Below, in pieces: positions 1-64,000 of a stretch of DNA of 64,000 nucleotides. The stretch covers positions 1,798,001 through 1,862,000 of the forward strand of contig NZ_CP024901.1 in assembly GCF_003343245.1 (NCBI RefSeq), written 5' to 3'. Position numbers and translations under genes: made by a program. Origin of the DNA: Photorhabdus laumondii subsp. laumondii (GTDB taxonomy: Bacteria; Pseudomonadota; Gammaproteobacteria; Enterobacterales; Enterobacteriaceae). The notes under the pieces were generated by a model. The model worked only from the letters and a program-made list of their open reading frames with translations. It was not told the DNA's origin and searched no databases. The stretch's first letter is position 1. Each line of letters starts with the position of its first letter.

Positions 1-1
1 G

Positions 2-646
2 GGTTTAACCGCAGTGAATGTCAGTATGGATTCGCTTGATCCCCGCCAATTTCATGCGATTACCGGGCAGGACAAATTTTTTCAGGTGATGCGTGGTATT
101 GATGCAGCATTTGCGGTGGGTTTTAGTAAAGTGAAAGTCAACGTGGTGCTGATGAAAAATGTTAACGATATCAGCCTGTCGGCTTTCCTGCATTGGATAA
201 AAGATCGTCCGATTCAACTAAGATTTATCGAATTGATGGAAACGGGTGACGGTGGTGAAATGTTTCGCCAATACCACATTTCGGGGGAAATTATCCGGGA
301 ACGCCTGCTGCTCGATGGCTGGCATTTGCTTCAACGTTCACGCAGTGATGGCCCTGCACAGGTTTTTAGCCATCCTGATTATCAGGGAGAAGTGGGTTTA
401 ATTATGCCTTATGAGAAAAATTTTTGTCAGAGTTGTAATCGATTACGTGTTTCTTCAATAGGTCATCTTCATTTATGCCTGTTTGGTGAACAGGGGATAC
501 CACTGCGTGACTTATTGGCGAGTGAAAAACAACTCGATGATCTGAAATTGCGTATTCAGGATGGATTGCGGCATAAACGGGAAACCCATTTTCTTCATCA
601 AGGTGACAGCGGTATCACGCCAAATCTTTCCGTCATCGGCGGTTAA
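2..646 (+). CDS. moaA: GTP 3',8-cyclase MoaA, C-terminal part (cut by window edge)
   Basis: First step of molybdenum cofactor synthesis: radical-SAM conversion of GTP toward cyclic pyranopterin monophosphate. The frame is open to the first bases of the window, so the 5' end, including the N-terminal radical-SAM CxxxCxxC motif, lies outside. What is visible is the second half of the barrel and the C-terminal 4Fe-4S site: FCQSC, then 13 residues, then C in the HLCLF segment. The protein ends in the Gly-Gly tail (SVIGG) that MoaA uses in catalysis. It is followed after about 40 bp by moaC; the moaB gene that sits between them in E. coli is absent. An apparent start inside the fragment (position 14) is only an internal GTG or ATG codon. 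Confidence 0.97.
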
Positions 647-685
647 TTTACCGTCTGGATATTGTTGTTTTTTCAGGAGCTGAGA

Positions 686-1165
686 ATGTCTCAATTAACC
701 CACATCAATTCTACCGGTGAAGCGCATATGGTTGATGTTTCTGCTAAAGCTGAAACATCACGCGAGGCACGGGCAGAAGCGTTTGTTGGAATGAAGCCGG
801 AAACACTGGCGATGATTATTGAAGGTCGCCATCACAAAGGTGATGTATTTGCCACCGCGAGGATTGCGGGTATCCAAGCAGCCAAGCGCACATGGGAATT
901 AATTCCGCTGTGTCATCCATTACTGCTCACTAAAGTAGAAGTCCAGTTGGAAGCTCAGACAAAATATAACCGGGTCAGAATTGAATCCTGTTGTCGTCTG
1001 ACTGGGAAAACCGGTGTTGAAATGGAGGCCCTGACAGCGGCGTCAGTCGCGGCTTTGACAATTTACGATATGTGTAAAGCGGTACAGAAAGATATGGTCA
1101 TTGGGCCAGTGCGTTTACTGGAGAAAATCGGTGGTAAATTAGGCCATTTTAAGGTGGAGCAATGA
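686..1165 (+). CDS. moaC: Cyclic pyranopterin monophosphate synthase MoaC
   Basis: Second enzyme of the MoaA/MoaC step of molybdopterin synthesis, making cyclic pyranopterin monophosphate in the cytosol. The 159-residue protein begins [19 protein letters not shown], as in enterobacterial MoaC, and keeps the [13 protein letters not shown] and [19 protein letters not shown] active-site segments. I chose the ATG at 686 over the in-frame TTG at 662 because caggagctgag places a Shine-Dalgarno just upstream and the family starts here. The stop codon overlaps the moaD start (ATGA), so the two genes are translationally coupled in the moaACDE operon. Confidence 0.97.
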
Positions 1166-1407
1166 TTAAAGTCCTGTTTTTTGCTCAGGTACGTGAGCTG
1201 GTAGGTACTGATTCACTGGATCTCGATAATCGTTACACAACCGTTGACAGTTTGAGAATGGCGTTAATATCAAAGGGAGAACGTTGGGCTTTGGCATTGG
1301 AAAATGGAAAATTGTTGTCAGCGGTAAACCAATCTCTGGTTCATGGCGGGCACCGATTACAGGATGGCGATGAAGTGGCCTTTTTCCCGCCGGTGACTGG
1401 GGGATAA
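1162..1407 (+). CDS. moaD: Molybdopterin synthase sulfur carrier subunit MoaD
   Basis: Small ubiquitin-fold sulfur carrier of molybdopterin synthase. The 81-residue protein ends in the diagnostic Gly-Gly (PPVTGG), whose C-terminal glycine is adenylated by MoeB and then thiocarboxylated. It starts inside the moaC stop codon and is followed 3 bp later by moaE, its partner in the heterotetramer. The cognate activating enzyme moeB is also in this window, about 42 kb downstream. Confidence 0.97.
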
Positions 1408-1410
1408 TAA

Positions 1411-1863
1411 ATGGAAAACACCCGCATTTTCGTTGGGCCGAAGAATTTCAAGCTAGGGGATGAATATCAATGGCTTGCTCAATGTGATGAAGATGGTGCT
1501 ATTGTCACTTTCACCGGCAAAGTCCGCAATCATAATTTGGGAGATAATGTCGGGGCGCTGAGATTGGAACACTATCCGGGAATGACGGAAAAAACATTAC
1601 GGCGTATTGTCACCGAAGCACGCAGTCGCTGGCCGTTGCAGCGAATCAGTGTTGTCCATCGGGTTGGTACATTGTATCCGGGTGATGAGATCGTGTTTGT
1701 GGGTGTGACCGGTGCTCATCGTCATATGGCTTTTGAAGCGGCTGAATTTATTATGGATTTTTTGAAAACGCAGGCACCTTTCTGGAAAAAGGAGTTCTTG
1801 CCTGATGGTGAACGTTGGGTTGAATCCCGAGAGAGCGATCAGGAAGCCGTGAAACGCTGGTAA
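1411..1863 (+). CDS. moaE: Molybdopterin synthase catalytic subunit MoaE
   Basis: Large subunit of molybdopterin synthase; it inserts two dithiolene sulfurs into cyclic pyranopterin monophosphate using MoaD thiocarboxylate. The 150-residue length is that of the family. Conserved blocks are visible: FTGKVRN near residue 35, LEHYPGM, HRVGTLYPGD, AHRHMAFEAAEFIMDFLKTQAPFWKKE with the catalytic lysines, and ERWVE near the end. Last gene of the moa operon; ybhL follows after about 180 bp with its own leader, as in E. coli. Confidence 0.97.
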   Translation: MENTRIFVGPKNFKLGDEYQWLAQCDEDGAIVTFTGKVRNHNLGDNVGALRLEHYPGMTEKTLRRIVTEARSRWPLQRISVVHRVGTLYPGDEIVFVGVTGAHRHMAFEAAEFIMDFLKTQAPFWKKEFLPDGERWVESRESDQEAVKRW

Positions 1864-2045
1864 TGAAAGTATTGGTTAAATTCTGCGAAACGCTTCGAAA
1901 AAGGATTGAATAAAAGGATTACTATATGAGTAATTATTGAATAGTGAATTGTTTTGTTTATATTCTATGATAATGTATAAAACTTGAGTGGGTTGTTGGT
2001 ACTGAACAACCTAGGTCTTTAATATCGTTATAAAAGGTAAGCTTC

Positions 2046-2756
2046 ATGGATCGATATCCACGCTCTAATGGTTCGATAATCCAGCAAGCTGGAACCGGCC
2101 TACAAACTTATATGGCCCAGGTTTATGGTTGGATGACTTGTGGTCTGTTGTTAACCGCGTTTGTGGCTTGGTATGTGTCACAAAATCAGAATGTTGTTTT
2201 ATATATTTTCTCAAATTCAATACTATTTTATGGGTTGATTATTGCTCAGTTTGGGTTGGTTTTCGTCCTCTCTGGCATGATTAACCGCATAGGAGCTTCG
2301 TTAGCCACAGGGTTGTTTATGCTCTATTCAGCTCTGACCGGCCTGACGCTTTCCAGTATTTTCGTTATCTATACTATTGGCTCCGTTGCGAGCACTTTTG
2401 TCGTGACGGCCGGGATGTTTGGTGCGCTGAGTTTTTATGGCTATACCACCAAACGTAGCCTGAGTGGCCTTGGTAGCTTCTTATTTATGGGGCTGATCGG
2501 CATCATTTTGGCTTCTCTGATTAACTTATGGTTAAAGAGTGAAGCGTTGACGTGGGCGGTAACCTACATTGGTGTCGTTATTTTTGCGGGCTTAACCGCT
2601 TACGACACTCAGAAGCTGAAAGAGATGGGTGAAGATTTGGATGTGAATGACAAAGAGAATTTGCGTAAATTTTCTATTGTTGGTGCATTGACGCTGTATT
2701 TAGACTTCATCAATATGTTCTTGATGTTATTGCGTATTTTTGGCGATCGCCGTTAA
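2046..2756 (+). CDS. ybhL: Bax inhibitor-1 family inner membrane protein YbhL
   Basis: Seven-helix membrane protein of the BI-1/TMBIM family (YbhL/YccA group); E. coli YbhL has no firmly established function, and other family members are pH-sensitive calcium leak channels. The 236-residue sequence starts MDRYPRSNGSIIQQAG and contains long hydrophobic stretches through the whole length, with the conserved MAQVYGWMTCGLLLTAF and GALTLYLDFINMFLMLLRIFG blocks. The position directly after moaE matches E. coli, which supports orthology. The start ATG follows a gtaagctt leader. A strong inverted repeat just after the stop codon probably ends transcription. Confidence 0.93.
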   Translation: MDRYPRSNGSIIQQAGTGLQTYMAQVYGWMTCGLLLTAFVAWYVSQNQNVVLYIFSNSILFYGLIIAQFGLVFVLSGMINRIGASLATGLFMLYSALTGLTLSSIFVIYTIGSVASTFVVTAGMFGALSFYGYTTKRSLSGLGSFLFMGLIGIILASLINLWLKSEALTWAVTYIGVVIFAGLTAYDTQKLKEMGEDLDVNDKENLRKFSIVGALTLYLDFINMFLMLLRIFGDRR

Positions 2757-2766
2757 TTGATATTTT

Positions 2767-2803
2767 CAGTGTAGCTAAAGTAACTTTAGCTACACTGAGT
2801 TTT
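2767..2803 (+). terminator. Hairpin terminator after ybhL
   Basis: A near-perfect inverted repeat (cagtgtagctaaagt pairing with actttagctacactg) begins 11 bp after the ybhL stop and is followed by a short T run (agtttt). It has the expected position and form of a rho-independent terminator. Confidence 0.75.
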
Positions 2804-2861
2804 AGGCTTATTTTCTAATAACAAAGAATTATATTGCTTTATTGATCTAAAAATTCACAAT

Positions 2862-2988
2862 TATACCCTATGGATTTCAAGATGGATCGCGGCGGCAAGG
2901 GAGCGAATCCCCAGGAGCATAGATAACGATGTGACCGGGGTGAGAGAGTGCAGCCAACAAAGAAGCAACTTGAAAGATGACGGGTATA
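2862..2988. repeat. ERIC/IRU repeat, full-length copy 1
   Basis: 127-bp imperfect palindrome starting tataccctatgg and ending gacgggtata, with the ERIC core (gcgaatccccaggagcatag, then gtgaccggggtgag). This matches the enterobacterial repetitive intergenic consensus. It lies in the gap between ybhL and the oxoamine synthase cassette. Confidence 0.93.
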
Positions 2989-3567
2989 TATTTTTATGAA
3001 TTGTGCTGGCGCTTATATTAAAAAAGTATTTATGGAATTAATAATATCTGAATAACAGGTATGGTTATTTTGCATACCGAGTGATTCTTTTAAATTGGTT
3101 TAACAGTTGATGGTGAGAAATATCTATGAAGCATGTCTTGAATGCGGATTAACTCCACGTAATTCATATTTAACCTCAGCTTTGTTTAAAAATATCGATA
3201 TCACAATCCCGTAAATTCAAGCTCGGTTTTTTTAGGTTGGAATGTATAAGCAATTTTAGACATGCCTGAGGATCTCCACTATTTTGTTTTCTTTAGCAAA
3301 AGCTTTGATCGTGTCTCAGGCGCTTAATTCCCTTCTTAAGCAAATCTCAGGTTATTTACTGAGACATTATTACTTCAAATATAATAATGTTTTGTTATTA
3401 TTAAATAAGTAGTGTAATTATAATGGTTAATATGGATTTTATATAAATTATTTATGATTAATTGATTTTTGATTCATGGTAATATAAATTGCTACAAAGG
3501 GAAGGTTTATTATATAGGAGCCATGATTCACGATATTCTTACAAGAGAATTCAATGGGGTTTATTAT
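2989..3567. other. AT-rich gap upstream of the oxoamine synthase
   Basis: No gene recognised. The sequence is AT-rich and must hold the promoter and leader of the downstream cassette. A complementary pair, gcctgagg near 3264 and ctcaggc near 3317, could form a distant stem, but this is weak. In-frame upstream start codons of the next gene (TTG 3469, ATG 3523) fall at its end. Confidence 0.5.
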
Positions 3568-4815
3568 ATGAACAATAATAAATTTATAAATTACAAGAAA
3601 ATTATTAACATCTCAGAAAGTGATTGGGAAAATGCAGAAAATAATAAGATATCAGGTTTAGATGTAAAGGTATCTGGTATAAATTATATGACAGACCAAT
3701 ATGGCCGAGAGTTTCATCATTTCTGTACTACATCATATCTTGGTCTGGATTATCATAAAGATATATTAAATGGTGCTATAGACGCGATAAAAGAAACTGG
3801 GTCACTTCGTATACCTAACTCGAAGAATAGGTGTAAACTTTCCATCTTAGAAGATTATGAACGGGAATTGTCAGCGTTATTTAATGCCGAATGTTTAAGT
3901 ACATTATCATGTAGTTCTGCAAGTTCAGGTATATTGCCTTTGCTTGCATCGGGTGTTTTCACTGGAAACGTAAACCCTGTGATGGTATTTGACAAATATT
4001 CTCATTATTCTATGAATCATTTAAAACCATCATGTGCTGATGAAACAGAGGTGATAACAGCCCCACATAACGATATGGGTTATCTTGAAGATATATGTAA
4101 AATACATAAGAAAGTGGTTTATGTAGCAGATGGTGTATATAGTATGGGAGGTGTTGCTGACATAAATTCAATAATGTATTTAAAAGAGCGATATGGGTTA
4201 TTCACCTACTTGGATGATTCACATGCTTTATCTGCTATAGGAGATAAAGGCTGTGGATATGTAAGGTCACATATTAAGGAGCTGGATGAGGACTCCATTA
4301 TCGTTGCTTCTTTGGCTAAATCATTTGCAGCCAGTGGTGGTTTAGTCATGTTGGGTAGTCGTAATCAAAAGAAACTCATTCATCGCTATGGTGGCCCGAG
4401 TAATTGGTCTCAGAGCTTAAATTCAGCGGCAATAGGAGCTGGAAGAGCTTCAATTAGGATACATTACAAGCCTGAGCTTAAAGAGCTTCAGGAAAAATTG
4501 AAAAAAAATATACAATTATTTGACAGTTTAATAACTACAGATCAATTTGGCAGTTCGACTGCAATACGATTAATTCAATGTGGTGATGCTTCGTTGGCAA
4601 ATAAAACGGCTGCATTTCTAGCTGAAAATGGCTTTTTTACATCGTCAGTTTTTTTCCCTGTCGTTCCTCAAGGGCGGGCTGCAATTAGAGTGACTCTCAG
4701 AGCTGATATGGATAGTGATTTAATTAAACGATTTTGTTATTTAATTACTGATTTCTTAAGAGAGTCCTTATATCAAGAGAGTGCCACTTTAAACTCCCTA
4801 ATAAGTGTAGCGTAA
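3568..4815 (+). CDS. PLP-dependent alpha-oxoamine synthase family protein (KBL/BioF/CqsA-like)
   Basis: Fold-type I PLP enzyme of the family that condenses an amino acid with an acyl thioester (BioF, Kbl, ALAS, CqsA). Visible motifs: the TSYLGLDYH entry segment, YVADGVYSMGG, LDDSHALSAIG with the PLP-binding Asp and His, and SLAKSFAASGG with the likely Schiff-base lysine at residue 251. The rest of the chain has the expected two-domain length (415 residues). I chose ATG 3568 because gggg lies 8 nt upstream; ATG 3523 has aggag only 2 nt away, and TTG 3469 is also in frame. The gene is AT-rich compared with the moa genes and is followed by an MFS exporter, so a transferred small-molecule cassette is likely. 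No acyl carrier protein gene is adjacent, so the substrate is unknown. Confidence 0.82.
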   Translation: MNNNKFINYKKIINISESDWENAENNKISGLDVKVSGINYMTDQYGREFHHFCTTSYLGLDYHKDILNGAIDAIKETGSLRIPNSKNRCKLSILEDYERELSALFNAECLSTLSCSSASSGILPLLASGVFTGNVNPVMVFDKYSHYSMNHLKPSCADETEVITAPHNDMGYLEDICKIHKKVVYVADGVYSMGGVADINSIMYLKERYGLFTYLDDSHALSAIGDKGCGYVRSHIKELDEDSIIVASLAKSFAASGGLVMLGSRNQKKLIHRYGGPSNWSQSLNSAAIGAGRASIRIHYKPELKELQEKLKKNIQLFDSLITTDQFGSSTAIRLIQCGDASLANKTAAFLAENGFFTSSVFFPVVPQGRAAIRVTLRADMDSDLIKRFCYLITDFLRESLYQESATLNSLISVA

Positions 4816-4922
4816 AGAAGACAATTTTATTGTGGGGAGGGGATAAAAATCTCATACCCCATATTAAATCTTCTTATTAAAATTATTTTCCAAGTGTACA
4901 AGACAATTATCGGTTAATAAAA

Positions 4923-6077
4923 ATGAAAAAAAATTTATTATTAATACCATGTATATCCATTTTTATAGCCCAACTTGGTATGACCATGTATCTCCCTGCT
5001 GTACCTGAAATCGCGTCAGATTTACACTTAAATATAAACCATACTTCATGGATGCTTTCATCATACTTAATTGGAATGGCTTCATTAATGCTGGTGTGGG
5101 GCGGAATATGTGATATTTGGGGGGGAAAGAAATCAATGTTTTTTGCTCTTATTATATTATTTGCATGTAGTGTTGGTGTGACGCTATCAACTAATATTTA
5201 TTCTTTGATTTTAATTAGGTTCTTTCAGGGTGTTGGCGCTGGTGGAGTTTCTGTTATTGCCCGATCAATTTTGCGTGATAATTTTAGAGGAGATGAGTTG
5301 GCAAAAGCATTATCTTACTTATCTATAGCATTTGTCATTTCTTTGGGCATTGGGCAATCGATAGGTTCTGTTATACTGACTATTCTGGGATGGAAATCTA
5401 TATTTTATGTTTTGGCTTTTGGAGCATTAATCTCAATGCTGTTGTTATCAGCAAAAAAATATAATCATAGTAAAAATGAAAAAAATTCAGTATATAAATA
5501 TATCAATTTGTTAAAAAATAAATATTATATATATGCGGTTTTCATTGGTGGAATTGGCTATGGTGCAATTATATCATTCAATATTATGGCTCCATTGATT
5601 TTTAAGTTTAATTTTGGTTGGTCGGAAAGCCAATATGGTATTATAGGCATTCCAATCAGTATGTCTTATTTACTTGGAGCGATAATTTTAAATCGATACA
5701 TAGTATATTGCGGTAGAGCTAATCTCATGAAAATAGGAATAATTTTAATTCTTATTGGTGGTGTGGTTATGTTTGTTGGGAGTATTGTGGGGGGCATTCT
5801 GGAGATAATACTATATAGTGCTTATTTCTTAGTTGTTCTTGGACAAGCGATAAACTACCCGATCAGTTTATCTATTGCCTCAGATAAAACACCTGTAACA
5901 GGTTCTTCTGTGATGGCATTAATTGGTTTTATTCATCAAATCATAGCCGCGTTTGTTGGTGGTATAACCGGTCTTTTTTCATATAAAGAATCTTATATTC
6001 TGCCTTTAACGATAATAGTGTTATCATCATTTTTACTATTTCTGTTTTATAAAGTTAATAAAAAATCTGAGAAATGA
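4923..6077 (+). CDS. MFS transporter, Bcr/CflA-like drug efflux type
   Basis: 384-residue integral membrane protein with about 12 hydrophobic segments. The N-terminal YLPAVPEIASDLHLN and the loop GGICDIWGGKKSM (a form of the MFS loop 2-3 motif) point to the 12-helix proton-driven drug exporters. RFFQGVGAGGVSVIARSILRD matches the motif B and helix 4-5 region of Bcr/CflA proteins. It lies 107 bp after the oxoamine synthase on the same strand with similar base composition, so it probably exports the product of that enzyme or protects against it. The Shine-Dalgarno before ATG 4923 is weak. A full ERIC copy follows 11 bp after the stop. Confidence 0.85.
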   Translation: MKKNLLLIPCISIFIAQLGMTMYLPAVPEIASDLHLNINHTSWMLSSYLIGMASLMLVWGGICDIWGGKKSMFFALIILFACSVGVTLSTNIYSLILIRFFQGVGAGGVSVIARSILRDNFRGDELAKALSYLSIAFVISLGIGQSIGSVILTILGWKSIFYVLAFGALISMLLLSAKKYNHSKNEKNSVYKYINLLKNKYYIYAVFIGGIGYGAIISFNIMAPLIFKFNFGWSESQYGIIGIPISMSYLLGAIILNRYIVYCGRANLMKIGIILILIGGVVMFVGSIVGGILEIILYSAYFLVVLGQAINYPISLSIASDKTPVTGSSVMALIGFIHQIIAAFVGGITGLFSYKESYILPLTIIVLSSFLLFLFYKVNKKSEK

Positions 6078-6088
6078 TCATTGTCATG

Positions 6089-6215
6089 TATACCCTATGG
6101 ATTTCAAGATGGATCGCGGCGGCAAGGGAGTGAATCCCCGGGAGCATAGCAAACTATGTGACCGGAGTGAGCGAGTGCAGCCAACAAAGAGGCAACTTGA
6201 AAGATGACGGGTATA
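6089..6215. repeat. ERIC/IRU repeat, full-length copy 2
   Basis: 127 bp from tataccctatgg to gacgggtata, with the complete ERIC core. It lies between the convergent MFS gene and ybhR. Confidence 0.93.
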
Positions 6216-6311
6216 AGCTAAAGTCTGGTTTCTCCTTAATATCAGCCCAATTGGCTCAATTGGTTAATATCTGTATAAAAATACGCTGACTTTTCGTAGG
6301 CTTACAGGTGT

Positions 6312-6335
6312 CTACCACCGATATTTTGGTGGTAG
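6312..6335. terminator. Hairpin between MFS gene and ybhR
   Basis: Perfect 8-bp stem ctaccacc/ggtggtag around the loop gatatttt, lying 28 bp downstream of the ybhR stop on the minus strand. There is no clear T tract on either side, so it may be a weak terminator or an mRNA 3'-end stabiliser. Confidence 0.5.
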
Positions 6336-6363
6336 GTTATATATTTCATTTCTATTCTTTGAC

Positions 6364-7470
6364 TTAAGCAATCTTCCGTCTAAATAACCAATAGGCAAGA
6401 TTACCGGTTGTGGCAGTAATGGCTAAAAGAGGCCATAGACTTCTCCAGATAACCGTGAAATCGGCATCTTTGAGATAAATTTGCTTGGTGATGTCGTTAA
6501 AGTGCCAGATAGGATTAATCCAGGTGATGTCTTGTAACCATCCGGGCATATTTTCAACCGGAGAAATATAACCGGAGATTAAGATAGCGGGCATGATAAA
6601 GACAAATACGCCAATAAACGCCTGTTGCTGAGTGTAGCAAAGGGAAGAGATTAACAGGCCAAATCCCACTAGCGATAAACTGTAGATCAGCATAGCGCAG
6701 TAAAACAGCGCCAGTGAACCAGAAAAGGGAATTTGATAGCAGAATATGCCAATGGCGAGCACTAAAGTTGCTTGAAAGGTAGCGACAATCACCGCAGGAA
6801 CGGCTTTGCCAATGAAAATCTGCCAGGTGGTCATGGGTGAAACGAGTAATTGATCCAGCGTTCCCTGTTCCCTTTCGCGCGCAATTGACAGTGCCGTGAC
6901 TGTTAATATCCCAACCGTAGTAATCAGTGCCACCAAAGAGGGCACGACAAACCATTTATAATCCAAGTTAGGGTTATACCAGTTGCGGATCACCAACTCG
7001 CTATTATTGGCTTTCGGCAGGTTACCCATCAGCTCCTGTTGATAGTTAAGGACAATTTCTTGGATATAGCCCGCGGCAATTTGAGCGCTGTTAGAGTTGC
7101 GCCCATCCAGCAATACTTGGAGGGAAACCGGGTCATGACTGGCAATTTTAGCACTGAAATCTTGTGGGAACCGTACCAGTAATAAGGCTTTTTGGTGATC
7201 GATTACCGGTTGTATTTCTTGTGAATGGTTCAGTAATAGCACGTCAGGAAATGCTTTTGATTTTGCCAACCGTTGGGTGAGTTCAATAGAGGCTTTGCCT
7301 TTGTCTTCATCAAAAATAGCAATAGTTGCATTAGTCACATCAAGGGTTGCGGATAAAGGAAATAAGATCATCTGGAAGATAACCGGCATAACTAAGATAG
7401 CCCGTGTTTGCGGATCTCTGAGTAGAGATTGCAATTCTTTAATAATCAGAGTGTAAAGACGATAAAACAT
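6364..7470 (-). CDS. ybhR: ABC-2 type efflux permease YbhR
   Basis: Membrane subunit of the YbhGFSR ABC exporter, linked in E. coli to efflux of cefoperazone, chloramphenicol and cations. The 368-residue protein has the ABC-2 topology: an N-terminal helix, a large extracytoplasmic domain at about residues 45-165, then five helices. The [18 protein letters not shown] signature follows the second helix. It is the last gene of the cecR-ybhGFSR operon, 12 bp after ybhS, in E. coli order. It pairs with its paralogue YbhS to form the heterodimeric channel energised by YbhF. Confidence 0.95.
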
Positions 7471-7482
7471 GCTAATTCCTTC

Positions 7483-8643
7483 TTAATCCAGACGCCGCTG
7501 GGTTTTCCATGCTGTCAGGCCAATAAACACAATAGCGGAGGCGATCAGTAATAATAGATTTATCACCAGTACCGTACTGATATTTCCAGCCAGAAAGAGA
7601 GTATGCAAACTACTGACAAAATAACGAGCCGGGATGAAATAGGTCACTACCTGAATAAAGGCAGGCATGCTGTTTATTTCAAAGATGAAGCCGGAAAGCA
7701 TAATCGCAGGCAGAAAAGCGACATTCAGCGCTATCATTGCAGCATTAAATTGGTTGCGTGTCACCGTAGAGATCAAAAGCCCAATACCAAGGGCCGTAGC
7801 CAAGTAAAGGCTAGTGATTGCAGACAATATCCATAACGAGCCTCGGTAGGGGACATCCAGCACAAATATTGCCACCAGCATACAGAGCAGCATGGAGAAT
7901 GATCCAAGCACTTGATAAGGCAAGAGTTTAGAAAGCAGTAATTCGGTGCGGGTAATTTGAGTCGAAAGCAGGGCTTCCATCGTACCGCGTTCCCATTCAC
8001 GGGCAACCACCAATGATGTCAGAATGGCACCAACCACGGTGATGATAATGGTTATTGCGCCGGGAATGATGAAATGTTGGCTAATTGTTGCTGGATTGAA
8101 CCAATAACGAACCTGCATATCAATTAACGGATTAACAGCGTTCCCCTGATCTTGCCCTCTTTGTTGTAGCCAAATCTGCCACACTCCTTTAGCATAATTT
8201 TGTACAAAACTTGCTGTATTGGGTTCACTGCCGTCAGTAATGACTTGAATTTGTGCTTTACCATCAGGACGAGCAAGTTGCGCATCGAAATTAACAGGAA
8301 TGACAACCAGTCCACGTATTTCTCCTGATTGCATCATATTAATTAATTGCTGACGATTATCGCTGATTTTGGGTTCAATATAGGGTGAACCGGCAAAAGC
8401 CTGTATTAATTCACGAGCATCTTCACTTTGCTGCTCTACCAGAATACCAAGGCGGACGGTACTGGAGTCGAGATTAATACCGTAACCAAAGATAAACAGC
8501 AGAATCAATGGAATGACAATAGAAATTAATCCGCTGGTGGGATCACGTAAAATCTGTTTTGTCTCTTTTACACAAAGTGCTTTCAATCGCCACCAAGAGA
8601 AGCGGACAGCTTGCTGTGGAGCATGTTGCGTTGGGCTACTCAT
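7483..8643 (-). CDS. ybhS: ABC-2 type efflux permease YbhS
   Basis: Second membrane subunit of the YbhGFSR exporter. The 386-residue chain has an N-terminal helix ([20 protein letters not shown]), an extracytoplasmic domain, and the ABC-2 signature [21 protein letters not shown] before the last helices. The start codon overlaps the ybhF stop by 4 bp, so the two are translationally coupled. Slightly longer than the E. coli protein at the N-terminus. Confidence 0.95.
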
Positions 8644-10379
8644 TGTTGTAGCTCCTCATCATAATTAACGACCAGATCAATAAATGCCTGTTCCATTGAT
8701 GGGTCAGGATTTTCATCAGTAGCAACCAATTGTTTCAAGTCATCAGGCGTTCCGGCGGCAATTAATTTACCGCGGAATACCAACCCTATTCGGTCACAAT
8801 ATTCTGCTTCATCCATAAAGTGGGTGGTCACCATAACGGTAACGCCTTTATCTACCATGCCGTTGATATGTAGCCAGAATTCCCGTCGTATCTGCGGATC
8901 AACCCCCGAAGTTGGCTCGTCCAGGAACAAAATATCTGGCTCATGCATCAGTGCGCAGGAAAGGGCAAGACGCTGTTTATATCCCAGAGGCAATTGGTCG
9001 GTGGTTTGATGTAAAACAGATTTGAGATTGAAAGCGTCGATCATGCCATCAATTTTTTCTTTTTGTTTGCGCCCTTGCAGGCCGTAAATGCCGGAAAAGA
9101 ATTTCAGGTTCTGTTCAACCGTCAGGTTGCCATACAGAGAAAATTTCTGCGCCATATAACCCAAATGTTGGCGGGCTTTCCCAGAGCTGGTTTTTAGATC
9201 CATTCCCAATACCAGCGCCTTACCGCCAGTCGGCACCATGAGCCCGCACATCATTTTAAACGTGGTGGATTTACCGGCACCGTTCGGGCCAAGCAGACCA
9301 AAGATTTCTCCACGTTTCACCTGAAAATCAACATGGTCAGTGGCAGCAAAATCGCCAAATTTCTTAGTTAAATCCTGTGCTTCAATAACTGTTTCTGCCG
9401 GGTTAGCAGCAATTCGTGGCATGATCTCTGCCAGTTCCGAATGGCGGGTGGAACCCCCACCGAGTAAATCGATAAAAGCATCTTCAAAACGGGGGGCGGC
9501 TTTAATGATTTCAGCATCTGGCAGTTCAAGCTGATTAAGTAATTCTTGCGGAGAGGCATCAGGTTTGAGAATAAGACGAACATATTTCCCCTGAATCACG
9601 CCATCGGTTACTTGTGGCAAGGTAAGAGCGTGTTGCAGCATTTTTCTACGGGAATCCTGTTTGGCACCAAGCAGAAAAGAACGCCCGGACATCTTTTGGG
9701 TCAGTTTTTGTGGTTGTCCGCTGTAGAGCAGTTTTCCTTGATTAAGTAACAGGACATCACGACACTGTTCAGCTTCATCCAGATAAGAAGTACTCCAAAG
9801 GATTAGCATCCCATCATCTGCCAGTTCGTGAACCATCCGCCAGAGTTCGCGGCGGGCTATCGGGTCAACTCCAACGCCGGGTTCGTCCAGCAGCAGAACT
9901 TTGGGTTTGCCAAGCAGAGTACAGGCAAGCCCCAGTTTTTGCTTCATGCCGCCTGAAAGTTTGCCCGCCAGTCGCCCGGTAAAACGGGTCAGATCAGTAA
10001 ACGTAAGGAGTTGCTCATAGGTTTTTTTACGCTCGTCACCCAGTACGCCACGCAGATCTGCATATAGATTCAGGTTCTCTAATACGGTTAAATCTTCATA
10101 CAGGCCAAATTTCTGTGGCATATAGCCCAGTTCAAAACGCACTTGTACGCCATCTTTTATCGGGTCAAGCCCCATTATCTCAATAGAACCGCTATCGGGT
10201 TTCAGTAAACCCGCTAACATGCGTATCAGCGTAGTTTTTCCTGCTCCATCCGGCCCGACAAGGCCGGTAACGGAGCCACCGTAGATCTCTGCGGTCAGGC
10301 TGGATACCGCAGGATTATTCAGGCTGGGAAAAGTTTTTTCGACTTTCTCTAACCTTATCGTATATGCAGAGCTGCTCAT
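8640..10379 (-). CDS. ybhF: Tandem ATP-binding subunit YbhF of the YbhGFSR exporter
   Basis: 579-residue protein with two ABC ATPase domains in one chain. Domain 1 has Walker [10 protein letters not shown] near residue 43, signature [10 protein letters not shown] and Walker [14 protein letters not shown]. Domain 2 has Walker [10 protein letters not shown], a degenerate signature ([11 protein letters not shown]) and Walker [14 protein letters not shown]. The asymmetry suggests one full and one weakened ATP site. The gene lies between the membrane fusion protein gene ybhG and the permeases ybhS/ybhR. Confidence 0.96.
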
Positions 10380-10388
10380 GACAGCCCC

Positions 10389-11381
10389 TTATTTATCTGA
10401 ATCAGAAAAATGCAGAGTAACTGGCATACCTTGACGCAGGGCATCATCCGGGTCGGTGACAATAATGCGCAACCGATAGACTAGATCAGTACGTAGATCG
10501 GGGGTCTCTACATTCTTTGGTGTAAATTCGGCGGTGGGTGAAACAAAGCCAATTTTGCCGTGATAAGGTTTATCTTTGCGGCTGTCGGTATAAAGTAAAA
10601 TTTCACGCCCTGGCGTTGCCTGTCCGAGATGGCTTTCAGCGATATAGGCTCTTACCCAAACCGGATCAGTCAGAGAAAGGGTAAACACCGTATTGCCGGC
10701 TGACAGCATAGTGCCTGGTTCAATGGCGCGGGTCAGGATAGTACCGGATGAGGGGGAAGTCAGTTGAGTATCTTGTAAGTCCAATTCAGCCTGAGCAACA
10801 GCCGCTTCGGCTTGAGCAAGCTGGCCTTTAGCTTCTGCAATTTCTTCTTTACGATAACCGGTTTCGAACTGGTTCAGTTTATCTTTAGCGGCTTGTAAAG
10901 CCGCTAATGCTTGATTGTGATTCGTTTTAGCATCATCTAATTCGTTAGCCGAAATAACTTTGCTTTGCCACAAACCTTGCTGGCGTTTGAAGAAACTATT
11001 AGCGAAATGCCAGGCAGCCTCGCGTTGTGCCACTTCCGAACGGACTTGGGCAATTTCTTCCGTGCGATAACCCTCTTCCATCATGGCTAAACGTGCTTTA
11101 GTGCTATCACGAGTGGCTTTTGCTTTATTGAGGGCGTTAGTAAATGGCCCATTATCCAGTTGGCCGATGACTTGATTGGCCGCAATGGTATCGCCTTCAT
11201 CAACTTGTAGACTAGCGAGTTTACCACCAACCCGGAAACTAAGATTAACAGTACGTATATCTACATTGCCATAGAGGGTCAAAGTTTTATCACTTTTACC
11301 TTGATAATAGTAACTGCCTAAAATGGCACTAAGAATAATTGCGGTCACCAATATTGCCAGAGTGAGTTTTTTGTTGTACAT
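10389..11381 (-). CDS. ybhG: HlyD-like membrane fusion protein YbhG
   Basis: Periplasmic adaptor of the YbhGFSR exporter. The 330-residue protein has an N-terminal signal anchor ([19 protein letters not shown]), a biotinyl-lipoyl-like half ([25 protein letters not shown]), and an alanine- and glutamate-rich coiled-coil hairpin at about residues 85-200, with the repeated RxEEIAxxxxxxAQ pattern. The second lipoyl half ([18 protein letters not shown]) and a beta-barrel domain follow. Located 16 bp after the regulator cecR and 9 bp before ybhF. Confidence 0.95.
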
Positions 11382-11397
11382 GATATTCCCTGTTATT

Positions 11398-12090
11398 TTA
11401 TTTATTCAGATTATGTTTTTTCAGTCCATTCAGTAATAAATCGATATGCTGGATAAGGATCTGATCAATCAATTTATATTCTTCGGGCCCGATATTATTC
11501 CAGCCTGTCTGACGTAATAACGTTTCCCTCGCCATGCGGAAAGTGAGAACTTCTCCCATTAAAGCATGAGTGTGTAGCATGGTAGAAAGCTGATGTTCAT
11601 CGGCATCGATATAGCTGGCAATCAGTTTATTTAATCTGCTGTGAAGAGGTACAAGTGCTTGCTTATGGATTAGGGTATAAGCATCCGTTGGTGCAAGTTG
11701 TTCTCTGGCCATTATCCGGCTGATATTAATACTCTCTTTTTCAATCATCAGGCGGTTAATGCCAAGGAATCCTTCATGAATCATCCTCAATATATTTTCT
11801 GCTGAGTACGGGGCTGATGATGAAAAAAAATCATCAATTTCCTTAAAAAGATGCGTGAACTCAGTCTTAATTGTGTCAGTAATATGCTGGGCAACTGCCT
11901 GATAAAGCCCCTCTTTAGAGCCAAAATAATAAGCTATGGCGGCAATGTTTTGTTGAGCATGTAATGCAATTTCCCTAGTCGTTGCACCGGTCAGTCCTGA
12001 TTTACCGAAAATTTCAAGGGCTGCTTCGAGTAGCTGTTGTTTGGCTTGTTCGCCTCTGGCGGTTTGGGTGTTGTTGACTGACATCGACAT
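11398..12090 (-). CDS. cecR: TetR-family regulator CecR
   Basis: DNA-binding regulator of the efflux operon and of rhlE (formerly YbiH). The N-terminal TetR helix-turn-helix covers about residues 15-60 ([23 protein letters not shown], then [15 protein letters not shown]); the C-terminal ligand domain is larger. It is the first gene of the cecR-ybhGFSR operon and is divergent from rhlE, as in E. coli. Autoregulation from the shared intergenic region is expected from the E. coli case; I could not identify the operator with confidence. Confidence 0.94.
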
Positions 12091-12385
12091 GAATCCTGTT
12101 GCAAATAATCAAAAGACTTAAACAAAATATCAATCATTAGTTAACTCTATACTTATAGTAAATCAATGTAAATTGCATAAAAATGTTATGGATCATGAAA
12201 ATTACCGGGTAAATAGCTATTGTTTTAGTTGCATCATCAGAAAGTATATCTGGTATAATAGCTAAAATATGGAGCATTGCAGTTGTGTTTTTTCCTTTGT
12301 GGTATTTACCACGTCTGATTTTCTTCCCATAAAACTGCCCCTGAATAGCGTTCAGGAATGGTGAAGTCTGGAGCATTTCTTATTT
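12091..12385. promoter_or_regulatory. Divergent cecR/rhlE regulatory region
   Basis: 295 bp between divergent start codons, AT-rich near cecR. It must contain both promoters, and CecR operators are expected here by analogy with E. coli. An open frame on the minus strand (12137-12376) shows no homology and no convincing start, so I treat it as non-coding. Confidence 0.55.
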
Positions 12386-13672
12386 ATGAATTTCAAATCA
12401 CTTGGCTTAAGTGCTGATATTTTGCGTGCCGTTGAAGAACAGGGTTATTCAGCGCCGACACCAATCCAACAACAGGCAATTCCTGTTGTATTAGCAGGTA
12501 AAGATTTATTAGCGAGTGCTCAAACAGGCACAGGTAAAACCGCAGGTTTTACCTTACCCATGCTGCAACGGTTAAATGATTCCCCTATTCAGATGAAAGG
12601 GCGCCGGCCAGTCAGAGCATTAATCCTGACTCCAACTCGTGAATTGGCTGCTCAAGTGGGTGAAAATGTCCGCGACTACAGTAAATACCTCAGACTGCGC
12701 TCTCTGGTTGTTTTTGGCGGTGTCAGTATTAACCCTCAGATGATGAAATTGCGTGGGGGTGTGGATATTTTAGTCGCAACACCGGGGCGGTTACTGGATC
12801 TTGAACATCAAAATGCGGTTGATTTATCCCGGGTAGAAATTTTGGTATTGGATGAAGCTGACCGGATGCTGGATATGGGGTTTATTCATGATATTCGTCG
12901 AGTGCTGAATAAATTACCACCGAAACGGCAAAATTTACTGTTTTCCGCGACTTTCTCTGACGATATCAAAAGCTTAGCCAGTAAGTTATTGCGTGATCCC
13001 GTCAGTGTTGAAGTTGCACGTCGTAACTCTGCTTCTGAACAGATTGAACAGCTTGTTCACTTTGTCGATAAAAAGCGTAAAGGTGAGCTGCTCTCTTTCT
13101 TGATCGGCAGCCGTAACTGGCAGCAAGTTCTGGTATTTACCCGAACCAAACATGGCGCGAACCGTTTGGCAGAACAGTTAAATAAAGATGGTGTAACGGC
13201 TTCGGCTATTCATGGTAATAAAAGTCAGGGGGCGAGAACCCGTGCACTGGCTGATTTTAAAGATGGCCGGATCAGAGTGCTGGTAGCGACAGATATTGCG
13301 GCCCGTGGTCTGGACATTGATCAACTGCCTTATGTGGTGAATTTTGAATTGCCTAATGTCGCTGAAGATTATGTCCACCGTATTGGTCGTACTGGCCGAG
13401 CAGATGCAACAGGGCAGGCACTTTCTCTGGTCTGTGTTGATGAGCATAAGCTGTTGAAAGATATTGAGCGTTTGTTAAAACGGGAGATTCCCCGTATGGC
13501 AATTCCCGGTTATGAGCCAGATCCAACGATCAAGGCTGAACCTATCCAAAACGGTCGTCAGGCACGTGGCGATAATCGGCAGAAAAATAGCCATCGCCGT
13601 TCTGGGGCACCTTCGCGTCAGCGTAGCAGCAGTCATGATGTATCCCATAAATCGCCTAACGTCAGAGGTTAA
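12386..13672 (+). CDS. rhlE: ATP-dependent RNA helicase RhlE
   Basis: DEAD-box RNA helicase involved in ribosome maturation and RNA turnover. All core motifs are present: Q motif (TPIQQQAIP), motif [21 protein letters not shown] ([11 protein letters not shown]), SAT (LLFSATFS) and motif [10 protein letters not shown]. The C-terminal tail after about residue 370 is basic and low-complexity ([14 protein letters not shown]), as in RhlE. The 428-residue length is normal. dusC follows after 3 bp, so the two are probably cotranscribed; this adjacency differs from E. coli. Confidence 0.97.
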
Positions 13673-13675
13673 TCG

Positions 13676-14608
13676 ATGCGGGTTTTACTGGCTCCGATGG
13701 AAGGTGTGCTGGACTCTTTGGTTAGGGAACTTCTGAGTGAAATCAATGAGTACGATTTGTGCATTACGGAATTTTTACGGGTTGTCGATAGCCTGTTGCC
13801 GGTAAAATCTTTTTATCGACTTTGTCCTGAATTACGTAACCAAAGCCGGACACCATCCGGCACATTGGTACGGATTCAGCTTTTGGGTCAATATCCACAG
13901 TGGCTGGCGGAAAATGCGGCACGAGCGATTGAATTAGGATCCTATGGGGTTGATTTAAATTGCGGTTGCCCGTCAAAAACGGTCAATGGTAGCGGTGGCG
14001 GAGCAACGTTGCTAAAAGATCCTGAACTGATTTATCAGGGAGCGAAAGCGATACGTGAAGCGGTACCTGCTCATTTGCCTGTGACGGTTAAGGTTCGCTT
14101 GGGTTGGGATAGCGGTGATCGGCAATTTGAAATTGCCGATGCGGTACAACAGGCGGGTGCGACGGAAATGACAGTTCATGGGCGAACCAAAGAGCATGGT
14201 TACCGAGCGGAGCGTATTAACTGGCAAGCGATTGGTGAAATTCGTCAACGTCTCTCTATTCCGGTTATCGCTAACGGTGAAATTTGGGATTGGCAAAGTG
14301 CGCAGAATTGCCAGAGTGTGACAGGCTGCGATGCGGTCATGATTGGGCGGGGTGCGCTTCACGTTCCTAATTTGAGCCGAGTGGTGAAATATAACGAACC
14401 AAAAATGTGCTGGCAGGACGTTGTTCAACTATTGCAAAAATATATCCGATTGGAAAAGCAGGGTGATACCGGGCAATATCATGTTGCTCGGATTAAACAG
14501 TGGCTTGGTTATTTGCGTAAAGAATATGAAGAAGCAACAATGCTGTTTGAAGAGATAAGAAAGTTAAAAACATCTGCTGATATAGCGCATGTGATCTCTT
14601 TGGTATGA
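13676..14608 (+). CDS. dusC: tRNA-dihydrouridine(16) synthase DusC
   Basis: FMN-dependent enzyme that reduces uridine 16 in the D-loop of tRNAs. The 310-residue TIM-barrel protein begins [19 protein letters not shown], nearly identical to E. coli DusC. It has the catalytic cysteine in [18 protein letters not shown], the HGRTKE segment, and the FMN-phosphate loops VIANGEIWD and MIGRGAL. It lies directly after rhlE, and its stop codon touches the first of two tandem ERIC elements. Confidence 0.97.
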
Positions 14609-14735
14609 TATACCCGTCATCTTTCAAGCTGCCTCTTTGTTGGCTGCACTCGTTCACCCCGGTCACATAGTTATCTATGCTCCCGGGGATTCTCTCCCTT
14701 GCCGTCGCGATGCATCTTGAAATCTATTGGGTATA
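14609..14735. repeat. ERIC/IRU repeat, full-length copy 3 (first of tandem pair)
   Basis: 127 bp starting right after the dusC stop codon (tatacccgtcat) and ending gggtata. Its last 2 bases are shared with the start of a second, truncated copy. Confidence 0.93.
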
Positions 14736-14836
14736 TACCCGTTATCTTTCAAGCTGCCTCTTTGTTGGCTGCACTCGTTCACCCCGGTCACATAGTTATC
14801 TATGCTCCCGGGGATTCACTCCCTTGCCGTCGCGAT
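14734..14836. repeat. ERIC/IRU repeat, truncated copy (second of tandem pair)
   Basis: About 103 bp identical in plan to the upstream copy, but it stops at ccgtcgcgatgg and lacks the last 24 bp (catcttgaaatc to gggtata). The break lies 5 bp from the stop codon of the GNAT gene of the microcin operon, so it may mark an island boundary. Confidence 0.9.
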
Positions 14837-14841
14837 GGTAG

Positions 14842-15384
14842 TTAGTTATTTCTATTCCACTCATCACGAGTTATTTCCCATGTTTCCGAAGGCATTCTTC
14901 CGCTAACAAAGTCTCTATTTTCTAGTCTTATTAATCGCATACCACTTTTAATTGATATTTTCTTTGAGGCAATATTGTCGCTGGATTTAGGCGCTCTGAG
15001 TACATTGCGATTTAGGGTATTAAACCAAAAATCAGTAACGACTTGGACCGCCTCAGTCATAAATCCGTTCCGGTGCCATTGTGGGTCTAGCCAGAAACCT
15101 CTATTATTATTTTCTTGATCATATAGCGATATCATTCCTATTATTATTGATGGTTCATCCCTCCTTCTTATAGTCCAAAACCATGCATTTCCTTTTGCCA
15201 TTGATGGTAGCGCGATCTTATTTATATATTCCAGGGCACCATCATCTGGGTAGGGCCACGGGGTGCTTGCTACAAGATAACGAACAATTTCCCACTGAGG
15301 AAAGATCTTTTGAATTTGTATATAATCCTTACTTTCTAAAGGATGTAATATTAATCTTCTGGTTTCTAACTTTTGGGGTTCCAT
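14842..15384 (-). CDS. RimJ/RimL-type GNAT acetyltransferase, probable microcin C self-immunity protein (MccE C-domain-like)
   Basis: 180-residue GNAT protein of the RimL/Acetyltransf_3 type: LETRRLILHPLESKDYIQIQ at the start, WTIRR and IIGMISLYD core strands, and the acetyl-CoA loop in FWLDPQWHRNGFMTEAV. In E. coli the C-terminal domain of MccE is a RimL-like GNAT that acetylates processed microcin C and gives self-immunity; here the domain stands alone. The start at 15384 follows ggaaaccaac and is the family start; a longer open frame to 15426 is unlikely. It overlaps the end of the MFS gene by 19 bp and is the last gene of the mcc-like operon. The immunity role is inferred from family and position. 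Confidence 0.85.
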   Translation of the reverse strand: MEPQKLETRRLILHPLESKDYIQIQKIFPQWEIVRYLVASTPWPYPDDGALEYINKIALPSMAKGNAWFWTIRRRDEPSIIIGMISLYDQENNNRGFWLDPQWHRNGFMTEAVQVVTDFWFNTLNRNVLRAPKSSDNIASKKISIKSGMRLIRLENRDFVSGRMPSETWEITRDEWNRNN

Positions 15385-16562
15385 GTTGGTTTCCTTTTGT
15401 GATGTTTTTTTATAAAGAAGTAGCAAAGGATGTTAATTGAAATAATTAATGATATCAATATAGGGAAATATATCCATCCAAAATTCTCAGTGATTAACGC
15501 GATTAACGGTATCACTATTACTGCTATCAGCCTTGTAATTGTAGATATGAATGAGTCAAATGTTGATCTTAATTCTGATGGTATTATTTGGTGGTAGTTG
15601 GATCTTAATGATGTTGTCATTACTTGGTTTGCTCCAAACATAATAATCGTCGATATGGTGGTTATATGGTTCTTTTCATATACACCATAAATGCACGTTA
15701 AGCTACATACCAATAGGATTACTATACTATAAAGATGGTTTTTGTTGTTGTCTTCATTTTTTGAGATTATCCATCCTGATATTGATTGAGATAATAAAAT
15801 TGCAGAAAATACAATCCCGAAAAAGATGCTGACACCAAGCTCTTCTATGATGTAATTTATTAATGGTTGCCAATATTGGAGGATAATTTGGAAATATAGC
15901 AGAGAGGATGATAGAGAAATAGATGTTATGAAAAGATAATTTTTATTATCTTTCAGCATTGCTATTGATGTTTTTATTTCTTTAAGGAATGATAAGTTTG
16001 GTTGTCTATTTTTAGTAATTGATTTTGGTAGGAACCATGAAAGGCTTACAGATAGAATAATGCATCCAGAGCCTGCTATTAGCCATACTAATCTGTCATC
16101 AAAATCAGTTATTAGAGATCCTATTATTGAGAATATAGCCATGAATAGAAATTGTAATTTATTGCTTTCTCCCAATATTTTGTGGGTGTCATTATCGTTT
16201 AATGAGTTATCTATTAGGTATGAATAGAAAACCCCTCCTAATATAGTTAAGGATATTGAATTAAATATTTCTGCGATATAAAATAAATATTTTGAATCTG
16301 CAATGCCCGTTATTATTAGCCATACACCACCAAAAGTGGTCGATAAAATAATAGCGAATTTCCTACCAAATTTGTCAGCTAGATATGATGATGGAATATC
16401 AAATAAAAAATATATAAATGATTGGATAGTCTTCATCAATCCAATATCAACTAGAGTAAGACCATGATTTAAGATAAATATTGTAGATGTTGCACCCACT
16501 AACATCCGCATGGAATTAAATATGACATTATAATATATTATAATTTTTGTTTTTGAGAGCAT
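15366..16562 (-). CDS. MFS exporter, MccC-like, of the microcin C-like operon
   Basis: 398-residue membrane protein with about 12 hydrophobic segments; it carries the MFS loop pattern SSYLADKFGRKFAIILS after helix 2. Size and position match MccC, the E. coli microcin C exporter that also contributes to self-immunity. The start lies inside the end of mccB (25-bp overlap), and the 3' end overlaps the GNAT gene, so the three are translationally coupled. The base composition is strongly AT-rich like the rest of the operon. I recognise the MFS superfamily directly; export of the peptide-nucleotide is inferred from the operon. Confidence 0.87.
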   Translation of the reverse strand: MLSKTKIIIYYNVIFNSMRMLVGATSTIFILNHGLTLVDIGLMKTIQSFIYFLFDIPSSYLADKFGRKFAIILSTTFGGVWLIITGIADSKYLFYIAEIFNSISLTILGGVFYSYLIDNSLNDNDTHKILGESNKLQFLFMAIFSIIGSLITDFDDRLVWLIAGSGCIILSVSLSWFLPKSITKNRQPNLSFLKEIKTSIAMLKDNKNYLFITSISLSSSLLYFQIILQYWQPLINYIIEELGVSIFFGIVFSAILLSQSISGWIISKNEDNNKNHLYSIVILLVCSLTCIYGVYEKNHITTISTIIMFGANQVMTTSLRSNYHQIIPSELRSTFDSFISTITRLIAVIVIPLIALITENFGWIYFPILISLIISINILCYFFIKKHHKRKPTWNPKS

Positions 16563-17596
16563 ACGTCACACTTATCATTTTTATGTATTGATTGTTCTTC
16601 AATTTTTATGCTTAGTGAGTGTATTCCGATTCTTTTATTAGTACTGAGAATGTTACCAAAGCTTCCAAGGTATTTCATAATATCCCCAAAAGCATAAGAT
16701 GCTGCGACACCATTAACGCTAGGGAATGTTGCTGCTTTAAAGTCTTTGTTTACATTTTCTATATGCTCTAAAATGTCATCTTTTGGGTGATACTCTGGCA
16801 TAATGTTTTGACATTTTATGCAGGATGTTTTATTTGGTATATAAAATGGTCCAATAACGGAGATATCATTAATATAACCAATGTTTATATATGCTTGTCG
16901 TTCTTTAACACAGAATTCATTAATCCAGTTAATTAATTCAAACGGGTGGTCGGCTGAAACTATGAATAAATCAGAACGAGGTATTTTATATAAATCATTA
17001 ATTGATGATATGAACATATTAATTGTTTCTATATTTGTTTCAGAATTCCTTTTATTTAATTCTCTCTCTAAAACTTCTGTTTTTTTTCTCCCTATATCAT
17101 TTTGTGAAAAAAGAACTTGTCTTGTTAAGTTGCTTAGCTCTATTGTGTCATCATCAATAAGTGTAATTTTTCCTACCCCTGATGTAGACAGCAGATATGA
17201 TATATGGTTTCCAATCCCACCACATCCAATTATAGTAACTGTTGATTTCTTTATTCTATCTTGAACTAAACTAGGTATTGCCCCTGCATATCTATAAAAT
17301 AAATAGTTCCTACTATATCTGTCATTTTGATTGTATTCATTAAAATCCATCAGAGCATGGTTTTCATCTAAGAATGAGATTATTTCTTTTATTTCATTAT
17401 CACATATCTCGGGTAAATTTGATTTAATTGTTTCTGTGATTTCTTTTTCGTGAGTCGGTAACTTCAAAAGGCTAGAAACCTTAACTAAATTCTTCCATTT
17501 TAAATAATTTTCTATAATTTGTTGTTTCGAACCAACTCCAAAAATCCCACCTGATTTATATTTCCCTACTTGAATATAATTTGCTATTTTCTTCAT
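16538..17596 (-). CDS. mccB: Microcin C-like adenylyltransferase MccB (E1-like)
   Basis: E1/ThiF-fold enzyme that converts the C-terminal Asn of a heptapeptide to an isoAsn-AMP phosphoramidate. Resemblance to E. coli MccB covers the whole chain: the N-terminal peptide-clamp region (YKSGGIFGVGSKQQIIEN), the nucleotide loop GCGGIGNHISYLLSTSGVG, LSNLTRQVLFSQNDIGRKKTEV, SADHPFELINWIN, ATFPSVNGVAA and NKRIGIHS. Two CxxC pairs (CIKC and CDVC) are the zinc site. The ATG at 17596 (352 residues; E. coli MccB has 350) has agagg close upstream and aligns with the E. coli N-terminus; an ATG at 17620 is also in frame. It lies 74 bp downstream of the 7-codon mccA. It is distinct from the true MoeB at 43.5 kb. 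Confidence 0.94.
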   Translation of the reverse strand: MKKIANYIQVGKYKSGGIFGVGSKQQIIENYLKWKNLVKVSSLLKLPTHEKEITETIKSNLPEICDNEIKEIISFLDENHALMDFNEYNQNDRYSRNYLFYRYAGAIPSLVQDRIKKSTVTIIGCGGIGNHISYLLSTSGVGKITLIDDDTIELSNLTRQVLFSQNDIGRKKTEVLERELNKRNSETNIETINMFISSINDLYKIPRSDLFIVSADHPFELINWINEFCVKERQAYINIGYINDISVIGPFYIPNKTSCIKCQNIMPEYHPKDDILEHIENVNKDFKAATFPSVNGVAASYAFGDIMKYLGSFGNILSTNKRIGIHSLSIKIEEQSIHKNDKCDVCSQKQKL

Positions 17597-17638
17597 GATG
17601 TCCTCTGTTTCTTTATTCATAATTTTGTCTCTTTTGTG

Positions 17639-17661
17639 GCGGGGTATTTAACATACCCCGC
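17639..17661 (-). promoter_or_regulatory. Hairpin between mccA and mccB
   Basis: Perfect 9-bp inverted repeat gcggggtat/ataccccgc with a 5-nt loop, 9 bp after the mccA stop codon. No T tract follows on the mcc strand. In the E. coli mcc operon a stem-loop in the same place causes partial termination and stabilises an abundant short mccA transcript, so a similar role in setting the precursor-to-enzyme ratio is likely. Confidence 0.8.
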
Positions 17662-17670
17662 TGAATTTTT

Positions 17671-17694
17671 TTAGTTAGATCCACTGCTAATCAT
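17671..17694 (-). CDS. mccA: Microcin C-like heptapeptide precursor MccA (MISSGSN)
   Basis: A 7-codon gene, atg att agc agt gga tct aac taa, encoding MISSGSN. The E. coli precursor MccA is MRTGNAN: same length, Met1 and the essential C-terminal Asn, with Gly in the second half. A near-ideal Shine-Dalgarno (aggagga at 17701-17707) sits 6 nt upstream of the ATG, and a sigma70-type promoter about 30 bp further up. A perfect hairpin follows and then mccB in the same direction. The gene is below the threshold of gene finders. The start is unambiguous because no other codon fits the ribosome binding site. The predicted product is MISSGS-isoAsn-AMP. Confidence 0.92.
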   Translation of the reverse strand: MISSGSN

Positions 17695-17700
17695 CTCGAT

Positions 17701-17707
17701 TCCTCCT
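17701..17707 (-). promoter_or_regulatory. Shine-Dalgarno of mccA
   Basis: aggagga with 6-nt spacing to the mccA ATG. It is one of the strongest ribosome binding sites in the window and the main evidence that a 7-codon frame is translated. Confidence 0.85.
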
Positions 17708-17730
17708 ATTTTGTTGGGTAATAATGAATT

Positions 17731-17759
17731 TTACTACCACTGTGTGATTTTTTTGTCAA
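17731..17759 (-). promoter_or_regulatory. Promoter of the mcc-like operon
   Basis: A perfect -35 hexamer ttgaca (17754-17759) is separated by 17 bp from the -10 candidate tagtaa (17731-17736), which is preceded by tgg, an extended -10. Predicted transcription start is near 17724, giving a leader of about 30 nt before mccA. Confidence 0.75.
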
Positions 17760-17775
17760 GAAAAAATTTCATTTG

Positions 17776-17791
17776 TGTGATAATGGTTACG
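17776..17791 (-). promoter_or_regulatory. Possible CRP site upstream of the mcc promoter
   Basis: On the plus strand tgtga-taatgg-ttacg matches 8 of 10 positions of the CRP consensus (tgtga-n6-tcaca). Its centre is about 60 bp upstream of the predicted start, a usual class I spacing; the E. coli mcc promoter is also CRP-dependent. The evidence is a single imperfect match. Confidence 0.4.
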
Positions 17792-17841
17792 ATAAACGAT
17801 TTTGGCAGAGGAATGACTCATTAGTAATAAGGTAGGGCAGT

Positions 17842-17870
17842 AAATGGAACCTTTAATCAAGGTTCCATTT
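17842..17870 (-). terminator. Hairpin after lipase gene 1
   Basis: Perfect 12-bp inverted repeat aaatggaacctt/aaggttccattt with loop taatc, 34 bp after the lipase stop on the minus strand. It separates the lipase gene from the mcc promoter. The same hairpin with compensatory changes follows each of the other three lipases. Confidence 0.7.
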
Positions 17871-17904
17871 GGTTTAAATTAAAGCAAGAGGCAATACGAT
17901 GAAA

Positions 17905-19011
17905 TTATTGGATATTATCTTCATCTTGAATAATAGATGAGAAAAGTTTTCTAATATTGCGAGATTGACCATCGTTAATGACAACAATATCATAATCAGT
18001 TGGTGGATTAGCACGATCATTAACTACAATAAAACTCATGCCGTACTCTTTGGCATAAGCATCAATATGTTGAAGTACGAGTTTTTCAATTAAACCTGTA
18101 GAAGGTTTTAAATCAGGTGCAGTAAAAGGTAAATCAGGCGTAAGTTGAGTGTAATTCTTATCTTTAACGACTGAAATAAAACCGTTAACAATTAAAGTTG
18201 ATATTGGATAGAGAACCTTGATTTCTTCTAATCCTTTTACGCTCCAGGCTAGGGTAACGATATCTTTACGATTATGGACCCGGAGAAAATGACTTTCATA
18301 GCTAGATAGTAATGTTCCATTAAAAACAGATTCACTATAGGATGCAAAAACATCATTACCGGCAGTTGGGGCAGCAAAGGAGGAAATATGAATACGAATA
18401 TTATTGTTTCCTTTATCAATATAACGTCTCTTTAAATACAGACCAAGCGTAGAGGCCATTACACCGCCTAAACTATGTCCCGTAAGAGTAATATTATGTA
18501 CTCCTTCTTCCAGAGCAATTTTATCAATTGCCTCAATCAATGATTCTCCATAACCGGGAGGGTTATTGCTCTTTATTTGGTTGATAACATAGTCTAAAGT
18601 TATATGGGTTCCTTTTGAAATTTTAGCGTCTTTGGGGGCTTTTGAATCCCAAATTGACCAGTTTTCAGTTGTGCCTACATTGAAATTCTCATCAAACCAG
18701 TTCGTCATGGACCATGAACCACGAATAACGATTCGATAATCATTTGGATTTTTGAGATCTTTTACAATGAATAAAACGTGATCATCTTTTTTATCTGTAA
18801 CGCTTGTTTTATTATTAACACTACCGACACGAAAAACAGCAGGTCCCCAAATGATAGAGAATCTATTTGCTGTCGCTTTACTATTTGCTAATGATTTTTG
18901 AATATTTTCTGAAACGATAGCCGGTTCTGGTTGATTCGTTATTATACTTCCCGAGTTAATAATAAAGCCTAACGCAAGATTTATTTTTTGATCTTCAAGA
19001 GAAATTGTCAT
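17905..19011 (-). CDS. Class 3 lipase family protein, tandem copy 1
   Basis: 368-residue alpha/beta-hydrolase of the fungal-type class 3 lipase family. The nucleophile elbow is GHSLGG with Ser180; the likely Asp is in HNRKDIVTLAW and the likely His in QHIDAYAKEYGMSF near the C-terminus. The VIRGSWS segment at about residue 95 corresponds to the oxyanion strand. No signal peptide or membrane segment is visible, so the protein is cytoplasmic or uses a leaderless route. The start at 19011 (MTISLEDQKIN) matches the paralogues; the longer frame to 19023 uses TTG. It is the most downstream of four paralogues on the minus strand. The substrate is unknown; triglyceride or phospholipid is plausible in an insect pathogen. 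Confidence 0.85.
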   Translation of the reverse strand: MTISLEDQKINLALGFIINSGSIITNQPEPAIVSENIQKSLANSKATANRFSIIWGPAVFRVGSVNNKTSVTDKKDDHVLFIVKDLKNPNDYRIVIRGSWSMTNWFDENFNVGTTENWSIWDSKAPKDAKISKGTHITLDYVINQIKSNNPPGYGESLIEAIDKIALEEGVHNITLTGHSLGGVMASTLGLYLKRRYIDKGNNNIRIHISSFAAPTAGNDVFASYSESVFNGTLLSSYESHFLRVHNRKDIVTLAWSVKGLEEIKVLYPISTLIVNGFISVVKDKNYTQLTPDLPFTAPDLKPSTGLIEKLVLQHIDAYAKEYGMSFIVVNDRANPPTDYDIVVINDGQSRNIRKLFSSIIQDEDNIQ

Positions 19012-19431
19012 TTTTGTTTCCAATTTTTAATATAATGAATGCTGATCTGATGTGTTAACGCTTAAACACCAATGATCAATACTTTGGGTTTTTATTTAAA
19101 TAACAGAGTGAAAGTTAATAATAATCTTTAAATCTGTTAAATGAGAGTATATAATTTTTTAAAGTTATTTTATTTAACAAAATAAATTATCTATTATGAA
19201 CTTTAAAATAAGTGACAAAAATTATGCTATGCCTTTGTAAGATTATATTAGCATTGGTAGTGATAACGTGAAGGATGTAGCTATGGAAAATAATTTATAT
19301 TGGTATCTACAAAAGTGAGTGATAGTGAATTGCTGTAATTAGTGATAGGCAGGGAAAAATAATTTATTGCAATTAATGGAGCCTTTAATAAAGGCTCCAT
19401 TTAAATCAAATATATACATAATAAGATAACG
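19012..19431. other. Intergenic module between lipase copies 1 and 2
   Basis: AT-rich, no gene. It holds a block (about 19085-19210, with gttaataataatctttaaat and ctgttaaatga) that recurs in similar form upstream of the other lipases, so promoter and leader appear to have been duplicated with the gene. The hairpin of copy 2 lies at its end. Confidence 0.55.
19375..19401 (-). terminator. Hairpin after lipase gene 2
   Basis: Perfect 12-bp inverted repeat aatggagccttt/aaaggctccatt with loop aat, 30 bp after the stop. Compared with copies 1 and 3, an A:T pair is replaced by G:C on both arms. Confidence 0.7.
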
Positions 19432-20562
19432 TTATGTAATATCGATTTTACCTTTGGTTAGAGACTCGAAGAGATCAATAATCCTTTCGGATAGGCTATC
19501 ATTAACCACAACGATATCGTGATCATTCGGCGTCACTGGAGCATTCTCAGTTCGAATGAAACTCATGCCATAGCCTTCGGGATATGCATCGATATGTTGA
19601 TAACCTATCATTTTAGATAAGTTGTCAATGGTGCCTAGAGTCTTTGTAATAGTAAAAGAGCAATCTGGAAAGAGCTGGGTGTAATTTTTATCGAGGACAA
19701 AAAGAATAACAGCATCAACAAGTAATTTTATTTCTATATGTGGATAGATATCCTGAATTTTATTCAAGTCTTTGATAGCCCATGCTAAGGGAACGATATC
19801 ATGGTTATTATGAATTCTCAGAAAATGACTTTCATAAACGTTAGGGCTTAATGTTCCTTTAAAAACAGCGTCAGAATAGGAGGCGAAAATATCATTGCCG
19901 GCAGTTGGGCCTGCGAAGGAGCAAGCGTGAATACGTATATTGTTGTTGTTGATGTAGCGCTTTTTAAGATATAAACCAATAGTAGAAGCGAGTAAACCAC
20001 CCAAACTATGCCCCGTGACGGTAATATTCAGTATCTTATCTTTCCCTTCTTCTGCGATAATTTGTTGAAGAGCCTCGATTAGCGATAGTGAGTCGGTATC
20101 CTCATTATTAGGTTTGTCCTTATCAATAGGTTTGCCATTAATAAGCGTGTTTAATGCTAAGTCTGTTCCGTGGGAGATCTTAGCGCCTTTAAATTCTTGA
20201 GGGATATCTGTGTCCCACTTTGACCAGTCTACAGTTTTAAATACACAGAGATCTTCATCAATCGCATTAATCTTAGACCAGGTTCCTCGAATAACAAGGC
20301 GATAATCATTTGGATTATTTTTATTTTTCACAATCATGACAACGTGATCATATTTTTTGTCATGGTGTTTTTCCTTAATATTGAACACCTCCGGTCCCCA
20401 ACAGATAGAGAATTTATTTGCCGTTGTCTTACTGCTGTTAAGTGATTTTTTAATATCAGATTTAATGGTTTCTATTTCGTCTGGTTCGCCGTTAATTTCT
20501 CCAGAGTTAATAATAAGGCTTAACGCGAGATTTAATTTTTGATCTTCACAAGATATAACCAT
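19432..20562 (-). CDS. Class 3 lipase family protein, tandem copy 2
   Basis: 376-residue paralogue of the neighbouring lipases, starting MVISCEDQKLNLALS. Nucleophile elbow GHSLGG with Ser186, Asp in NNHDIVPLAW, His in QHIDAYPEGYGMSF. It is the most divergent of the four: it carries extra residues before the elbow (a KPNNEDTDSL segment in place of SNNPPGYG). The start at 20562 follows ggagagtaaaa and matches the paralogues; the upstream frame to 20616 is unlikely. The triad is intact, so it is probably active. Confidence 0.84.
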   Translation of the reverse strand: MVISCEDQKLNLALSLIINSGEINGEPDEIETIKSDIKKSLNSSKTTANKFSICWGPEVFNIKEKHHDKKYDHVVMIVKNKNNPNDYRLVIRGTWSKINAIDEDLCVFKTVDWSKWDTDIPQEFKGAKISHGTDLALNTLINGKPIDKDKPNNEDTDSLSLIEALQQIIAEEGKDKILNITVTGHSLGGLLASTIGLYLKKRYINNNNIRIHACSFAGPTAGNDIFASYSDAVFKGTLSPNVYESHFLRIHNNHDIVPLAWAIKDLNKIQDIYPHIEIKLLVDAVILFVLDKNYTQLFPDCSFTITKTLGTIDNLSKMIGYQHIDAYPEGYGMSFIRTENAPVTPNDHDIVVVNDSLSERIIDLFESLTKGKIDIT

Positions 20563-20932
20563 TTTTACTCTCCATTTTTCATCTGGTAAATGTTGATCTG
20601 ATGCTTTGGCTAACATATCTAGGGTTTAATTTTTTTGAGTCTTTCGTTTAAATAAAAAATATAGTTAAGTTTAAAGTTAATAATGAATTTTGAATCTGTC
20701 AAATGTGTGGAGAGGATTTTTTGATATTATTTTATTTGGTAACATGTAAATTATTTATTATGAAATTAAAGATGGATGATAAAATGAGGTGAAAAATAAT
20801 TCTACAAAAATACCATTACTTATTTGAACGGTTAGATAAGTTAATTTGTATATAATTCTGTTTATGGAAAGTCATTTATTGCAATGAATGGAACCTTTAA
20901 TAAAGGTTCCACTTATGTGATAAATAATAAGG
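20563..20932. other. Intergenic module between lipase copies 2 and 3
   Basis: AT-rich, no gene. It contains the duplicated upstream block (aaagttaataatgaattt, gaatctgtcaaat, then ttttttgatattattttatt), which is also found upstream of copy 3, and the hairpin of copy 3. Confidence 0.55.
20887..20912 (-). terminator. Hairpin after lipase gene 3
   Basis: Inverted repeat tggaaccttt/aaaggttcca with loop aat, 21 bp after the stop; the same family as the other lipase hairpins. Confidence 0.68.
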
Positions 20933-22051
20933 TTATGTAATATTGATTTTATCTTTGGTTAGAAACTTGAAGAGATCAATAATACTTTCGGATAGGCTAT
21001 CATTAACTACAACAATATCGTAATCAGTCGGTATATTTGAATTATCATCAATGGTGATGAAACTCATATCATACTCTTTGGTATAGGCATGAGTATGTTG
21101 ATTGCCAATATTAGCCAGTAAATTGTCAAACGATGTTATTGGTGAGATTGGAATCTGTGAATGAATAGGGAAATCTGGGAAAATTTGCGTGTAATTCTTA
21201 TCAAGGACAGAAAGGATAAGACCATTAATTGTGACAGTTAACACGGGATAGATAGCTTTAACTTCCTCCAAACCTTTTATATGCCAGGCTAGGGGAACCA
21301 CATCTATACTATTATGAATTCTCAGGAAATGACTTTTATAACCGGCTACTGATATGTCATTGAAAATAGATTCGGAGTAGGATGCGAAAGCATCATTACC
21401 CGCAGTTGGGCCTGCAAAAGCACAAACATTAATCCGAATATTATTGTTTCCTTTGTCAAGATATCGTCTCTTTAGATATAAACCAATGGTAGAAGATAGT
21501 ACACCACCCAAACTGTGTCCTGTGATAGTAATATTTTGTATCCCTTCTTTCAGGGCAATTTTATCGATCGCATCAATAAGCGATTCTCCATAACCCGGAG
21601 GATTGTTGCTTTTCATTTGATTAATAATATAGCCTAATGCCATGTCAGTTCCGTAGGCTATCTTGGCATTTTCAGGTGATCTTGAATCCCATCGTGCCCA
21701 ATCTTGAGTTTTACAGACAATAATATCTTCATTAAGCCAGTTAATATCGGACCATGATCCCCGAATAACCACGCGGTAGTCATTTGGATCATGGCGATTT
21801 TGCGCAATGAATAGAACATGATCGTCCTTTTTGTCTATAACGCTTTTTTTCACATTAACGTCGTCAACGCGAAACACCGCGGGGCCCCAGATGATAGTGA
21901 ATTTATTTGCTGTTGCTTTACTGTTTTCTAATGATCTGTGGATATTTTCCGAAACAATGCTCGGTTCTGATTTGCTAGTTTTGATTCCTCCAGAGTTAAT
22001 AACGAAGCTGAGCGCGAGATTTATTTTTTGATCTTCACGAGAAATAGTCAT
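20933..22051 (-). CDS. Class 3 lipase family protein, tandem copy 3
   Basis: 372-residue paralogue starting MTISREDQKINLALSF, with ggg and agtaaaa upstream of the ATG. Elbow GHSLGG with Ser180, Asp in NSIDVVPLAW, His in GNQHTHAYTKEYDMSF. It is closest to copy 1 over the central region (SNNPPGYGESLIDAIDKIAL) and to copy 2 at the C-terminus (VVNDSLSESIIDLF), a mosaic pattern that suggests gene conversion among the copies. An ERIC element is inserted 43 bp upstream of the start codon. Confidence 0.85.
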   Translation of the reverse strand: MTISREDQKINLALSFVINSGGIKTSKSEPSIVSENIHRSLENSKATANKFTIIWGPAVFRVDDVNVKKSVIDKKDDHVLFIAQNRHDPNDYRVVIRGSWSDINWLNEDIIVCKTQDWARWDSRSPENAKIAYGTDMALGYIINQMKSNNPPGYGESLIDAIDKIALKEGIQNITITGHSLGGVLSSTIGLYLKRRYLDKGNNNIRINVCAFAGPTAGNDAFASYSESIFNDISVAGYKSHFLRIHNSIDVVPLAWHIKGLEEVKAIYPVLTVTINGLILSVLDKNYTQIFPDFPIHSQIPISPITSFDNLLANIGNQHTHAYTKEYDMSFITIDDNSNIPTDYDIVVVNDSLSESIIDLFKFLTKDKINIT

Positions 22052-22093
22052 TTTTACTCCCTATTATTTCATGTAATCAGTGTTAATGTGAGG

Positions 22094-22220
22094 TATACCC
22101 GTTATCTTTCAAGTTGCTTCTTTGTTGGCGGCACTCTCTCACCCCGGTCACATAGTTATCTATGCTCCCGGGGATTCGCTCCCTTGCCGCCGCGATGCAT
22201 CTTGAAATCCGTAGGGTATA
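22094..22220. repeat. ERIC/IRU repeat, full-length copy 4, in the lipase 3 leader
   Basis: 127 bp (tatacccgttat to gtagggtata). It lies between the lipase 3 start codon and the upstream block shared by the lipase copies, so it was inserted after or during the duplications and may now be transcribed as part of the 5' leader. Confidence 0.93.
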
Positions 22221-22645
22221 TTGGTTTAAATATCAAGATTTAATTCTTTTGCTCTTCCATTTGGATAAAAACAGAATTTAACTTAAAGTTAATGATAACT
22301 TTCAAATCTGTCAAATAAGTACATGGGGTTTTTTGATATTATTTAATTTAACAAAAATATAAATTATTTATTTATAAATTAAAAGTAAATGATTGGGGTT
22401 ATATATTGAATAATTACATGTTAATATTATTGCTATCTTTTGTTATTATATATATTACTTAATGGTAGTGATATGTAAATATCTTTGAGATTATCTCTGT
22501 GAATAATATTTTTGGGAATAATTATAAATTGGTGATATTCTAAATGATATATGTAAAAGTGATCTTATTATTATGTTTAAATAATTTTAGTTTAATGGAG
22601 CCTTTGCAATAAGGCTCCATTGAATTGAGATAAAATATAATAAAT
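22221..22645. other. Intergenic module between lipase copies 3 and 4
   Basis: AT-rich, no gene. It contains the shared upstream block (aaagttaatgataact, aatctgtcaaata, gttttttgatattatt) and the hairpin of lipase 4 near its end. Confidence 0.55.
22594..22621 (-). terminator. Hairpin after lipase gene 4
   Basis: Inverted repeat aatggagcctt/aaggctccatt with loop tgcaat, 24 bp after the stop. It carries the G:C version of the variable pair, like copy 2. Confidence 0.7.
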
Positions 22646-23770
22646 TTATGAGATATTAATATTGTTATCAGGCAGAGATATCCGTAAGAAATAAGCGACG
22701 ATATCTTGAGATAGATTACTATTAATAACCACAAGATCATCAATAGGTGGTTGAGTACCGTCATTAACCTCCACTAAATTCATGCCATATTGGTTGGCAT
22801 AGGCTTTAATATGTTGAAAAACAACTTGCTTATTGAGATCCAGTTCTGCAATAGGTGCTGTAAAAGGTAAATCTGGTGTGAGTTTGGTGTAACCTTTATC
22901 TTGCACGAGAAGAACAATCTTTTTAAATCTGTCAATTAGTTTCTCATCTAATTTAATTAATGGTTCATAGATAGTTGGGATTTTTGCTAATCCATCCAGA
23001 TTCCAAATGAGGGAAATAACATCTTTACGATTATATATCCTTAAAAAATGGCTCTTATAGCTAGTTGCTGACGTGTGGTTGAAAACAGATTTAATGTAAG
23101 AGGCAAAAACGTCATTACCGGTATTTGGGTTAGCAAAAGAACAAACATGAATACGAATATTGTTATTCCCTTTATTAAGGTATAAGCGTTTTAAATATAA
23201 TCCAAGGGTAGAGGCGAGAATACCACCTAAACTGTGCCCGGTAATGGTAATATTATGTATGCCTTTTTCCGAAGCAATTTTATTAATTGCGTCAATAAGT
23301 GATTCTCCATGACCAGGAATATTGTTACTTTTTACTTGATTAACAATATAGTCTAATGCTATGTGAGTTCCATAAGAGATCTTAGCGTCTTTAAACTCTT
23401 CCGGGATATTTTGATCCCAAAGTGACCAATTTACGGTTTCGTGTACAGCAAAGTTTTCAACCTGCCAGTTAACATCAGACCATGATCCTCGGATAACGAT
23501 GCGATAATCATGGGGAATTTTGCGATTTTTTACAATGAATAAAACGTGGTCGTCCTTATTATCTTTACTGTTTTTTCCATTATCAACACGAAAAACAGCG
23601 GGCCCCCAAATAATAGAGAATCTATTGGCAGTTACTTTACTCTTTTCCAATGATGCTTGAATGTTTTCCGCAACCATAGTCGGTTCTGGTTTTTCGGTTA
23701 TTATACTTCCAGCACCACTAATAAAGCTGAGCGCGAGATTTATTCTTTGATCTTTAAGAGAAATAGTCAT
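22646..23770 (-). CDS. Class 3 lipase family protein, tandem copy 4
   Basis: 374-residue paralogue starting MTISLKDQRINLALSF. Elbow GHSLGG with Ser180, Asp in NRKDVISLIW, His in FQHIKAYANQYGMNL. A segment at about residues 275-300 (IYEPLIKLDEKLIDRFKKIV) differs from the other copies. Strong ribosome binding site (ggagagtaaaa) before ATG 23770. It is the most upstream gene of the four-gene array on the minus strand; each gene has its own hairpin, so they may be expressed separately. Confidence 0.85.
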   Translation of the reverse strand: MTISLKDQRINLALSFISGAGSIITEKPEPTMVAENIQASLEKSKVTANRFSIIWGPAVFRVDNGKNSKDNKDDHVLFIVKNRKIPHDYRIVIRGSWSDVNWQVENFAVHETVNWSLWDQNIPEEFKDAKISYGTHIALDYIVNQVKSNNIPGHGESLIDAINKIASEKGIHNITITGHSLGGILASTLGLYLKRLYLNKGNNNIRIHVCSFANPNTGNDVFASYIKSVFNHTSATSYKSHFLRIYNRKDVISLIWNLDGLAKIPTIYEPLIKLDEKLIDRFKKIVLLVQDKGYTKLTPDLPFTAPIAELDLNKQVVFQHIKAYANQYGMNLVEVNDGTQPPIDDLVVINSNLSQDIVAYFLRISLPDNNINIS

Positions 23771-24217
23771 TTTTACTCTCCATTTTTATGATATAAATGT
23801 TGATATTATGCTTTGGTGAATACATTAATATTCAACTCTTTCAGTACTTAGTGCATTAGGATGTTTTATTTTTCTTGCTTTATCATAAAGAGTTTCAATA
23901 CATCTTGGGATTGATCTCCTCACATGTTGCTCATGTCCACGATTTATTGACAAGAATGGCGTGCAATATTAGTGCCTATTGGAAAGTAGCTTAATCTTAT
24001 TTTTAAATAAAAAACAGAGTCGAATTTTAAGTTAATAATAATAATATTTGAACTTACAAATATATTTATTTCATTATTTTATGTCACTCTGATTGATAAA
24101 AAATAGTATTGATTGAAGAATAGAGAATTAAATTAATAAATAGGATTGTGAAATATAACGATACGGGAATTATTTGATTGGCTGTTATCTGGGGATCGAA
24201 AAATATATCTATTTGTT
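23771..24217. other. Gap upstream of the lipase array
   Basis: Contains part of the lipase-type upstream block near 24005-24060. At about 23835-23975 a minus-strand open stretch reads like the end of an unknown protein (RGHEQHVRRSIPRCIETLYD, then a stop) with no start codon. This is probably a gene remnant; I do not recognise it. Confidence 0.4.
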
Positions 24218-24340
24218 TATACCCTATAGATTTCAAGATGCATCGCGGCGGCAAGGGAGTGAATCCCCGGGAGCATAGATAACTATGTGACCGGGGTGAG
24301 TGCAGCCAACAAAGAAGCAAATTGAAAGATAACGGGTATA
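24218..24340. repeat. ERIC/IRU repeat, copy with small deletion
   Basis: 123 bp from tataccctatag to aacgggtata. It lacks about 4 bp in the arm (gtgagtgcagcc instead of gtgagcgagtgcagcc). It sits 32 bp from the left end of the insertion sequence. Confidence 0.92.
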
Positions 24341-24354
24341 TATTGAATAATTAA

Positions 24355-24372
24355 AGGGCATAGAGATGCCCT
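24355..24372. repeat. Direct repeat flanking the insertion sequence, left copy
   Basis: agggcatagagatgccct, itself a 7-bp stem-loop, identical to 25955-25972. This is the duplicated target site of the IS element; the right copy lies just downstream of sseA. Confidence 0.85.
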
Positions 24373-24480
24373 CAGACCGCTGACAAACCCCATTGAAAAT
24401 AATGGGGTTTGTTCCTTTCATTACGAATCATAATACAACTCATTTTCCTCATTGACCCGATTCAATCGCCCGTCAGGGCG

Positions 24481-25308
24481 TTATTTTCGCTTCGCGGGCA
24501 TTGACTGGCTCGCCCTCCAGAGATAAAAACAACAAAGCATCGCGACCAGCAAGGCTATCTTCTTGATATTTTGGGCAGTTGCCGCCAAAAGACACTGTAT
24601 TTGCACCTTCTGCAACCCGCGAAAATGGGCATAACGGTGCCCGTGATGTTGCTTCGCATCCGCAAAACTGCGCTCTATTGTTTCCTTTCGTCGCTTGTAA
24701 ACTTTTTTACCCCATTCCGTTAGCCGGTTTTCTCTGGCCTGCTCTTTACTGGCCTCCCAGATATGACGGGTTATCGTTTTTCCGCCTTTCGCGTGCGTGC
24801 AGGCATCACGCTGCGGGCAACACTGGCAGATAGCCGCCGGGGCCTGATAATGCCGGTATCCCTGACGGTCGGTTGTGGTATAAATCAGTTTTTCTCCCTG
24901 CGGGCAGACATAACAATCCTGTAGCTGGTCATAGGTGAAATGTTTCTTCTGAAAGGTATTTGGTCCCTTATTCGGCCGGCGATAACCTATGATGGGGATA
25001 ATGCCTAACTGTTCCGTCAGATAACAAACCGGGGCCGTAAAATAGCCCGCATCCAACCCAACCGCGAGGGGATTGAGAGCAAAACGCTCTAACTGACGCG
25101 TCAAACGCTTGATAAAAGGCTGGCTGTCGTGGACATTACCCGGTGTGGCGTAGGTATCGGTGATAATACCGACTTGCCCATCCACGGTACGGTGGTCAAG
25201 GTAAAAGAACCCCCTGGGTTTGTTGGTCCGGTGCATAAACCCGCTTTCCGGATCGACGGTACTGACCTTCGTCTTTCTCTGCCGTTCCTTTAGGGCTGGC
25301 TTCAGGCT
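24481..25308 (-). CDS. IS1182-like transposase, C-terminal part (-1 frame)
   Basis: Continuation of the transposase in the -1 frame after the A7 run. It carries the catalytic second half: FFYLDHRTVDGQVGIITDTY, GLDAGYFTA, a cysteine-rich insert (CYVCPQG, CQCCPQRDAC) and the Glu-containing KETIERSFADAKQHHGHRYA helix. It has no credible independent start at the junction; the first ATG at 25236 would omit part of the domain. Together with the upstream frame it gives a full-length IS1182-type protein, so it is made by frameshifting or is broken. Confidence 0.85.
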   Translation of the reverse strand, partial: SLKPALKERQRKTKVSTVDPESGFMHRTNKPRGFFYLDHRTVDGQVGIITDTYATPGNVHDSQPFIKRLTRQLERFALNPLAVGLDAGYFTAPVCYLTEQLGIIPIIGYRRPNKGPNTFQKKHFTYDQLQDCYVCPQGEKLIYTTTDRQGYRHYQAPAAICQCCPQRDACTHAKGGKTITRHIWEASKEQARENRLTEWGKKVYKRRKETIERSFADAKQHHGHRYAHFRGLQKVQIQCLLAATAQNIKKIALLVAMLCCFYLWRASQSMPAKRK

Positions 25309-25874
25309 TTTTTTCCAGCTGCCGCCCGGTCTTGAGTGACGGCTTTATCCAGTGCGTCAACATAGGCGCCGGGGGGAACCGACCGCATGACATTCTCCGA
25401 TTTATGCGGATTGGCACTGGCTTTCAGGTGGGTGCTGTCGGTATAGAGTACGTGTCCGCCCACAAATCCTTTGGCTATCGCCTGTTCAACAATGTGGTCA
25501 AAAATCTGTTGGAAGACCGCGGTATGATTGAAACGGCGGCGGCGGTTCTGGCTCAGGGTTGAGGCATCAGGGACCTTTTCTGTCAGTCCGAGGCGCAGAA
25601 ACCAGCGGTAAGCCACATTAACCTGAATTTCCTGTACCAGACGGCGTTCACTGGGGACGCCAAACAAGTAGCCGAGTAACATCATTTTAATCAGCATGAC
25701 CGGATCGATAGCAGGACGGCCATTATTGTGGCAATACAACGGGGCGACTAATTCGCGGATAAATTCGAAATCAATGGCAGCATCGACTTGACGGACCAAA
25801 TGATTTTTAGGGACCAGCTCGTCAAGCGAGAGCGTTTCTGGCGGGAAAGTCTGGAGAGGGGGGGGTCTTAACAT
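25302..25874 (-). CDS. IS1182-like transposase, N-terminal part
   Basis: 190-residue N-terminal portion: LDELVPKNHLVRQVDAAIDF, then the DUF772-type DPVMLIKMMLLGYLFGVPSER segment and the first catalytic Asp in HVLYTDSTHLKASAN. It ends at a TGA immediately after an A7 run (25308-25314), where the codons gga aaa aaa form a potential -1 slippery site a-aaa-aaa. A slip there joins it to the downstream frame without loss. It could equally be a simple frameshift mutation. Confidence 0.85.
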   Translation of the reverse strand: MLRPPPLQTFPPETLSLDELVPKNHLVRQVDAAIDFEFIRELVAPLYCHNNGRPAIDPVMLIKMMLLGYLFGVPSERRLVQEIQVNVAYRWFLRLGLTEKVPDASTLSQNRRRRFNHTAVFQQIFDHIVEQAIAKGFVGGHVLYTDSTHLKASANPHKSENVMRSVPPGAYVDALDKAVTQDRAAAGKKA

Positions 25875-25954
25875 GGTGGCAAGCTCCGTTGAGTGAACGG
25901 AACTTAATTAAAACAAAATGCCGGATAAAAAACCAGCACTTTGTCAATAATCTG

Positions 25955-25972
25955 AGGGCATAGAGATGCCCT
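25955..25972. repeat. Direct repeat flanking the insertion sequence, right copy / sseA hairpin
   Basis: agggcatagagatgccct, 12 bp from the sseA stop codon. It is a 7-bp stem with a 4-nt loop, probably the original 3' hairpin of sseA that served as the IS target. Confidence 0.8.
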
Positions 25973-25983
25973 ATAGCATTTAA

Positions 25984-26820
25984 TTATTTTTCAAGTGGTA
26001 AGGCTTCATCTGCTCCCCATTCAGCCCATGAGCCGTCATATAAATAAACATCTTTCTTGCCGATGATATCTAAGCCCAGTACCAAAACGGCAGCGGTCAT
26101 TCCCGATCCACAACTGGTGATAACCGGTTTGTTTAAATCGACGCCTTGTTTATGGAAAATATCGGTAATTTCAGTTTCTGATTTAAAGTGGCCATTCTCT
26201 ACTAACATGGTCCACGGAATGTTTTTACTACCGGGAATATGGCCCATTCTTAATCCGGGACGCGGTTCTGGGGCCTTAGCTTGAAAGCGGTCTGTCGCTC
26301 TAGCATCGACAATTTGGATTTGTTGATCATTTAGCGCACCCAGAATTTGTTCCAGTGATTTCACTTTGTCGGCATTGAAATCGGTATTAAAGATTTGAGG
26401 ATTGCGCTTCACTTCCCCTGATGCTGTTGGAAATCCTGCCTGTTGCCAGCCTTGTAAACCGCCATCAAGAATACGGACGTTGTGGCTACCGAATATCTTA
26501 AATGTCCACCATGCGCGAGGAGCGGAGAACATATTGCCTTGGTCATAAATCACGACTAAATGATTTTCACTAATGCCCATTGCGCCAACAGCCTGACTAA
26601 AAGTTTGCGGATCGGGCAGCATGTGAGGTAATCCACTTTGATGATTGGCAATTTTGTCTAAATCAAGAAATTGGGCACCGGGGATATGGGTATTCAGCCA
26701 AAGTTTATGACAATCAATTTGTTGAGGTGGTGGTGGGGCGGTTGCATCAAGGATGACGAGATTCTTATCATCAAGATGATCTTTTAGCCATTGTGGAGTG
26801 ACAAAGTATGCGTTATTCAT
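25984..26820 (-). CDS. sseA: 3-mercaptopyruvate sulfurtransferase SseA
   Basis: Two-domain rhodanese that transfers sulfur from 3-mercaptopyruvate to thiol or cyanide acceptors. The 278-residue protein starts MNNAYFVTPQWLKDHL. Domain 1 has ILDATAPPPP and FLDLDKIA; domain 2 ends with the active-site loop SCGSGMTAAV, Cys237, of the mercaptopyruvate type (CGSGxTA rather than CRxGxR). I chose ATG 26820, preceded by gaggg, over the longer frame to 26841. A small membrane protein gene lies 43 bp upstream on the same strand, and an IS element has inserted downstream. Confidence 0.95.
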   Translation of the reverse strand: MNNAYFVTPQWLKDHLDDKNLVILDATAPPPPQQIDCHKLWLNTHIPGAQFLDLDKIANHQSGLPHMLPDPQTFSQAVGAMGISENHLVVIYDQGNMFSAPRAWWTFKIFGSHNVRILDGGLQGWQQAGFPTASGEVKRNPQIFNTDFNADKVKSLEQILGALNDQQIQIVDARATDRFQAKAPEPRPGLRMGHIPGSKNIPWTMLVENGHFKSETEITDIFHKQGVDLNKPVITSCGSGMTAAVLVLGLDIIGKKDVYLYDGSWAEWGADEALPLEK

Positions 26821-26863
26821 GAGGTCCCTCACTTGATACAAAGATAAAATATGCCACAGCCCG

Positions 26864-27025
26864 TTATTGTTGTTGTACCGGTGCCGTGGTGGTTTCTGGT
26901 TGTTGGCTGGTTAGTGATTCTATCGGTGTGGTCGAACGGGTATACATATTAAGGCCCGCTAAGAATACGCCGCCAATTGAACCAAATGCAAAGATAGCGA
27001 TGAAAATGATAAGGAGCTTTTTCAT
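26864..27025 (-). CDS. Small single-pass membrane protein, unknown function
   Basis: 53-residue frame starting MKKLLIIFIAIFAFGSIGGV with an aagg-type leader. It has one hydrophobic segment at residues 4-25, then a short polar Thr/Gln-rich tail (TTTAPVQQQ). It is located upstream of sseA on the same strand, 43 bp apart, and divergent from dinG. Size, charge pattern and start support translation; I do not recognise the family. Confidence 0.6.
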   Translation of the reverse strand: MKKLLIIFIAIFAFGSIGGVFLAGLNMYTRSTTPIESLTSQQPETTTAPVQQQ

Positions 27026-27215
27026 TATTGTTCTCAGGTGTTGTAGAAAATAGGAAGTATGTTGTAGAAAATAAGAAGTATATAGCGTTCTGAATAGCTG
27101 ACAAGGTGCTCACTAATTTAACGAGCGAGTTGACTGATTATTGCCTCGACATGGAGCTGATTTCATTTCTGCTCTGTGGGACAATAGCGCTCCGATTTCA
27201 TAGCAGTAGAATCCA

Positions 27216-29363
27216 ATGGCACTTTCCAATTCAATAAAAAATCAGATAAGTCAGTGGTATAAGATATTACCTCAACATATTAATGGTTTTATTTCTCGTG
27301 CTCCGCAGCGGCAGATGATTGCCGAAGTTGCAAAAACACTTGCGGATCAGGAAGGTCGTCATTTGGTTATTGAGGCACCAACGGGAATCGGTAAAACCCT
27401 TTCTTACCTGCTACCTGGCATTGCTATCAGTAGAGCGGAAAGTAAGCCATTGGTTGTAAGTACGGCGAATGTTGCTTTACAAGATCAGATTTACAGTAAA
27501 GACCTGCCACTGTTGCGCAAAATTATTCCCGATCTGAAATTTACCGGTGCTTTTGGTCGTGGTCGTTATGTTTGCCCTCGCAATCTTGACGCTATCTGTG
27601 CAACCGATAGCGAACAGATTGATCTTATGTTTTTGGTTGAGGACAAAACAGAGCTTGCCAGTAGTGAAGAGCGGGAATTGTGTCGTCGGTTGCGTAGTGA
27701 TTACACAACCTTTGCCTGGGATGGGTTGCGTGATCACCATAAATTGGCTTTGTCCGATGCTTTGTGGGGGAAAGTGAGTACGGATAAAGCAAATTGTCTG
27801 GGACGTAACTGTCAGTATTATCATCGTTGCCCATTTTTTATTGCTCGCCGTGAGATAGAAAATGTCGATGTGGTGGTGGTTAACCATGCGTTAGTGATGG
27901 CGGCATTGGAGAGTGAATCGGTACTGCCTGATGCTAAAAATTTGTTATTGGTACTCGACGAAGGGCACCATATACCGGATGTTGCCAGGGATTCTCTGGA
28001 AGTTGAAGGGGAAATCACCCTGTTTCAACTTAATGGTCAATTGGATACTTTTGTTCGTCATGTTGAGCAATATCTGGTGCAATTCCATCCGGCAAAGCCA
28101 CCACGCTTAGCGAATGCCAGTCGCCTGAATGAACACAGTGAAAAATTACGGGAATGCTTTAGAGAGCTCGCAATTATCACTCAGGCGTTTTTACCGGAAA
28201 AGAATGAAGTCGATGAGTATCTGTTTGAGCGGGGTAAATTACCGGATAACTTGCTACTTTGCTGCCAGCAGCTATTTAAACTGACTGATGGTTTACGGGG
28301 TTTGGCAGAAGCGATACTGAATGATTTGACTGAGCGGACGGCTAAACAGGATATTGTCAGATTACATCGGTCTATTTTGCATACCAGTCGTGCGCTTGGA
28401 TATTTTGAAAATATGACTAAGTTGTGGCGTTTGGCAGCGTTGGAAGAGTCATCCAGTGCACCGATATCAAAATGGCTTAGACGCCGTGATGAGAAAAATC
28501 AATCGCACCTCTATTTCCATTGTGCCGGTATCAGAGTCAGTGAACAGCTTAATCAACTGCTTTGGCGTAGCATTCCTCATGTGGTCGTGACATCGGCAAC
28601 GCTTCGTTCTCTGAATAGTTTTTCTCGTATTCAGGAATTGACCGGGTTAACTGAAAAAGCCGGGGACCGTTTTGTCGCATTGTCATCACCTTTTGACCAT
28701 GTACGGCAGGGTAAATTGGTTATTCCCAAAATGTCATGGGAACCGACACTGCACAATGAAGCCGCTCATTTGCAAGAGATGGCGGGTTATTTCAGGGCTC
28801 AATTGCTGAGTCAGCAACATAAAGGCATGTTGGTTTTGTTCAGCAGTCAGAGAGCGATGGATATCTTTCTCTCTTATGTAACGGATTTACGCCTGATGTT
28901 ACTTGTGCAGGGGGATCAGCCACGTTATCGGTTAGTGGAAACACATTGTCAGCGTATTAATGAAGGGCAATGTAGTGTACTGATTGGATTGCAATCTTTT
29001 GCGGAAGGGCTGGATTTAAAGGGAGATTACCTGTCCCAAGTTCATATTCAAAAAATTTCATTTCCGCCGGTGAATAATCCGGTCATTATTACTGAAAGCG
29101 AGTGGTTGAAATCACTTAAACGTTATCCTTTTGAAGTGCAGAGTTTACCAAGTGCTTCTTTTAGCCTTATTCAGCAAGTAGGAAGGCTTATCCGTAGCCA
29201 TGAATGTTATGGTGATGTGGTGATTTATGACAGGCGCTTACTGAGCAAAAGGTATGGCCCAAGATTATTGCAAGCGCTGCCCGTTTTCCCCATTGAGCAG
29301 CCGGAAGTTCTTTCAGAGGCGGAAATTGGGGACATGAATACTCTTTTGCAAGGAAGGCAATAA
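27216..29363 (+). CDS. dinG: ATP-dependent DNA helicase DinG
   Basis: XPD-like superfamily 2 5'-3' DNA helicase with an iron-sulfur cluster; it resolves R-loops and acts in replication-transcription conflicts. The 715 residues match E. coli DinG (716) from [16 protein letters not shown] on. Visible: Walker [17 protein letters not shown], four cluster cysteines ([22 protein letters not shown]), the helicase box [14 protein letters not shown] and [11 protein letters not shown]. coli DinG is LexA-regulated, but I see no clear ctgt-n8-acag box upstream. The stop overlaps the yafC start by 1 bp. Confidence 0.96.
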
Positions 29364-30271
29364 TGAAGGCAAATTCAGAAGAGTTAACAATTTTCGTGTC
29401 AGTCGTGGAAAACGGGAGTTTCAGTCGTGCGGCGGAACACCTGCAATTAGCAAATTCCGCCGTGAGCCGTTCTATAAAAAAACTGGAAAAGAAACTAGGC
29501 GTGAGTCTGCTCAATCGCACAACACGTCAGCTTAGCTTAACCGAAGAAGGTGAGCGTTATTTCCGCCGAGTTCAGCATGTTCTACAAGAAATGGCCGCCG
29601 CTGAAACTGAAATTATGGAATCTAAACACACTCCAAGTGGTTTATTGCGTATCGATGCTGCAACACCCGTCGTATTACATTTACTGATACCACTGATTAA
29701 ACCTTTTCGCGAACGCTACCCAGAAATAACGTTATCACTGATTTCTTCGGAAACGTATATCAATCTGATTGAACGCAAAGTGGATATTGCCATTCGTGTA
29801 GGCAACTTAACCGACTCCAGTCTACGAGCTCGACCACTTTTTTCCAGCTATCGAAAAATCGTCGCCTCTCCTGAATATCTGAAAAAATATGGCATACCGC
29901 AATGCATTGAGGAGTTGAAAAACCATATTTGTCTTGGCTTTACCGAACCGGTATCACTGAATACCTGGCCGATAGCTTGTCAGGACGGACAACTGCATGA
30001 AATAACCGTGGGACTTTCTTCCAACAGTGGTGAAACCCTGAAACAACTGTGTGTAACGGGTAATGGTATCGCGTGTCTGTCTGATTATATGATTGATAAG
30101 GAGATTACCAGTGGTGAACTTGTTGAACTACTGGTTGAAAAACGTTTACCCGTCGGGATGCCTTTCAATGCCGTATATTACAGCGATCAGGCTGTAAGCA
30201 CCCGAATCAGGGCATTTATCGATTTTCTGAGTGAATATGTCAATGACTCCCGTAAATACTTTGGTCGTTAA
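29363..30271 (+). CDS. yafC: LysR-family regulator YafC
   Basis: 302-residue LysR regulator with an N-terminal winged helix ([20 protein letters not shown], then [14 protein letters not shown]) and a periplasmic-binding-like effector domain. It resembles E. coli YafC strongly along its whole length ([32 protein letters not shown]). In E. coli yafC neighbours dkgB; here dkgB is about 1.5 kb away with an oxidoreductase gene between. The start codon overlaps the dinG stop (taatg). Its target is unknown, but the adjacent reductases are candidates. Confidence 0.9.
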
Positions 30272-30296
30272 AGCAAAAATTAATCTTTATAAAGAT

Positions 30297-30404
30297 GATT
30301 TCAAGATGCATCGCGACGAGAATCCCCGGGAGCATAGCCGAACTATGTGACCGGGGTAAGTGGGTGTAGCCAACAAAGAGGCAACTTGAAGGATAACGGG
30401 TATA
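30297..30404. repeat. ERIC/IRU repeat, degenerate copy
   Basis: Recognisable from gatttcaagatgcatcgcga to gataacgggtata, but the outer left end is lost and about 12 bp are missing between gcgacg and gaatcccc. Located in the convergent yafC / oxidoreductase gap. Confidence 0.85.
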
Positions 30405-31505
30405 TTAGTTTATAGCCAAATAATCGGTATAACCTTCCATATTACCACCGAAAAATTTTTCTTTTATCGGCGGGTTTAGCTCTAGCTTATTAGCAAGACG
30501 ATAGGGTAAATCTGGGTTAGCAATAAAAGGGCGACCAAATCCGATCAAATCCGCCCAGCCTTTAGTTAGCGCTTCTTCCGCTCGTTCCAAAGTGTATTTA
30601 CCGGAATATATCAACGTGCCGTGATAAAGGAGGCGAAAAGCTTCTTTGAAGGTTACTGGCATGACGGGAGCGTCTTCCCAATCCGCTTCGGCAATATGAA
30701 TATAGGCTATGCCGATATCATTTAGCACACTCGCGGCAGCCAGATAAGTGGCTTCGGGCGTATCATCTTTTGAACCCATCAGGGTTGTGAGTGGTGCCAG
30801 GCGAACACCTAGCTTATCTTTCCCTATCGCGCTAGCCACTGATGTAGCGACTTCTCTCAAGAAACGTAAACGATTTTGTAAAGTTCCACCATATTCGTCA
30901 TCTCGTAGGTTAGTCTGAGAATCAATAAACTGATTAATAAGATAACCATTCGCCGCATGAAGCTCTACACCATCAAAACCTGCTGCAATAGCATTATTTG
31001 CTGCTTGAACATAATCATTTACGATATCTGGAATTTCATCAAGTGTCAGTGCTCGTGGCTGCGAGTGTTGTACCATTTCACCGATACCATGTTCAGGTCC
31101 ACGGCCTGCCACATCCAGAAAAACTTTTACACCTTTTGCTTGAAGGGCAGAGGGAGAAACCGGCTCAGAATTATTGGGTTGTAGAATCGTGTGTGAAACA
31201 CGTCCTACATGCCATAATTGAGCAAAAATTTTGCCTCCTGCCATATGTACCGCATCTGTTACTTTTTTCCATCCTATTATCTGCTCAGGCTTATAAATAC
31301 CTGGCGTCCATGCATATCCTTGCCCCTGTTGGCTGATTTGTGTACCTTCGCTGATAATTAGTCCTGCACTGGCACGTTGTGCATAATATTCAGCCATCAA
31401 ATCAGTCGCTATACCGTTTGTTCCAGCCCGTGAACGAGTCATCGGTGGCATAACAATACGATTAGATAACGACAGACCATTCAGAGAATAGCGTTCAAAA
31501 AGCAT
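30405..31505 (-). CDS. Old yellow enzyme family FMN oxidoreductase (NemA-like)
   Basis: 366-residue alkene/N-ethylmaleimide reductase of the OYE family, using NADPH and FMN to reduce activated double bonds or nitro compounds. It shows MPPMTRSRAG, the ligand-binding pattern AQLWHVGR, DGVELHAANGYLINQFI with the active-site His/Asn pair, and GFGRPFIANPDLP for FMN phosphate. Similar to E. coli NemA, but many residues differ, so I do not assign the symbol. ATG 31505 has agtgag at good spacing; a GTG at 31517 is also in frame. It lies between yafC and dkgB, an insertion relative to E. coli. Confidence 0.9.
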   Translation of the reverse strand: MLFERYSLNGLSLSNRIVMPPMTRSRAGTNGIATDLMAEYYAQRASAGLIISEGTQISQQGQGYAWTPGIYKPEQIIGWKKVTDAVHMAGGKIFAQLWHVGRVSHTILQPNNSEPVSPSALQAKGVKVFLDVAGRGPEHGIGEMVQHSQPRALTLDEIPDIVNDYVQAANNAIAAGFDGVELHAANGYLINQFIDSQTNLRDDEYGGTLQNRLRFLREVATSVASAIGKDKLGVRLAPLTTLMGSKDDTPEATYLAAASVLNDIGIAYIHIAEADWEDAPVMPVTFKEAFRLLYHGTLIYSGKYTLERAEEALTKGWADLIGFGRPFIANPDLPYRLANKLELNPPIKEKFFGGNMEGYTDYLAIN

Positions 31506-31698
31506 AATATTTCTCACTCTTTATTATTCATTGATTTTGATTTGTGTATATGGAGATATTATGCTTCGCAAACTCTTTCTAAAAAGGCTTATTACGACAA
31601 AAGACTTTTGCTGTAAGTGTAAAAATGTTCGAGTTTTCTTATTATCTAAGATAATTAAGGGTAATTTGTAAAATCGATTTACTAAGTGAAAATGGAAG

Positions 31699-31716
31699 CA
31701 GCTCCCGAAGGAGCTG
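31699..31716 (-). terminator. Hairpin after dkgB
   Basis: 7-bp GC-rich stem cagctcc/ggagctg with loop cgaa in the gap after dkgB. On the minus strand it is followed by a pyrimidine-rich cttccattttc. Confidence 0.55.
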
Positions 31717-31779
31717 AAATAAGCAAGTATGTTTCTGCAAAGCGGAGAGATTACTGAGTTTATTAAGAAGTGGGAGTCA

Positions 31780-32586
31780 TTAATTATCCCATTGGGGAGC
31801 AAGTCCTTCTGGATTAACGAGACGTTCGTTGTGATCAAGTGTGGCGATCGCCGCCATGTCGTCTGCATCAAGTTTAAGCACGGAGGCTCTCAGATTACTT
31901 TGTAAATTTTCGCGCTTAGTTGAAGATGGGATCACGCTATAACCCAATGCCATCGCCCAAGACAAAATCACCTGCGCAGGCGTGGCTTGATGTTTGGTGG
32001 CTATGCGTCTGATAACTTCATCTTGAAGAGCTTTACTATAAGCGAGGGTCATATAGGAAGTGATATGAATTCCATGATCTTTCGCCCAAGCTGTCACGTG
32101 GCAGTTTTGTAGATAGGGAGAAAGTTCAATTTGGTTCGTGGTGATGTGTTCAGCACCTACTGCATCGATAGCCTGTTGCATGAGATCAATCGTAAAGTTT
32201 GAAACACCGATTTCACGTGTCAACCCCATATTTTTAGCGTCCAGTAACGCATTCATTGTTTCATCAACACTGACAACGTTGTGTGGTGATGGCCAATGAA
32301 TTAGCGTCAAATCAACATAATCAGTGCGCAGCTTCGCTATACTCTCTTTAAGACTTGGTATCAATTTTTCTTTGCTTAAATTTTCTGTCCAGATTTTTGT
32401 CGTGATATAGATATCTTCACGAGCTACACCGCTTTCTTCTATGGCTTGTCCTACTGCGGCTTCATTCTCATAAATTTGTGCTGTATCAATCGCACGATAT
32501 CCCAATTCAAGGGCATTTTTTACCGATGTGATCACAACATCATCTTTCAGACGAAAAGTACCTAATCCAAATGCAGGAACAGACAT
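31780..32586 (-). CDS. dkgB: 2,5-didehydrogluconate reductase DkgB, aldo/keto reductase
   Basis: 268-residue NADPH-dependent aldo/keto reductase (TIM barrel), also acting on methylglyoxal in E. coli. Very close to E. coli Dkg[36 protein letters not shown] with catalytic Asp and Tyr, [11 protein letters not shown] with catalytic His, ELSPYLQN, and the [15 protein letters not shown] cofactor loop. I chose ATG 32586 with aggttt upstream; ATG 32598 is also possible. A full ERIC element begins 13 bp upstream of the start, so the promoter must lie inside or beyond it. Confidence 0.95.
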
Positions 32587-32599
32587 AATAAACCTCATG

Positions 32600-32726
32600 T
32601 ATACCCGTCATCTTTCAAGCTGCCTCTTTGTTGGCTGCACTCACTCACCCCGGTCACATAGTTATCTATGCTCCCGGAGATTCGCTCCCTTGCCGTCGCG
32701 ATGCAACTTGAAATCCATAGGGTATA
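32600..32726. repeat. ERIC/IRU repeat, full-length copy 5, in the dkgB leader
   Basis: 127 bp (tatacccgtcat to atagggtata). It is directly upstream of dkgB, and a translated ERIC end would provide the alternative ATG. Confidence 0.93.
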
Positions 32727-32824
32727 ATATTTAATTAAGAAAGGCTTTATTATCATGAGATAAATTGCAATAAAAAAGAGCAGTAAATGCAGAAGTCTTT
32801 TGCTGATATGACAAAAATATAATC

Positions 32825-32951
32825 TATACCCGTTATCCTTCAAGTTGCCTCTTTGTTGGCGGCACTCGCTCACCCCGGTCACATAGTTATCTATGCTCCC
32901 GGGGATTCGTTCCCTTGCCGCCGCGATGCATCTTGAAATCCATTGGGTATA
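32825..32951. repeat. ERIC/IRU repeat, full-length copy 6
   Basis: 127 bp (tatacccgttat to attgggtata). A further tatacccgt begins at its end and runs into a transposase remnant. Confidence 0.93.
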
Positions 32952-32958
32952 TACCCGT

Positions 32959-33088
32959 ATTCTAGTTTTTGTGGACGATGCAATCAGCCACCTTATACAA
33001 CTGCGCTTTGTTAAATCTGAATTAATGTTTACCTACTTCGAGGCTACTCGTGGATATCTGGAAAAACATGATAAACCACGGGTACCTC
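32959..33088 (+). pseudogene. Transposase fragment (integrase-core type)
   Basis: About 43 codons reading ILVFVDDAISHLIQLRFV then SELMFTYFEATRGYLEKHDKP. This is the typical start of a DDE/rve catalytic domain of an ISNCY/IS481-like transposase (first Asp pair in VDDA, then the Y-LEKHG-P pattern). No start, no second or third catalytic block. It is flanked by ERIC elements on both sides, so it is a decayed remnant. Confidence 0.7.
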
Positions 33089-33163
33089 TGATGCTGTGCC
33101 ACGACAGTCTGGAGGGATGTAGAAGATGGCGATTACAGGGAAGAGCAGCCTTAAGTTGCTGCT

Positions 33164-33290
33164 TATACCCGTTATCTTTCAAGTTGCCTCTTTGTTGGCT
33201 GCGCTCGTTCACCCCGGTCACATAGTTATCTATGCTCCCGGGGATTCTCTCCCTTGCCGTCGCGATGTATCTTGAAATCCATAGGGTATA
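33164..33290. repeat. ERIC/IRU repeat, full-length copy 7
   Basis: 127 bp (tatacccgttat to atagggtata). Third full copy within 700 bp. Confidence 0.93.
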
Positions 33291-33332
33291 TATCATCGCC
33301 ATCCAGACTTTATCATTCCAATCAATCAAAGA

Positions 33333-33698
33333 CTAAGCTATCGTAGCAATATGCGAGAATTGGAACCCTGTTGCTGCAACTACGCTACGCAGAGTTTTGA
33401 GTGTTGGATTGCCTTTCGGCGACAGTGTGCGATACAGTGTCTCACGAGAAATGCCTGCTTTTTCAGCAACTTGAGCCATTCCTCCACGCGCCTCTACTAC
33501 GTGGCGCAATGCCATTAGAAACGCTTCCTGCCCGCCTTCTTCATCCATATCAATAAAAGCCTGATGCAGATAATGCTGCGCAAATTCAGGGTCTTCGCGG
33601 AGAAGCGGCACCATCGCATCATCTACAAGCACGATGGTGTAAAGAAAGACGTCTCTTCGCCGGAAAAGAAAATCTCCGGCGAGCATATTTTTCATCAT
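33333..33698 (-). CDS. Addiction-module antitoxin-like HTH protein (HI1420 family)
   Basis: 121-residue protein whose C-terminal half is a lambda-repressor-like HTH typical of the HI1420/HigA-type antidote family: MAQVAEKAGISRETLYRTLSPKGNPTLKTLRSVVAATG. The N-terminal half includes FAQHYLHQAFIDMDEEGGQEAFLMALRHV. Members of this family usually follow a RelE-like toxin gene; none is present here. It starts 5 bp after the aldolase gene and is the last gene of that operon, so it may serve as its regulator. The start is at ATG 33698; a start at the next ATG or nearer VDDAMVPLL is possible. Confidence 0.75.
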   Translation of the reverse strand: MMKNMLAGDFLFRRRDVFLYTIVLVDDAMVPLLREDPEFAQHYLHQAFIDMDEEGGQEAFLMALRHVVEARGGMAQVAEKAGISRETLYRTLSPKGNPTLKTLRSVVAATGFQFSHIATIA

Positions 33699-33703
33699 TT
33701 GGT

Positions 33704-34597
33704 TTAAATAAGGTTTTTTAAATCTTCGAGAATGGTGCCTAGCTGATCACGGGGCTGACCTGATAATGACTTGAGTGGAAAGGGAAGACAAGGGGCGGTT
33801 ACTTTGCCCAGTAACTCAGCGGCGGCTGCGGTGACCCTGAGGCTACCATAGGTTTTGAAGAGCCTCCAGACAGGTTCAAGGGTAGCCGACAACATCTGTA
33901 CCGTTTTTGTATCATTATCCTTTGCTGCGCGAGTGATAGCCAGTGCAGTTCGCGGAAAAAGTCCACCCATGACAGAGAACCAGACATCACATCCAGCGCA
34001 GAGGCCCGTCGCCGCTTGCCAGTCCCCGCTGATTCCGAGCGAAACGTGGCTGGGAAGGCGGGAACGAAGCGCATTCACCTGTTGTGTAGCCAGAGACAGT
34101 GCCTGCGGCAAGCGAGCAAGTTTGAGCGAGCTGACAGACGGTAAATTGGCAATGTTAATCAGCAGCTCATCGCTAAATTCAAAACCTGTCGTTGCAGGAT
34201 TATCATAGACGCAAAGCGGTACGGATAGATAACGGCTGACTTCTTCATAGAGCGAATACACCTCGTCCGGTGTGGGACGCTGGTAAGAAACAGGTGCCAG
34301 CATTACGGCGCTAACACCCGCGTGTTGAGCATCTTCAGCAAGGCTGAGTATATCCGCTACACGCAGCGCTCCAATGCTGACCATCACCGGTATACTGTTC
34401 GCATGTTCAACAGCCAGTCGGGCGACATGCGCGCGCTCCGATAATGTAAGATAGGCGTAGCTACCCGTCGATCCCAGTGCGCCGATAGAATCCACTCCAG
34501 CTTCAACAAGATTTTCAATAAGCGAGATAAATGTCTTCTCATCTACCTTGTTGCCATACAGCGGTGTTAAAGGAAAAGCACTTAGTCCGGTAAACAT
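33704..34597 (-). CDS. Dihydrodipicolinate synthase-family aldolase
   Basis: 297-residue class I aldolase of the DapA/NAL superfamily. Visible: the TIM-barrel start FTGLSAFPLTPLYGNKVDE, GALGSTGSYAYLT at the GxxGE loop (Glu replaced by Ser), VYDNPATTGFEF with the catalytic Tyr, and SSLKLAR with the Schiff-base Lys. The Glu-to-Ser change and the neighbours argue against a lysine-pathway DapA; an N-acetylneuraminate lyase-like or unknown 2-oxoacid aldolase is more likely. The gene is clearly richer in GC than the hydrolase genes upstream, which suggests a separate origin. Good Shine-Dalgarno (aggag) before ATG 34597. Confidence 0.85.
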   Translation of the reverse strand: MFTGLSAFPLTPLYGNKVDEKTFISLIENLVEAGVDSIGALGSTGSYAYLTLSERAHVARLAVEHANSIPVMVSIGALRVADILSLAEDAQHAGVSAVMLAPVSYQRPTPDEVYSLYEEVSRYLSVPLCVYDNPATTGFEFSDELLINIANLPSVSSLKLARLPQALSLATQQVNALRSRLPSHVSLGISGDWQAATGLCAGCDVWFSVMGGLFPRTALAITRAAKDNDTKTVQMLSATLEPVWRLFKTYGSLRVTAAAAELLGKVTAPCLPFPLKSLSGQPRDQLGTILEDLKNLI

Positions 34598-34613
34598 TCT
34601 TTTCTCCTGTTTT

Positions 34614-35552
34614 TTAATAAAAGAAAGCAGAAAGATCCTTTGAAAATCTTAATGGATCTTTAAGCGCTAAGAAGTGATCTCCATGCTCTTCCCGACCATA
34701 AATTATAATTTCCCCTTTTGGTACAGTAGATGAAATCCATTGTTGGCTTTCTATCCAGTCGCTGTTTTCACCTGAAAAAATTAAAGTAGGAACGGTTATT
34801 TTATGGGAAATAACATCTCGCCAATCATTTAAAATATGTTCAAATAGTACTGATTTCAAATCATCTATACTTTGTGGAACAAATTCATTGGCAAAGGTTT
34901 GTGAATTGAAAAATGCGGGTGCTCCTTCTGTTGTATAATATTTAAGTATATCAGAATTAAAGAACATTTTATTCCCGGGAATTTTTCCACTATAGACGTC
35001 TATCAAAGCTTCTGGCGAATTTGTAAAAGCTCCTGCTTTAATTCTTTCTTCCTCTGACCAATCTGCGTGGCAATAAATAGAAGGTGGTTCATCAATCAAT
35101 GCTATTTTTTTTATTACTTCCAATCCGAAAAGATCAATGTAGCTCCATAGTACCGAACATCCCATAGACCACCCACAGAAATATGCTTTCTTTATATTAA
35201 CAGCAACAATAAATTCATGAAGATCAGCAGAAAAACGAGAAATTCTATTTCCATAATTTACTTTTTGAGATAAACCATGATTACGCTGATCCAATACATA
35301 AACTTCATATTTCTTGCTGAGAAGATATATTATATTTATATATTCTGCACCATGTGAGGACCAACCGGGGATGAATATTAAAGTTTCTCCTTTACCGGCC
35401 TTCCAAAAAGAGAGAGATACCTCATCACTTGTTTTAAAAAAACCAATTTCAAGATCTTTCAAATCGGATAACTTCTCTGGAAGTTCTTTAATTGTGTGGG
35501 GAAATTTGAAATCACGACCAAAGAACTCTAGAGCTTTATTGTATGTTAACAT
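34614..35552 (-). CDS. Alpha/beta hydrolase, second of operon
   Basis: 312-residue alpha/beta-hydrolase: LIFIPGWSSHGAEY (HG-type oxyanion segment as PGWSSHG), VYVLDQRNHGLSQKV, nucleophile elbow FCGWSMGCSV, acid in LIFSGENSDWIESQ and the likely catalytic His in REEHGDHFLAL. No signal peptide. Preceded by ggaag before ATG 35552. It is AT-rich and lies 16 bp before the aldolase gene and 64 bp after another hydrolase, so the four genes probably form one unit. The substrate is unknown; esterase, epoxide or acyl hydrolysis are all possible. Confidence 0.83.
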   Translation of the reverse strand: MLTYNKALEFFGRDFKFPHTIKELPEKLSDLKDLEIGFFKTSDEVSLSFWKAGKGETLIFIPGWSSHGAEYINIIYLLSKKYEVYVLDQRNHGLSQKVNYGNRISRFSADLHEFIVAVNIKKAYFCGWSMGCSVLWSYIDLFGLEVIKKIALIDEPPSIYCHADWSEEERIKAGAFTNSPEALIDVYSGKIPGNKMFFNSDILKYYTTEGAPAFFNSQTFANEFVPQSIDDLKSVLFEHILNDWRDVISHKITVPTLIFSGENSDWIESQQWISSTVPKGEIIIYGREEHGDHFLALKDPLRFSKDLSAFFY

Positions 35553-35616
35553 ATTCTAACTTCCGTTTAATTTAACTGTTTGATATGTTGAAATAATATC
35601 ATCGTGCATAGATAGG

Positions 35617-36312
35617 TTAACTCATATTTAACCACTCGATGAGCGCTTTGTTCACTTCTTCTGGCTGCTCAAGTGTTGTGGCATGTCCACACCTGTATAA
35701 TTTAATTAATTTTGCGTTTGGTATCTTTTCAGCCATTTCTTCTGAATATTCAGGTGGAGTTATGGTGTCACTGTCACCGACAAGAACCAATGTAGGTACA
35801 CTGATATGGGTTAAAATATTTCGATTATCTGTACGATCACCTAAAGCCTTGGATTGACGAACATAAGCATCAAAGCCAGTTTCTTTCCCCATGCGAATAA
35901 TAGTATTTATAAGATTTTTATCGTGCTGACGAGATTTGTGCACTCCTGTGGTAGCCATATTTTTTAAGATTTCTTCGAAATTTTCCAGAGTGGTTTTATT
36001 TAGTAAATTTTCTCTCATCTTTTTTTGCTCTTCTGTCTCTGGACGCGCAGAGCTATTAAGTAAAGCTAATCGGCTTACGCGCTCCGGAGCTAACTTCATT
36101 ATTTCCAGACAAATGAAACCTCCCATAGACATGCCAGCAAGAGAAAAATAGGAAGGTGCCTTCTGGATGATATCTTTCGCCATTTCTGTAAGACTACTAC
36201 CTTCCAGTATTGATGGTATTGTAACGGAACTATGCTTCCAAAGATTAGGTATTTGGTAGGCAAATAACTCGGATGTGCATAAATGACCGGGGATGATGAT
36301 TGTTGGTTCCAT
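35617..36312 (-). CDS. Alpha/beta hydrolase, first of operon
   Basis: 231-residue alpha/beta-hydrolase: IIIPGHLCTSELFAYQ at the oxyanion position, elbow LAGMSMGGFICLEI, acid in VLVGDSDTITPP and His in YRCGHATTLEQPEEVN. The compact form resembles MhpC/BioH-type hydrolases without a clear cap insertion. It is first in the minus-strand series hydrolase-hydrolase-aldolase-HTH. A ggaaa motif precedes the ATG. No signal peptide is seen. Confidence 0.83.
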   Translation of the reverse strand: MEPTIIIPGHLCTSELFAYQIPNLWKHSSVTIPSILEGSSLTEMAKDIIQKAPSYFSLAGMSMGGFICLEIMKLAPERVSRLALLNSSARPETEEQKKMRENLLNKTTLENFEEILKNMATTGVHKSRQHDKNLINTIIRMGKETGFDAYVRQSKALGDRTDNRNILTHISVPTLVLVGDSDTITPPEYSEEMAEKIPNAKLIKLYRCGHATTLEQPEEVNKALIEWLNMS

Positions 36313-36590
36313 ATTGGATTTCCTTGCATTAATATTACTGTTTTTTTATACAGTACGGCATATAAAAAGTCAACTTTTTAGTATTTATTAGAAAGCAGTA
36401 GCATGCCTACGGTGTGAGCTAAAACGCTGTAAGAAGAGTGCGCTATATTGAGATTGAATGATTTTATAAAAAAATATTTATTTGTTTGGGGATGATTTTA
36501 ATTGTCCCTGTTTTATTTGTGAATGTTAATTTTTTATATGAGAAAAATTAAAAGACATTAGATTGCCTTAACGATAGTTATAAGCATAGG
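36313..36590. promoter_or_regulatory. AT-rich region upstream of the hydrolase operon
   Basis: No gene seen. It must contain the promoter of the hydrolase operon (minus strand). At its right end ttaacg (36568) and tataaa (36591), 17 bp apart, form a candidate plus-strand promoter for the structured RNA that follows. Confidence 0.4.
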
Positions 36591-36600
36591 TATAAAGAAA

Positions 36601-36676
36601 GGGGGGCGTATCTGTTAGTTCGCTTCGCTTACTGCTTAACAAGGTTGCCCCTGAGCAGCCCTATCCCCCCTTTTTT
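36601..36676 (+). ncRNA. Candidate structured small RNA (three-way junction) or bidirectional terminator
   Basis: About 76 nt closed by gggggg (36601-36606) and cccccc (36665-36670), followed at once by tttttt. Two internal hairpins fit: gttag/cttaac and ggttgc/gcagcc with loop ccctga. A candidate promoter (ttaacg-17 bp-tataaa) predicts a start near the first G. On the minus strand the same element would also end with ccccccttt, so it could instead be the terminator of the PhnA-domain gene. I do not recognise a known RNA family. Confidence 0.45.
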
Positions 36677-36716
36677 ATCGGCAAATTCAGTAAATAAAAT
36701 CGATAGAAAAGGCGAC

Positions 36717-36938
36717 TTATCCTACTTTTTTCAGAAAACAGGTTTTCAGTACTAACCCTCTGATTTTATCTGCGTTACATTCGATTTCATCTTCACGATG
36801 GGTAAGACGGATATTTTTAATCAAAGTGCCGCGTTTTAACGTTGCTGATGTGCCTTTTACTTTTAGATCTTTGATGACCTGTACAGAATCGCCATCATTA
36901 AGTAGGGTGCCATTGCTGTCTTTTACTTCGTTGTCCAT
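36717..36938 (-). CDS. PhnA/YjdM C-terminal domain protein
   Basis: 73-residue protein equivalent to the C-terminal domain of YjdM/PhnA: VKDSNGTLLNDGDSVQVIKDLKVKG, then TLKRGTLIKNIRLT and IRGLVLKTCFLKKV. The N-terminal zinc ribbon of E. coli YjdM (111 residues) is absent; single-domain forms of this size occur widely. The historic phosphonate link is unproven, and the function is unknown. A monocistronic gene with a tgaggaaatag-type leader before the ATG. Confidence 0.85.
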   Translation of the reverse strand: MDNEVKDSNGTLLNDGDSVQVIKDLKVKGTSATLKRGTLIKNIRLTHREDEIECNADKIRGLVLKTCFLKKVG

Positions 36939-37085
36939 TTTGCTATTTCCTCAAGTTATTTCTGAAAATAAGTGTGGATTATAGACAGTTTGTACTGATT
37001 TTTAAAGAATATGACGAAATTTATCCGAATGGAGGGCATTTTATGATGTTTTGCCGTGTCGGATCTTGGTAATGAAAGGCTAATG

Positions 37086-37115
37086 TAAACAGGACCCTGT
37101 GTTAATAGGGGCCTG
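37086..37115 (-). terminator. Hairpin downstream of the dps remnant
   Basis: caggaccc/ggggcctg stem (one mismatch) around a 10-nt loop. On the minus strand it is followed by tttacatt. It probably served dps before an ERIC derivative was inserted between. Confidence 0.5.
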
Positions 37116-37130
37116 TAAGTCTCAGAGCTC

Positions 37131-37207
37131 TATACCCGTTATCTTTCAAGTTGCCTCTTTGTTGGCTCCCTTGCCGCCGCGATGCATCTTGAAATCCATA
37201 GGGTGCA
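37131..37207. repeat. ERIC/IRU repeat, internally deleted
   Basis: Both outer arms are present (tatacccgttatctttcaag and gatgcatcttgaaatccata), but about 50 bp of the core from ggctgcactc to gggattcgc is missing. The right end reads gggtgcata. Confidence 0.88.
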
Positions 37208-37229
37208 TAATATGGTGGCTCTTTATATT

Positions 37230-37577
37230 TTACTGCTCAACGCTTGCTTCAATAAACCATAAGAATTTGTCGAGATCACGGGAGGCGGCGGTTAACATAT
37301 CTGCGGTGTTTTCATCTTCAACTTCGTTCAGCGCTTTGCGGATATCATTAGCGACAACAGCATAACGGTCGGCCAGTGCTTTTAGATGGTCCTGCACGTC
37401 ATGGATATTTGTTGGGTAGCTTTTCAGTGCTGTGTGTCTATTAACTTCTTGTACGGTGCCGAGAGCTATTCCACCAAGTTGTACGACTCTTTCTGCAAAG
37501 ATATCTGAATGTTCAATAATTGTGGCACGAAAGGTATCCAGCATTTCATGGATGGAAATGAAATTTTTGCCACGCAT
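37230..37577 (-). pseudogene. dps: Dps ferritin-like protein, N-terminally truncated
   Basis: 115 codons matching residues from about 53 to the end of E. coli Dps (167 residues): [19 protein letters not shown], the ferroxidase Asp and Glu in [31 protein letters not shown] and [14 protein letters not shown]. Immediately upstream the four preceding Dps residues AHWN, including the ferroxidase His, are still encoded in frame. A TAA stop precedes them, and the remaining roughly 48 N-terminal codons are not recognisable. The fold's first helix and one metal ligand are lost, so it is probably non-functional. Position next to rhtA matches E. coli. Confidence 0.8.
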
Positions 37578-37810
37578 GTTCCAATGTGCTTAATAATTTC
37601 CCCTGGATGTTAATAATGAGTTTTTCGTTGGCGAGATGAATGTAACTCGATATTAGTCTTAAATCATATAGTTTATTCCTATTAAATCAATAGTTAATTT
37701 TTATAGGGAAATATTCACTATAAAATTCTTAGATTAATATTGAAAAGTATAATAATTTATCAGGTAAATCTGCGTGAATAATTTTGTTATGAATGAGTTT
37801 CTTTATTTAT

Positions 37811-37842
37811 AAAAAACCGGAGAATGACTTTACTCCTCCGGC
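37811..37842 (-). terminator. Terminator of rhtA
   Basis: On the minus strand ccggag ... ctccgg is followed by tttttt. It lies about 30 bp after the rhtA stop and is a good rho-independent terminator. Confidence 0.8.
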
Positions 37843-37871
37843 TTCTATTTCATTTCGATTAAATAAAATGA

Positions 37872-38765
37872 TTAATCAACTTCGGTGATTTTAGGTTTTC
37901 TTTTTATTGTTGATGTAGAACCGATGGAGGCAAAAATAATACAGAACAGCGCCAGCCATTGCGTTATAGTTAAATGTTCATTCAGAAACACAATACCAGA
38001 TAGCGCACCCAGTGCGGGTTCAAGACTCATTAGAGTACCAAATGTTTGTGCAGGTAAACGGGTTAGGGCAATCATTTCTAGTGTATATGGGAATGCAGTA
38101 GACAGAATCGCAATTGCCAGTGCCAGAGGGAGAATTGACATATCAAATAATAGTTCTGGCCCCGTTTGTATTAAACCGACAGGGAAAAATATCATAGCAG
38201 CGATAAATGAACCAATAGACACCGTTGCTGCTCCATGACCTGCACCGGCGCGTTGGCCGAAAATAATATACAGTGCCCAGCAAACACCTGCGCTGAGTGC
38301 ATAAATAATCCCTATAGGATCTAAACTATTAATATTATTATTGCCAATGGGGAGTAGGAAAGCTAAGCCGGCGATAACCAATGCCACCCAAAGAAAATCT
38401 ATTGGTCGGCGTGATGAAAACATAGCTACAGCCAATGGGCCGGTAAATTCAAGGGCCACGGCAATACCTAAAGGAATAGTTGTCAGTGCCATATAGAATG
38501 TATAATTCATCGCGCCAAGAGCAATACCATATGTAAGCAGTGGCATGATGGATTTTCGGCTAAAACGCAGGCGCCAGGGTTTAAAAATAATAAACAGAAT
38601 GAGAGTTCCAAGACCTAGGCGCAGTGCGGTAACACCCGGTGCACCGATGACCGGAAACAGCGTTTTGGCAAGAGAAGCACCGCCCTGAATTGATGTCATA
38701 GCCAGTAGTAACAGTATTACAGGTATTAATGGAAAGGCACTCTTTTGGAGCTTGGAAGGAGACAT
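37872..38765 (-). CDS. rhtA: Threonine/homoserine exporter RhtA
   Basis: 297-residue EamA/DMT-family exporter with ten hydrophobic segments in two repeats. It keeps the RhtA signatures SIQGGASLAKTLFPVIGAPGVTALRLGLGTL, IPLGIAVALEFTGPLAVAMFSSRRP and RLPAQTFGTLMSLEPALGAL. It exports threonine, homoserine and related compounds. Its position next to dps is as in E. coli. Divergent region upstream contains two ERIC copies. Confidence 0.94.
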   Translation of the reverse strand: MSPSKLQKSAFPLIPVILLLLAMTSIQGGASLAKTLFPVIGAPGVTALRLGLGTLILFIIFKPWRLRFSRKSIMPLLTYGIALGAMNYTFYMALTTIPLGIAVALEFTGPLAVAMFSSRRPIDFLWVALVIAGLAFLLPIGNNNINSLDPIGIIYALSAGVCWALYIIFGQRAGAGHGAATVSIGSFIAAMIFFPVGLIQTGPELLFDMSILPLALAIAILSTAFPYTLEMIALTRLPAQTFGTLMSLEPALGALSGIVFLNEHLTITQWLALFCIIFASIGSTSTIKRKPKITEVD

Positions 38766-39035
38766 CCGGGCAAAACCTCAATTAAAATCAAGTGATCTGA
38801 CCGATAATCTTCGCAGTGAAATGCAGATAACTCAATAGGTTTAGAGAATATAATTTTAGCGAAATATTTTTCATTTATTAGACTATTTTATATGTTTATA
38901 GTGAGATTAAATTTCATTATTGGTGTATAATTCTGGTATGGATTTACATTGTATTTTAATATGTTGATAATTTAGGAATTACAAGTGATGAAGGTATTTA
39001 TTATCATCTGATTGATGCTTGATTTCATATCATAA

Positions 39036-39162
39036 TATACCCAATGGATTTCAAAATGGATCGCGACGATAAGGGAGTGAATCCCCAGGAGCATAGCAAA
39101 CTATGTGACCGGGGTGAGCGAGAGCGGCCAACAAAGAGGCAACTTGAAAGATAACGGATATA
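39036..39162. repeat. ERIC/IRU repeat, full-length copy 8
   Basis: 127 bp (tatacccaatgg to aacggatata), slightly diverged from the other copies (gcgaccggcc-type changes near the right arm). Confidence 0.92.
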
Positions 39163-39272
39163 ATTAAGAATAAGTTATGATTAATGCTAATATTGAATAT
39201 GAAAGAAACCGTTTTTATTTTGTTTTCTTGGTATCAGTTTTATAAGTGAGTTGTATGATTGTGATACTAACG

Positions 39273-39399
39273 TATACCCTATGGATTTCAAGATGGATCG
39301 CGACGGCAAGGGAACGAATCCCCGGGAGCATAGCAAACTATGTGACCGGGGTGAGTGAGTGCAGCCAACAAAGAAGCAACTTGAAAGATGACGGGTATA
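39273..39399. repeat. ERIC/IRU repeat, full-length copy 9
   Basis: 127 bp (tataccctatgg to gacgggtata), 110 bp after the previous copy in the same orientation and 45 bp upstream of the LOG-family gene. Confidence 0.93.
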
Positions 39400-39444
39400 T
39401 AATCCTATTTTTCATGTGAAGGTAAAGTAACAGGAGCTAAGATA

Positions 39445-40008
39445 ATGAAAAGTATTGCTGTTTATTGTGGTTCAAGTCTGGGTATATCTGAAATCTATAA
39501 AGAAAATGTCATTATCTTCGCAAAGGAATTGGTTAAACGTAATCTTACGCTCATTTATGGTGGCGCAAGTGTGGGCATTATGGGAACTGTTGCTAATACG
39601 GTTTTGGCAGAGGGTGGGAAAGTCATTGGTGTTATTCCAACATTATTGGAGTCGCGGGAAATATCACATAAAAATCTGACAGAATTATACGTTGTTGAAA
39701 CTATGCATCAGCGTAAAAACAAAATGATTGAGTTAGCTGATGGTTTTGTTGCTTTGCCTGGGGGTTTTGGCACATTGGAAGAGTTCAGTGAGGTATTTAC
39801 CTGGAGTCAGATTGGGTTACATACGAAACCTTGCGGTATTCTTAATATTAATAACTTTTATGATCCGTTAATTGCGATGATTAATAAAATGGCTGATGAA
39901 CAATTCTTACATGAAAAATATCGTCATATGGCAATAATTGAGCAAGATCCTGCTATCTTACTCGATCGTTTTAATACTTATCGGTCGCCATCTATAAAAA
40001 CATATTAA
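39445..40008 (+). CDS. LOG-family protein (cytokinin riboside 5'-monophosphate phosphoribohydrolase-like)
   Basis: 187-residue Rossmann protein of the LOG/YvdD family once named lysine decarboxylase. Visible: IAVYCGSS at the start, LIYGGASVGIMGTVAN, and the family motif MHQRKNKMIELADGFVALPGGFGTLEEF (PGGxGTxxE). Such enzymes release a base from nucleoside monophosphates. aggagc precedes the ATG. It stands alone between ERIC copies and an aegerolysin-like gene, with a hairpin downstream at 40093-40120. Confidence 0.9.
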   Translation: MKSIAVYCGSSLGISEIYKENVIIFAKELVKRNLTLIYGGASVGIMGTVANTVLAEGGKVIGVIPTLLESREISHKNLTELYVVETMHQRKNKMIELADGFVALPGGFGTLEEFSEVFTWSQIGLHTKPCGILNINNFYDPLIAMINKMADEQFLHEKYRHMAIIEQDPAILLDRFNTYRSPSIKTY

Positions 40009-40092
40009 AATCAATTTCATAATAAAAAAGCGATATCATTGTAATGTGTAAATAAGAAACCAGAAAATAGAATTTAAACTGATAAGAGAATT

Positions 40093-40120
40093 AAAAATAG
40101 TGGCTAGAAGTCACTATTTT
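40093..40120 (+). terminator. Hairpin after the LOG-family gene
   Basis: 9-bp inverted repeat aaaatagtg/cactatttt with a short loop, ending in tttt; probable rho-independent terminator about 85 bp after the stop. Confidence 0.6.
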
Positions 40121-40203
40121 AATCAGGTTGAGTTGATTGTATTAGCCAGAATGGAGATATGATCCACTTTAATAAAAGAGAGGGTGGTACAGAAATAATC
40201 AGC

Positions 40204-40226
40204 ATTTACCTTTAATTAAGGTAAAT
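40204..40226 (-). repeat. Small inverted repeat
   Basis: atttacctt/aaggtaaat with a 5-nt loop. It resembles the lipase-type hairpins in size, but the sequence differs. Its role is unknown; it may be a second terminator in this gap. Confidence 0.4.
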
Positions 40227-40240
40227 AAAAATGTTGTTTC

Positions 40241-40306
40241 TCGAAATAAATAAACCATTCCTGTTGTATAGATATTAATTAAAATATCTTCTCACAGGAA
40301 TGGTTG
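40241..40306 (-). terminator. Long hairpin after the aegerolysin-like gene
   Basis: Perfect 11-bp stem accattcctgt/acaggaatggt enclosing a second stem gatatt/aatatc, followed on the minus strand by ttatttattt. It lies 21 bp after the stop codon of the gene. Confidence 0.65.
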
Positions 40307-40326
40307 TTAATACTAGTGATTAAGTA

Positions 40327-40737
40327 TTAGCTTACAATCATATATTCTACTACTGGATTATTACCGCCATCTGCTGTATAGGATAAATGTAAATCATCAC
40401 CTAAATAATCGGTTGAGATTGAATAGCTGCTGCTGCCAATCAAAGGGTTACTCCATGTAATATAGATACTATAGATTTCGCCTTTGCTATCCACAAATAC
40501 ATAAGTACAGCGCCCTGCAACACCACCTATCAGGCTGTTTGAATCACTTCTCCAAATCGCTTTTCCAGGTGTGCTATCATTGCTTCTATTAATGACTTGA
40601 GGAGGAAGAGTAGTCCACTCACCTTGATCCAGACGAATAGAATCCTGGATAAGTTTAAGTTTATATGGTGATTTGTTAGTTACTTTTGCAATAACGCTAA
40701 TTGGTGCTTTTAAAGAAATTACTTCGATCTCTGACAT
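40327..40737 (-). CDS. Aegerolysin-like small beta-sandwich protein
   Basis: 136-residue protein with no signal peptide or membrane segment. The pattern KAPISVIAKVTNKSPYKLKL, then LDQGEWTTLPPQVI, then IWRSDSNSLIGGVAGRCTYV and IYITWSNPLIGSSSYSI fits aegerolysins and related Bacillus crystal proteins: N-terminal strand, a central W...S.S...G..G segment and a WDNP-like motif. Aegerolysins bind membrane lipids and can pair with pore-forming partners; no partner is adjacent. Assignment is by pattern only. A strong gaggtaat leader precedes the ATG. The gene is isolated in AT-rich sequence, suggesting horizontal acquisition. Confidence 0.55.
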   Translation of the reverse strand: MSEIEVISLKAPISVIAKVTNKSPYKLKLIQDSIRLDQGEWTTLPPQVINRSNDSTPGKAIWRSDSNSLIGGVAGRCTYVFVDSKGEIYSIYITWSNPLIGSSSYSISTDYLGDDLHLSYTADGGNNPVVEYMIVS

Positions 40738-41841
40738 AATATTACCTCTTGTGATTGATTTTAAAAATATAATTAATAAATTCCAGGATTTTAATTCAAC
40801 CTGTTATGGTTATATAAAATCACTTGGGGTGGAACTAACCTTCTTAGCTATATTGGATAGCTTATTTTTACTTCTTATTAGAATTCCGTTTCTTTATGTT
40901 TCCTAAAAGTCAATTTTTATATCTGAGTCTTTTTATTTATCGTTATCACCATTTTATTACCATTTTTAATAATTTTAATAATTTTAATCTTTTAAAATAT
41001 TAAAATTAAAAGCAAGCTATTTATTCATTGGTGTAGATAAAAAGATTTATTTTGTCTCGATGTTTTTTAAGATACCTTTTCTCTCAGATAAAAGTCAATT
41101 TTTTTGATCTTGGTGTTTTATTATAAAATAACAACCGGTTAATTATATTTTCGTACTTAAAAACGTAGATATAAATGATAAAATATGTCTATGTTTTTAA
41201 TAACTAATATATAAAACAACTATAATGACAAACAAAAATAGGCCGCTGGGTCTATGATGAATGATAATAATTTTATTATTTTTTTGAGCATTAATTCATC
41301 ATTATATTGATGAGATGTTAATATGTTGTAATATTGAATGAGTATAACTTAGTAACAGATTGTATTTATTTTGAGTAGTTATAAACGCACTAATTTGATA
41401 AGTCTTTATTATTGCTAAGAAGTTTACTGATTTATTGATTAGCAAATATTTGGATAATTAGGCAAAATTATATTCACTATAGGGACTATTACATCCTTGA
41501 TGAAAAAACTGTAAAAAGGAAATTATTGTGAACGTAATGTCATTAATCCCTAATATGTTTATTTGCAGTGTGCCAATATTGATTTCTCTTATTTTCTTCT
41601 TTTTGCCTGATTTGAAAGCACATTCCGCATAAAATTAAATCACGATATCGTTTTGTCATTCAGAGTACCAGAATGAATTATTCTATTGATTAGCGGCTGG
41701 TGTAATATCTGTTTCAGAATAACGGGTATAGCTCGAATAACGCTCAAAACTCCCCGCGATCTCTTAACACTATTGTGGCATAATGCGCCGTTATCGATTT
41801 TTCCGATTTTCCTTTTGTTTCTAAATGTAAGAGCGAACGCA
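40738..41841. other. Long AT-rich gap before ybiT
   Basis: About 1.1 kb with very low GC and no recognised gene apart from a possible 34-codon frame near its end. The aegerolysin-like gene promoter (minus) and the ybiT promoter (plus) must lie at the edges. The stretch cagaataacgggtata near 41714-41730 resembles the extreme end of an ERIC element. Confidence 0.5.
41528..41632 (+). CDS. Possible small hydrophobic protein (34 aa)
   Basis: GTG-initiated frame with an aagga Shine-Dalgarno about 8 nt upstream. It encodes a single predicted membrane segment (MFICSVPILISLIFFFLP) ending in a short polar tail. No homologue known to me. In AT-rich DNA hydrophobic short frames arise by chance, so this is only a candidate. 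Confidence 0.28.
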   Translation: MNVMSLIPNMFICSVPILISLIFFFLPDLKAHSA

Positions 41842-43437
41842 GTGTTAAGTACAAACAACATCACCATGCAGTTTGGCAGTAAGCCCCTGTTTGAAAACAT
41901 TTCTGTCAAGTTTGGCAACGGTAACCGTTATGGTCTGATTGGCGCTAATGGTTCTGGTAAATCCACTTTTATGAAAATTCTGGGAGGTGATCTGACACCC
42001 TCTGTCGGCAATGTCAGCACCGATCCCAATGAACGTATTGGTAAACTGCGTCAGGATCAGTTTGCTTTTGAAGAGTTCACGGTGTTGGATACCGTGATTA
42101 TGGGGCACACGGAACTGTGGCAGGTAAAGCAGGAGCGTGACCGCATCTATGCCATGGCAGAAATGAGTGAAGAGGATGGCTATCGCGTTGCCGATCTGGA
42201 AGTCGCTTATGGCGAGATGGATGGTTATAGTGCCGAAGCGCGTGCCGGAGAGTTGTTGTTAGGTGTTGGTATTCCAGTAGAACAGCATTACGGTTTGATG
42301 AGCGAAGTGGCACCAGGCTGGAAATTGCGTGTATTGCTGGCTCAAGCGCTGTTTTCTAATCCTGATGTTCTGTTATTGGATGAACCGACGAATAACCTGG
42401 ATATTGATACTATTCGTTGGTTAGAGCAAATACTGAATGAACGAAACAGCACCATGATTATTATTTCCCATGATCGTCACTTCCTGAATACAGTTTGTAC
42501 TCATATGGCCGATCTTGATTACGGTGAGTTGCGTCTGTTCCCCGGTAATTATGATGAATATATGGTTGCCGCCACTCAGGCTCGTGAACGTCTGCTAGCT
42601 GATAATGCGAAGAAGAAAGCACAGATTGCGGAATTGCAGTCTTTTGTCAGCCGTTTTAGTGCTAATGCTTCTAAATCAAAACAGGCGACTTCGCGTGCTC
42701 GTCAGATTGATAAAATCCAGTTGGAAGAAGTTAAAGCATCCAGCCGTCAGAATCCTTATATCCGTTTTGAGCAAGATAAGAAATTGTTCCGTAATGCTCT
42801 GGAATTGGAAGGTTTTACTAAAGGCTATGATAATGGCCCTCTGTTTAAAAATCTTAATCTCCTGCTGGAAGTTGGTGAAAAACTCGCTGTTATTGGTGCT
42901 AACGGTATTGGTAAAACAACTTTCTTGAAAACGCTCGTTGGTGAAACAGAGCCAACCAGTGGTGTAGTTAAGTGGTCTGAAAATAGTAGCATTGGGTACT
43001 ATGCTCAGGATCATGCCAGTGATTTTGACTGTGATCTGACAGTTTTTGACTGGATGAGTCAATGGAAGAGAGAAGGGGATGATGAACAAGCTGTTCGTAG
43101 TGTATTAGGCCGTTTGTTGTTCAGCCAGGATGACATTAAGAAAAAAGTCAAAGTATTATCGGGTGGCGAAAAAGGACGGATGTTATTTGGTAAGTTGATG
43201 ATGCAACAGCCAAATATTCTGATAATGGATGAACCAACAAACCACTTGGATATGGAATCTATTGAATCTTTGAACCTTGCGCTTGAATTGTATAAAGGTA
43301 CTTTGATATTTGTTTCTCATGATCGGGAATTTGTTAGCTCATTGGCAAGCCGAGTGATGGAAATTAAATCTGATAAGGTCATTGATTTCAAAGGTACTTA
43401 TGATGAATATCTAAGAAGTCAGGGAATTATTGAGTAA
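41842..43437 (+). CDS. ybiT: ABC-F family ATPase YbiT
   Basis: 531-residue ABC-F protein with two ATPase domains and no membrane segment; ABC-F proteins act on the ribosome in translation. Domain 1: Walker [10 protein letters not shown], Walker [13 protein letters not shown]. Domain 2: Walker [10 protein letters not shown], signature [12 protein letters not shown], Walker [13 protein letters not shown]. The linker between them is rich in charged residues ([19 protein letters not shown]). I start it at GTG 41842 ([20 protein letters not shown]), which aligns with the E. coli start MLVSSNVTMQFGS; the longer upstream frame has no homology. Confidence 0.96.
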
Positions 43438-43535
43438 TCATCTTGTGGCATAAATCGCCCTGGTTGAGATAACCGGGGCGTGTTATTTCTATTGTTTGTT
43501 ATTTCTATTGCTTGTTATTTCTATCGGTGGATAAA

Positions 43536-44288
43536 TTAACTGTTGCACACTTCGCAATTGGGATCTTTAAGTAATTTAATATCACGAAATTGCATTGTCA
43601 TCGCATCAAACAGTAAAACCTTTCCACTGCTGACTTTGCCATATCCAGTAAGGAGTTTGATGGTTTCCATTGCCTGTAATGTACCGATGGTACCGACCAA
43701 TGGTGCCATAACTCCCGTTTCCACGCACGTTAGATTATTTTCGCCAAACAGTCTGCTCAGGCAACGGTAGCAGGGGGCATTTGGCTGATAAGTAAATGTA
43801 GTGAGTTGTCCTTCCATGCGAATAGCTGCGCCGGAAACCAGTGGCGTTTTCCTTGCCAGACACAGGCGGTTCAGTTGCTCGCGGATTGTTACATTATCAG
43901 TACAATCCAAGACAACATCATTCTGGCTGATAAGTTCATCTAGCGCTTGATCTTCCAGTAATCCATTAACGGTTTTAATCGTGACATGTGGGTTTATTGC
44001 TCGGAGTGTCAACTGGGCTGAATGCACTTTAGCCATGCCGATACGTTCATCTCGATGTAGGATCTGCCGTTGCAAGTTCGAGAGAGAAACGGTATCAAAA
44101 TCCAGCAGTGTTATTGTTCCCACACCTGCTGCGGTCAAATACTGGGATGCTGCGCAACCTAAACCACCGGCACCAACTATCAGGATCGCCGAAGATTTCA
44201 ATTTTTCCTGACCGTCAAAATCGAACCCGCGTAGAACAATCTGGCGGTTATAGCGTAGGGTTTCTGCATCTGTTAGTTCAATGGTCAT
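43536..44288 (-). CDS. moeB: Molybdopterin-synthase adenylyltransferase MoeB
   Basis: 250-residue E1-like enzyme that adenylates the C-terminal glycine of MoaD. Nucleotide loop GAGGLGCAASQYLTAAGVG, LSNLQRQILHRDERIG, the DCTDN segment, and zinc CxxC pairs (CYRCL and CEVC). The conserved Cys is in LTCVETGVMAPLVG. It starts at the moeA stop (overlapping by 1 bp), so moeA-moeB form an operon as in E. coli. Contrast with the second E1-like enzyme here, MccB at 16.5 kb, which has an N-terminal peptide-clamp domain. Confidence 0.96.
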   Translation of the reverse strand: MTIELTDAETLRYNRQIVLRGFDFDGQEKLKSSAILIVGAGGLGCAASQYLTAAGVGTITLLDFDTVSLSNLQRQILHRDERIGMAKVHSAQLTLRAINPHVTIKTVNGLLEDQALDELISQNDVVLDCTDNVTIREQLNRLCLARKTPLVSGAAIRMEGQLTTFTYQPNAPCYRCLSRLFGENNLTCVETGVMAPLVGTIGTLQAMETIKLLTGYGKVSSGKVLLFDAMTMQFRDIKLLKDPNCEVCNS

Positions 44289-45529
44289 TATTCATTTTTC
44301 AGTAAGTGATTGAACAATTCGATTTCAACATTTTCACCAACTTCTACCTGTCCACGTTCACGTTCCAGAACAATGAAGCAGTTCCCCTGACTGAATGAAC
44401 TAAATATATGAGAGCCTTGATGTCCTGTTGTACGAACTTCTAGTTCACCTTGTTCATTCACCGAAGTAATGCCCCGTTGAAAATCCATTCTTCCCGGTCT
44501 CTTTTTCAATGGCGTGGTGACCTTGGCGCGCATACGCATAGGGGGTTGCCATGCCGTAAAACCGGATAGACGCGCGATTAAAGGTTGAACTAATTGATAG
44601 AAAGTGAGAACGGCTGAAACTGGATTACCGGGCAAACCGCAGAACCAGGCGTTTTTTAGTTTGCCAAAAGCGAAAGGTTTACCCGGTTTCATTGCCAGTT
44701 TCCAGAAACTGATTTCGCCTAATTCATCCAGTATCTGCTTAGTGTAGTCTGCTTCACCTACAGAAACGCCACCACTGCTGATGACTAAATCTGCTTTTTG
44801 ATCTGCTTGTGCGAAAACATGGCGTAAAGCTTGAGGATTGTCTGCAATAACCCCGAAATCAATAACGTCGCAATCCAGTTTCTCCAGCATCAGTCGAACG
44901 GTAAGACGGTTGGTATCATAAATTTGCCCTTCCTTAAGTGGGTGACCGATAGCTTGTAGCTCATCACCGGTCGAGAAAATGGCGACTTTTAATTTGCGAA
45001 CCACCTCAACGTCGGTGATGCCTAAAGATGCAATTAGGGGTAACTGAGCGGTGGATAATTTGCTGCCTGCCGACAAAACTACTGCACCTTTAGCAATATC
45101 TTCGCCAGCCAGACGGATATTCTGACCTTGCTTGGCTGGCTGAGTGAAAACGATGCCATCATCAGTAGTTTCTGCGTGCTCCTGCATAATGACCGTATCA
45201 GCGCCTATGGGAATCGGTGCGCCAGTCATAATGCGGATACAAGTTGCAACTGGCCATTCTCCTTGAAAAGGTACGCCAGCCAGTGCTTTTCCTGCCAGAG
45301 GCAGTGGTTTATTGCTGTTTAAATCCGCATGGCGTACGGCATAACCATCCATTGCTGAGTTAGCAAAAGGGGGCACATTGATAGGAGAAATAATATTTGT
45401 TGCAGTAATGCGTCCTGATGTTCGCGGGAGGCTGACGGTTTCTGTGTCAGTCAGTGGTGTAACTTGCGTCAGAAGTTTTTCCAACGCCTGCTGCAAAGAG
45501 ATCAATTCAGAGGTATGACAGTGATCCAT
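44288..45529 (-). CDS. moeA: Molybdopterin molybdenumtransferase MoeA
   Basis: 413-residue enzyme that inserts molybdate into adenylated molybdopterin. Visible: [39 protein letters not shown], the MoCF domain signature [30 protein letters not shown] and GLPGNPVSA. The C-terminal beta domain is complete. Together with moaACDE at the left end of the window, most of the cofactor pathway is encoded within this segment. Confidence 0.96.
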
Positions 45530-45750
45530 AATGATGCTCCCAGATAAGGTTTTTCATTAGTGGCATTATGGCAGAGATCATCATATGTGTGAGTGATATT
45601 TGACTTTGCTCGTATGTTCCATAAACACGGCGATATTGGTGTTGGTTATCCAAAACGCCGCGACATGTGATAAGTATGTAGAACACGACGATTAACCTGG
45701 CGTTAGAAAATTTGCTGCTGTCATAGCCAGGTTAGAAAGCGCGTAAGCGC

Positions 45751-46497
45751 TTATAAGGTTTGACCACTGTCAACGGTTATGATTTGTCCTGTCATCGATT
45801 CTGCTTTTAACAACATTAAGGTTATTTCTGCAACATCTTCTGGCGTTGAAATTCTTTCTAAGGGCAAATAAGTGCAAAGCGTATGCATTTTCTCTTCTCT
45901 CCCTTTCCACCATCTTGTTTCAACGGCACCTGGCGCTACGCAGTTAACCCTGACCGATGGAGCCAGTGCCCGAGCTAAGGATTTTGTCAGTCCGTGAACC
46001 GCTGATTTGGAAGCGGCGTAGGGGATACAAGAGCCCAGGCCGGTTTCGCCGGCGATACTACCGACATTCACGATAGCACTCCCTGTTCTTGCTTTAAGAT
46101 AAGGTGCCGCATACCGGCAACAATGAAATGTGCCTTTCACATTAACATCAATAATGGCATCCCAAATATCGCTAGATATGGCATCAAGATCTTCAAATTG
46201 AAGTTGCCTAGTTGTCGCCGCGTTATTTACCAGATAGTCGATCCCGCTAAATTTTTCCACGACGGTGTTTATCATGGCTTGTACAGCCGATTCGTCGGCA
46301 ACATCTGCTTTTATCGCGATAGCTTGCCCCCCATCCTTGATAATGGCCTCTGTTGTTTCCTGCGCTTCAAGTTCACTTTGTGAATAGATCACTGCGACAG
46401 CAGCACCTTGTTTCGCCAGCATAATACTGATAGCCCGTCCTATACCGGTTCCACCACCGGTTACAATAGCAGTCTTACCTTGAAATGCTTTATACAT
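45751..46497 (-). CDS. Short-chain dehydrogenase/reductase (FabG-like)
   Basis: 248-residue classical SDR. Cofactor motif TGGGTGIGRAIS at the N-terminus, VNNAATT, catalytic Ser in VNVGSIAGE, YxxxK in PYAASKSAV, and the C-terminal VDSGQTL. It is related to FabG but not in the fab cluster; an NAD(P)-dependent oxidoreductase of unknown substrate. It is monocistronic, lies between moeA and an ERIC element, and has aggag before the ATG. Confidence 0.9.
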   Translation of the reverse strand: MYKAFQGKTAIVTGGGTGIGRAISIMLAKQGAAVAVIYSQSELEAQETTEAIIKDGGQAIAIKADVADESAVQAMINTVVEKFSGIDYLVNNAATTRQLQFEDLDAISSDIWDAIIDVNVKGTFHCCRYAAPYLKARTGSAIVNVGSIAGETGLGSCIPYAASKSAVHGLTKSLARALAPSVRVNCVAPGAVETRWWKGREEKMHTLCTYLPLERISTPEDVAEITLMLLKAESMTGQIITVDSGQTL

Positions 46498-46549
46498 AAC
46501 AATGCTCCTTATTAATATTTGTACATAACATGATGAATCATATCTCTTA

Positions 46550-46676
46550 TATACCCGTCATCTTTCAAGTTGCTTCTTTGTTGGCTGCACTCGCTCACCC
46601 CGGTCACATAGTTTGCTATGTTCCCGGGGATTCACTCCCTTGCCGCCGCGATGCATCTTGAAATCCATAGGGTATA
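46550..46676. repeat. ERIC/IRU repeat, full-length copy 10
   Basis: 127 bp (tatacccgtcat to atagggtata), about 50 bp upstream of the SDR gene start. Confidence 0.93.
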
Positions 46677-46996
46677 GACAAGTTTGTTAGTACTATTTTG
46701 GCATTATTGTGTGGACAATATTGTGTGGAAGCTTGGTTAATTCAGCTAATGTTATGTTGTAAAACTCGATTTAACCTTAATAGAGGTAACTGAGTAGAGG
46801 TAAAAATAAATAAATGGAGCAGAGGACGAAAATTCATATACTCCGATGTTCCAGATACTGTCATTAATTGCTTACTGACTTTTTATTTATGGGCAGAAAT
46901 AATTTACGTTTTTCTGGAATTTTGTTAATTAAAAGTGTGTATTTTATTTGATTTTTGTTATGGCTTATGAGAAATAAATTAAAAAAATAACATTTT
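46677..46996. other. Gap between ERIC copy 10 and the MFS gene
   Basis: 320 bp, AT-rich, no gene recognised. It probably contains the promoter of the MFS gene. Confidence 0.45.
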
Positions 46997-48169
46997 ATGG
47001 CTATGAACAATTCAACTTCTCCTCAACAAAGTCACCGCTACCTCGCTTTTCATATCGCAATGAGTGGATTTTTGGCGCTGGTTGTCGCTATGGGAATTGG
47101 GCGTACTGCCTTCACTCCTCAAGTGCCTTTAATGATCGCAGAATTCCAGTTTAGTCTAACTGGGGCAGGTATCGTTGCGGCTTTTAACTATTTGGGATAT
47201 CTGGCTGGTTCTTACGATGCAATGCGGGCGCACCGTTTGATTGAATATCGGCTTTGGGCCGGATTGTGGGGAGCAGTGATTATCACATTGCTCTCTGCAC
47301 TACTGTATGGGGCGATATTGCACAGTATTGCCCGTTTTCTTATTGGTTGGGCAAGTGGCTGGACATTGGTATTGGTGACATCATGGGCCAATGAACAGTT
47401 GGCTAAATTGAATCGTCCTGCGTTGAGTGCTGCCATATTTGCGGGACCGGGAGTCGGGATATTCGTTACTGGTATCCTTGCTATTGGTATTCAAGCATGG
47501 CAAGTGAGCGCTGCCGAAGCATGGATGTTGTATGGCATTTTGGCGCTGATTTGTAGTATCTATATTAGTCGGCATTTACCCCGTGGTGGTGAGTTACACC
47601 GTTCACAGGCTGAGGTGAAGAAACTGACTTTGACGCCTGCAATTAAGCAGTTGGTATGGAGTTACAGCTTAGCGGGCTTTGGTTATATTTTGCCAGCGAC
47701 TTTTCTTTCACAAATGGCGAGTGATCGTTTCCCTGGCAGCTTGTTTGCGCAGTTTGTCTGGCCAATATTTGGTGGTGCCGCAGTCATCGGCATTGGTTTT
47801 GCTATTCTGACCCGTCATATGCTGACAACGCAAATCCGGCTTGCGATCACTTTATGGATTCAGGCTGTGGGCATTCTTATCGCTGAGATCATTCCGGGAA
47901 TAGGTGGTCTGGCATTAAGCTCTTTGTTGGTTGGTGGGGGTTTTATGTGTGTGGTGCAAATGGCGTTTCAATATGGGCGTGAATTAGCGCCAGAACATAG
48001 CCGTTATATGGCCGGATTGTTAACCACCGGATATGCTGTCGGGCAGCTAATTGGTCCGATGCTGTCAGCGGTTTCTACCACAATAACCGGGAGATTGGAG
48101 CCAGCGTTATATGTTGCATTGATTACCTTGGTCATTGCCGGGTTATTGGTTTGTGACCGGGGTGGGTGA
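46997..48169 (+). CDS. YbfB/YjiJ-family MFS transporter
   Basis: 390-residue membrane protein with 12 hydrophobic segments. MGIGRTAFTPQVPLMIAE in helix 1 and FNYLGYLAGSYDAMR are typical of the YbfB/YjiJ family, for which no substrate is well established. The last residues (CDRGG, stop) are encoded by half an ERIC element that begins at 48152, so the original C-terminus was replaced. The loss is probably small because all 12 helices appear to be complete. Two possible starts, ATG 46997 and ATG 47003; the first is used. Confidence 0.87.
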   Translation: MAMNNSTSPQQSHRYLAFHIAMSGFLALVVAMGIGRTAFTPQVPLMIAEFQFSLTGAGIVAAFNYLGYLAGSYDAMRAHRLIEYRLWAGLWGAVIITLLSALLYGAILHSIARFLIGWASGWTLVLVTSWANEQLAKLNRPALSAAIFAGPGVGIFVTGILAIGIQAWQVSAAEAWMLYGILALICSIYISRHLPRGGELHRSQAEVKKLTLTPAIKQLVWSYSLAGFGYILPATFLSQMASDRFPGSLFAQFVWPIFGGAAVIGIGFAILTRHMLTTQIRLAITLWIQAVGILIAEIIPGIGGLALSSLLVGGGFMCVVQMAFQYGRELAPEHSRYMAGLLTTGYAVGQLIGPMLSAVSTTITGRLEPALYVALITLVIAGLLVCDRGG

Positions 48170-48210
48170 GTGCAGCCAACAAAGAGGCAACTTGAAAGAT
48201 GACGGGTATA
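48152..48210. repeat. ERIC/IRU repeat, right half only
   Basis: 59 bp from tgtgaccggggtgg to gacgggtata, lacking the whole left half. The break is at the centre of the palindrome and inside the MFS coding sequence. The complementary half occurs at 52962. Confidence 0.9.
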
Positions 48211-48362
48211 ATTATGAAAAGCAATCACTGGATAATCACCACGTGCTCATTTACAGTGTGTGCAATAGTTATCTGTTAGTCGTGATTGTTTCAGTGATAG
48301 TATTCATGACTTGAATTTTACTACCCGCCAGATGATGGAAAGTAATGTCTTTGGAGAAAATA

Positions 48363-49022
48363 ATGTCATCCTTAAGTAAAGAAGCTGAGCTTGTGCATTC
48401 GGCGCTGGAAACTCGTGGCCTTGAAACGCCTTTGCGTGGTCAGGCATTGGTACCGGAAGTGCGCAAAGCGCGGATTGAGGAGCATATGACGGAAGTTATG
48501 AAACTGTTGAATCTCGATTTGCGTGATGACAGTTTGGCAGAAACCCCAGGTCGTATTGCGAAAATGTATGTCGATGAGATTTTTTCAGGATTGGACTACA
48601 GCAATTTCCCGAAAATCACATTGATAGAGAATAAAATGAAAGTGGACGAAATGGTGACCGTTCGTGATATCACACTCACCAGTACCTGCGAACACCATTT
48701 TGTGACCATTGATGGCAAGGCGACGGTTGCCTATATTCCAAAAGATAAAGTGATTGGGTTGTCTAAAATTAACCGTATTGTGCAATTTTTTTCTCAGCGT
48801 CCACAGGTTCAGGAGCGCCTGACCCAGCAGATTTTGATTGCATTACAGACACTCCTTGGTACCAATAATGTTGCCGTATCGATTGATGCGGTTCATTACT
48901 GTGTGAAAGCGCGGGGTATCCGTGATGCAACCAGTACCACGACAACAACCTCTCTGGGGGGATTGTTTAAATCTAGCCAAAATACCCGTCAAGAGTTTTT
49001 ACGTACAACTCGCCATGTGTAA
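48363..49022 (+). CDS. folE: GTP cyclohydrolase I FolE
   Basis: First enzyme of tetrahydrofolate synthesis, converting GTP to 7,8-dihydroneopterin triphosphate. The 219-residue protein starts [21 protein letters not shown]. Zinc ligands are in [13 protein letters not shown] and [11 protein letters not shown]; the [24 protein letters not shown] block is nearly identical to E. coli. ATG 48363 follows ggag; the alternative at 48345 is less likely. yeiB follows after 21 bp. Confidence 0.96.
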
Positions 49023-49043
49023 TTTTTACACCGGGATATAAAC

Positions 49044-50913
<1,870 letters not shown>

Positions 50914-51011
50914 TTATACACATTAATGACTGGATTTGTTAAAGGCTACTTTACCTGAAATTTCGAAGCAAGTTTTCTCTATAAGAAAAAAGCTTGATAG
51001 TAAAAGAGAAC

Positions 51012-51138
51012 TATACCCTATGGATTTCAAAATGCATCGAGACGGCAAGGGAGCGAATCCCCGGGAACATAGATAACGATGTGACCGGGGTGAGAGAGTG
51101 CAGCCAACAAAGAGGCAACTTGAAAGATGACGGGTATA
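51012..51138. repeat. ERIC/IRU repeat, full-length copy 11
   Basis: 127 bp (tataccctatgg to gacgggtata), between sanA and maeA. Confidence 0.93.
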
Positions 51139-51170
51139 ACAAGCTTTTTACGTATTTTTAATGATAAAAA

Positions 51171-52868
51171 TCAGAATGAAGTCCGTTTGTACACGCGGTA
51201 TTCAGGTTTCCAGAAGTTGCGTTCAATCGCTTCATCCAGTGCTCCATCTGAGGTCACAGTGGCAACGCCCTGTATTTGTGCTTCTTTGGCGACTTGTTTA
51301 GCAATTTTGCGTGACACTTCTTGAATATCATCGATAAGTGGCAGTAACGGACCTTGACCTTCTTGGGCTAAGGGTGAGCAATTCGCCAATGTTCGGCTTG
51401 CTGCCATCAACATACCGTCAGTAACCAGTTTGGCCCCTGATGCGATGACACCCAGACCAATGCCGGGAAAGATATAGGCGTTGTTACATTGTGCTATTGG
51501 ATATTCCTGATCTTTATATTTTACCGGATTAAATGGGCTACCTGTCGCAACCAGAGCGGCACCATCTGTCCAGTTGATGATATCTTCGGGACGGGCTTCA
51601 ACACGGGAAGTTGGATTCGATAATGGCATGACGATTGGGCGTTCACAATGTTTATGCATCTCACGGATGATCTCTTCTGTAAACAAACCTGCCTGACCTG
51701 AAACACCAATCAATACTGTCGGTTTAGCATTACGGACAACATCAAGCAGCGAGATTGAATCGTTGTTTACATCCCATTTAGCCAATGAGCTGCTTTTCTG
51801 CACCAGCTTGTTCTGGAAATCCAATAGATTTGGCAGCTTGTCTGTCAATAAACCGAAGCGGTCAACCATGAAAATACGGGCACGAGCCTGTTCGTCACTT
51901 AAACCTTCTGATTTCATCTGGGCGACGATCTGTTCTGCAATGCCGCAACCGGCAGAACCTGCGCCGAGGAAGGTGACCGTTTGATCTTTTAATTGACGGC
52001 CAGCCGCGCGACTGGCGGCAATTAAGCTACCTAACGTAACAGCGGCAGTTCCCTGAATATCATCATTAAAGCAACAAATCTCGTGGCGATAGCGATTAAG
52101 AAGAGGCATGGCATTTTTTTGTGCGAAATCTTCAAATTGCAGTAGCACATTTGGCCAGCGGCGTTTAACAGCCTGAATAAATTCGTCTACGAATTCATCA
52201 TATTCTTTACCGGTGATACGTGGGTGACGCCAGCCCATATATAACGGATCATTCAGGCGTTGTGGGTTGTTGGTGCCTACATCCAGGACGACTGGCAGTG
52301 TATAAGCAGGGCTGATACCACCGCAGGAGGTATATAAGGAGAGCTTACCGATAGGAATACCCATACCGCCAATACCTTGGTCACCCAAACCGAGGATACG
52401 CTCACCATCGGTAACAACGATGACTTTTACATTTTGTTTGGTCGCATTTTGCAGCATATCATCAATATGTGCTTTGTTTGGATGTGAGATGAACAGGCCA
52501 CGGGCACGGCGGTAAATATCGGAAAAGTGCTCACACGCTTCACCCACGGTTGGGGTGTAGATGATTGGCATCATTTCGTTCAAATGGGCATCCAGCAGGC
52601 GGTAGAACAGGGTTTCGTTAGTGTCCTGAATATTTCGCAGATAAATGTGCTTATCTGCATCATTTTTGAAATCAAGATATTGCCGATAGGCACGTTCAGC
52701 TTGTTCTTCGATGGTTTCGACCGCTTCCGGTAATAAACCGTGAAGATTAAAGTTCCTACGTTCTTCTTCAGTGAAAGCGCTGCCTTTATTCAGCAGGGGG
52801 AATTCCAACAGAATTGGGCCAGAATAGGGAATATATAGTGGACGTTTACTTTCGTGTTCCAGTTCCAT
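51171..52868 (-). CDS. maeA: NAD-dependent malic enzyme MaeA
   Basis: Oxidative decarboxylation of malate to pyruvate with NAD. The 565-residue protein has the N-terminal [17 protein letters not shown] region, [17 protein letters not shown], a malic signature region ([29 protein letters not shown]) and the NAD loop [15 protein letters not shown]. The single-domain bacterial/eukaryotic-like form distinguishes it from the longer MaeB. It is monocistronic, between sanA and cdd, an insertion relative to E. coli. Confidence 0.95.
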
Positions 52869-52961
52869 GAATCTTACTCTTTGAACTAAATGGATAATAA
52901 GGTTAGCTACAGATCCTAAGAGATAGGAAAAATATGTACAGTAAATGTTACTTAATTGGAG

Positions 52962-53022
52962 GTATGCTCCCGGGGATTCGCTCCCTTGCCGTCGCGATCC
53001 ATCTTGAAATCCATAGGGTATA
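52962..53022. repeat. ERIC/IRU repeat, half element
   Basis: 61 bp from tatgctcccggggattcg to atagggtata, lacking the other half. The break is at the palindrome centre. In reverse complement it supplies the half missing from the fragment at 48152. Confidence 0.9.
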
Positions 53023-53118
53023 ACATCCAGAGTTAGATAATAAAATGTTACGGTAATTATTTTTTATAGCGGAAAACCCTCTATCTGCATAGAGGGAAAA
53101 ATGAATTTTCCACTGAAC

Positions 53119-54003
53119 TCAGAAAGTGTAGTAATCAAATTTGCTGCAACCGAGTGCAGCAAGTATAGATTGAGTCGCACTCCGTTGGGATAAATCACTG
53201 TGTTTTCCCTCAACTAACACCGCTCTTTCGATAGCCAGGCAATCACCACCAGAAATGTTCATCAGAATCAGTGCTGCTTGTAATGGGGGCAAGCTTGGGT
53301 TAAATGCCGCATTTTCTGCATAACGCCCAGGATAAATTATTCCATCTTTTCCCAGAAGTGCGGTACCACTGTAGGAATTACTGTATGGGGCATAGCTCTG
53401 GTTTGCTGCATCTAATGCCGTTAGTACTAATTTATCCGTCGTTTCTAGTTTATAGCCATGATTGACCGGATCCATCAACAAAGTTGTGATGCCCAGATCG
53501 TTTGGGCCAAAAGAATCTGGCAGATAGTGATCTAATGTTGAAGATGCCTGTTTTGGCAGATGAATCTCTAATTGTGTGCCACTATTAAGTTCATTCATAA
53601 ATTGACGGCAGTGGCCGCACGGAGAGTAATTCACAGTAACAGATGCCAGTCTTTTCTCGCCCAATAACCAAGCGTGAGTAATCGCACATTGTTCAGCATG
53701 AATCGTTTGCTGTAGTGGTACGCCAGCAAATTCCATATTAGCGCCAAAATAGAGGTTTCCGCTTTCACCGCGGGCAATTGCACCAACATTAAAATGTGAG
53801 ATTGGTGTCAGGGAACTGGCCGCTGCGAGTGGTAACAGGGCGACAGCCAAGGTGTTATCGTCAAAACCGCAGGCTTTCTTAATCGATTTAGCTTGCTCAG
53901 CAGTGAGCATGGCAGGAAAGTCATCGTTTCCTGCGTAAGGTAAAAGTGCATCCTGTAGTTTAGAGGGCAACTGTACCCATATGGGGTGAAAACGAGCTTG
54001 CAT
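53119..54003 (-). CDS. cdd: Cytidine deaminase Cdd
   Basis: Deaminates cytidine and deoxycytidine in pyrimidine salvage. 294 residues, the long dimeric form of E. coli with an inactive C-terminal repeat. Start [17 protein letters not shown]. Catalytic zinc motif [11 protein letters not shown] and [12 protein letters not shown]; substrate segment [23 protein letters not shown] chose ATG 54003 (ggag upstream) over the longer frame. yohK and yohJ lie upstream on the same strand. Confidence 0.95.
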
Positions 54004-54144
54004 AGCGTGATCTCCGAAGTAGCTTAAGATCATTCTAAGTTGTCTGATGAGATTTGTAATGTGATAAATATCATATAGATGATGAGAATTATGTAATTGA
54101 AGTTAGTAATCGAGTGAATATTATCAAATTTCCTAATAGATAAA

Positions 54145-54840
54145 CTAGCTAAATAGGTATAGCAGCACCGGGAATACAAAAGGGGCTGTTAGTGAAGTAA
54201 TGATACCGCAGGTCATCAATGCCAATGAGCTGTATGCGCCTTCAACGAAATTGACCTCTGCACAGCGGGCGGTACCCAAAGCATGTGATGCCGTTCCCAT
54301 TGCTAAGCCGCGGGATGCTTTGGTTTTTACCTGTAAAAGATCGAACAGGTTATGACCAAATATTGCGCCGAGAATGCCGACAAAAATGACGCAAGCAGCA
54401 CTGATTGCGGGAATACCGCCAATGGCATCTGCAACTGCCATTGCTATTGGTGTTGTGACAGATTTAGGCAGTATCGAAGCGGCCATTTCAGGCGTTGCGC
54501 CCATCCACAAGGCAATAGCAGTGCCTGTCACCATAGCGACAATACTGCCGATAAAACAGATGCTAATAATGGACTTCCATTGGGCTCGGATCTGGTGTAT
54601 CTGCTCATATAGAGGAAATGCCAGTGCAACTACGGCGGGCTGGAGTAGATCATTTAGAATTCGACTGCCGGCAAAATAGTGTTCATAAGGCGTGTGGGTT
54701 ATTAATAATATTGGAACAAGGACGGCGATAGAAACCAATAAGGGGTTCAGAATGGGAATTTTGCATCGTAGTGAAAGTTTTCTTGCGGTGTAAAATACAA
54801 TCAATGTTAATGGCAGTGACCACCAAATGTGACTTAACAT
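54145..54840 (-). CDS. yohK: LrgB-family membrane protein YohK
   Basis: 231-residue multi-pass LrgB/CidB family protein: ILNPLLVSIAVLVPILL, FALPLYEQ-type segment (AFPLYEQIHQIRAQWK), LPKSVTTPIAMAVADAIGGIPA and the ASHALGTARCAEVNFVEGAYSSLALM block, typical of the family. Related pairs act in murein hydrolase control or in metabolite transport. It starts 2 bp after the yohJ stop. Confidence 0.94.
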   Translation of the reverse strand: MLSHIWWSLPLTLIVFYTARKLSLRCKIPILNPLLVSIAVLVPILLITHTPYEHYFAGSRILNDLLQPAVVALAFPLYEQIHQIRAQWKSIISICFIGSIVAMVTGTAIALWMGATPEMAASILPKSVTTPIAMAVADAIGGIPAISAACVIFVGILGAIFGHNLFDLLQVKTKASRGLAMGTASHALGTARCAEVNFVEGAYSSLALMTCGIITSLTAPFVFPVLLYLFS

Positions 54841-54842
54841 TT

Positions 54843-55280
54843 TTATTTCTCTTGTTTCTCTTGTTTCTGTTGTTCATTGTTAATTTCTGATGTGGATCCT
54901 ACAATCGGACGTTCACGATGAACATAATGGGAACTGTAAGCAACGATAATCATAACAATTGCAGTACTGATCAGGCATGAAAAAACAATCGGAATTATCT
55001 GTTGGCTGAGTTGATCGTAATAATTCATTACGCCTACGCCAATAGGCAGAAACAGCAAAGTCATATTTTTTAGTAACAGACTACAGCCTGGTTTTGCCCA
55101 ATGAGCAGGAATTAGCTGGAAAGCTAATAAAACGAACAAGATCAACATACCGATAATACTGCCGGGAATAATGATAGGTAGTAGGGAAGAAATGGCATTA
55201 CCTGTCAGCAAACATAAATAAATCAGAACAAATGCTCTTAGATACTGCCAACCAACAATCAGTACTTCACGAAACGACAT
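54843..55280 (-). CDS. yohJ: LrgA-family membrane protein YohJ
   Basis: 145-residue holin-like protein with four hydrophobic segments: [58 protein letters not shown] and a final helix. It ends in a short charged tail with a KQEKQEK repeat. ATG 55280 ([11 protein letters not shown]) follows agga and aligns with the E. coli start; the longer frame to 55340 lacks homology. It is the partner of yohK, and the yohJ-yohK-cdd order matches E. coli. Confidence 0.93.
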
Positions 55281-55575
55281 AACAAAATTCCTAATTCCGG
55301 TGAGGTATTCATCATACAAGTGACCTTGGGAATGTGCCATCTTTTCCTTCGAAAGGATGACGGAAATTTCGGCGGTTCTGGATTACAGCCCCGATAAAAT
55401 GATTAGCAAGATTGGTAATGTGTGGTTTGATTTAATATGAGGTTTTCTAGAAAAAAGTGAACTTTATGATAGCGTTGAAGTCCAACCATACGAAAACATA
55501 CGCTATGGAAAAAATAGTAATTTAATCAATTGCGGGTTGGAATACAACTCGCAGATATATTATATGGGAATAACC

Positions 55576-56100
55576 ATGCAAATTTGTAGGATGAATTATA
55601 ACGACCTGTCCGATAATGGACGAAAGGCTAAATTTCATTGTTATGGCGTTGGTATATTTGACGTTTTCTCTGGTCAAGATCCATACGTCAACAAGTCTGA
55701 ATGTTCTTACATTGAGAAATCAGCAATTCCTCCAGGTCAGTATTGGATTGTTGATCGTCCGGTTGGTAGCATAGCGAACCAAGTCAGAGGCACAGCTCTT
55801 GATATGATTCATGGTACTAATCATTCTCAATGGTTTGGGTTATATAGTTTTCAGACAATGAATGATTATATATTCGTGAACGGTGTTCGACGCGGAGCAT
55901 TTCGTCTTCATCCATTGCGTCCGAATGGTAGCGGCGAGTCTTGGGGATGTATCACCTTTTATCGTGTTTCTGACTTTAATATCGTACGAAACGCTCTGCT
56001 CCGTACCCATAAGTTTAAAGTACCGGGCAGCTCATTGATGGCATACGGTAGAGTTGATGTTACGGGGAATACAAATTTTGGTGCGTGTAAAGTTTCTTAG
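55576..56100 (+). CDS. DUF2778 / Tlde1-like peptidoglycan-targeting effector
   Basis: 174-residue protein with the DUF2778 pattern, the family of Tlde1 type VI secretion effectors that cleave or exchange peptidoglycan peptides with an L,D-transpeptidase-like active site. Visible: CYGVGIFDVFSGQ, the turn AIPPGQYWIVDRP, and the catalytic block FRLHPLRP with His112 followed by GESWGCITF with Cys125. No signal peptide, as expected for a T6SS cargo. ATG 55576 has ggga upstream; ATG 55564 and a TTG at 55537 are alternatives. A small membrane protein overlaps its end, and an hcp gene lies convergently downstream. Confidence 0.78.
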   Translation: MQICRMNYNDLSDNGRKAKFHCYGVGIFDVFSGQDPYVNKSECSYIEKSAIPPGQYWIVDRPVGSIANQVRGTALDMIHGTNHSQWFGLYSFQTMNDYIFVNGVRRGAFRLHPLRPNGSGESWGCITFYRVSDFNIVRNALLRTHKFKVPGSSLMAYGRVDVTGNTNFGACKVS

Positions 56101-56347
56101 CTTTTTTGGTTATTTACTATGCCTGTTGATCGCACTGCTAGCGTTCCGGCTCATTACTCCGTTAAACTTGGCTGTTTATCAGGTGTATCGTGTGGTAGAA
56201 CGTTTCCTGAATAGGATAAATTTGGGTTGGTTAGGAGGAAATTACGAGGATAGCTGGATTGAATTGTTTATAGACATCTTTGCACTCTTAATGATAGCTC
56301 TAATTATACACAAAATCGCCAGTCGGATCTTTAATAGACTTCGGTAA
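56057..56347 (+). CDS. Small membrane protein, candidate immunity partner of the DUF2778 effector
   Basis: About 96 residues with two or three hydrophobic segments (FLSFFGYLLCLLIALLAFRL and LFIDIFALLMIALIIHKIA). It overlaps the effector gene by 44 bp, a coupling seen in effector-immunity pairs. Known Tlde1 immunity proteins act at the periplasmic face, which fits a membrane location. The start is uncertain: ATG 56057 or GTG 56081. I do not recognise the family; the role is inferred only from position. Confidence 0.55.
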   Translation: MLRGIQILVRVKFLSFFGYLLCLLIALLAFRLITPLNLAVYQVYRVVERFLNRINLGWLGGNYEDSWIELFIDIFALLMIALIIHKIASRIFNRLR

Positions 56348-56373
56348 AATGCCGGATATTCCGGCGTTATTTC

Positions 56374-56856
56374 TTAGCGCTCTTTCCACGAATCAGAGTA
56401 AATGATGTTACCGTCAAGGTATTTCCACGTAATTTTCTCGTATCTGATTTCAACGGATTCTAGATGATTAAGATGTTGATAAGATGGATCTTTTATATTA
56501 TGCATTACTGGAGAAATTGAAACAATTTTCACTCCGCTCATAAGGATATGGAAATACTCCTCTTCCTGACCTGCATTGTCTATTCTGTACCATTTGATAT
56601 TGGCAGATTGTAACGTCTGTCCAGTGGCAACAGCTTTATAAAGGTATGGAGATGCCCGATCAAATTCTTTTTCGAAACTCATTGAACCATGTACTCTGGT
56701 ACCCGTTAGTTTTCCTGTACTACTATCAGTGGGAATATATAGACTATGGTTAAAACTCAGGATTTCAATGCTACCCTCGCGATTTTGTATATCGACAGAT
56801 CCCTTAATGTCTGCACCACCATCATCTTGCAACTATATATATGCCGGTATGGCCAT
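56374..56856 (-). pseudogene. hcp: Hcp type VI tube protein with amber codon at position 8
   Basis: After the eighth codon the frame is a full Hcp: DDGGADIKGSVDIQNREGSI, LYIPTDSSTGKLTGTRVHG, SPYLYKAVATGQTLQSANIKWYRI and RYEKITWKYLDGNIIYSDSW. The original start is ATG 56856 with a strong aggagg six bases upstream. It reads MAIPAYI, then TAG (56833-56835), then LQDDGG. Related Hcp proteins have Trp at this position (MAIPVYLWLKDDGG), so TGG became TAG. Initiation at the TTG after the stop would remove the first strand and has no ribosome binding site. It is a nonsense pseudogene unless the amber is suppressed. It lies convergent to the DUF2778 effector gene. Confidence 0.85.
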
Positions 56857-57361
56857 ACTAACCTCCTAATAATTTTCCTACACATTGATTTACTTCAATT
56901 CCATTCTAAATTCGATGATAATTTAACTGAATTATCTCACTATAACTAGTGATAATTTTATTAACTACTTTGAACTTACTTTTTATTGAAGAAAATCTAA
57001 AGTGGATACTGGAGATGGAAATTTTCCATGTCACATATACATATAATTAACCAATAAAAGAGGATCAAAACCAAGGTACGGTAGTTGATTTGTTCAACAC
57101 AAAACAGCTAAAAAATCCAGGTGCAGATCTATCTTCTATCGGCCCTTGTTCGACAATTAACGAAAAAGTTTGCCCAGAAAACCGATTCTTAAGACACAAG
57201 CTGGATACCAGTCGCCCCAGTAATAGTCCCTACTGATAAGCAGCAAGTATTTTGAAATGAAGACTCTAATTTACTGGCAACTTTCACGCCTTGCTCGCTG
57301 GCATGTTGAAAGTGATGCTCTGGATAAATCCAAGATACAAGGATGTCAAAGCTCACATTAA
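56857..57361. other. Gap with possible gene remnants
   Basis: No complete gene. On the plus strand two open stretches read like protein fragments: about 57074-57236 (GTVVDLFNTKQLKNPGADLS onward) and 57257-57361 (MKTLIYWQLSRLARWHVESD onward). I do not recognise either. They may be decayed parts of the type VI effector neighbourhood. Confidence 0.35.
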
Positions 57362-57390
57362 AATAAAGCGGGGACCATTACTGATCCCCG
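57362..57390 (-). terminator. Terminator of metG
   Basis: cgggga/tccccg stem with a 10-nt loop, followed on the minus strand by gctttatttt; about 35 bp after the metG stop. Confidence 0.75.
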
Positions 57391-57422
57391 TGGGTAAAAA
57401 TATTAATGAAATAAATTAACTA

Positions 57423-59450
57423 TTATTTCACTTGCATACCGGGTTGGGCGCCGCTGTCAGGGCTGAGTAAAAAGATATCTTTTCCGCCAGGTCCGGCGGC
57501 CATAACCATCCCTTCCGAAATACCAAAGCGCATTTTGCGTGGTGCCAGATTAGCAACCATAATGGTTAAACGGCCTTCCAGTGCTTTTGGATCAGGATAA
57601 CTGGAGCGAATACCCGAAAATACCTGGCGAGTTTCGCCACCAAGATCCAGCATCAGTTTCAGCAACTTATCTGAGCCTTCGACAAAATCAGCCTGTTTAA
57701 TAAGGGCGACGCGCATATCAACTTTGGCAAAATCATCAAAGGTAATGGTGTCCTGAATTGGATCTTCTGCCAGTGGACCGCTGACTTTTTGTGGTGTGTT
57801 GATGCTCTCTTTAGATGCCACAACCATAGCGTCCACTTTATCCATATCAATGCGATTGAACAGGGCCTTAAAGGCAGAAACTTGATGATCCAGCAGCGGC
57901 TGTTCAATACCATGCCAGGTGAGTTCTGTATTTAAGAACGCTTCTGCGCGTTCTGCCAGACTTGGCAAAACGGGTTTCAGGAAAGTCATCAAAACGCGGA
58001 ACAGGTTGATGCCCATTGAACAGATAGCTTGAAGATCGGCATCACGGCCTTCTTCTTTTGCCACCACCCACGGTGCTTGCTCATCCACATAACGGTTTGC
58101 CAAATCAGCCAGTGCCATGATTTCACGGATTGCTTTGCTGAATTCGCGGTTATTAAACTCTTCTGCAATCACCTTTGCCCCATCAATAAACTGTTGGTAA
58201 AGCGCCGGATCAGCCAGTTTATCCGCCAGCTTGCCGTTAAAGCGTTTATTAATGAAGCCGGCATTACGGGAGGCCAGGTTAACAACTTTATTAACGATAT
58301 CGCTGTTAACACGTTGAACAAAATCTTCCAGATTCAGATCGATATCATCAATGCGAGCCGAGAGTTTGGCTGCATAGTAATAACGCAAACAGTCTGCATC
58401 CAGATGATCCAAATAAGTGCTGGCTTTAATAAAAGTACCACGGGATTTGGACATCTTCGCACCGTTGACGGTGACATAGCCATGAACAAACACGTTGGTT
58501 GGCTTACGATAACCGCTGCCTTCCAACATGGCCGGCCAGAACAGGCTGTGGAAATAAACAATGTCTTTACCGATAAAATGATACAGATCAGCGGTGGAAT
58601 CTTTTGCCCAGAACTCATCAAAGTTCAGATTTCCGCGTTTATCACATAGGTTTTGGAAAGAACCCATATAGCCGATAGGCGCATCCAGCCAGACATAGAA
58701 ATATTTGCCCGGCGCATCAGGAATTTCAAAACCGAAATAGGGGGCGTCACGGGTGATATCCCACTGTTGTAAACCGGATTCAAACCATTCCTGCATTTTG
58801 TTAGCAACTTGCTCCTGTAAGGCACCGGAGCGGGTCCAAGCTTGCAGCATGTCACTGAATGCGGGCAGATCGAAGAAGAAGTGCTCTGTTTCACGCATTT
58901 CTGGCGTCGCGCCGGAGACAGCAGAACGTGGGTTGATTAGTTCAGTTGGGCTGTAGGTTGAACCGCAAACTTCACAGTTATCGCCATACTGATCTTCTGC
59001 CTTACATTTCGGGCAGCTACCTTTAACAAAGCGATCCGGCAGAAACATATTTTTCTCAGGATCATATAACTGAGAAATAGTACGATTCTTAATATGACCG
59101 TTTTTTTTCAGTTCGAGATAGATTTTGGTTGATAACGTTTGGTTCTCTTCGCTATGCGTAGAGTGATAGTTATCATAGCTCACTGAAAAGCCAGTAAAAT
59201 CCTGATGATGCTCTTGGTTCACCGTTGCGATCATCTCTTCAGGAGCAATACCCATTTGCTGAGCTTTCAGCATGATTGGGGTTCCATGAGCGTCATCGGC
59301 ACAGATAAAGTGAACCTCTTTGCCGCGCATTCGCTGAAAACGGACCCAAATATCTGCTTGGATATGTTCCAGCATGTGACCGAGATGGATTGGACCGTTA
59401 GCATATGGCAACGCGCACGTCACCAATAATTTTTTTGCGACTTGAGACAT
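57423..59450 (-). CDS. metG: Methionyl-tRNA synthetase MetG
   Basis: Class I aminoacyl-tRNA synthetase charging tRNA-Met. 675 residues, dimeric form. HIGH motif in [15 protein letters not shown], zinc knuckle cysteines CPKC and CEVC, KMSKS in [12 protein letters not shown], anticodon domain in the middle, and the C-terminal tRNA-binding OB domain ([16 protein letters not shown], ending [10 protein letters not shown]). Divergent from apbC as in E. coli. Confidence 0.97.
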
Positions 59451-59711
59451 AGTAAGGATCTGACTTCCAATAAGTGAAAAAGGGAGTTTGATGTTAACCG
59501 ATCAAAAAAATTGTCGCTAGGGTAAGGTTTAATATTAATGAGTTTTATCCAGTGCGCCTTGAAACCTAAACCCTTCTGAGGTTGTTAATGGATAAAAATT
59601 GAATCAGTGAGCCGGAAGCGGGTTTTTGTCGCTAATTTTATCCGAACGCATTGGGTTCTGTTATGATGGCGAGATGGTTTTTAGCTAATGATAATCATTA
59701 AAGGAGCCGGG

Positions 59712-60824
59712 ATGAACTCACAATCCCCCGAGCAGACCAATCCTGACCTGCTGAAATCTCAGGTAACAAAAATACTTGCTACTTTTACACACCTGACACT
59801 AGAACGTGATTTGACAACATTGAAGGCGTTACATCACTGCACGATGCTTGATGGTGTCTTGCACATTGAATTACTGATGCCGTTTGTCTGGCAAAGCGGT
59901 TTTAAGGCGTTAAAAGCGGCCACCACGGAAGAATTACAGGCGGTAACTGGTGCGAAATCGGTAGCGTGGAAATTGATCCATGATATCAGCACATTACGTC
60001 GGGCTAATGATCTGCCGGGAATTAATGGTGTCCGTAATATTTTGGCTGTCAGCTCGGGTAAAGGTGGGGTGGGTAAATCCAGCACAGCCGTAAACCTGGC
60101 GCTGGCATTGGCTCAGGAGGGGGCAAAAGTCGGTATTCTGGATGCAGATATCTACGGTCCTTCTGTTCCGAGTATGTTGGGAACCACCAAAGAGCGTCCA
60201 ACTTCCCCAGACGGGCAGCATATGGCACCGATTATGACGCATGGCCTTGCCACTAACTCGATTGGTTATTTAGTCACAGATGACAATGCAATGGTATGGC
60301 GCGGCCCAATGGCTAGTAAAGCATTGATGCAGATGTTACAGGATACATTATGGCCGGATCTCGATTATCTGGTTATCGATATGCCACCGGGGACCGGTGA
60401 TATTCAGCTCACTTTGTCACAAAACATCCCGGTAACGGGGGCACTGGTGGTAACAACGCCTCAGGATATCGCCTTAATTGATGCAATGAAAGGCATCGTC
60501 ATGTTCCAGAAAGTGAAGGTGCCTGTACTGGGTATTATTGAAAATATGAGTACACATATTTGTGGTAACTGTGGTCACCTGGAACCTATTTTTGGAACGG
60601 GTGGAGCAGAAAAATTGGCGGCTAAATATCACTGTAAATTATTGGGACAAATCCCGCTGCATATTTCACTGCGTGAAGATCTTGATCGTGGTGAGCCAAC
60701 CGTTATCAGTAATCCTGATAGTGAATTTACCGATATTTATCGCGAAATTGCCGCGAATATTTCAGCACAGATGTATTGGCAAGGCGAGAAGATACCAACA
60801 GAAATTTCGTTCCGTGCTGTTTAA
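59712..60824 (+). CDS. apbC: Iron-sulfur cluster carrier protein ApbC (Mrp)
   Basis: P-loop ATPase that carries and delivers Fe-S clusters. 370 residues: N-terminal DUF59-like domain, deviant Walker A SSGKGGVGKSSTAVNLALAL, DADIYGPSVPSMLG, VIDMPPGTGDIQLTL, and the cluster-binding CxxC in ICGNCGH near residue 283. ATG 59712 follows aaaggagccggg; the ATG at 59688 is an upstream in-frame codon. Pair with metG in divergent arrangement. Confidence 0.96.
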   Translation: MNSQSPEQTNPDLLKSQVTKILATFTHLTLERDLTTLKALHHCTMLDGVLHIELLMPFVWQSGFKALKAATTEELQAVTGAKSVAWKLIHDISTLRRANDLPGINGVRNILAVSSGKGGVGKSSTAVNLALALAQEGAKVGILDADIYGPSVPSMLGTTKERPTSPDGQHMAPIMTHGLATNSIGYLVTDDNAMVWRGPMASKALMQMLQDTLWPDLDYLVIDMPPGTGDIQLTLSQNIPVTGALVVTTPQDIALIDAMKGIVMFQKVKVPVLGIIENMSTHICGNCGHLEPIFGTGGAEKLAAKYHCKLLGQIPLHISLREDLDRGEPTVISNPDSEFTDIYREIAANISAQMYWQGEKIPTEISFRAV

Positions 60825-61008
60825 TGCAGGTATTTGATTGAAGATAACGGGTGGTGGATGTTTTCATTGCCCGCTTTTTGTATGGGGAGATTTTGTATGG
60901 GGAGAAATATGCTTGTTCGATTTCCCTCGTTACATGGTTTTTATGCGAAACGCCTCGAAAAAAGTGAGACTTCTCTTGTTTACACTGGAACAGATACCAT
61001 TAACTCCC

Positions 61009-61014
61009 TATAAT
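61009..61014 (+). promoter_or_regulatory. Likely -10 element of udk
   Basis: Perfect tataat 68 bp upstream of the udk start codon. The -35 region 17 bp further up (tggaac) is poor, so only the -10 is well supported. Confidence 0.4.
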
Positions 61015-61081
61015 CTCGCCAAACTTAGCACTCATAAGTGCTTTGTTCCCATTTTTTTCTAGAATCAGGTTAATCTCTATT

Positions 61082-61723
61082 ATGGCTGACGAAGCATATC
61101 AGTGCACAATTGTAGGAATTTCTGGTGCATCTGCCTCAGGTAAAAGTCTCATTGCTAATACACTTTATCGTGAATTACGCGCTCAGGTTGGTGATCACAA
61201 TATCGGTATTATACCCGAGGATTGCTATTATAAAGATCAGAGCGATCTATCAATGGAAGAGCGTTATAAGACTAATTATGACCATCCAAGCTCAATGGAT
61301 CACAATCTGCTCTTTTCTCACCTACAAGCGCTGAAAATGGGTGAATCAATTGAATTACCACAATACGATTATGTTGCTCATACTCGTAAACCAGAAGCGA
61401 TTCATTTTGCACCGAAAAGGGTTATTATTCTGGAAGGTATTCTATTATTGACCGATAAGCGCTTGCGCCAGGAGATGGACTTCTCTATTTTTGTTGATAC
61501 GCCACTGGATATTTGCCTTATGCGTCGTATTAAGCGGGATGTGCATGAACGGGGGCGTTCTCTGGATTCGGTGATTGAGCAATATCATAAAACTGTGCGT
61601 CCAATGTTCCTGCAATTTATTGAACCATCAAAGCAATATGCAGATATTATTGTGCCGCGCGGGGGTAAAAACCGAGTAGCAATTGATATATTGAAAGCCA
61701 AAATTGGTCAGTTCTGCGAATAA
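61082..61723 (+). CDS. udk: Uridine kinase Udk
   Basis: Phosphorylates uridine and cytidine in nucleoside salvage. 213 residues. Walker [19 protein letters not shown], the substrate segment [31 protein letters not shown], and the lid region [23 protein letters not shown] 61082 aligns with the E. coli start (MTDQSHQC); the upstream frame from 61043 is not conserved. dcd and asmA follow on the same strand, as in E. coli. Confidence 0.96.
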
Positions 61724-61776
61724 TAAAACTTTGCTTGTCAGGCATTGATAAGCAGCATCGTATTGGAGAGGAAATA

Positions 61777-62358
61777 ATGCGACTCTGTGACCGCGACATT
61801 ATTAAATGGCTTGATGAGGGTAAATTGGTCATTGCTCCACGTCCGCCGATTGAACGCATTAACGGGGCAACTGCTGATGTGCGCCTTGGGAATCAGTTTC
61901 GTGTTTTCTGTGGTCATACTGCGGCATATATTGATTTGAGTGGTCCGAAAGATGAGGTCAGTGCTGCGCTTGATCGTGTGATGAGTGATGAAATAATTCT
62001 GCCTGACGATGAGGTTTTTTTCCTCCATCCTGGCGAGTTGGCACTGGCCGTTACGCTGGAGTCTGTCACATTGCCGGATGATTTGGTGGGCTGGCTTGAT
62101 GGCCGTTCTTCGCTTGCTCGTCTTGGGTTGATGGTGCACGTGACGGCACACCGGATTGATCCGGGCTGGCATGGTCAAATTGTTCTTGAATTCTATAACT
62201 CTGGTAAATTGCCTCTGGCGTTACGTCCGGGTATGGTCATCGGTGCTTTGAGTTTTGAACCATTGTCTGGTTCCGCTGACCGTCCGTATAACCGTCGTCA
62301 AGATGCGAAATATAAAAACCAACAGGGTGCGGTGAGTAGTCGTATTGATGAAGATTAA
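61777..62358 (+). CDS. dcd: dCTP deaminase Dcd
   Basis: Makes dUTP from dCTP for thymidylate synthesis. 193 residues. Start [17 protein letters not shown] with ggagagg upstream; in-frame ATG 61735 is rejected. Family blocks: [47 protein letters not shown] with the catalytic Glu, and [20 protein letters not shown] at the C-terminus. Located between udk and asmA. Confidence 0.96.
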
Positions 62359-62416
62359 CATCTTTATCGGCTATTGAGCTGCATTGACTGTTTTGACAAA
62401 AAAAGCTGAGGAAGTC

Positions 62417-64000
62417 ATGAAGAGATTGCTGACAACACTGATTATTTTGCTGGTTGTGATTATTACCGGTCTGGCAGCATTAGTCATGTTAGTAAACCCA
62501 AATGACTTTCGGGCTTATATGGTCAAGCAGGTGCAAAAGAAGAGTGGCTACCAACTCGTCCTGCAAGATGGTATGCGCTGGCATGTCTGGCCAAAATTGA
62601 GCATCATTACCGGGCGTATGTCATTAACGGCCCCAGGGGCGGCGCAGCCAACAGTGATGGCAGAAAATATGCGTCTTGATGTGGCGTTGTGGCCGCTTCT
62701 TTCTCATCAGCTTGCCGTTAAAGAGGTGATGCTGAAAGGGGCGATATTGAGAGTAACCCCGGAGAGCCAGTCGCAGAAAAAAGGGAATACCCCTATTGCA
62801 CCAACAGGGAGTACAGCCAATCCTGTTGCGAAGGGGGAGGGTTGGGAGCTTGATATTGCCAGAGTTAAGATCGCGGATAGTTTGCTTATTTGGCAGCGAG
62901 ATGATCATGAGCAGTTAAATGTCCGCGATATTAATCTGCTAATGGAGCGAGATAACCAAAACCATATCAGCGTAGAGTTAAGTAGCAAAGTCAGTAAGAA
63001 TCAGCAAGACTTGGCTTTTAATCTTAATGCAGATGTCGATATTACTGATTATCCATATCGTGTTGCGGGTAATATTGACTTCTTTGATTATCAACTCCAG
63101 GGCGCAGGTATACCTACGGGAGGAATTAGTGGTTCAGGAAAAGTACATGCTGTTTATCAAAAAGAGACGACAGATGAACTGCAAACAATTTCTTTACAGG
63201 CGCTAAGTTTCACCGCTAATGAGAGTGAACTGCATGGCAGTATAAAAGCAATGTTGGGGGCTCATGCGGATTATCGGATCGATTTATCTTCCCAAAAACT
63301 GAATTTAGATAATCTGATGGGATGGGACTTGCTTCCTAAAGAGGGTTCAGAAGTTAAACGTTATTACCGGATAGAGAATAGTTCAGCTAAACCGGTAATC
63401 GCCGTTTCAAGCTCTGCCGAGCCTGATTATAGCGCTGCATTTCTGAATGACTTTAACGCCAATGTGACTATTAATGCGGACAAATTTGTTTATCGAGGAA
63501 TGGAGATCGATAATCTGATATTGAAAGCGACAAATAATAGTGGTATTGCTGAAATTTCTACTCTGAATGGCAAATTATTTGGTGGTGATTTCTCTATTCC
63601 GGTTATTTTAGATGCAACGGGTAATCAACTTAAGTTACACGCAAAACCTTTACTGCGGAATATAGAACTGGAACCAGTACTCAAAGCCTTTTCCTTACCT
63701 CCGGCATTTAGTGGCAAATTCGATCTGAATGGGGATCTTTCTGGTAAAGGATATGATGGTTATGCGATTTCGCATATTTGGCAGGGTGATCTTAATTTCA
63801 GTTTAGTTAATGCCAAAATGTATGGATTAAATATCCCCCAATTAATCCAGCAATCCGTTGCTCGTGCAACGGATAAAGTGAATATCCCTGATAATATGGA
63901 TAATTTCACCCGCGCTAAAAAGCTTGATGTTAAAGCGGTACTGAATCGAGGTGATATAAAAATCAGTCGATTGCATGCGGTATCCGATTTGCTGAATATT
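62417..64000 (+). CDS. asmA: AsmA outer membrane assembly protein, N-terminal part (cut by window edge)
   Basis: Frame open from ATG 62417 (gaggaagtc leader) to the window end, 528 codons. The N-terminal membrane anchor is RLLTTLIILLVVIITGLAALVMLV, followed by the AsmA pattern NPNDFRAYMVKQVQKKSGYQL and DGMRWHVWPKLSIITG, then repetitive beta-rich sequence with LDVALWPLL and LSGKGYDG. AsmA-like proteins bridge the periplasm and affect outer membrane lipid and porin assembly. Order udk-dcd-asmA matches E. coli. The C-terminus lies beyond the window. Confidence 0.95.
   Translation, partial: MKRLLTTLIILLVVIITGLAALVMLVNPNDFRAYMVKQVQKKSGYQLVLQDGMRWHVWPKLSIITGRMSLTAPGAAQPTVMAENMRLDVALWPLLSHQLAVKEVMLKGAILRVTPESQSQKKGNTPIAPTGSTANPVAKGEGWELDIARVKIADSLLIWQRDDHEQLNVRDINLLMERDNQNHISVELSSKVSKNQQDLAFNLNADVDITDYPYRVAGNIDFFDYQLQGAGIPTGGISGSGKVHAVYQKETTDELQTISLQALSFTANESELHGSIKAMLGAHADYRIDLSSQKLNLDNLMGWDLLPKEGSEVKRYYRIENSSAKPVIAVSSSAEPDYSAAFLNDFNANVTINADKFVYRGMEIDNLILKATNNSGIAEISTLNGKLFGGDFSIPVILDATGNQLKLHAKPLLRNIELEPVLKAFSLPPAFSGKFDLNGDLSGKGYDGYAISHIWQGDLNFSLVNAKMYGLNIPQLIQQSVARATDKVNIPDNMDNFTRAKKLDVKAVLNRGDIKISRLHAVSDLLNI

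Follow-up and report, generated by a model that had tools for sequence, protein, structure and literature searches.

Microcin C of Escherichia coli is encoded by mccABCDE together with mccF. In the plasmid cluster of strain ATCC 25922 (NZ_CP009074.1, L010), an Asn-ending 7-codon mccA (MRTGNAN) preceded by AGGAGG is found with mccB and an MFS exporter gene on the same strand. According to PMC6495379, mccA genes follow a simple rule: they are short, have 7 (8) codons and a strong Shine-Dalgarno sequence, and encode a peptide with an N-terminal Met and a C-terminal Asn. With regard to immunity, RimL reportedly acetylates McC once it has been processed (PMC3817062, PMC10926693), and immunity and RimL are also treated in PMC7157772 and PMC4964394. 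Orphan immunity genes are described for another microcin, namely MccB17 mcbG and an mcbF orthologue present without the cluster (PMC10926693). A possible recruitment of microcin C immunity from standalone genes, or its return to them, is raised as an unchecked idea in PMC9239234. The two mentions of Photorhabdus in PMC11241378 concern lumicins, and no paper was found linking microcin C, mccB and Xenorhabdus.

Here we describe a locus in a window of 64,000 nucleotides from the chromosome of Photorhabdus laumondii subsp. laumondii (NZ_CP024901.1, positions 1,798,001 to 1,862,000). A preliminary description, made from the sequence alone, had read it as a compact microcin C-like operon.

Gene content of the Photorhabdus locus

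The operon occupies positions 14842-17759 on the minus strand and consists of a 7-codon mccA, a strong hairpin, and three further genes, which encode a full-length MccB homologue, an MFS protein, and a GNAT protein; all four frames are open (Table 1). The parts named in the preliminary description were recovered, every one on the same strand: the short gene with its strong ribosome binding site, the hairpin, the MccB-like enzyme, and the MFS and GNAT genes, with overlaps of 25 bp (mccB/MFS) and 19 bp (MFS/GNAT). A search of the genome contigs for related loci returned one locus. Further copies of the 105-nt repeat that lies next to the GNAT gene were seen elsewhere in the window and in relatives.

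Table 1. Features of the mcc/GNAT block (positions within the window).
Feature	Position	Strand	Remarks
Two copies of 105-nt repeat	14608..14837		between dusC and GNAT
RimJ/RimL-type GNAT acetyltransferase, predicted immunity gene	14842..15384	-	Acetyltransf_3
mccC-like MFS exporter (predicted)	15366..16562	-	Pfam MFS_1
Scar: MFS gene 3' end, coding for the last hydrophobic stretch	15386..15457	-	kept in mcc-less G298 and G301
Low-divergence tract, window vs. P. bodei	15386..17820 (ends approximate)		mismatch map
mccB, E1-like peptide adenylyltransferase (predicted)	16538..17596	-	ORF open from 17620
mccA-mccB intergenic hairpin	17639..17661	-	9 pairs, loop of 5, -17.1 kcal/mol
mccA, 7 codons, MISSGSN (stop included)	17671..17694	-	ATG ATT AGC AGT GGA TCT AAC TAA
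mccA Shine-Dalgarno AGGAGG	17702..17707	-	7 nt before ATG
Presumed -10 element TAGTAA	17731..17736	-	17-nt spacer; alignment; weak vs. consensus
-35 element TTGACA	17754..17759	-	kept in 7 genomes: window, P. bodei, five mcc-less Photorhabdus (alignment)
Hairpin	17841..17871		common to four genomes without promoter and GNAT

The MISSGSN gene with its AGGAGG agrees with the published mccA rule. The pattern AGGAGG-N5..9-ATG-5 codons-AAY-TAA had two matches in the entire 5.69-Mb genome, one of them this gene, and the reversed pattern, used as a control, had 0. P. bodei encodes the same heptapeptide, its gene differing at a synonymous position. A search for short Asn-ending frames upstream of mccB, proposed earlier as a check, revealed a 7-codon frame at 6/6 of the mccB loci examined; the heptapeptides at the four other loci were MISIASN, MRTGNAN, MDHSMNN, and MEHTTNN. 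The hairpin between mccA and mccB had a z-score of -5.93 (0/200 shuffles equally good). It has no U-tract on the mcc strand and is terminator-like on the plus strand only. Of the promoter, TTGACA is kept in 7 genomes, but the presumed -10 element is poor (TAATAA in some relatives), and a consensus promoter scan, which showed no excess of sites (19 found vs. 18.8 expected), did not list this element and gave the promoter no support.

The MccB homologue is full-length, with an N-terminal part in addition to the E1-like domain. Its residues 12-357 align to the E. coli MccB structures 3h5n/3h5a (E = 5e-105), and across 96% of the length 46% of residues are identical to those of E. coli MccB. The mccB start is probably at 17596 rather than at 17620, since the former is preceded by the Shine-Dalgarno sequence AGAGGA and relatives begin at the equivalent Met. 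An intact relative (P0005), named P. heterorhabditis, carries the UniRef label 'MccB protein'. The MFS protein is 48% identical to a Dickeya MFS protein, and in a single comparison with E. coli MccC it showed 22% identity over 235 residues (E 1e-11). All nine aligned MFS proteins extend, by eye, into a hydrophobic C-terminal stretch.

The GNAT gene starts at the ATG at 15384 (Shine-Dalgarno AAGGA) and not at the TTG given in the list of open reading frames. Its product has an Acetyltransf_3 domain, a RimL-like fold, and catalytic Ser/Glu, as in RimJ/RimL-type enzymes. It had been likened to the GNAT domain of MccE; this identification was not supported by sequence, as comparison with E. coli MccE gave an E-value of 0.67 in BLASTP and a probability of 28.6% in hhalign. 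The microcin C reading of the operon was retained on the strength of MccB homology, the mccA pattern, the hairpin, and the exporter. In structural alignments the GNAT protein is 13-14% identical to the RimL and MccE2 acetyltransferases and differs from them in having no equivalent of F466, the position being K56; S140, E167, and W43 align with the catalytic S553/E572 and the adenine-stacking residue 453 of MccE. RimL-like immunity is plausible, given that both catalytic residues (Ser, Glu) and the adenine-stacking Trp are kept.

No mccD and no mccE/mccF frame was read between the dusC and lipase genes, nor any other known immunity gene inside the operon, and the S66 family was found in 0/12 genomes of the genus Photorhabdus. 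As this interval contains neither mccD nor the half of mccE that encodes the decarboxylase, the operon is not an E. coli-type aminopropylated mccABCDEF system. By its predicted products, the locus adds a new member to the already known family of microcin C clusters and stands near its minimal form, mccABC (without mccD, mccE, and mccF). Besides these absences and its different peptide, it is distinguished from the E. coli cluster by a separate RimL-type GNAT gene and by its chromosomal rather than plasmid location. Two clusters from the same GTDB family (G748 and G765) share with it a 7-codon gene with AGGAGG (MDHSMNN and MEHTTNN), an MFS gene, and MccB (45-46% identical to the Dickeya query P0002), but still have mccD as well as a long frame resembling mccE whose C-terminal part is, by eye, GNAT-like. 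A second Photorhabdus mccABC (G138, L007/L009) resembles the operon in its MISIASN gene, hairpin, mccB (55% identical), and MFS gene (45%); it differs in lying at another chromosomal site, in having no GNAT gene, and in an in-frame stop in mccB.

Probable loss and exchange among Photorhabdus genomes

The cluster is rare, occurring in 5/392 genomes of the family. At the dusC site, six intact GNAT genes were found in the genus vs. two mccABC. Five Photorhabdus genomes without mccABC retain the promoter and GNAT, the latter intact in four, and four genomes lack both. The hairpin shared with these last four is the outer border of the mcc/GNAT block.

In two mcc-less genomes, G298 and G301, the leader of GNAT aligns with the 3'-terminal part of the MFS gene, with local alignment scores of 95 and 97 vs. 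null maxima of 42 and 35 (200 shuffles). These scars suggest a deletion of mccABC in which the promoter and the last gene were kept. The leader of G295 resembles that of G300 by eye and may derive from recombination.

When the window was compared with P. bodei, dS was 0.04-0.06 in mccABC and 0.12-0.27 in neighbouring genes. This lower divergence points to a recent exchange of the mccABC cassette between species. The dS of GNAT was 0.255, so that mccABC and GNAT were not transferred together in the most recent exchange. A single common history of the two was rejected on these values, and independent losses were therefore not counted from a tree; the GNAT tree itself (6 rows) had no supported fork. 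In P. bodei LJ24-63, mccB is frameshifted; with the stop in G138, this is poor upkeep of mccB in the genus.

Discussion

Taken as a whole, the data are very probably best explained by a Photorhabdus operon of the microcin C type, followed by loss and exchange of mccABC. The predicted role of the four genes behind one conserved promoter-like element is synthesis and export of a heptapeptide-adenylate antibiotic and, likely, its neutralisation. If the homology to the E. coli system extends to function, the ribosome would produce formyl-MISSGSN, MccB would join AMP to the C-terminal Asn via a stable N-P bond, and the MFS protein would export the peptide-AMP product. Because mccD and mccE are absent from the operon, the product would have no aminopropyl group. 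A target cell would import it and trim the peptide, and the resulting aspartyl-adenylate mimic would block aspartyl-tRNA synthetase. The GNAT protein would most likely act like RimL and MccE and acetylate the toxin after trimming. In the two scarred relatives, the deletion of mccABC would have fallen between the mccA ribosome-binding site and the last exporter helix, with promoter and GNAT left in place, and mccABC would have moved between species later than the genes beside it.

Alternatively, mccABC may be a microcin C cassette and GNAT a bystander, a housekeeping RimJ/RimL-type enzyme sharing its promoter. We consider this doubtful but a serious possibility, as relatives sharing 56-64% identity with GNAT are widely distributed, copies on plasmids also occur, and mccB is missing from all four genomes outside the genus in which GNAT found a match; moreover, the dS of GNAT is unlike that of mccABC, no GNAT adjoins the G138 cluster or is matched in that genome, and BLASTP shows no homology to MccE. 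On the other hand, in the 12 genus genomes every GNAT copy lies at the dusC site, the place that mccABC occupies or, in two genomes, used to occupy, and the four genomes without GNAT have no promoter either; conservation of the catalytic and adenine-stacking residues and the absence of other known immunity genes from the operon, and of S66 genes from the genus, likewise speak against the bystander reading. That mccABC was inserted into an older promoter-GNAT leader, instead of being deleted from the mcc-less relatives, is quite unlikely. Such an event would need a chance mccA Shine-Dalgarno region and an in-frame last exporter stretch (~24 codons) in the old leader, and all nine MFS proteins reach this stretch; for G298 and G301 the match to the exporter 3' end led us to set insertion aside, although GNAT and promoter are commoner at the dusC site than mccABC, and mccABC is younger by dS.

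Decay of the cluster, with expression already lost, is unlikely: the broken mccB genes and the rarity of the cluster would fit it, but the four frames in the window are open and the mccB and MFS changes relative to P. bodei are for the most part synonymous (mccB: dN 0.005, dS 0.041; MFS: dN 0.012, dS 0.060). ThiF-like enzymes vary, according to PMC12250964, and MccB might make a cytidylate or another ThiF-type product rather than a peptide-adenylate. The close similarity to E. coli MccB over nearly the full length, and the association of a heptapeptide precursor with the major MccB clade described in PMC6495379, make this very unlikely.

Within the microcin C-type reading, the GNAT retained in mcc-less relatives would likely protect against the toxin. 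The situation recalls the orphan MccB17 genes in that a likely immunity gene is retained without toxin genes; here, in contrast, a deletion scar and a kept promoter are seen, the microcin is of type C and not B17, and immunity is predicted. We propose tentatively, and as a rather unlikely extension, that mccABC is a swappable toxin cassette, which is excised between the mccA ribosome-binding site and the exporter end and passes from species to species by recombination across these same flanks, and that GNAT would be a microcin C immunity gene of a new class.

The MISSGSN carrier peptide was not found in print in a literature search by sequence; the cluster itself is not claimed to be unpublished. 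If made, the product would be a peptide-nucleotide antibiotic with this carrier from an insect-associated bacterium. The carrier peptide decides the uptake of a peptide-nucleotide antibiotic, and natural carrier sequences are therefore useful. With Photorhabdus loci that have and lack the cassette, scars, and one candidate enzyme, the idea on standalone immunity genes raised in PMC9239234 becomes concretely testable. If the cassette reading is true, the promoter left after excision would drive GNAT as a pure resistance gene. If GNAT is a new immunity class, a reservoir of microcin C resistance would exist, unnoticed so far, among its relatives in Klebsiella, Enterobacter, Pantoea, and Yersinia.

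Organization of the operon

The compact microcin C-type operon claimed in the preliminary description proved to be real: the heptapeptide gene mccA, a hairpin, the adenylyltransferase gene mccB, an overlapping MFS exporter gene, and an overlapping gene for a RimJ/RimL-type GNAT acetyltransferase (predicted immunity) lie on the same strand. The operon is ordinary in kind, and its fourth gene (GNAT) is unusual; as stated in PMC6495379, mccABC alone should be enough. The window is part of one contig of 5,687,677 bases, and Photorhabdus bodei is the closest named relative at this locus. The ORF-list starts of mccB and GNAT are probably too far upstream, since in each an internal ATG is preceded by a better Shine-Dalgarno sequence and, for MccB, relatives (P0002 from Dickeya, P0003, P0005, and L007 of Photorhabdus genome G138) begin at the equivalent of 17596.

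Features of the microcin C-type operon
Feature	Position	Strand	Remark
-35 element TTGACA	17754-17759	-	weak -10 at 17 nt
Shine-Dalgarno AGGAGG of mccA	17702-17707	-	sequence reading
mccA (MISSGSN)	17671-17694	-	sequence reading
Hairpin, mccA-mccB gap	17639-17661	-	-17.1 kcal/mol, z -5.93, 0/200 shuffles as good
mccB	16538-17596	-	ORF list start 17620
MFS gene	15366-16562	-	25-bp overlap with mccB
GNAT gene	14842-15384	-	19-bp overlap with MFS gene; ORF list start TTG 15426

MccB and the exporter

A phmmer search with MccB placed E. coli MccB structures at the top (E 5e-105), with MoeB and E1 enzymes far behind (3e-16). The protein shares 46% identity with E. coli MccB over 96%; an NCBIfam search of MccB yielded no family at its cut-off. 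At E <= 1e-60, mccB was found in 5/392 family genomes with the Dickeya query, in 2/295 with the window query, and in 1/369 class genomes, the window's own. Among 72,556 plasmid records, 30 had a match at E <= 1e-30, 27 of them from Escherichia. The mccB of P. bodei LJ24-63 has a frameshift in its first third, and that of G138 an early in-frame stop; P0005, named P. heterorhabditis, is an undamaged relative of the G138 gene product. Elsewhere in the genome, a second ThiF/MccB-like open frame of 376 aa (L003, G000:C1:2580309-2581232; 27% identity to MccB, residues 61-355) is possibly another RiPP enzyme.

The exporter contains an MFS_1 domain and matches E. coli MccC at 22% over 235 residues (E 1e-11). 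Its closest relative outside the genus, among seven found, is a Dickeya MFS protein (48%).

Precursor peptides

The pattern AGGAGG-N5..9-ATG-5 codons-AAY-TAA was matched twice in the genome, by mccA and at 3,286,829, and its reversed control was not matched. The second match reads MNSIWIN (G000:C1:3286829-3286867).

The suggested check for short Asn-ending frames upstream of mccB was positive at 6/6 loci inspected, which included one of the 30 matching plasmid records: each has an ATG-initiated frame of 7 codons with Asn as the last residue. MISSGSN is shared by the window and P. bodei, with one synonymous change, and is new as a peptide as far as our literature search reached. The other frames were MISIASN in G138 (Shine-Dalgarno GGGAGGGG), MRTGNAN in E. 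coli ATCC 25922, where the scan was restricted to 7-codon frames, and MDHSMNN and MEHTTNN in two genomes of the same GTDB family, G748 and G765. No second short Asn-ending frame was present within the 174-210 nt searched in the window, P. bodei, and G138. Within 400 nt, G748 had five others and G765 two, AGGAGG being present at the heptapeptide frames only. In the major MccB clade, MccA is described as mostly of 7 residues, with Met and Asn conserved and the remainder variable (PMC6495379).

Besides mccB, the MDHSMNN and MEHTTNN clusters (L054 and L055) contain an MFS gene and frames resembling mccD and mccE. PLSDB does not list E. coli mccA (L010, plasmid NZ_CP009074.1, 7891-7914) in its gene table; the mccB frame annotated there begins at 7914, the last base of mccA, a position that probably precedes the true start of MccB.

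The dusC site across Photorhabdus

Among 12 genomes of the genus, dusC, which adjoins GNAT, was present in all, GNAT in eight (E <= 1e-30), and mccB in three. The promoter, mccABC, and GNAT occupy the dusC site in the window and P. bodei; the mccABC of G138 sits elsewhere. G233, G300, G298, and G301 have the promoter with an intact GNAT, G295 the promoter with a truncated GNAT (99 residues), and G303 a GNAT fragment with a stop. In G296, G297, G302, and G138, dusC is followed directly by the shared hairpin and lipase genes, without promoter or GNAT.

The window has four tandem paralogous lipase-like genes (17905-23770, minus strand; GHSLGG motif by eye). In the other members of the genus that were compared by blastn, related copies occupy this position. 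A 105-nt repeat occurs twice at 14608-14837, adjoining dusC, with similar copies at 22094-22220, 24218-24340, and in relatives. A transposase-like gene, apparently split between two frames, lies at 24481-25874, judged by eye.

Probable loss and exchange of the cassette

The promoter-GNAT leaders of G298 and G301 carry an apparent relic of the mccA Shine-Dalgarno region, judged by eye, followed by 72 and 68 nt, respectively, matching the 3' end of the MFS gene (15386-15457; scores 95/97, null maxima 42/35 in 200 shuffles). Deletion of mccABC is the better reading here, because this stretch encodes the exporter's last hydrophobic region, which the other MFS proteins aligned share (by eye). The matches in G233, G300, and G295 are shorter (scores 40/47/45 vs. 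null maxima of 33/30/32) and lie mostly within the GNAT leader, so these three genomes are not in themselves evidence of a deletion. The dusC-region tree pairs the window with G295 (97/97), P. bodei joining them (100/98). This looks like loss in G295; recombination is as likely, since its leader resembles that of G300.

Between the window and P. bodei, dS was 0.041 for mccB (residues 91-360) and 0.060 for the MFS gene, vs. 0.255 for GNAT, 0.268 for dusC, 0.142 for a DEAD-box gene (12386-13672), and 0.124 for lipase, the gap to the last two being two- to threefold only. A low-divergence tract extends from about 15386 to about 17820. Given these lower values and the tract, the cassette and most of the promoter were probably exchanged more recently than the neighbouring genes. 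Pairwise dN/dS of GNAT (0.16-0.38; 15 pairs, six intact genes) is in line with a working enzyme, genomes without mccABC included. The greatest interest lies in this genus-level picture, in which the toxin cassette would have been lost and exchanged, and the promoter and GNAT retained.
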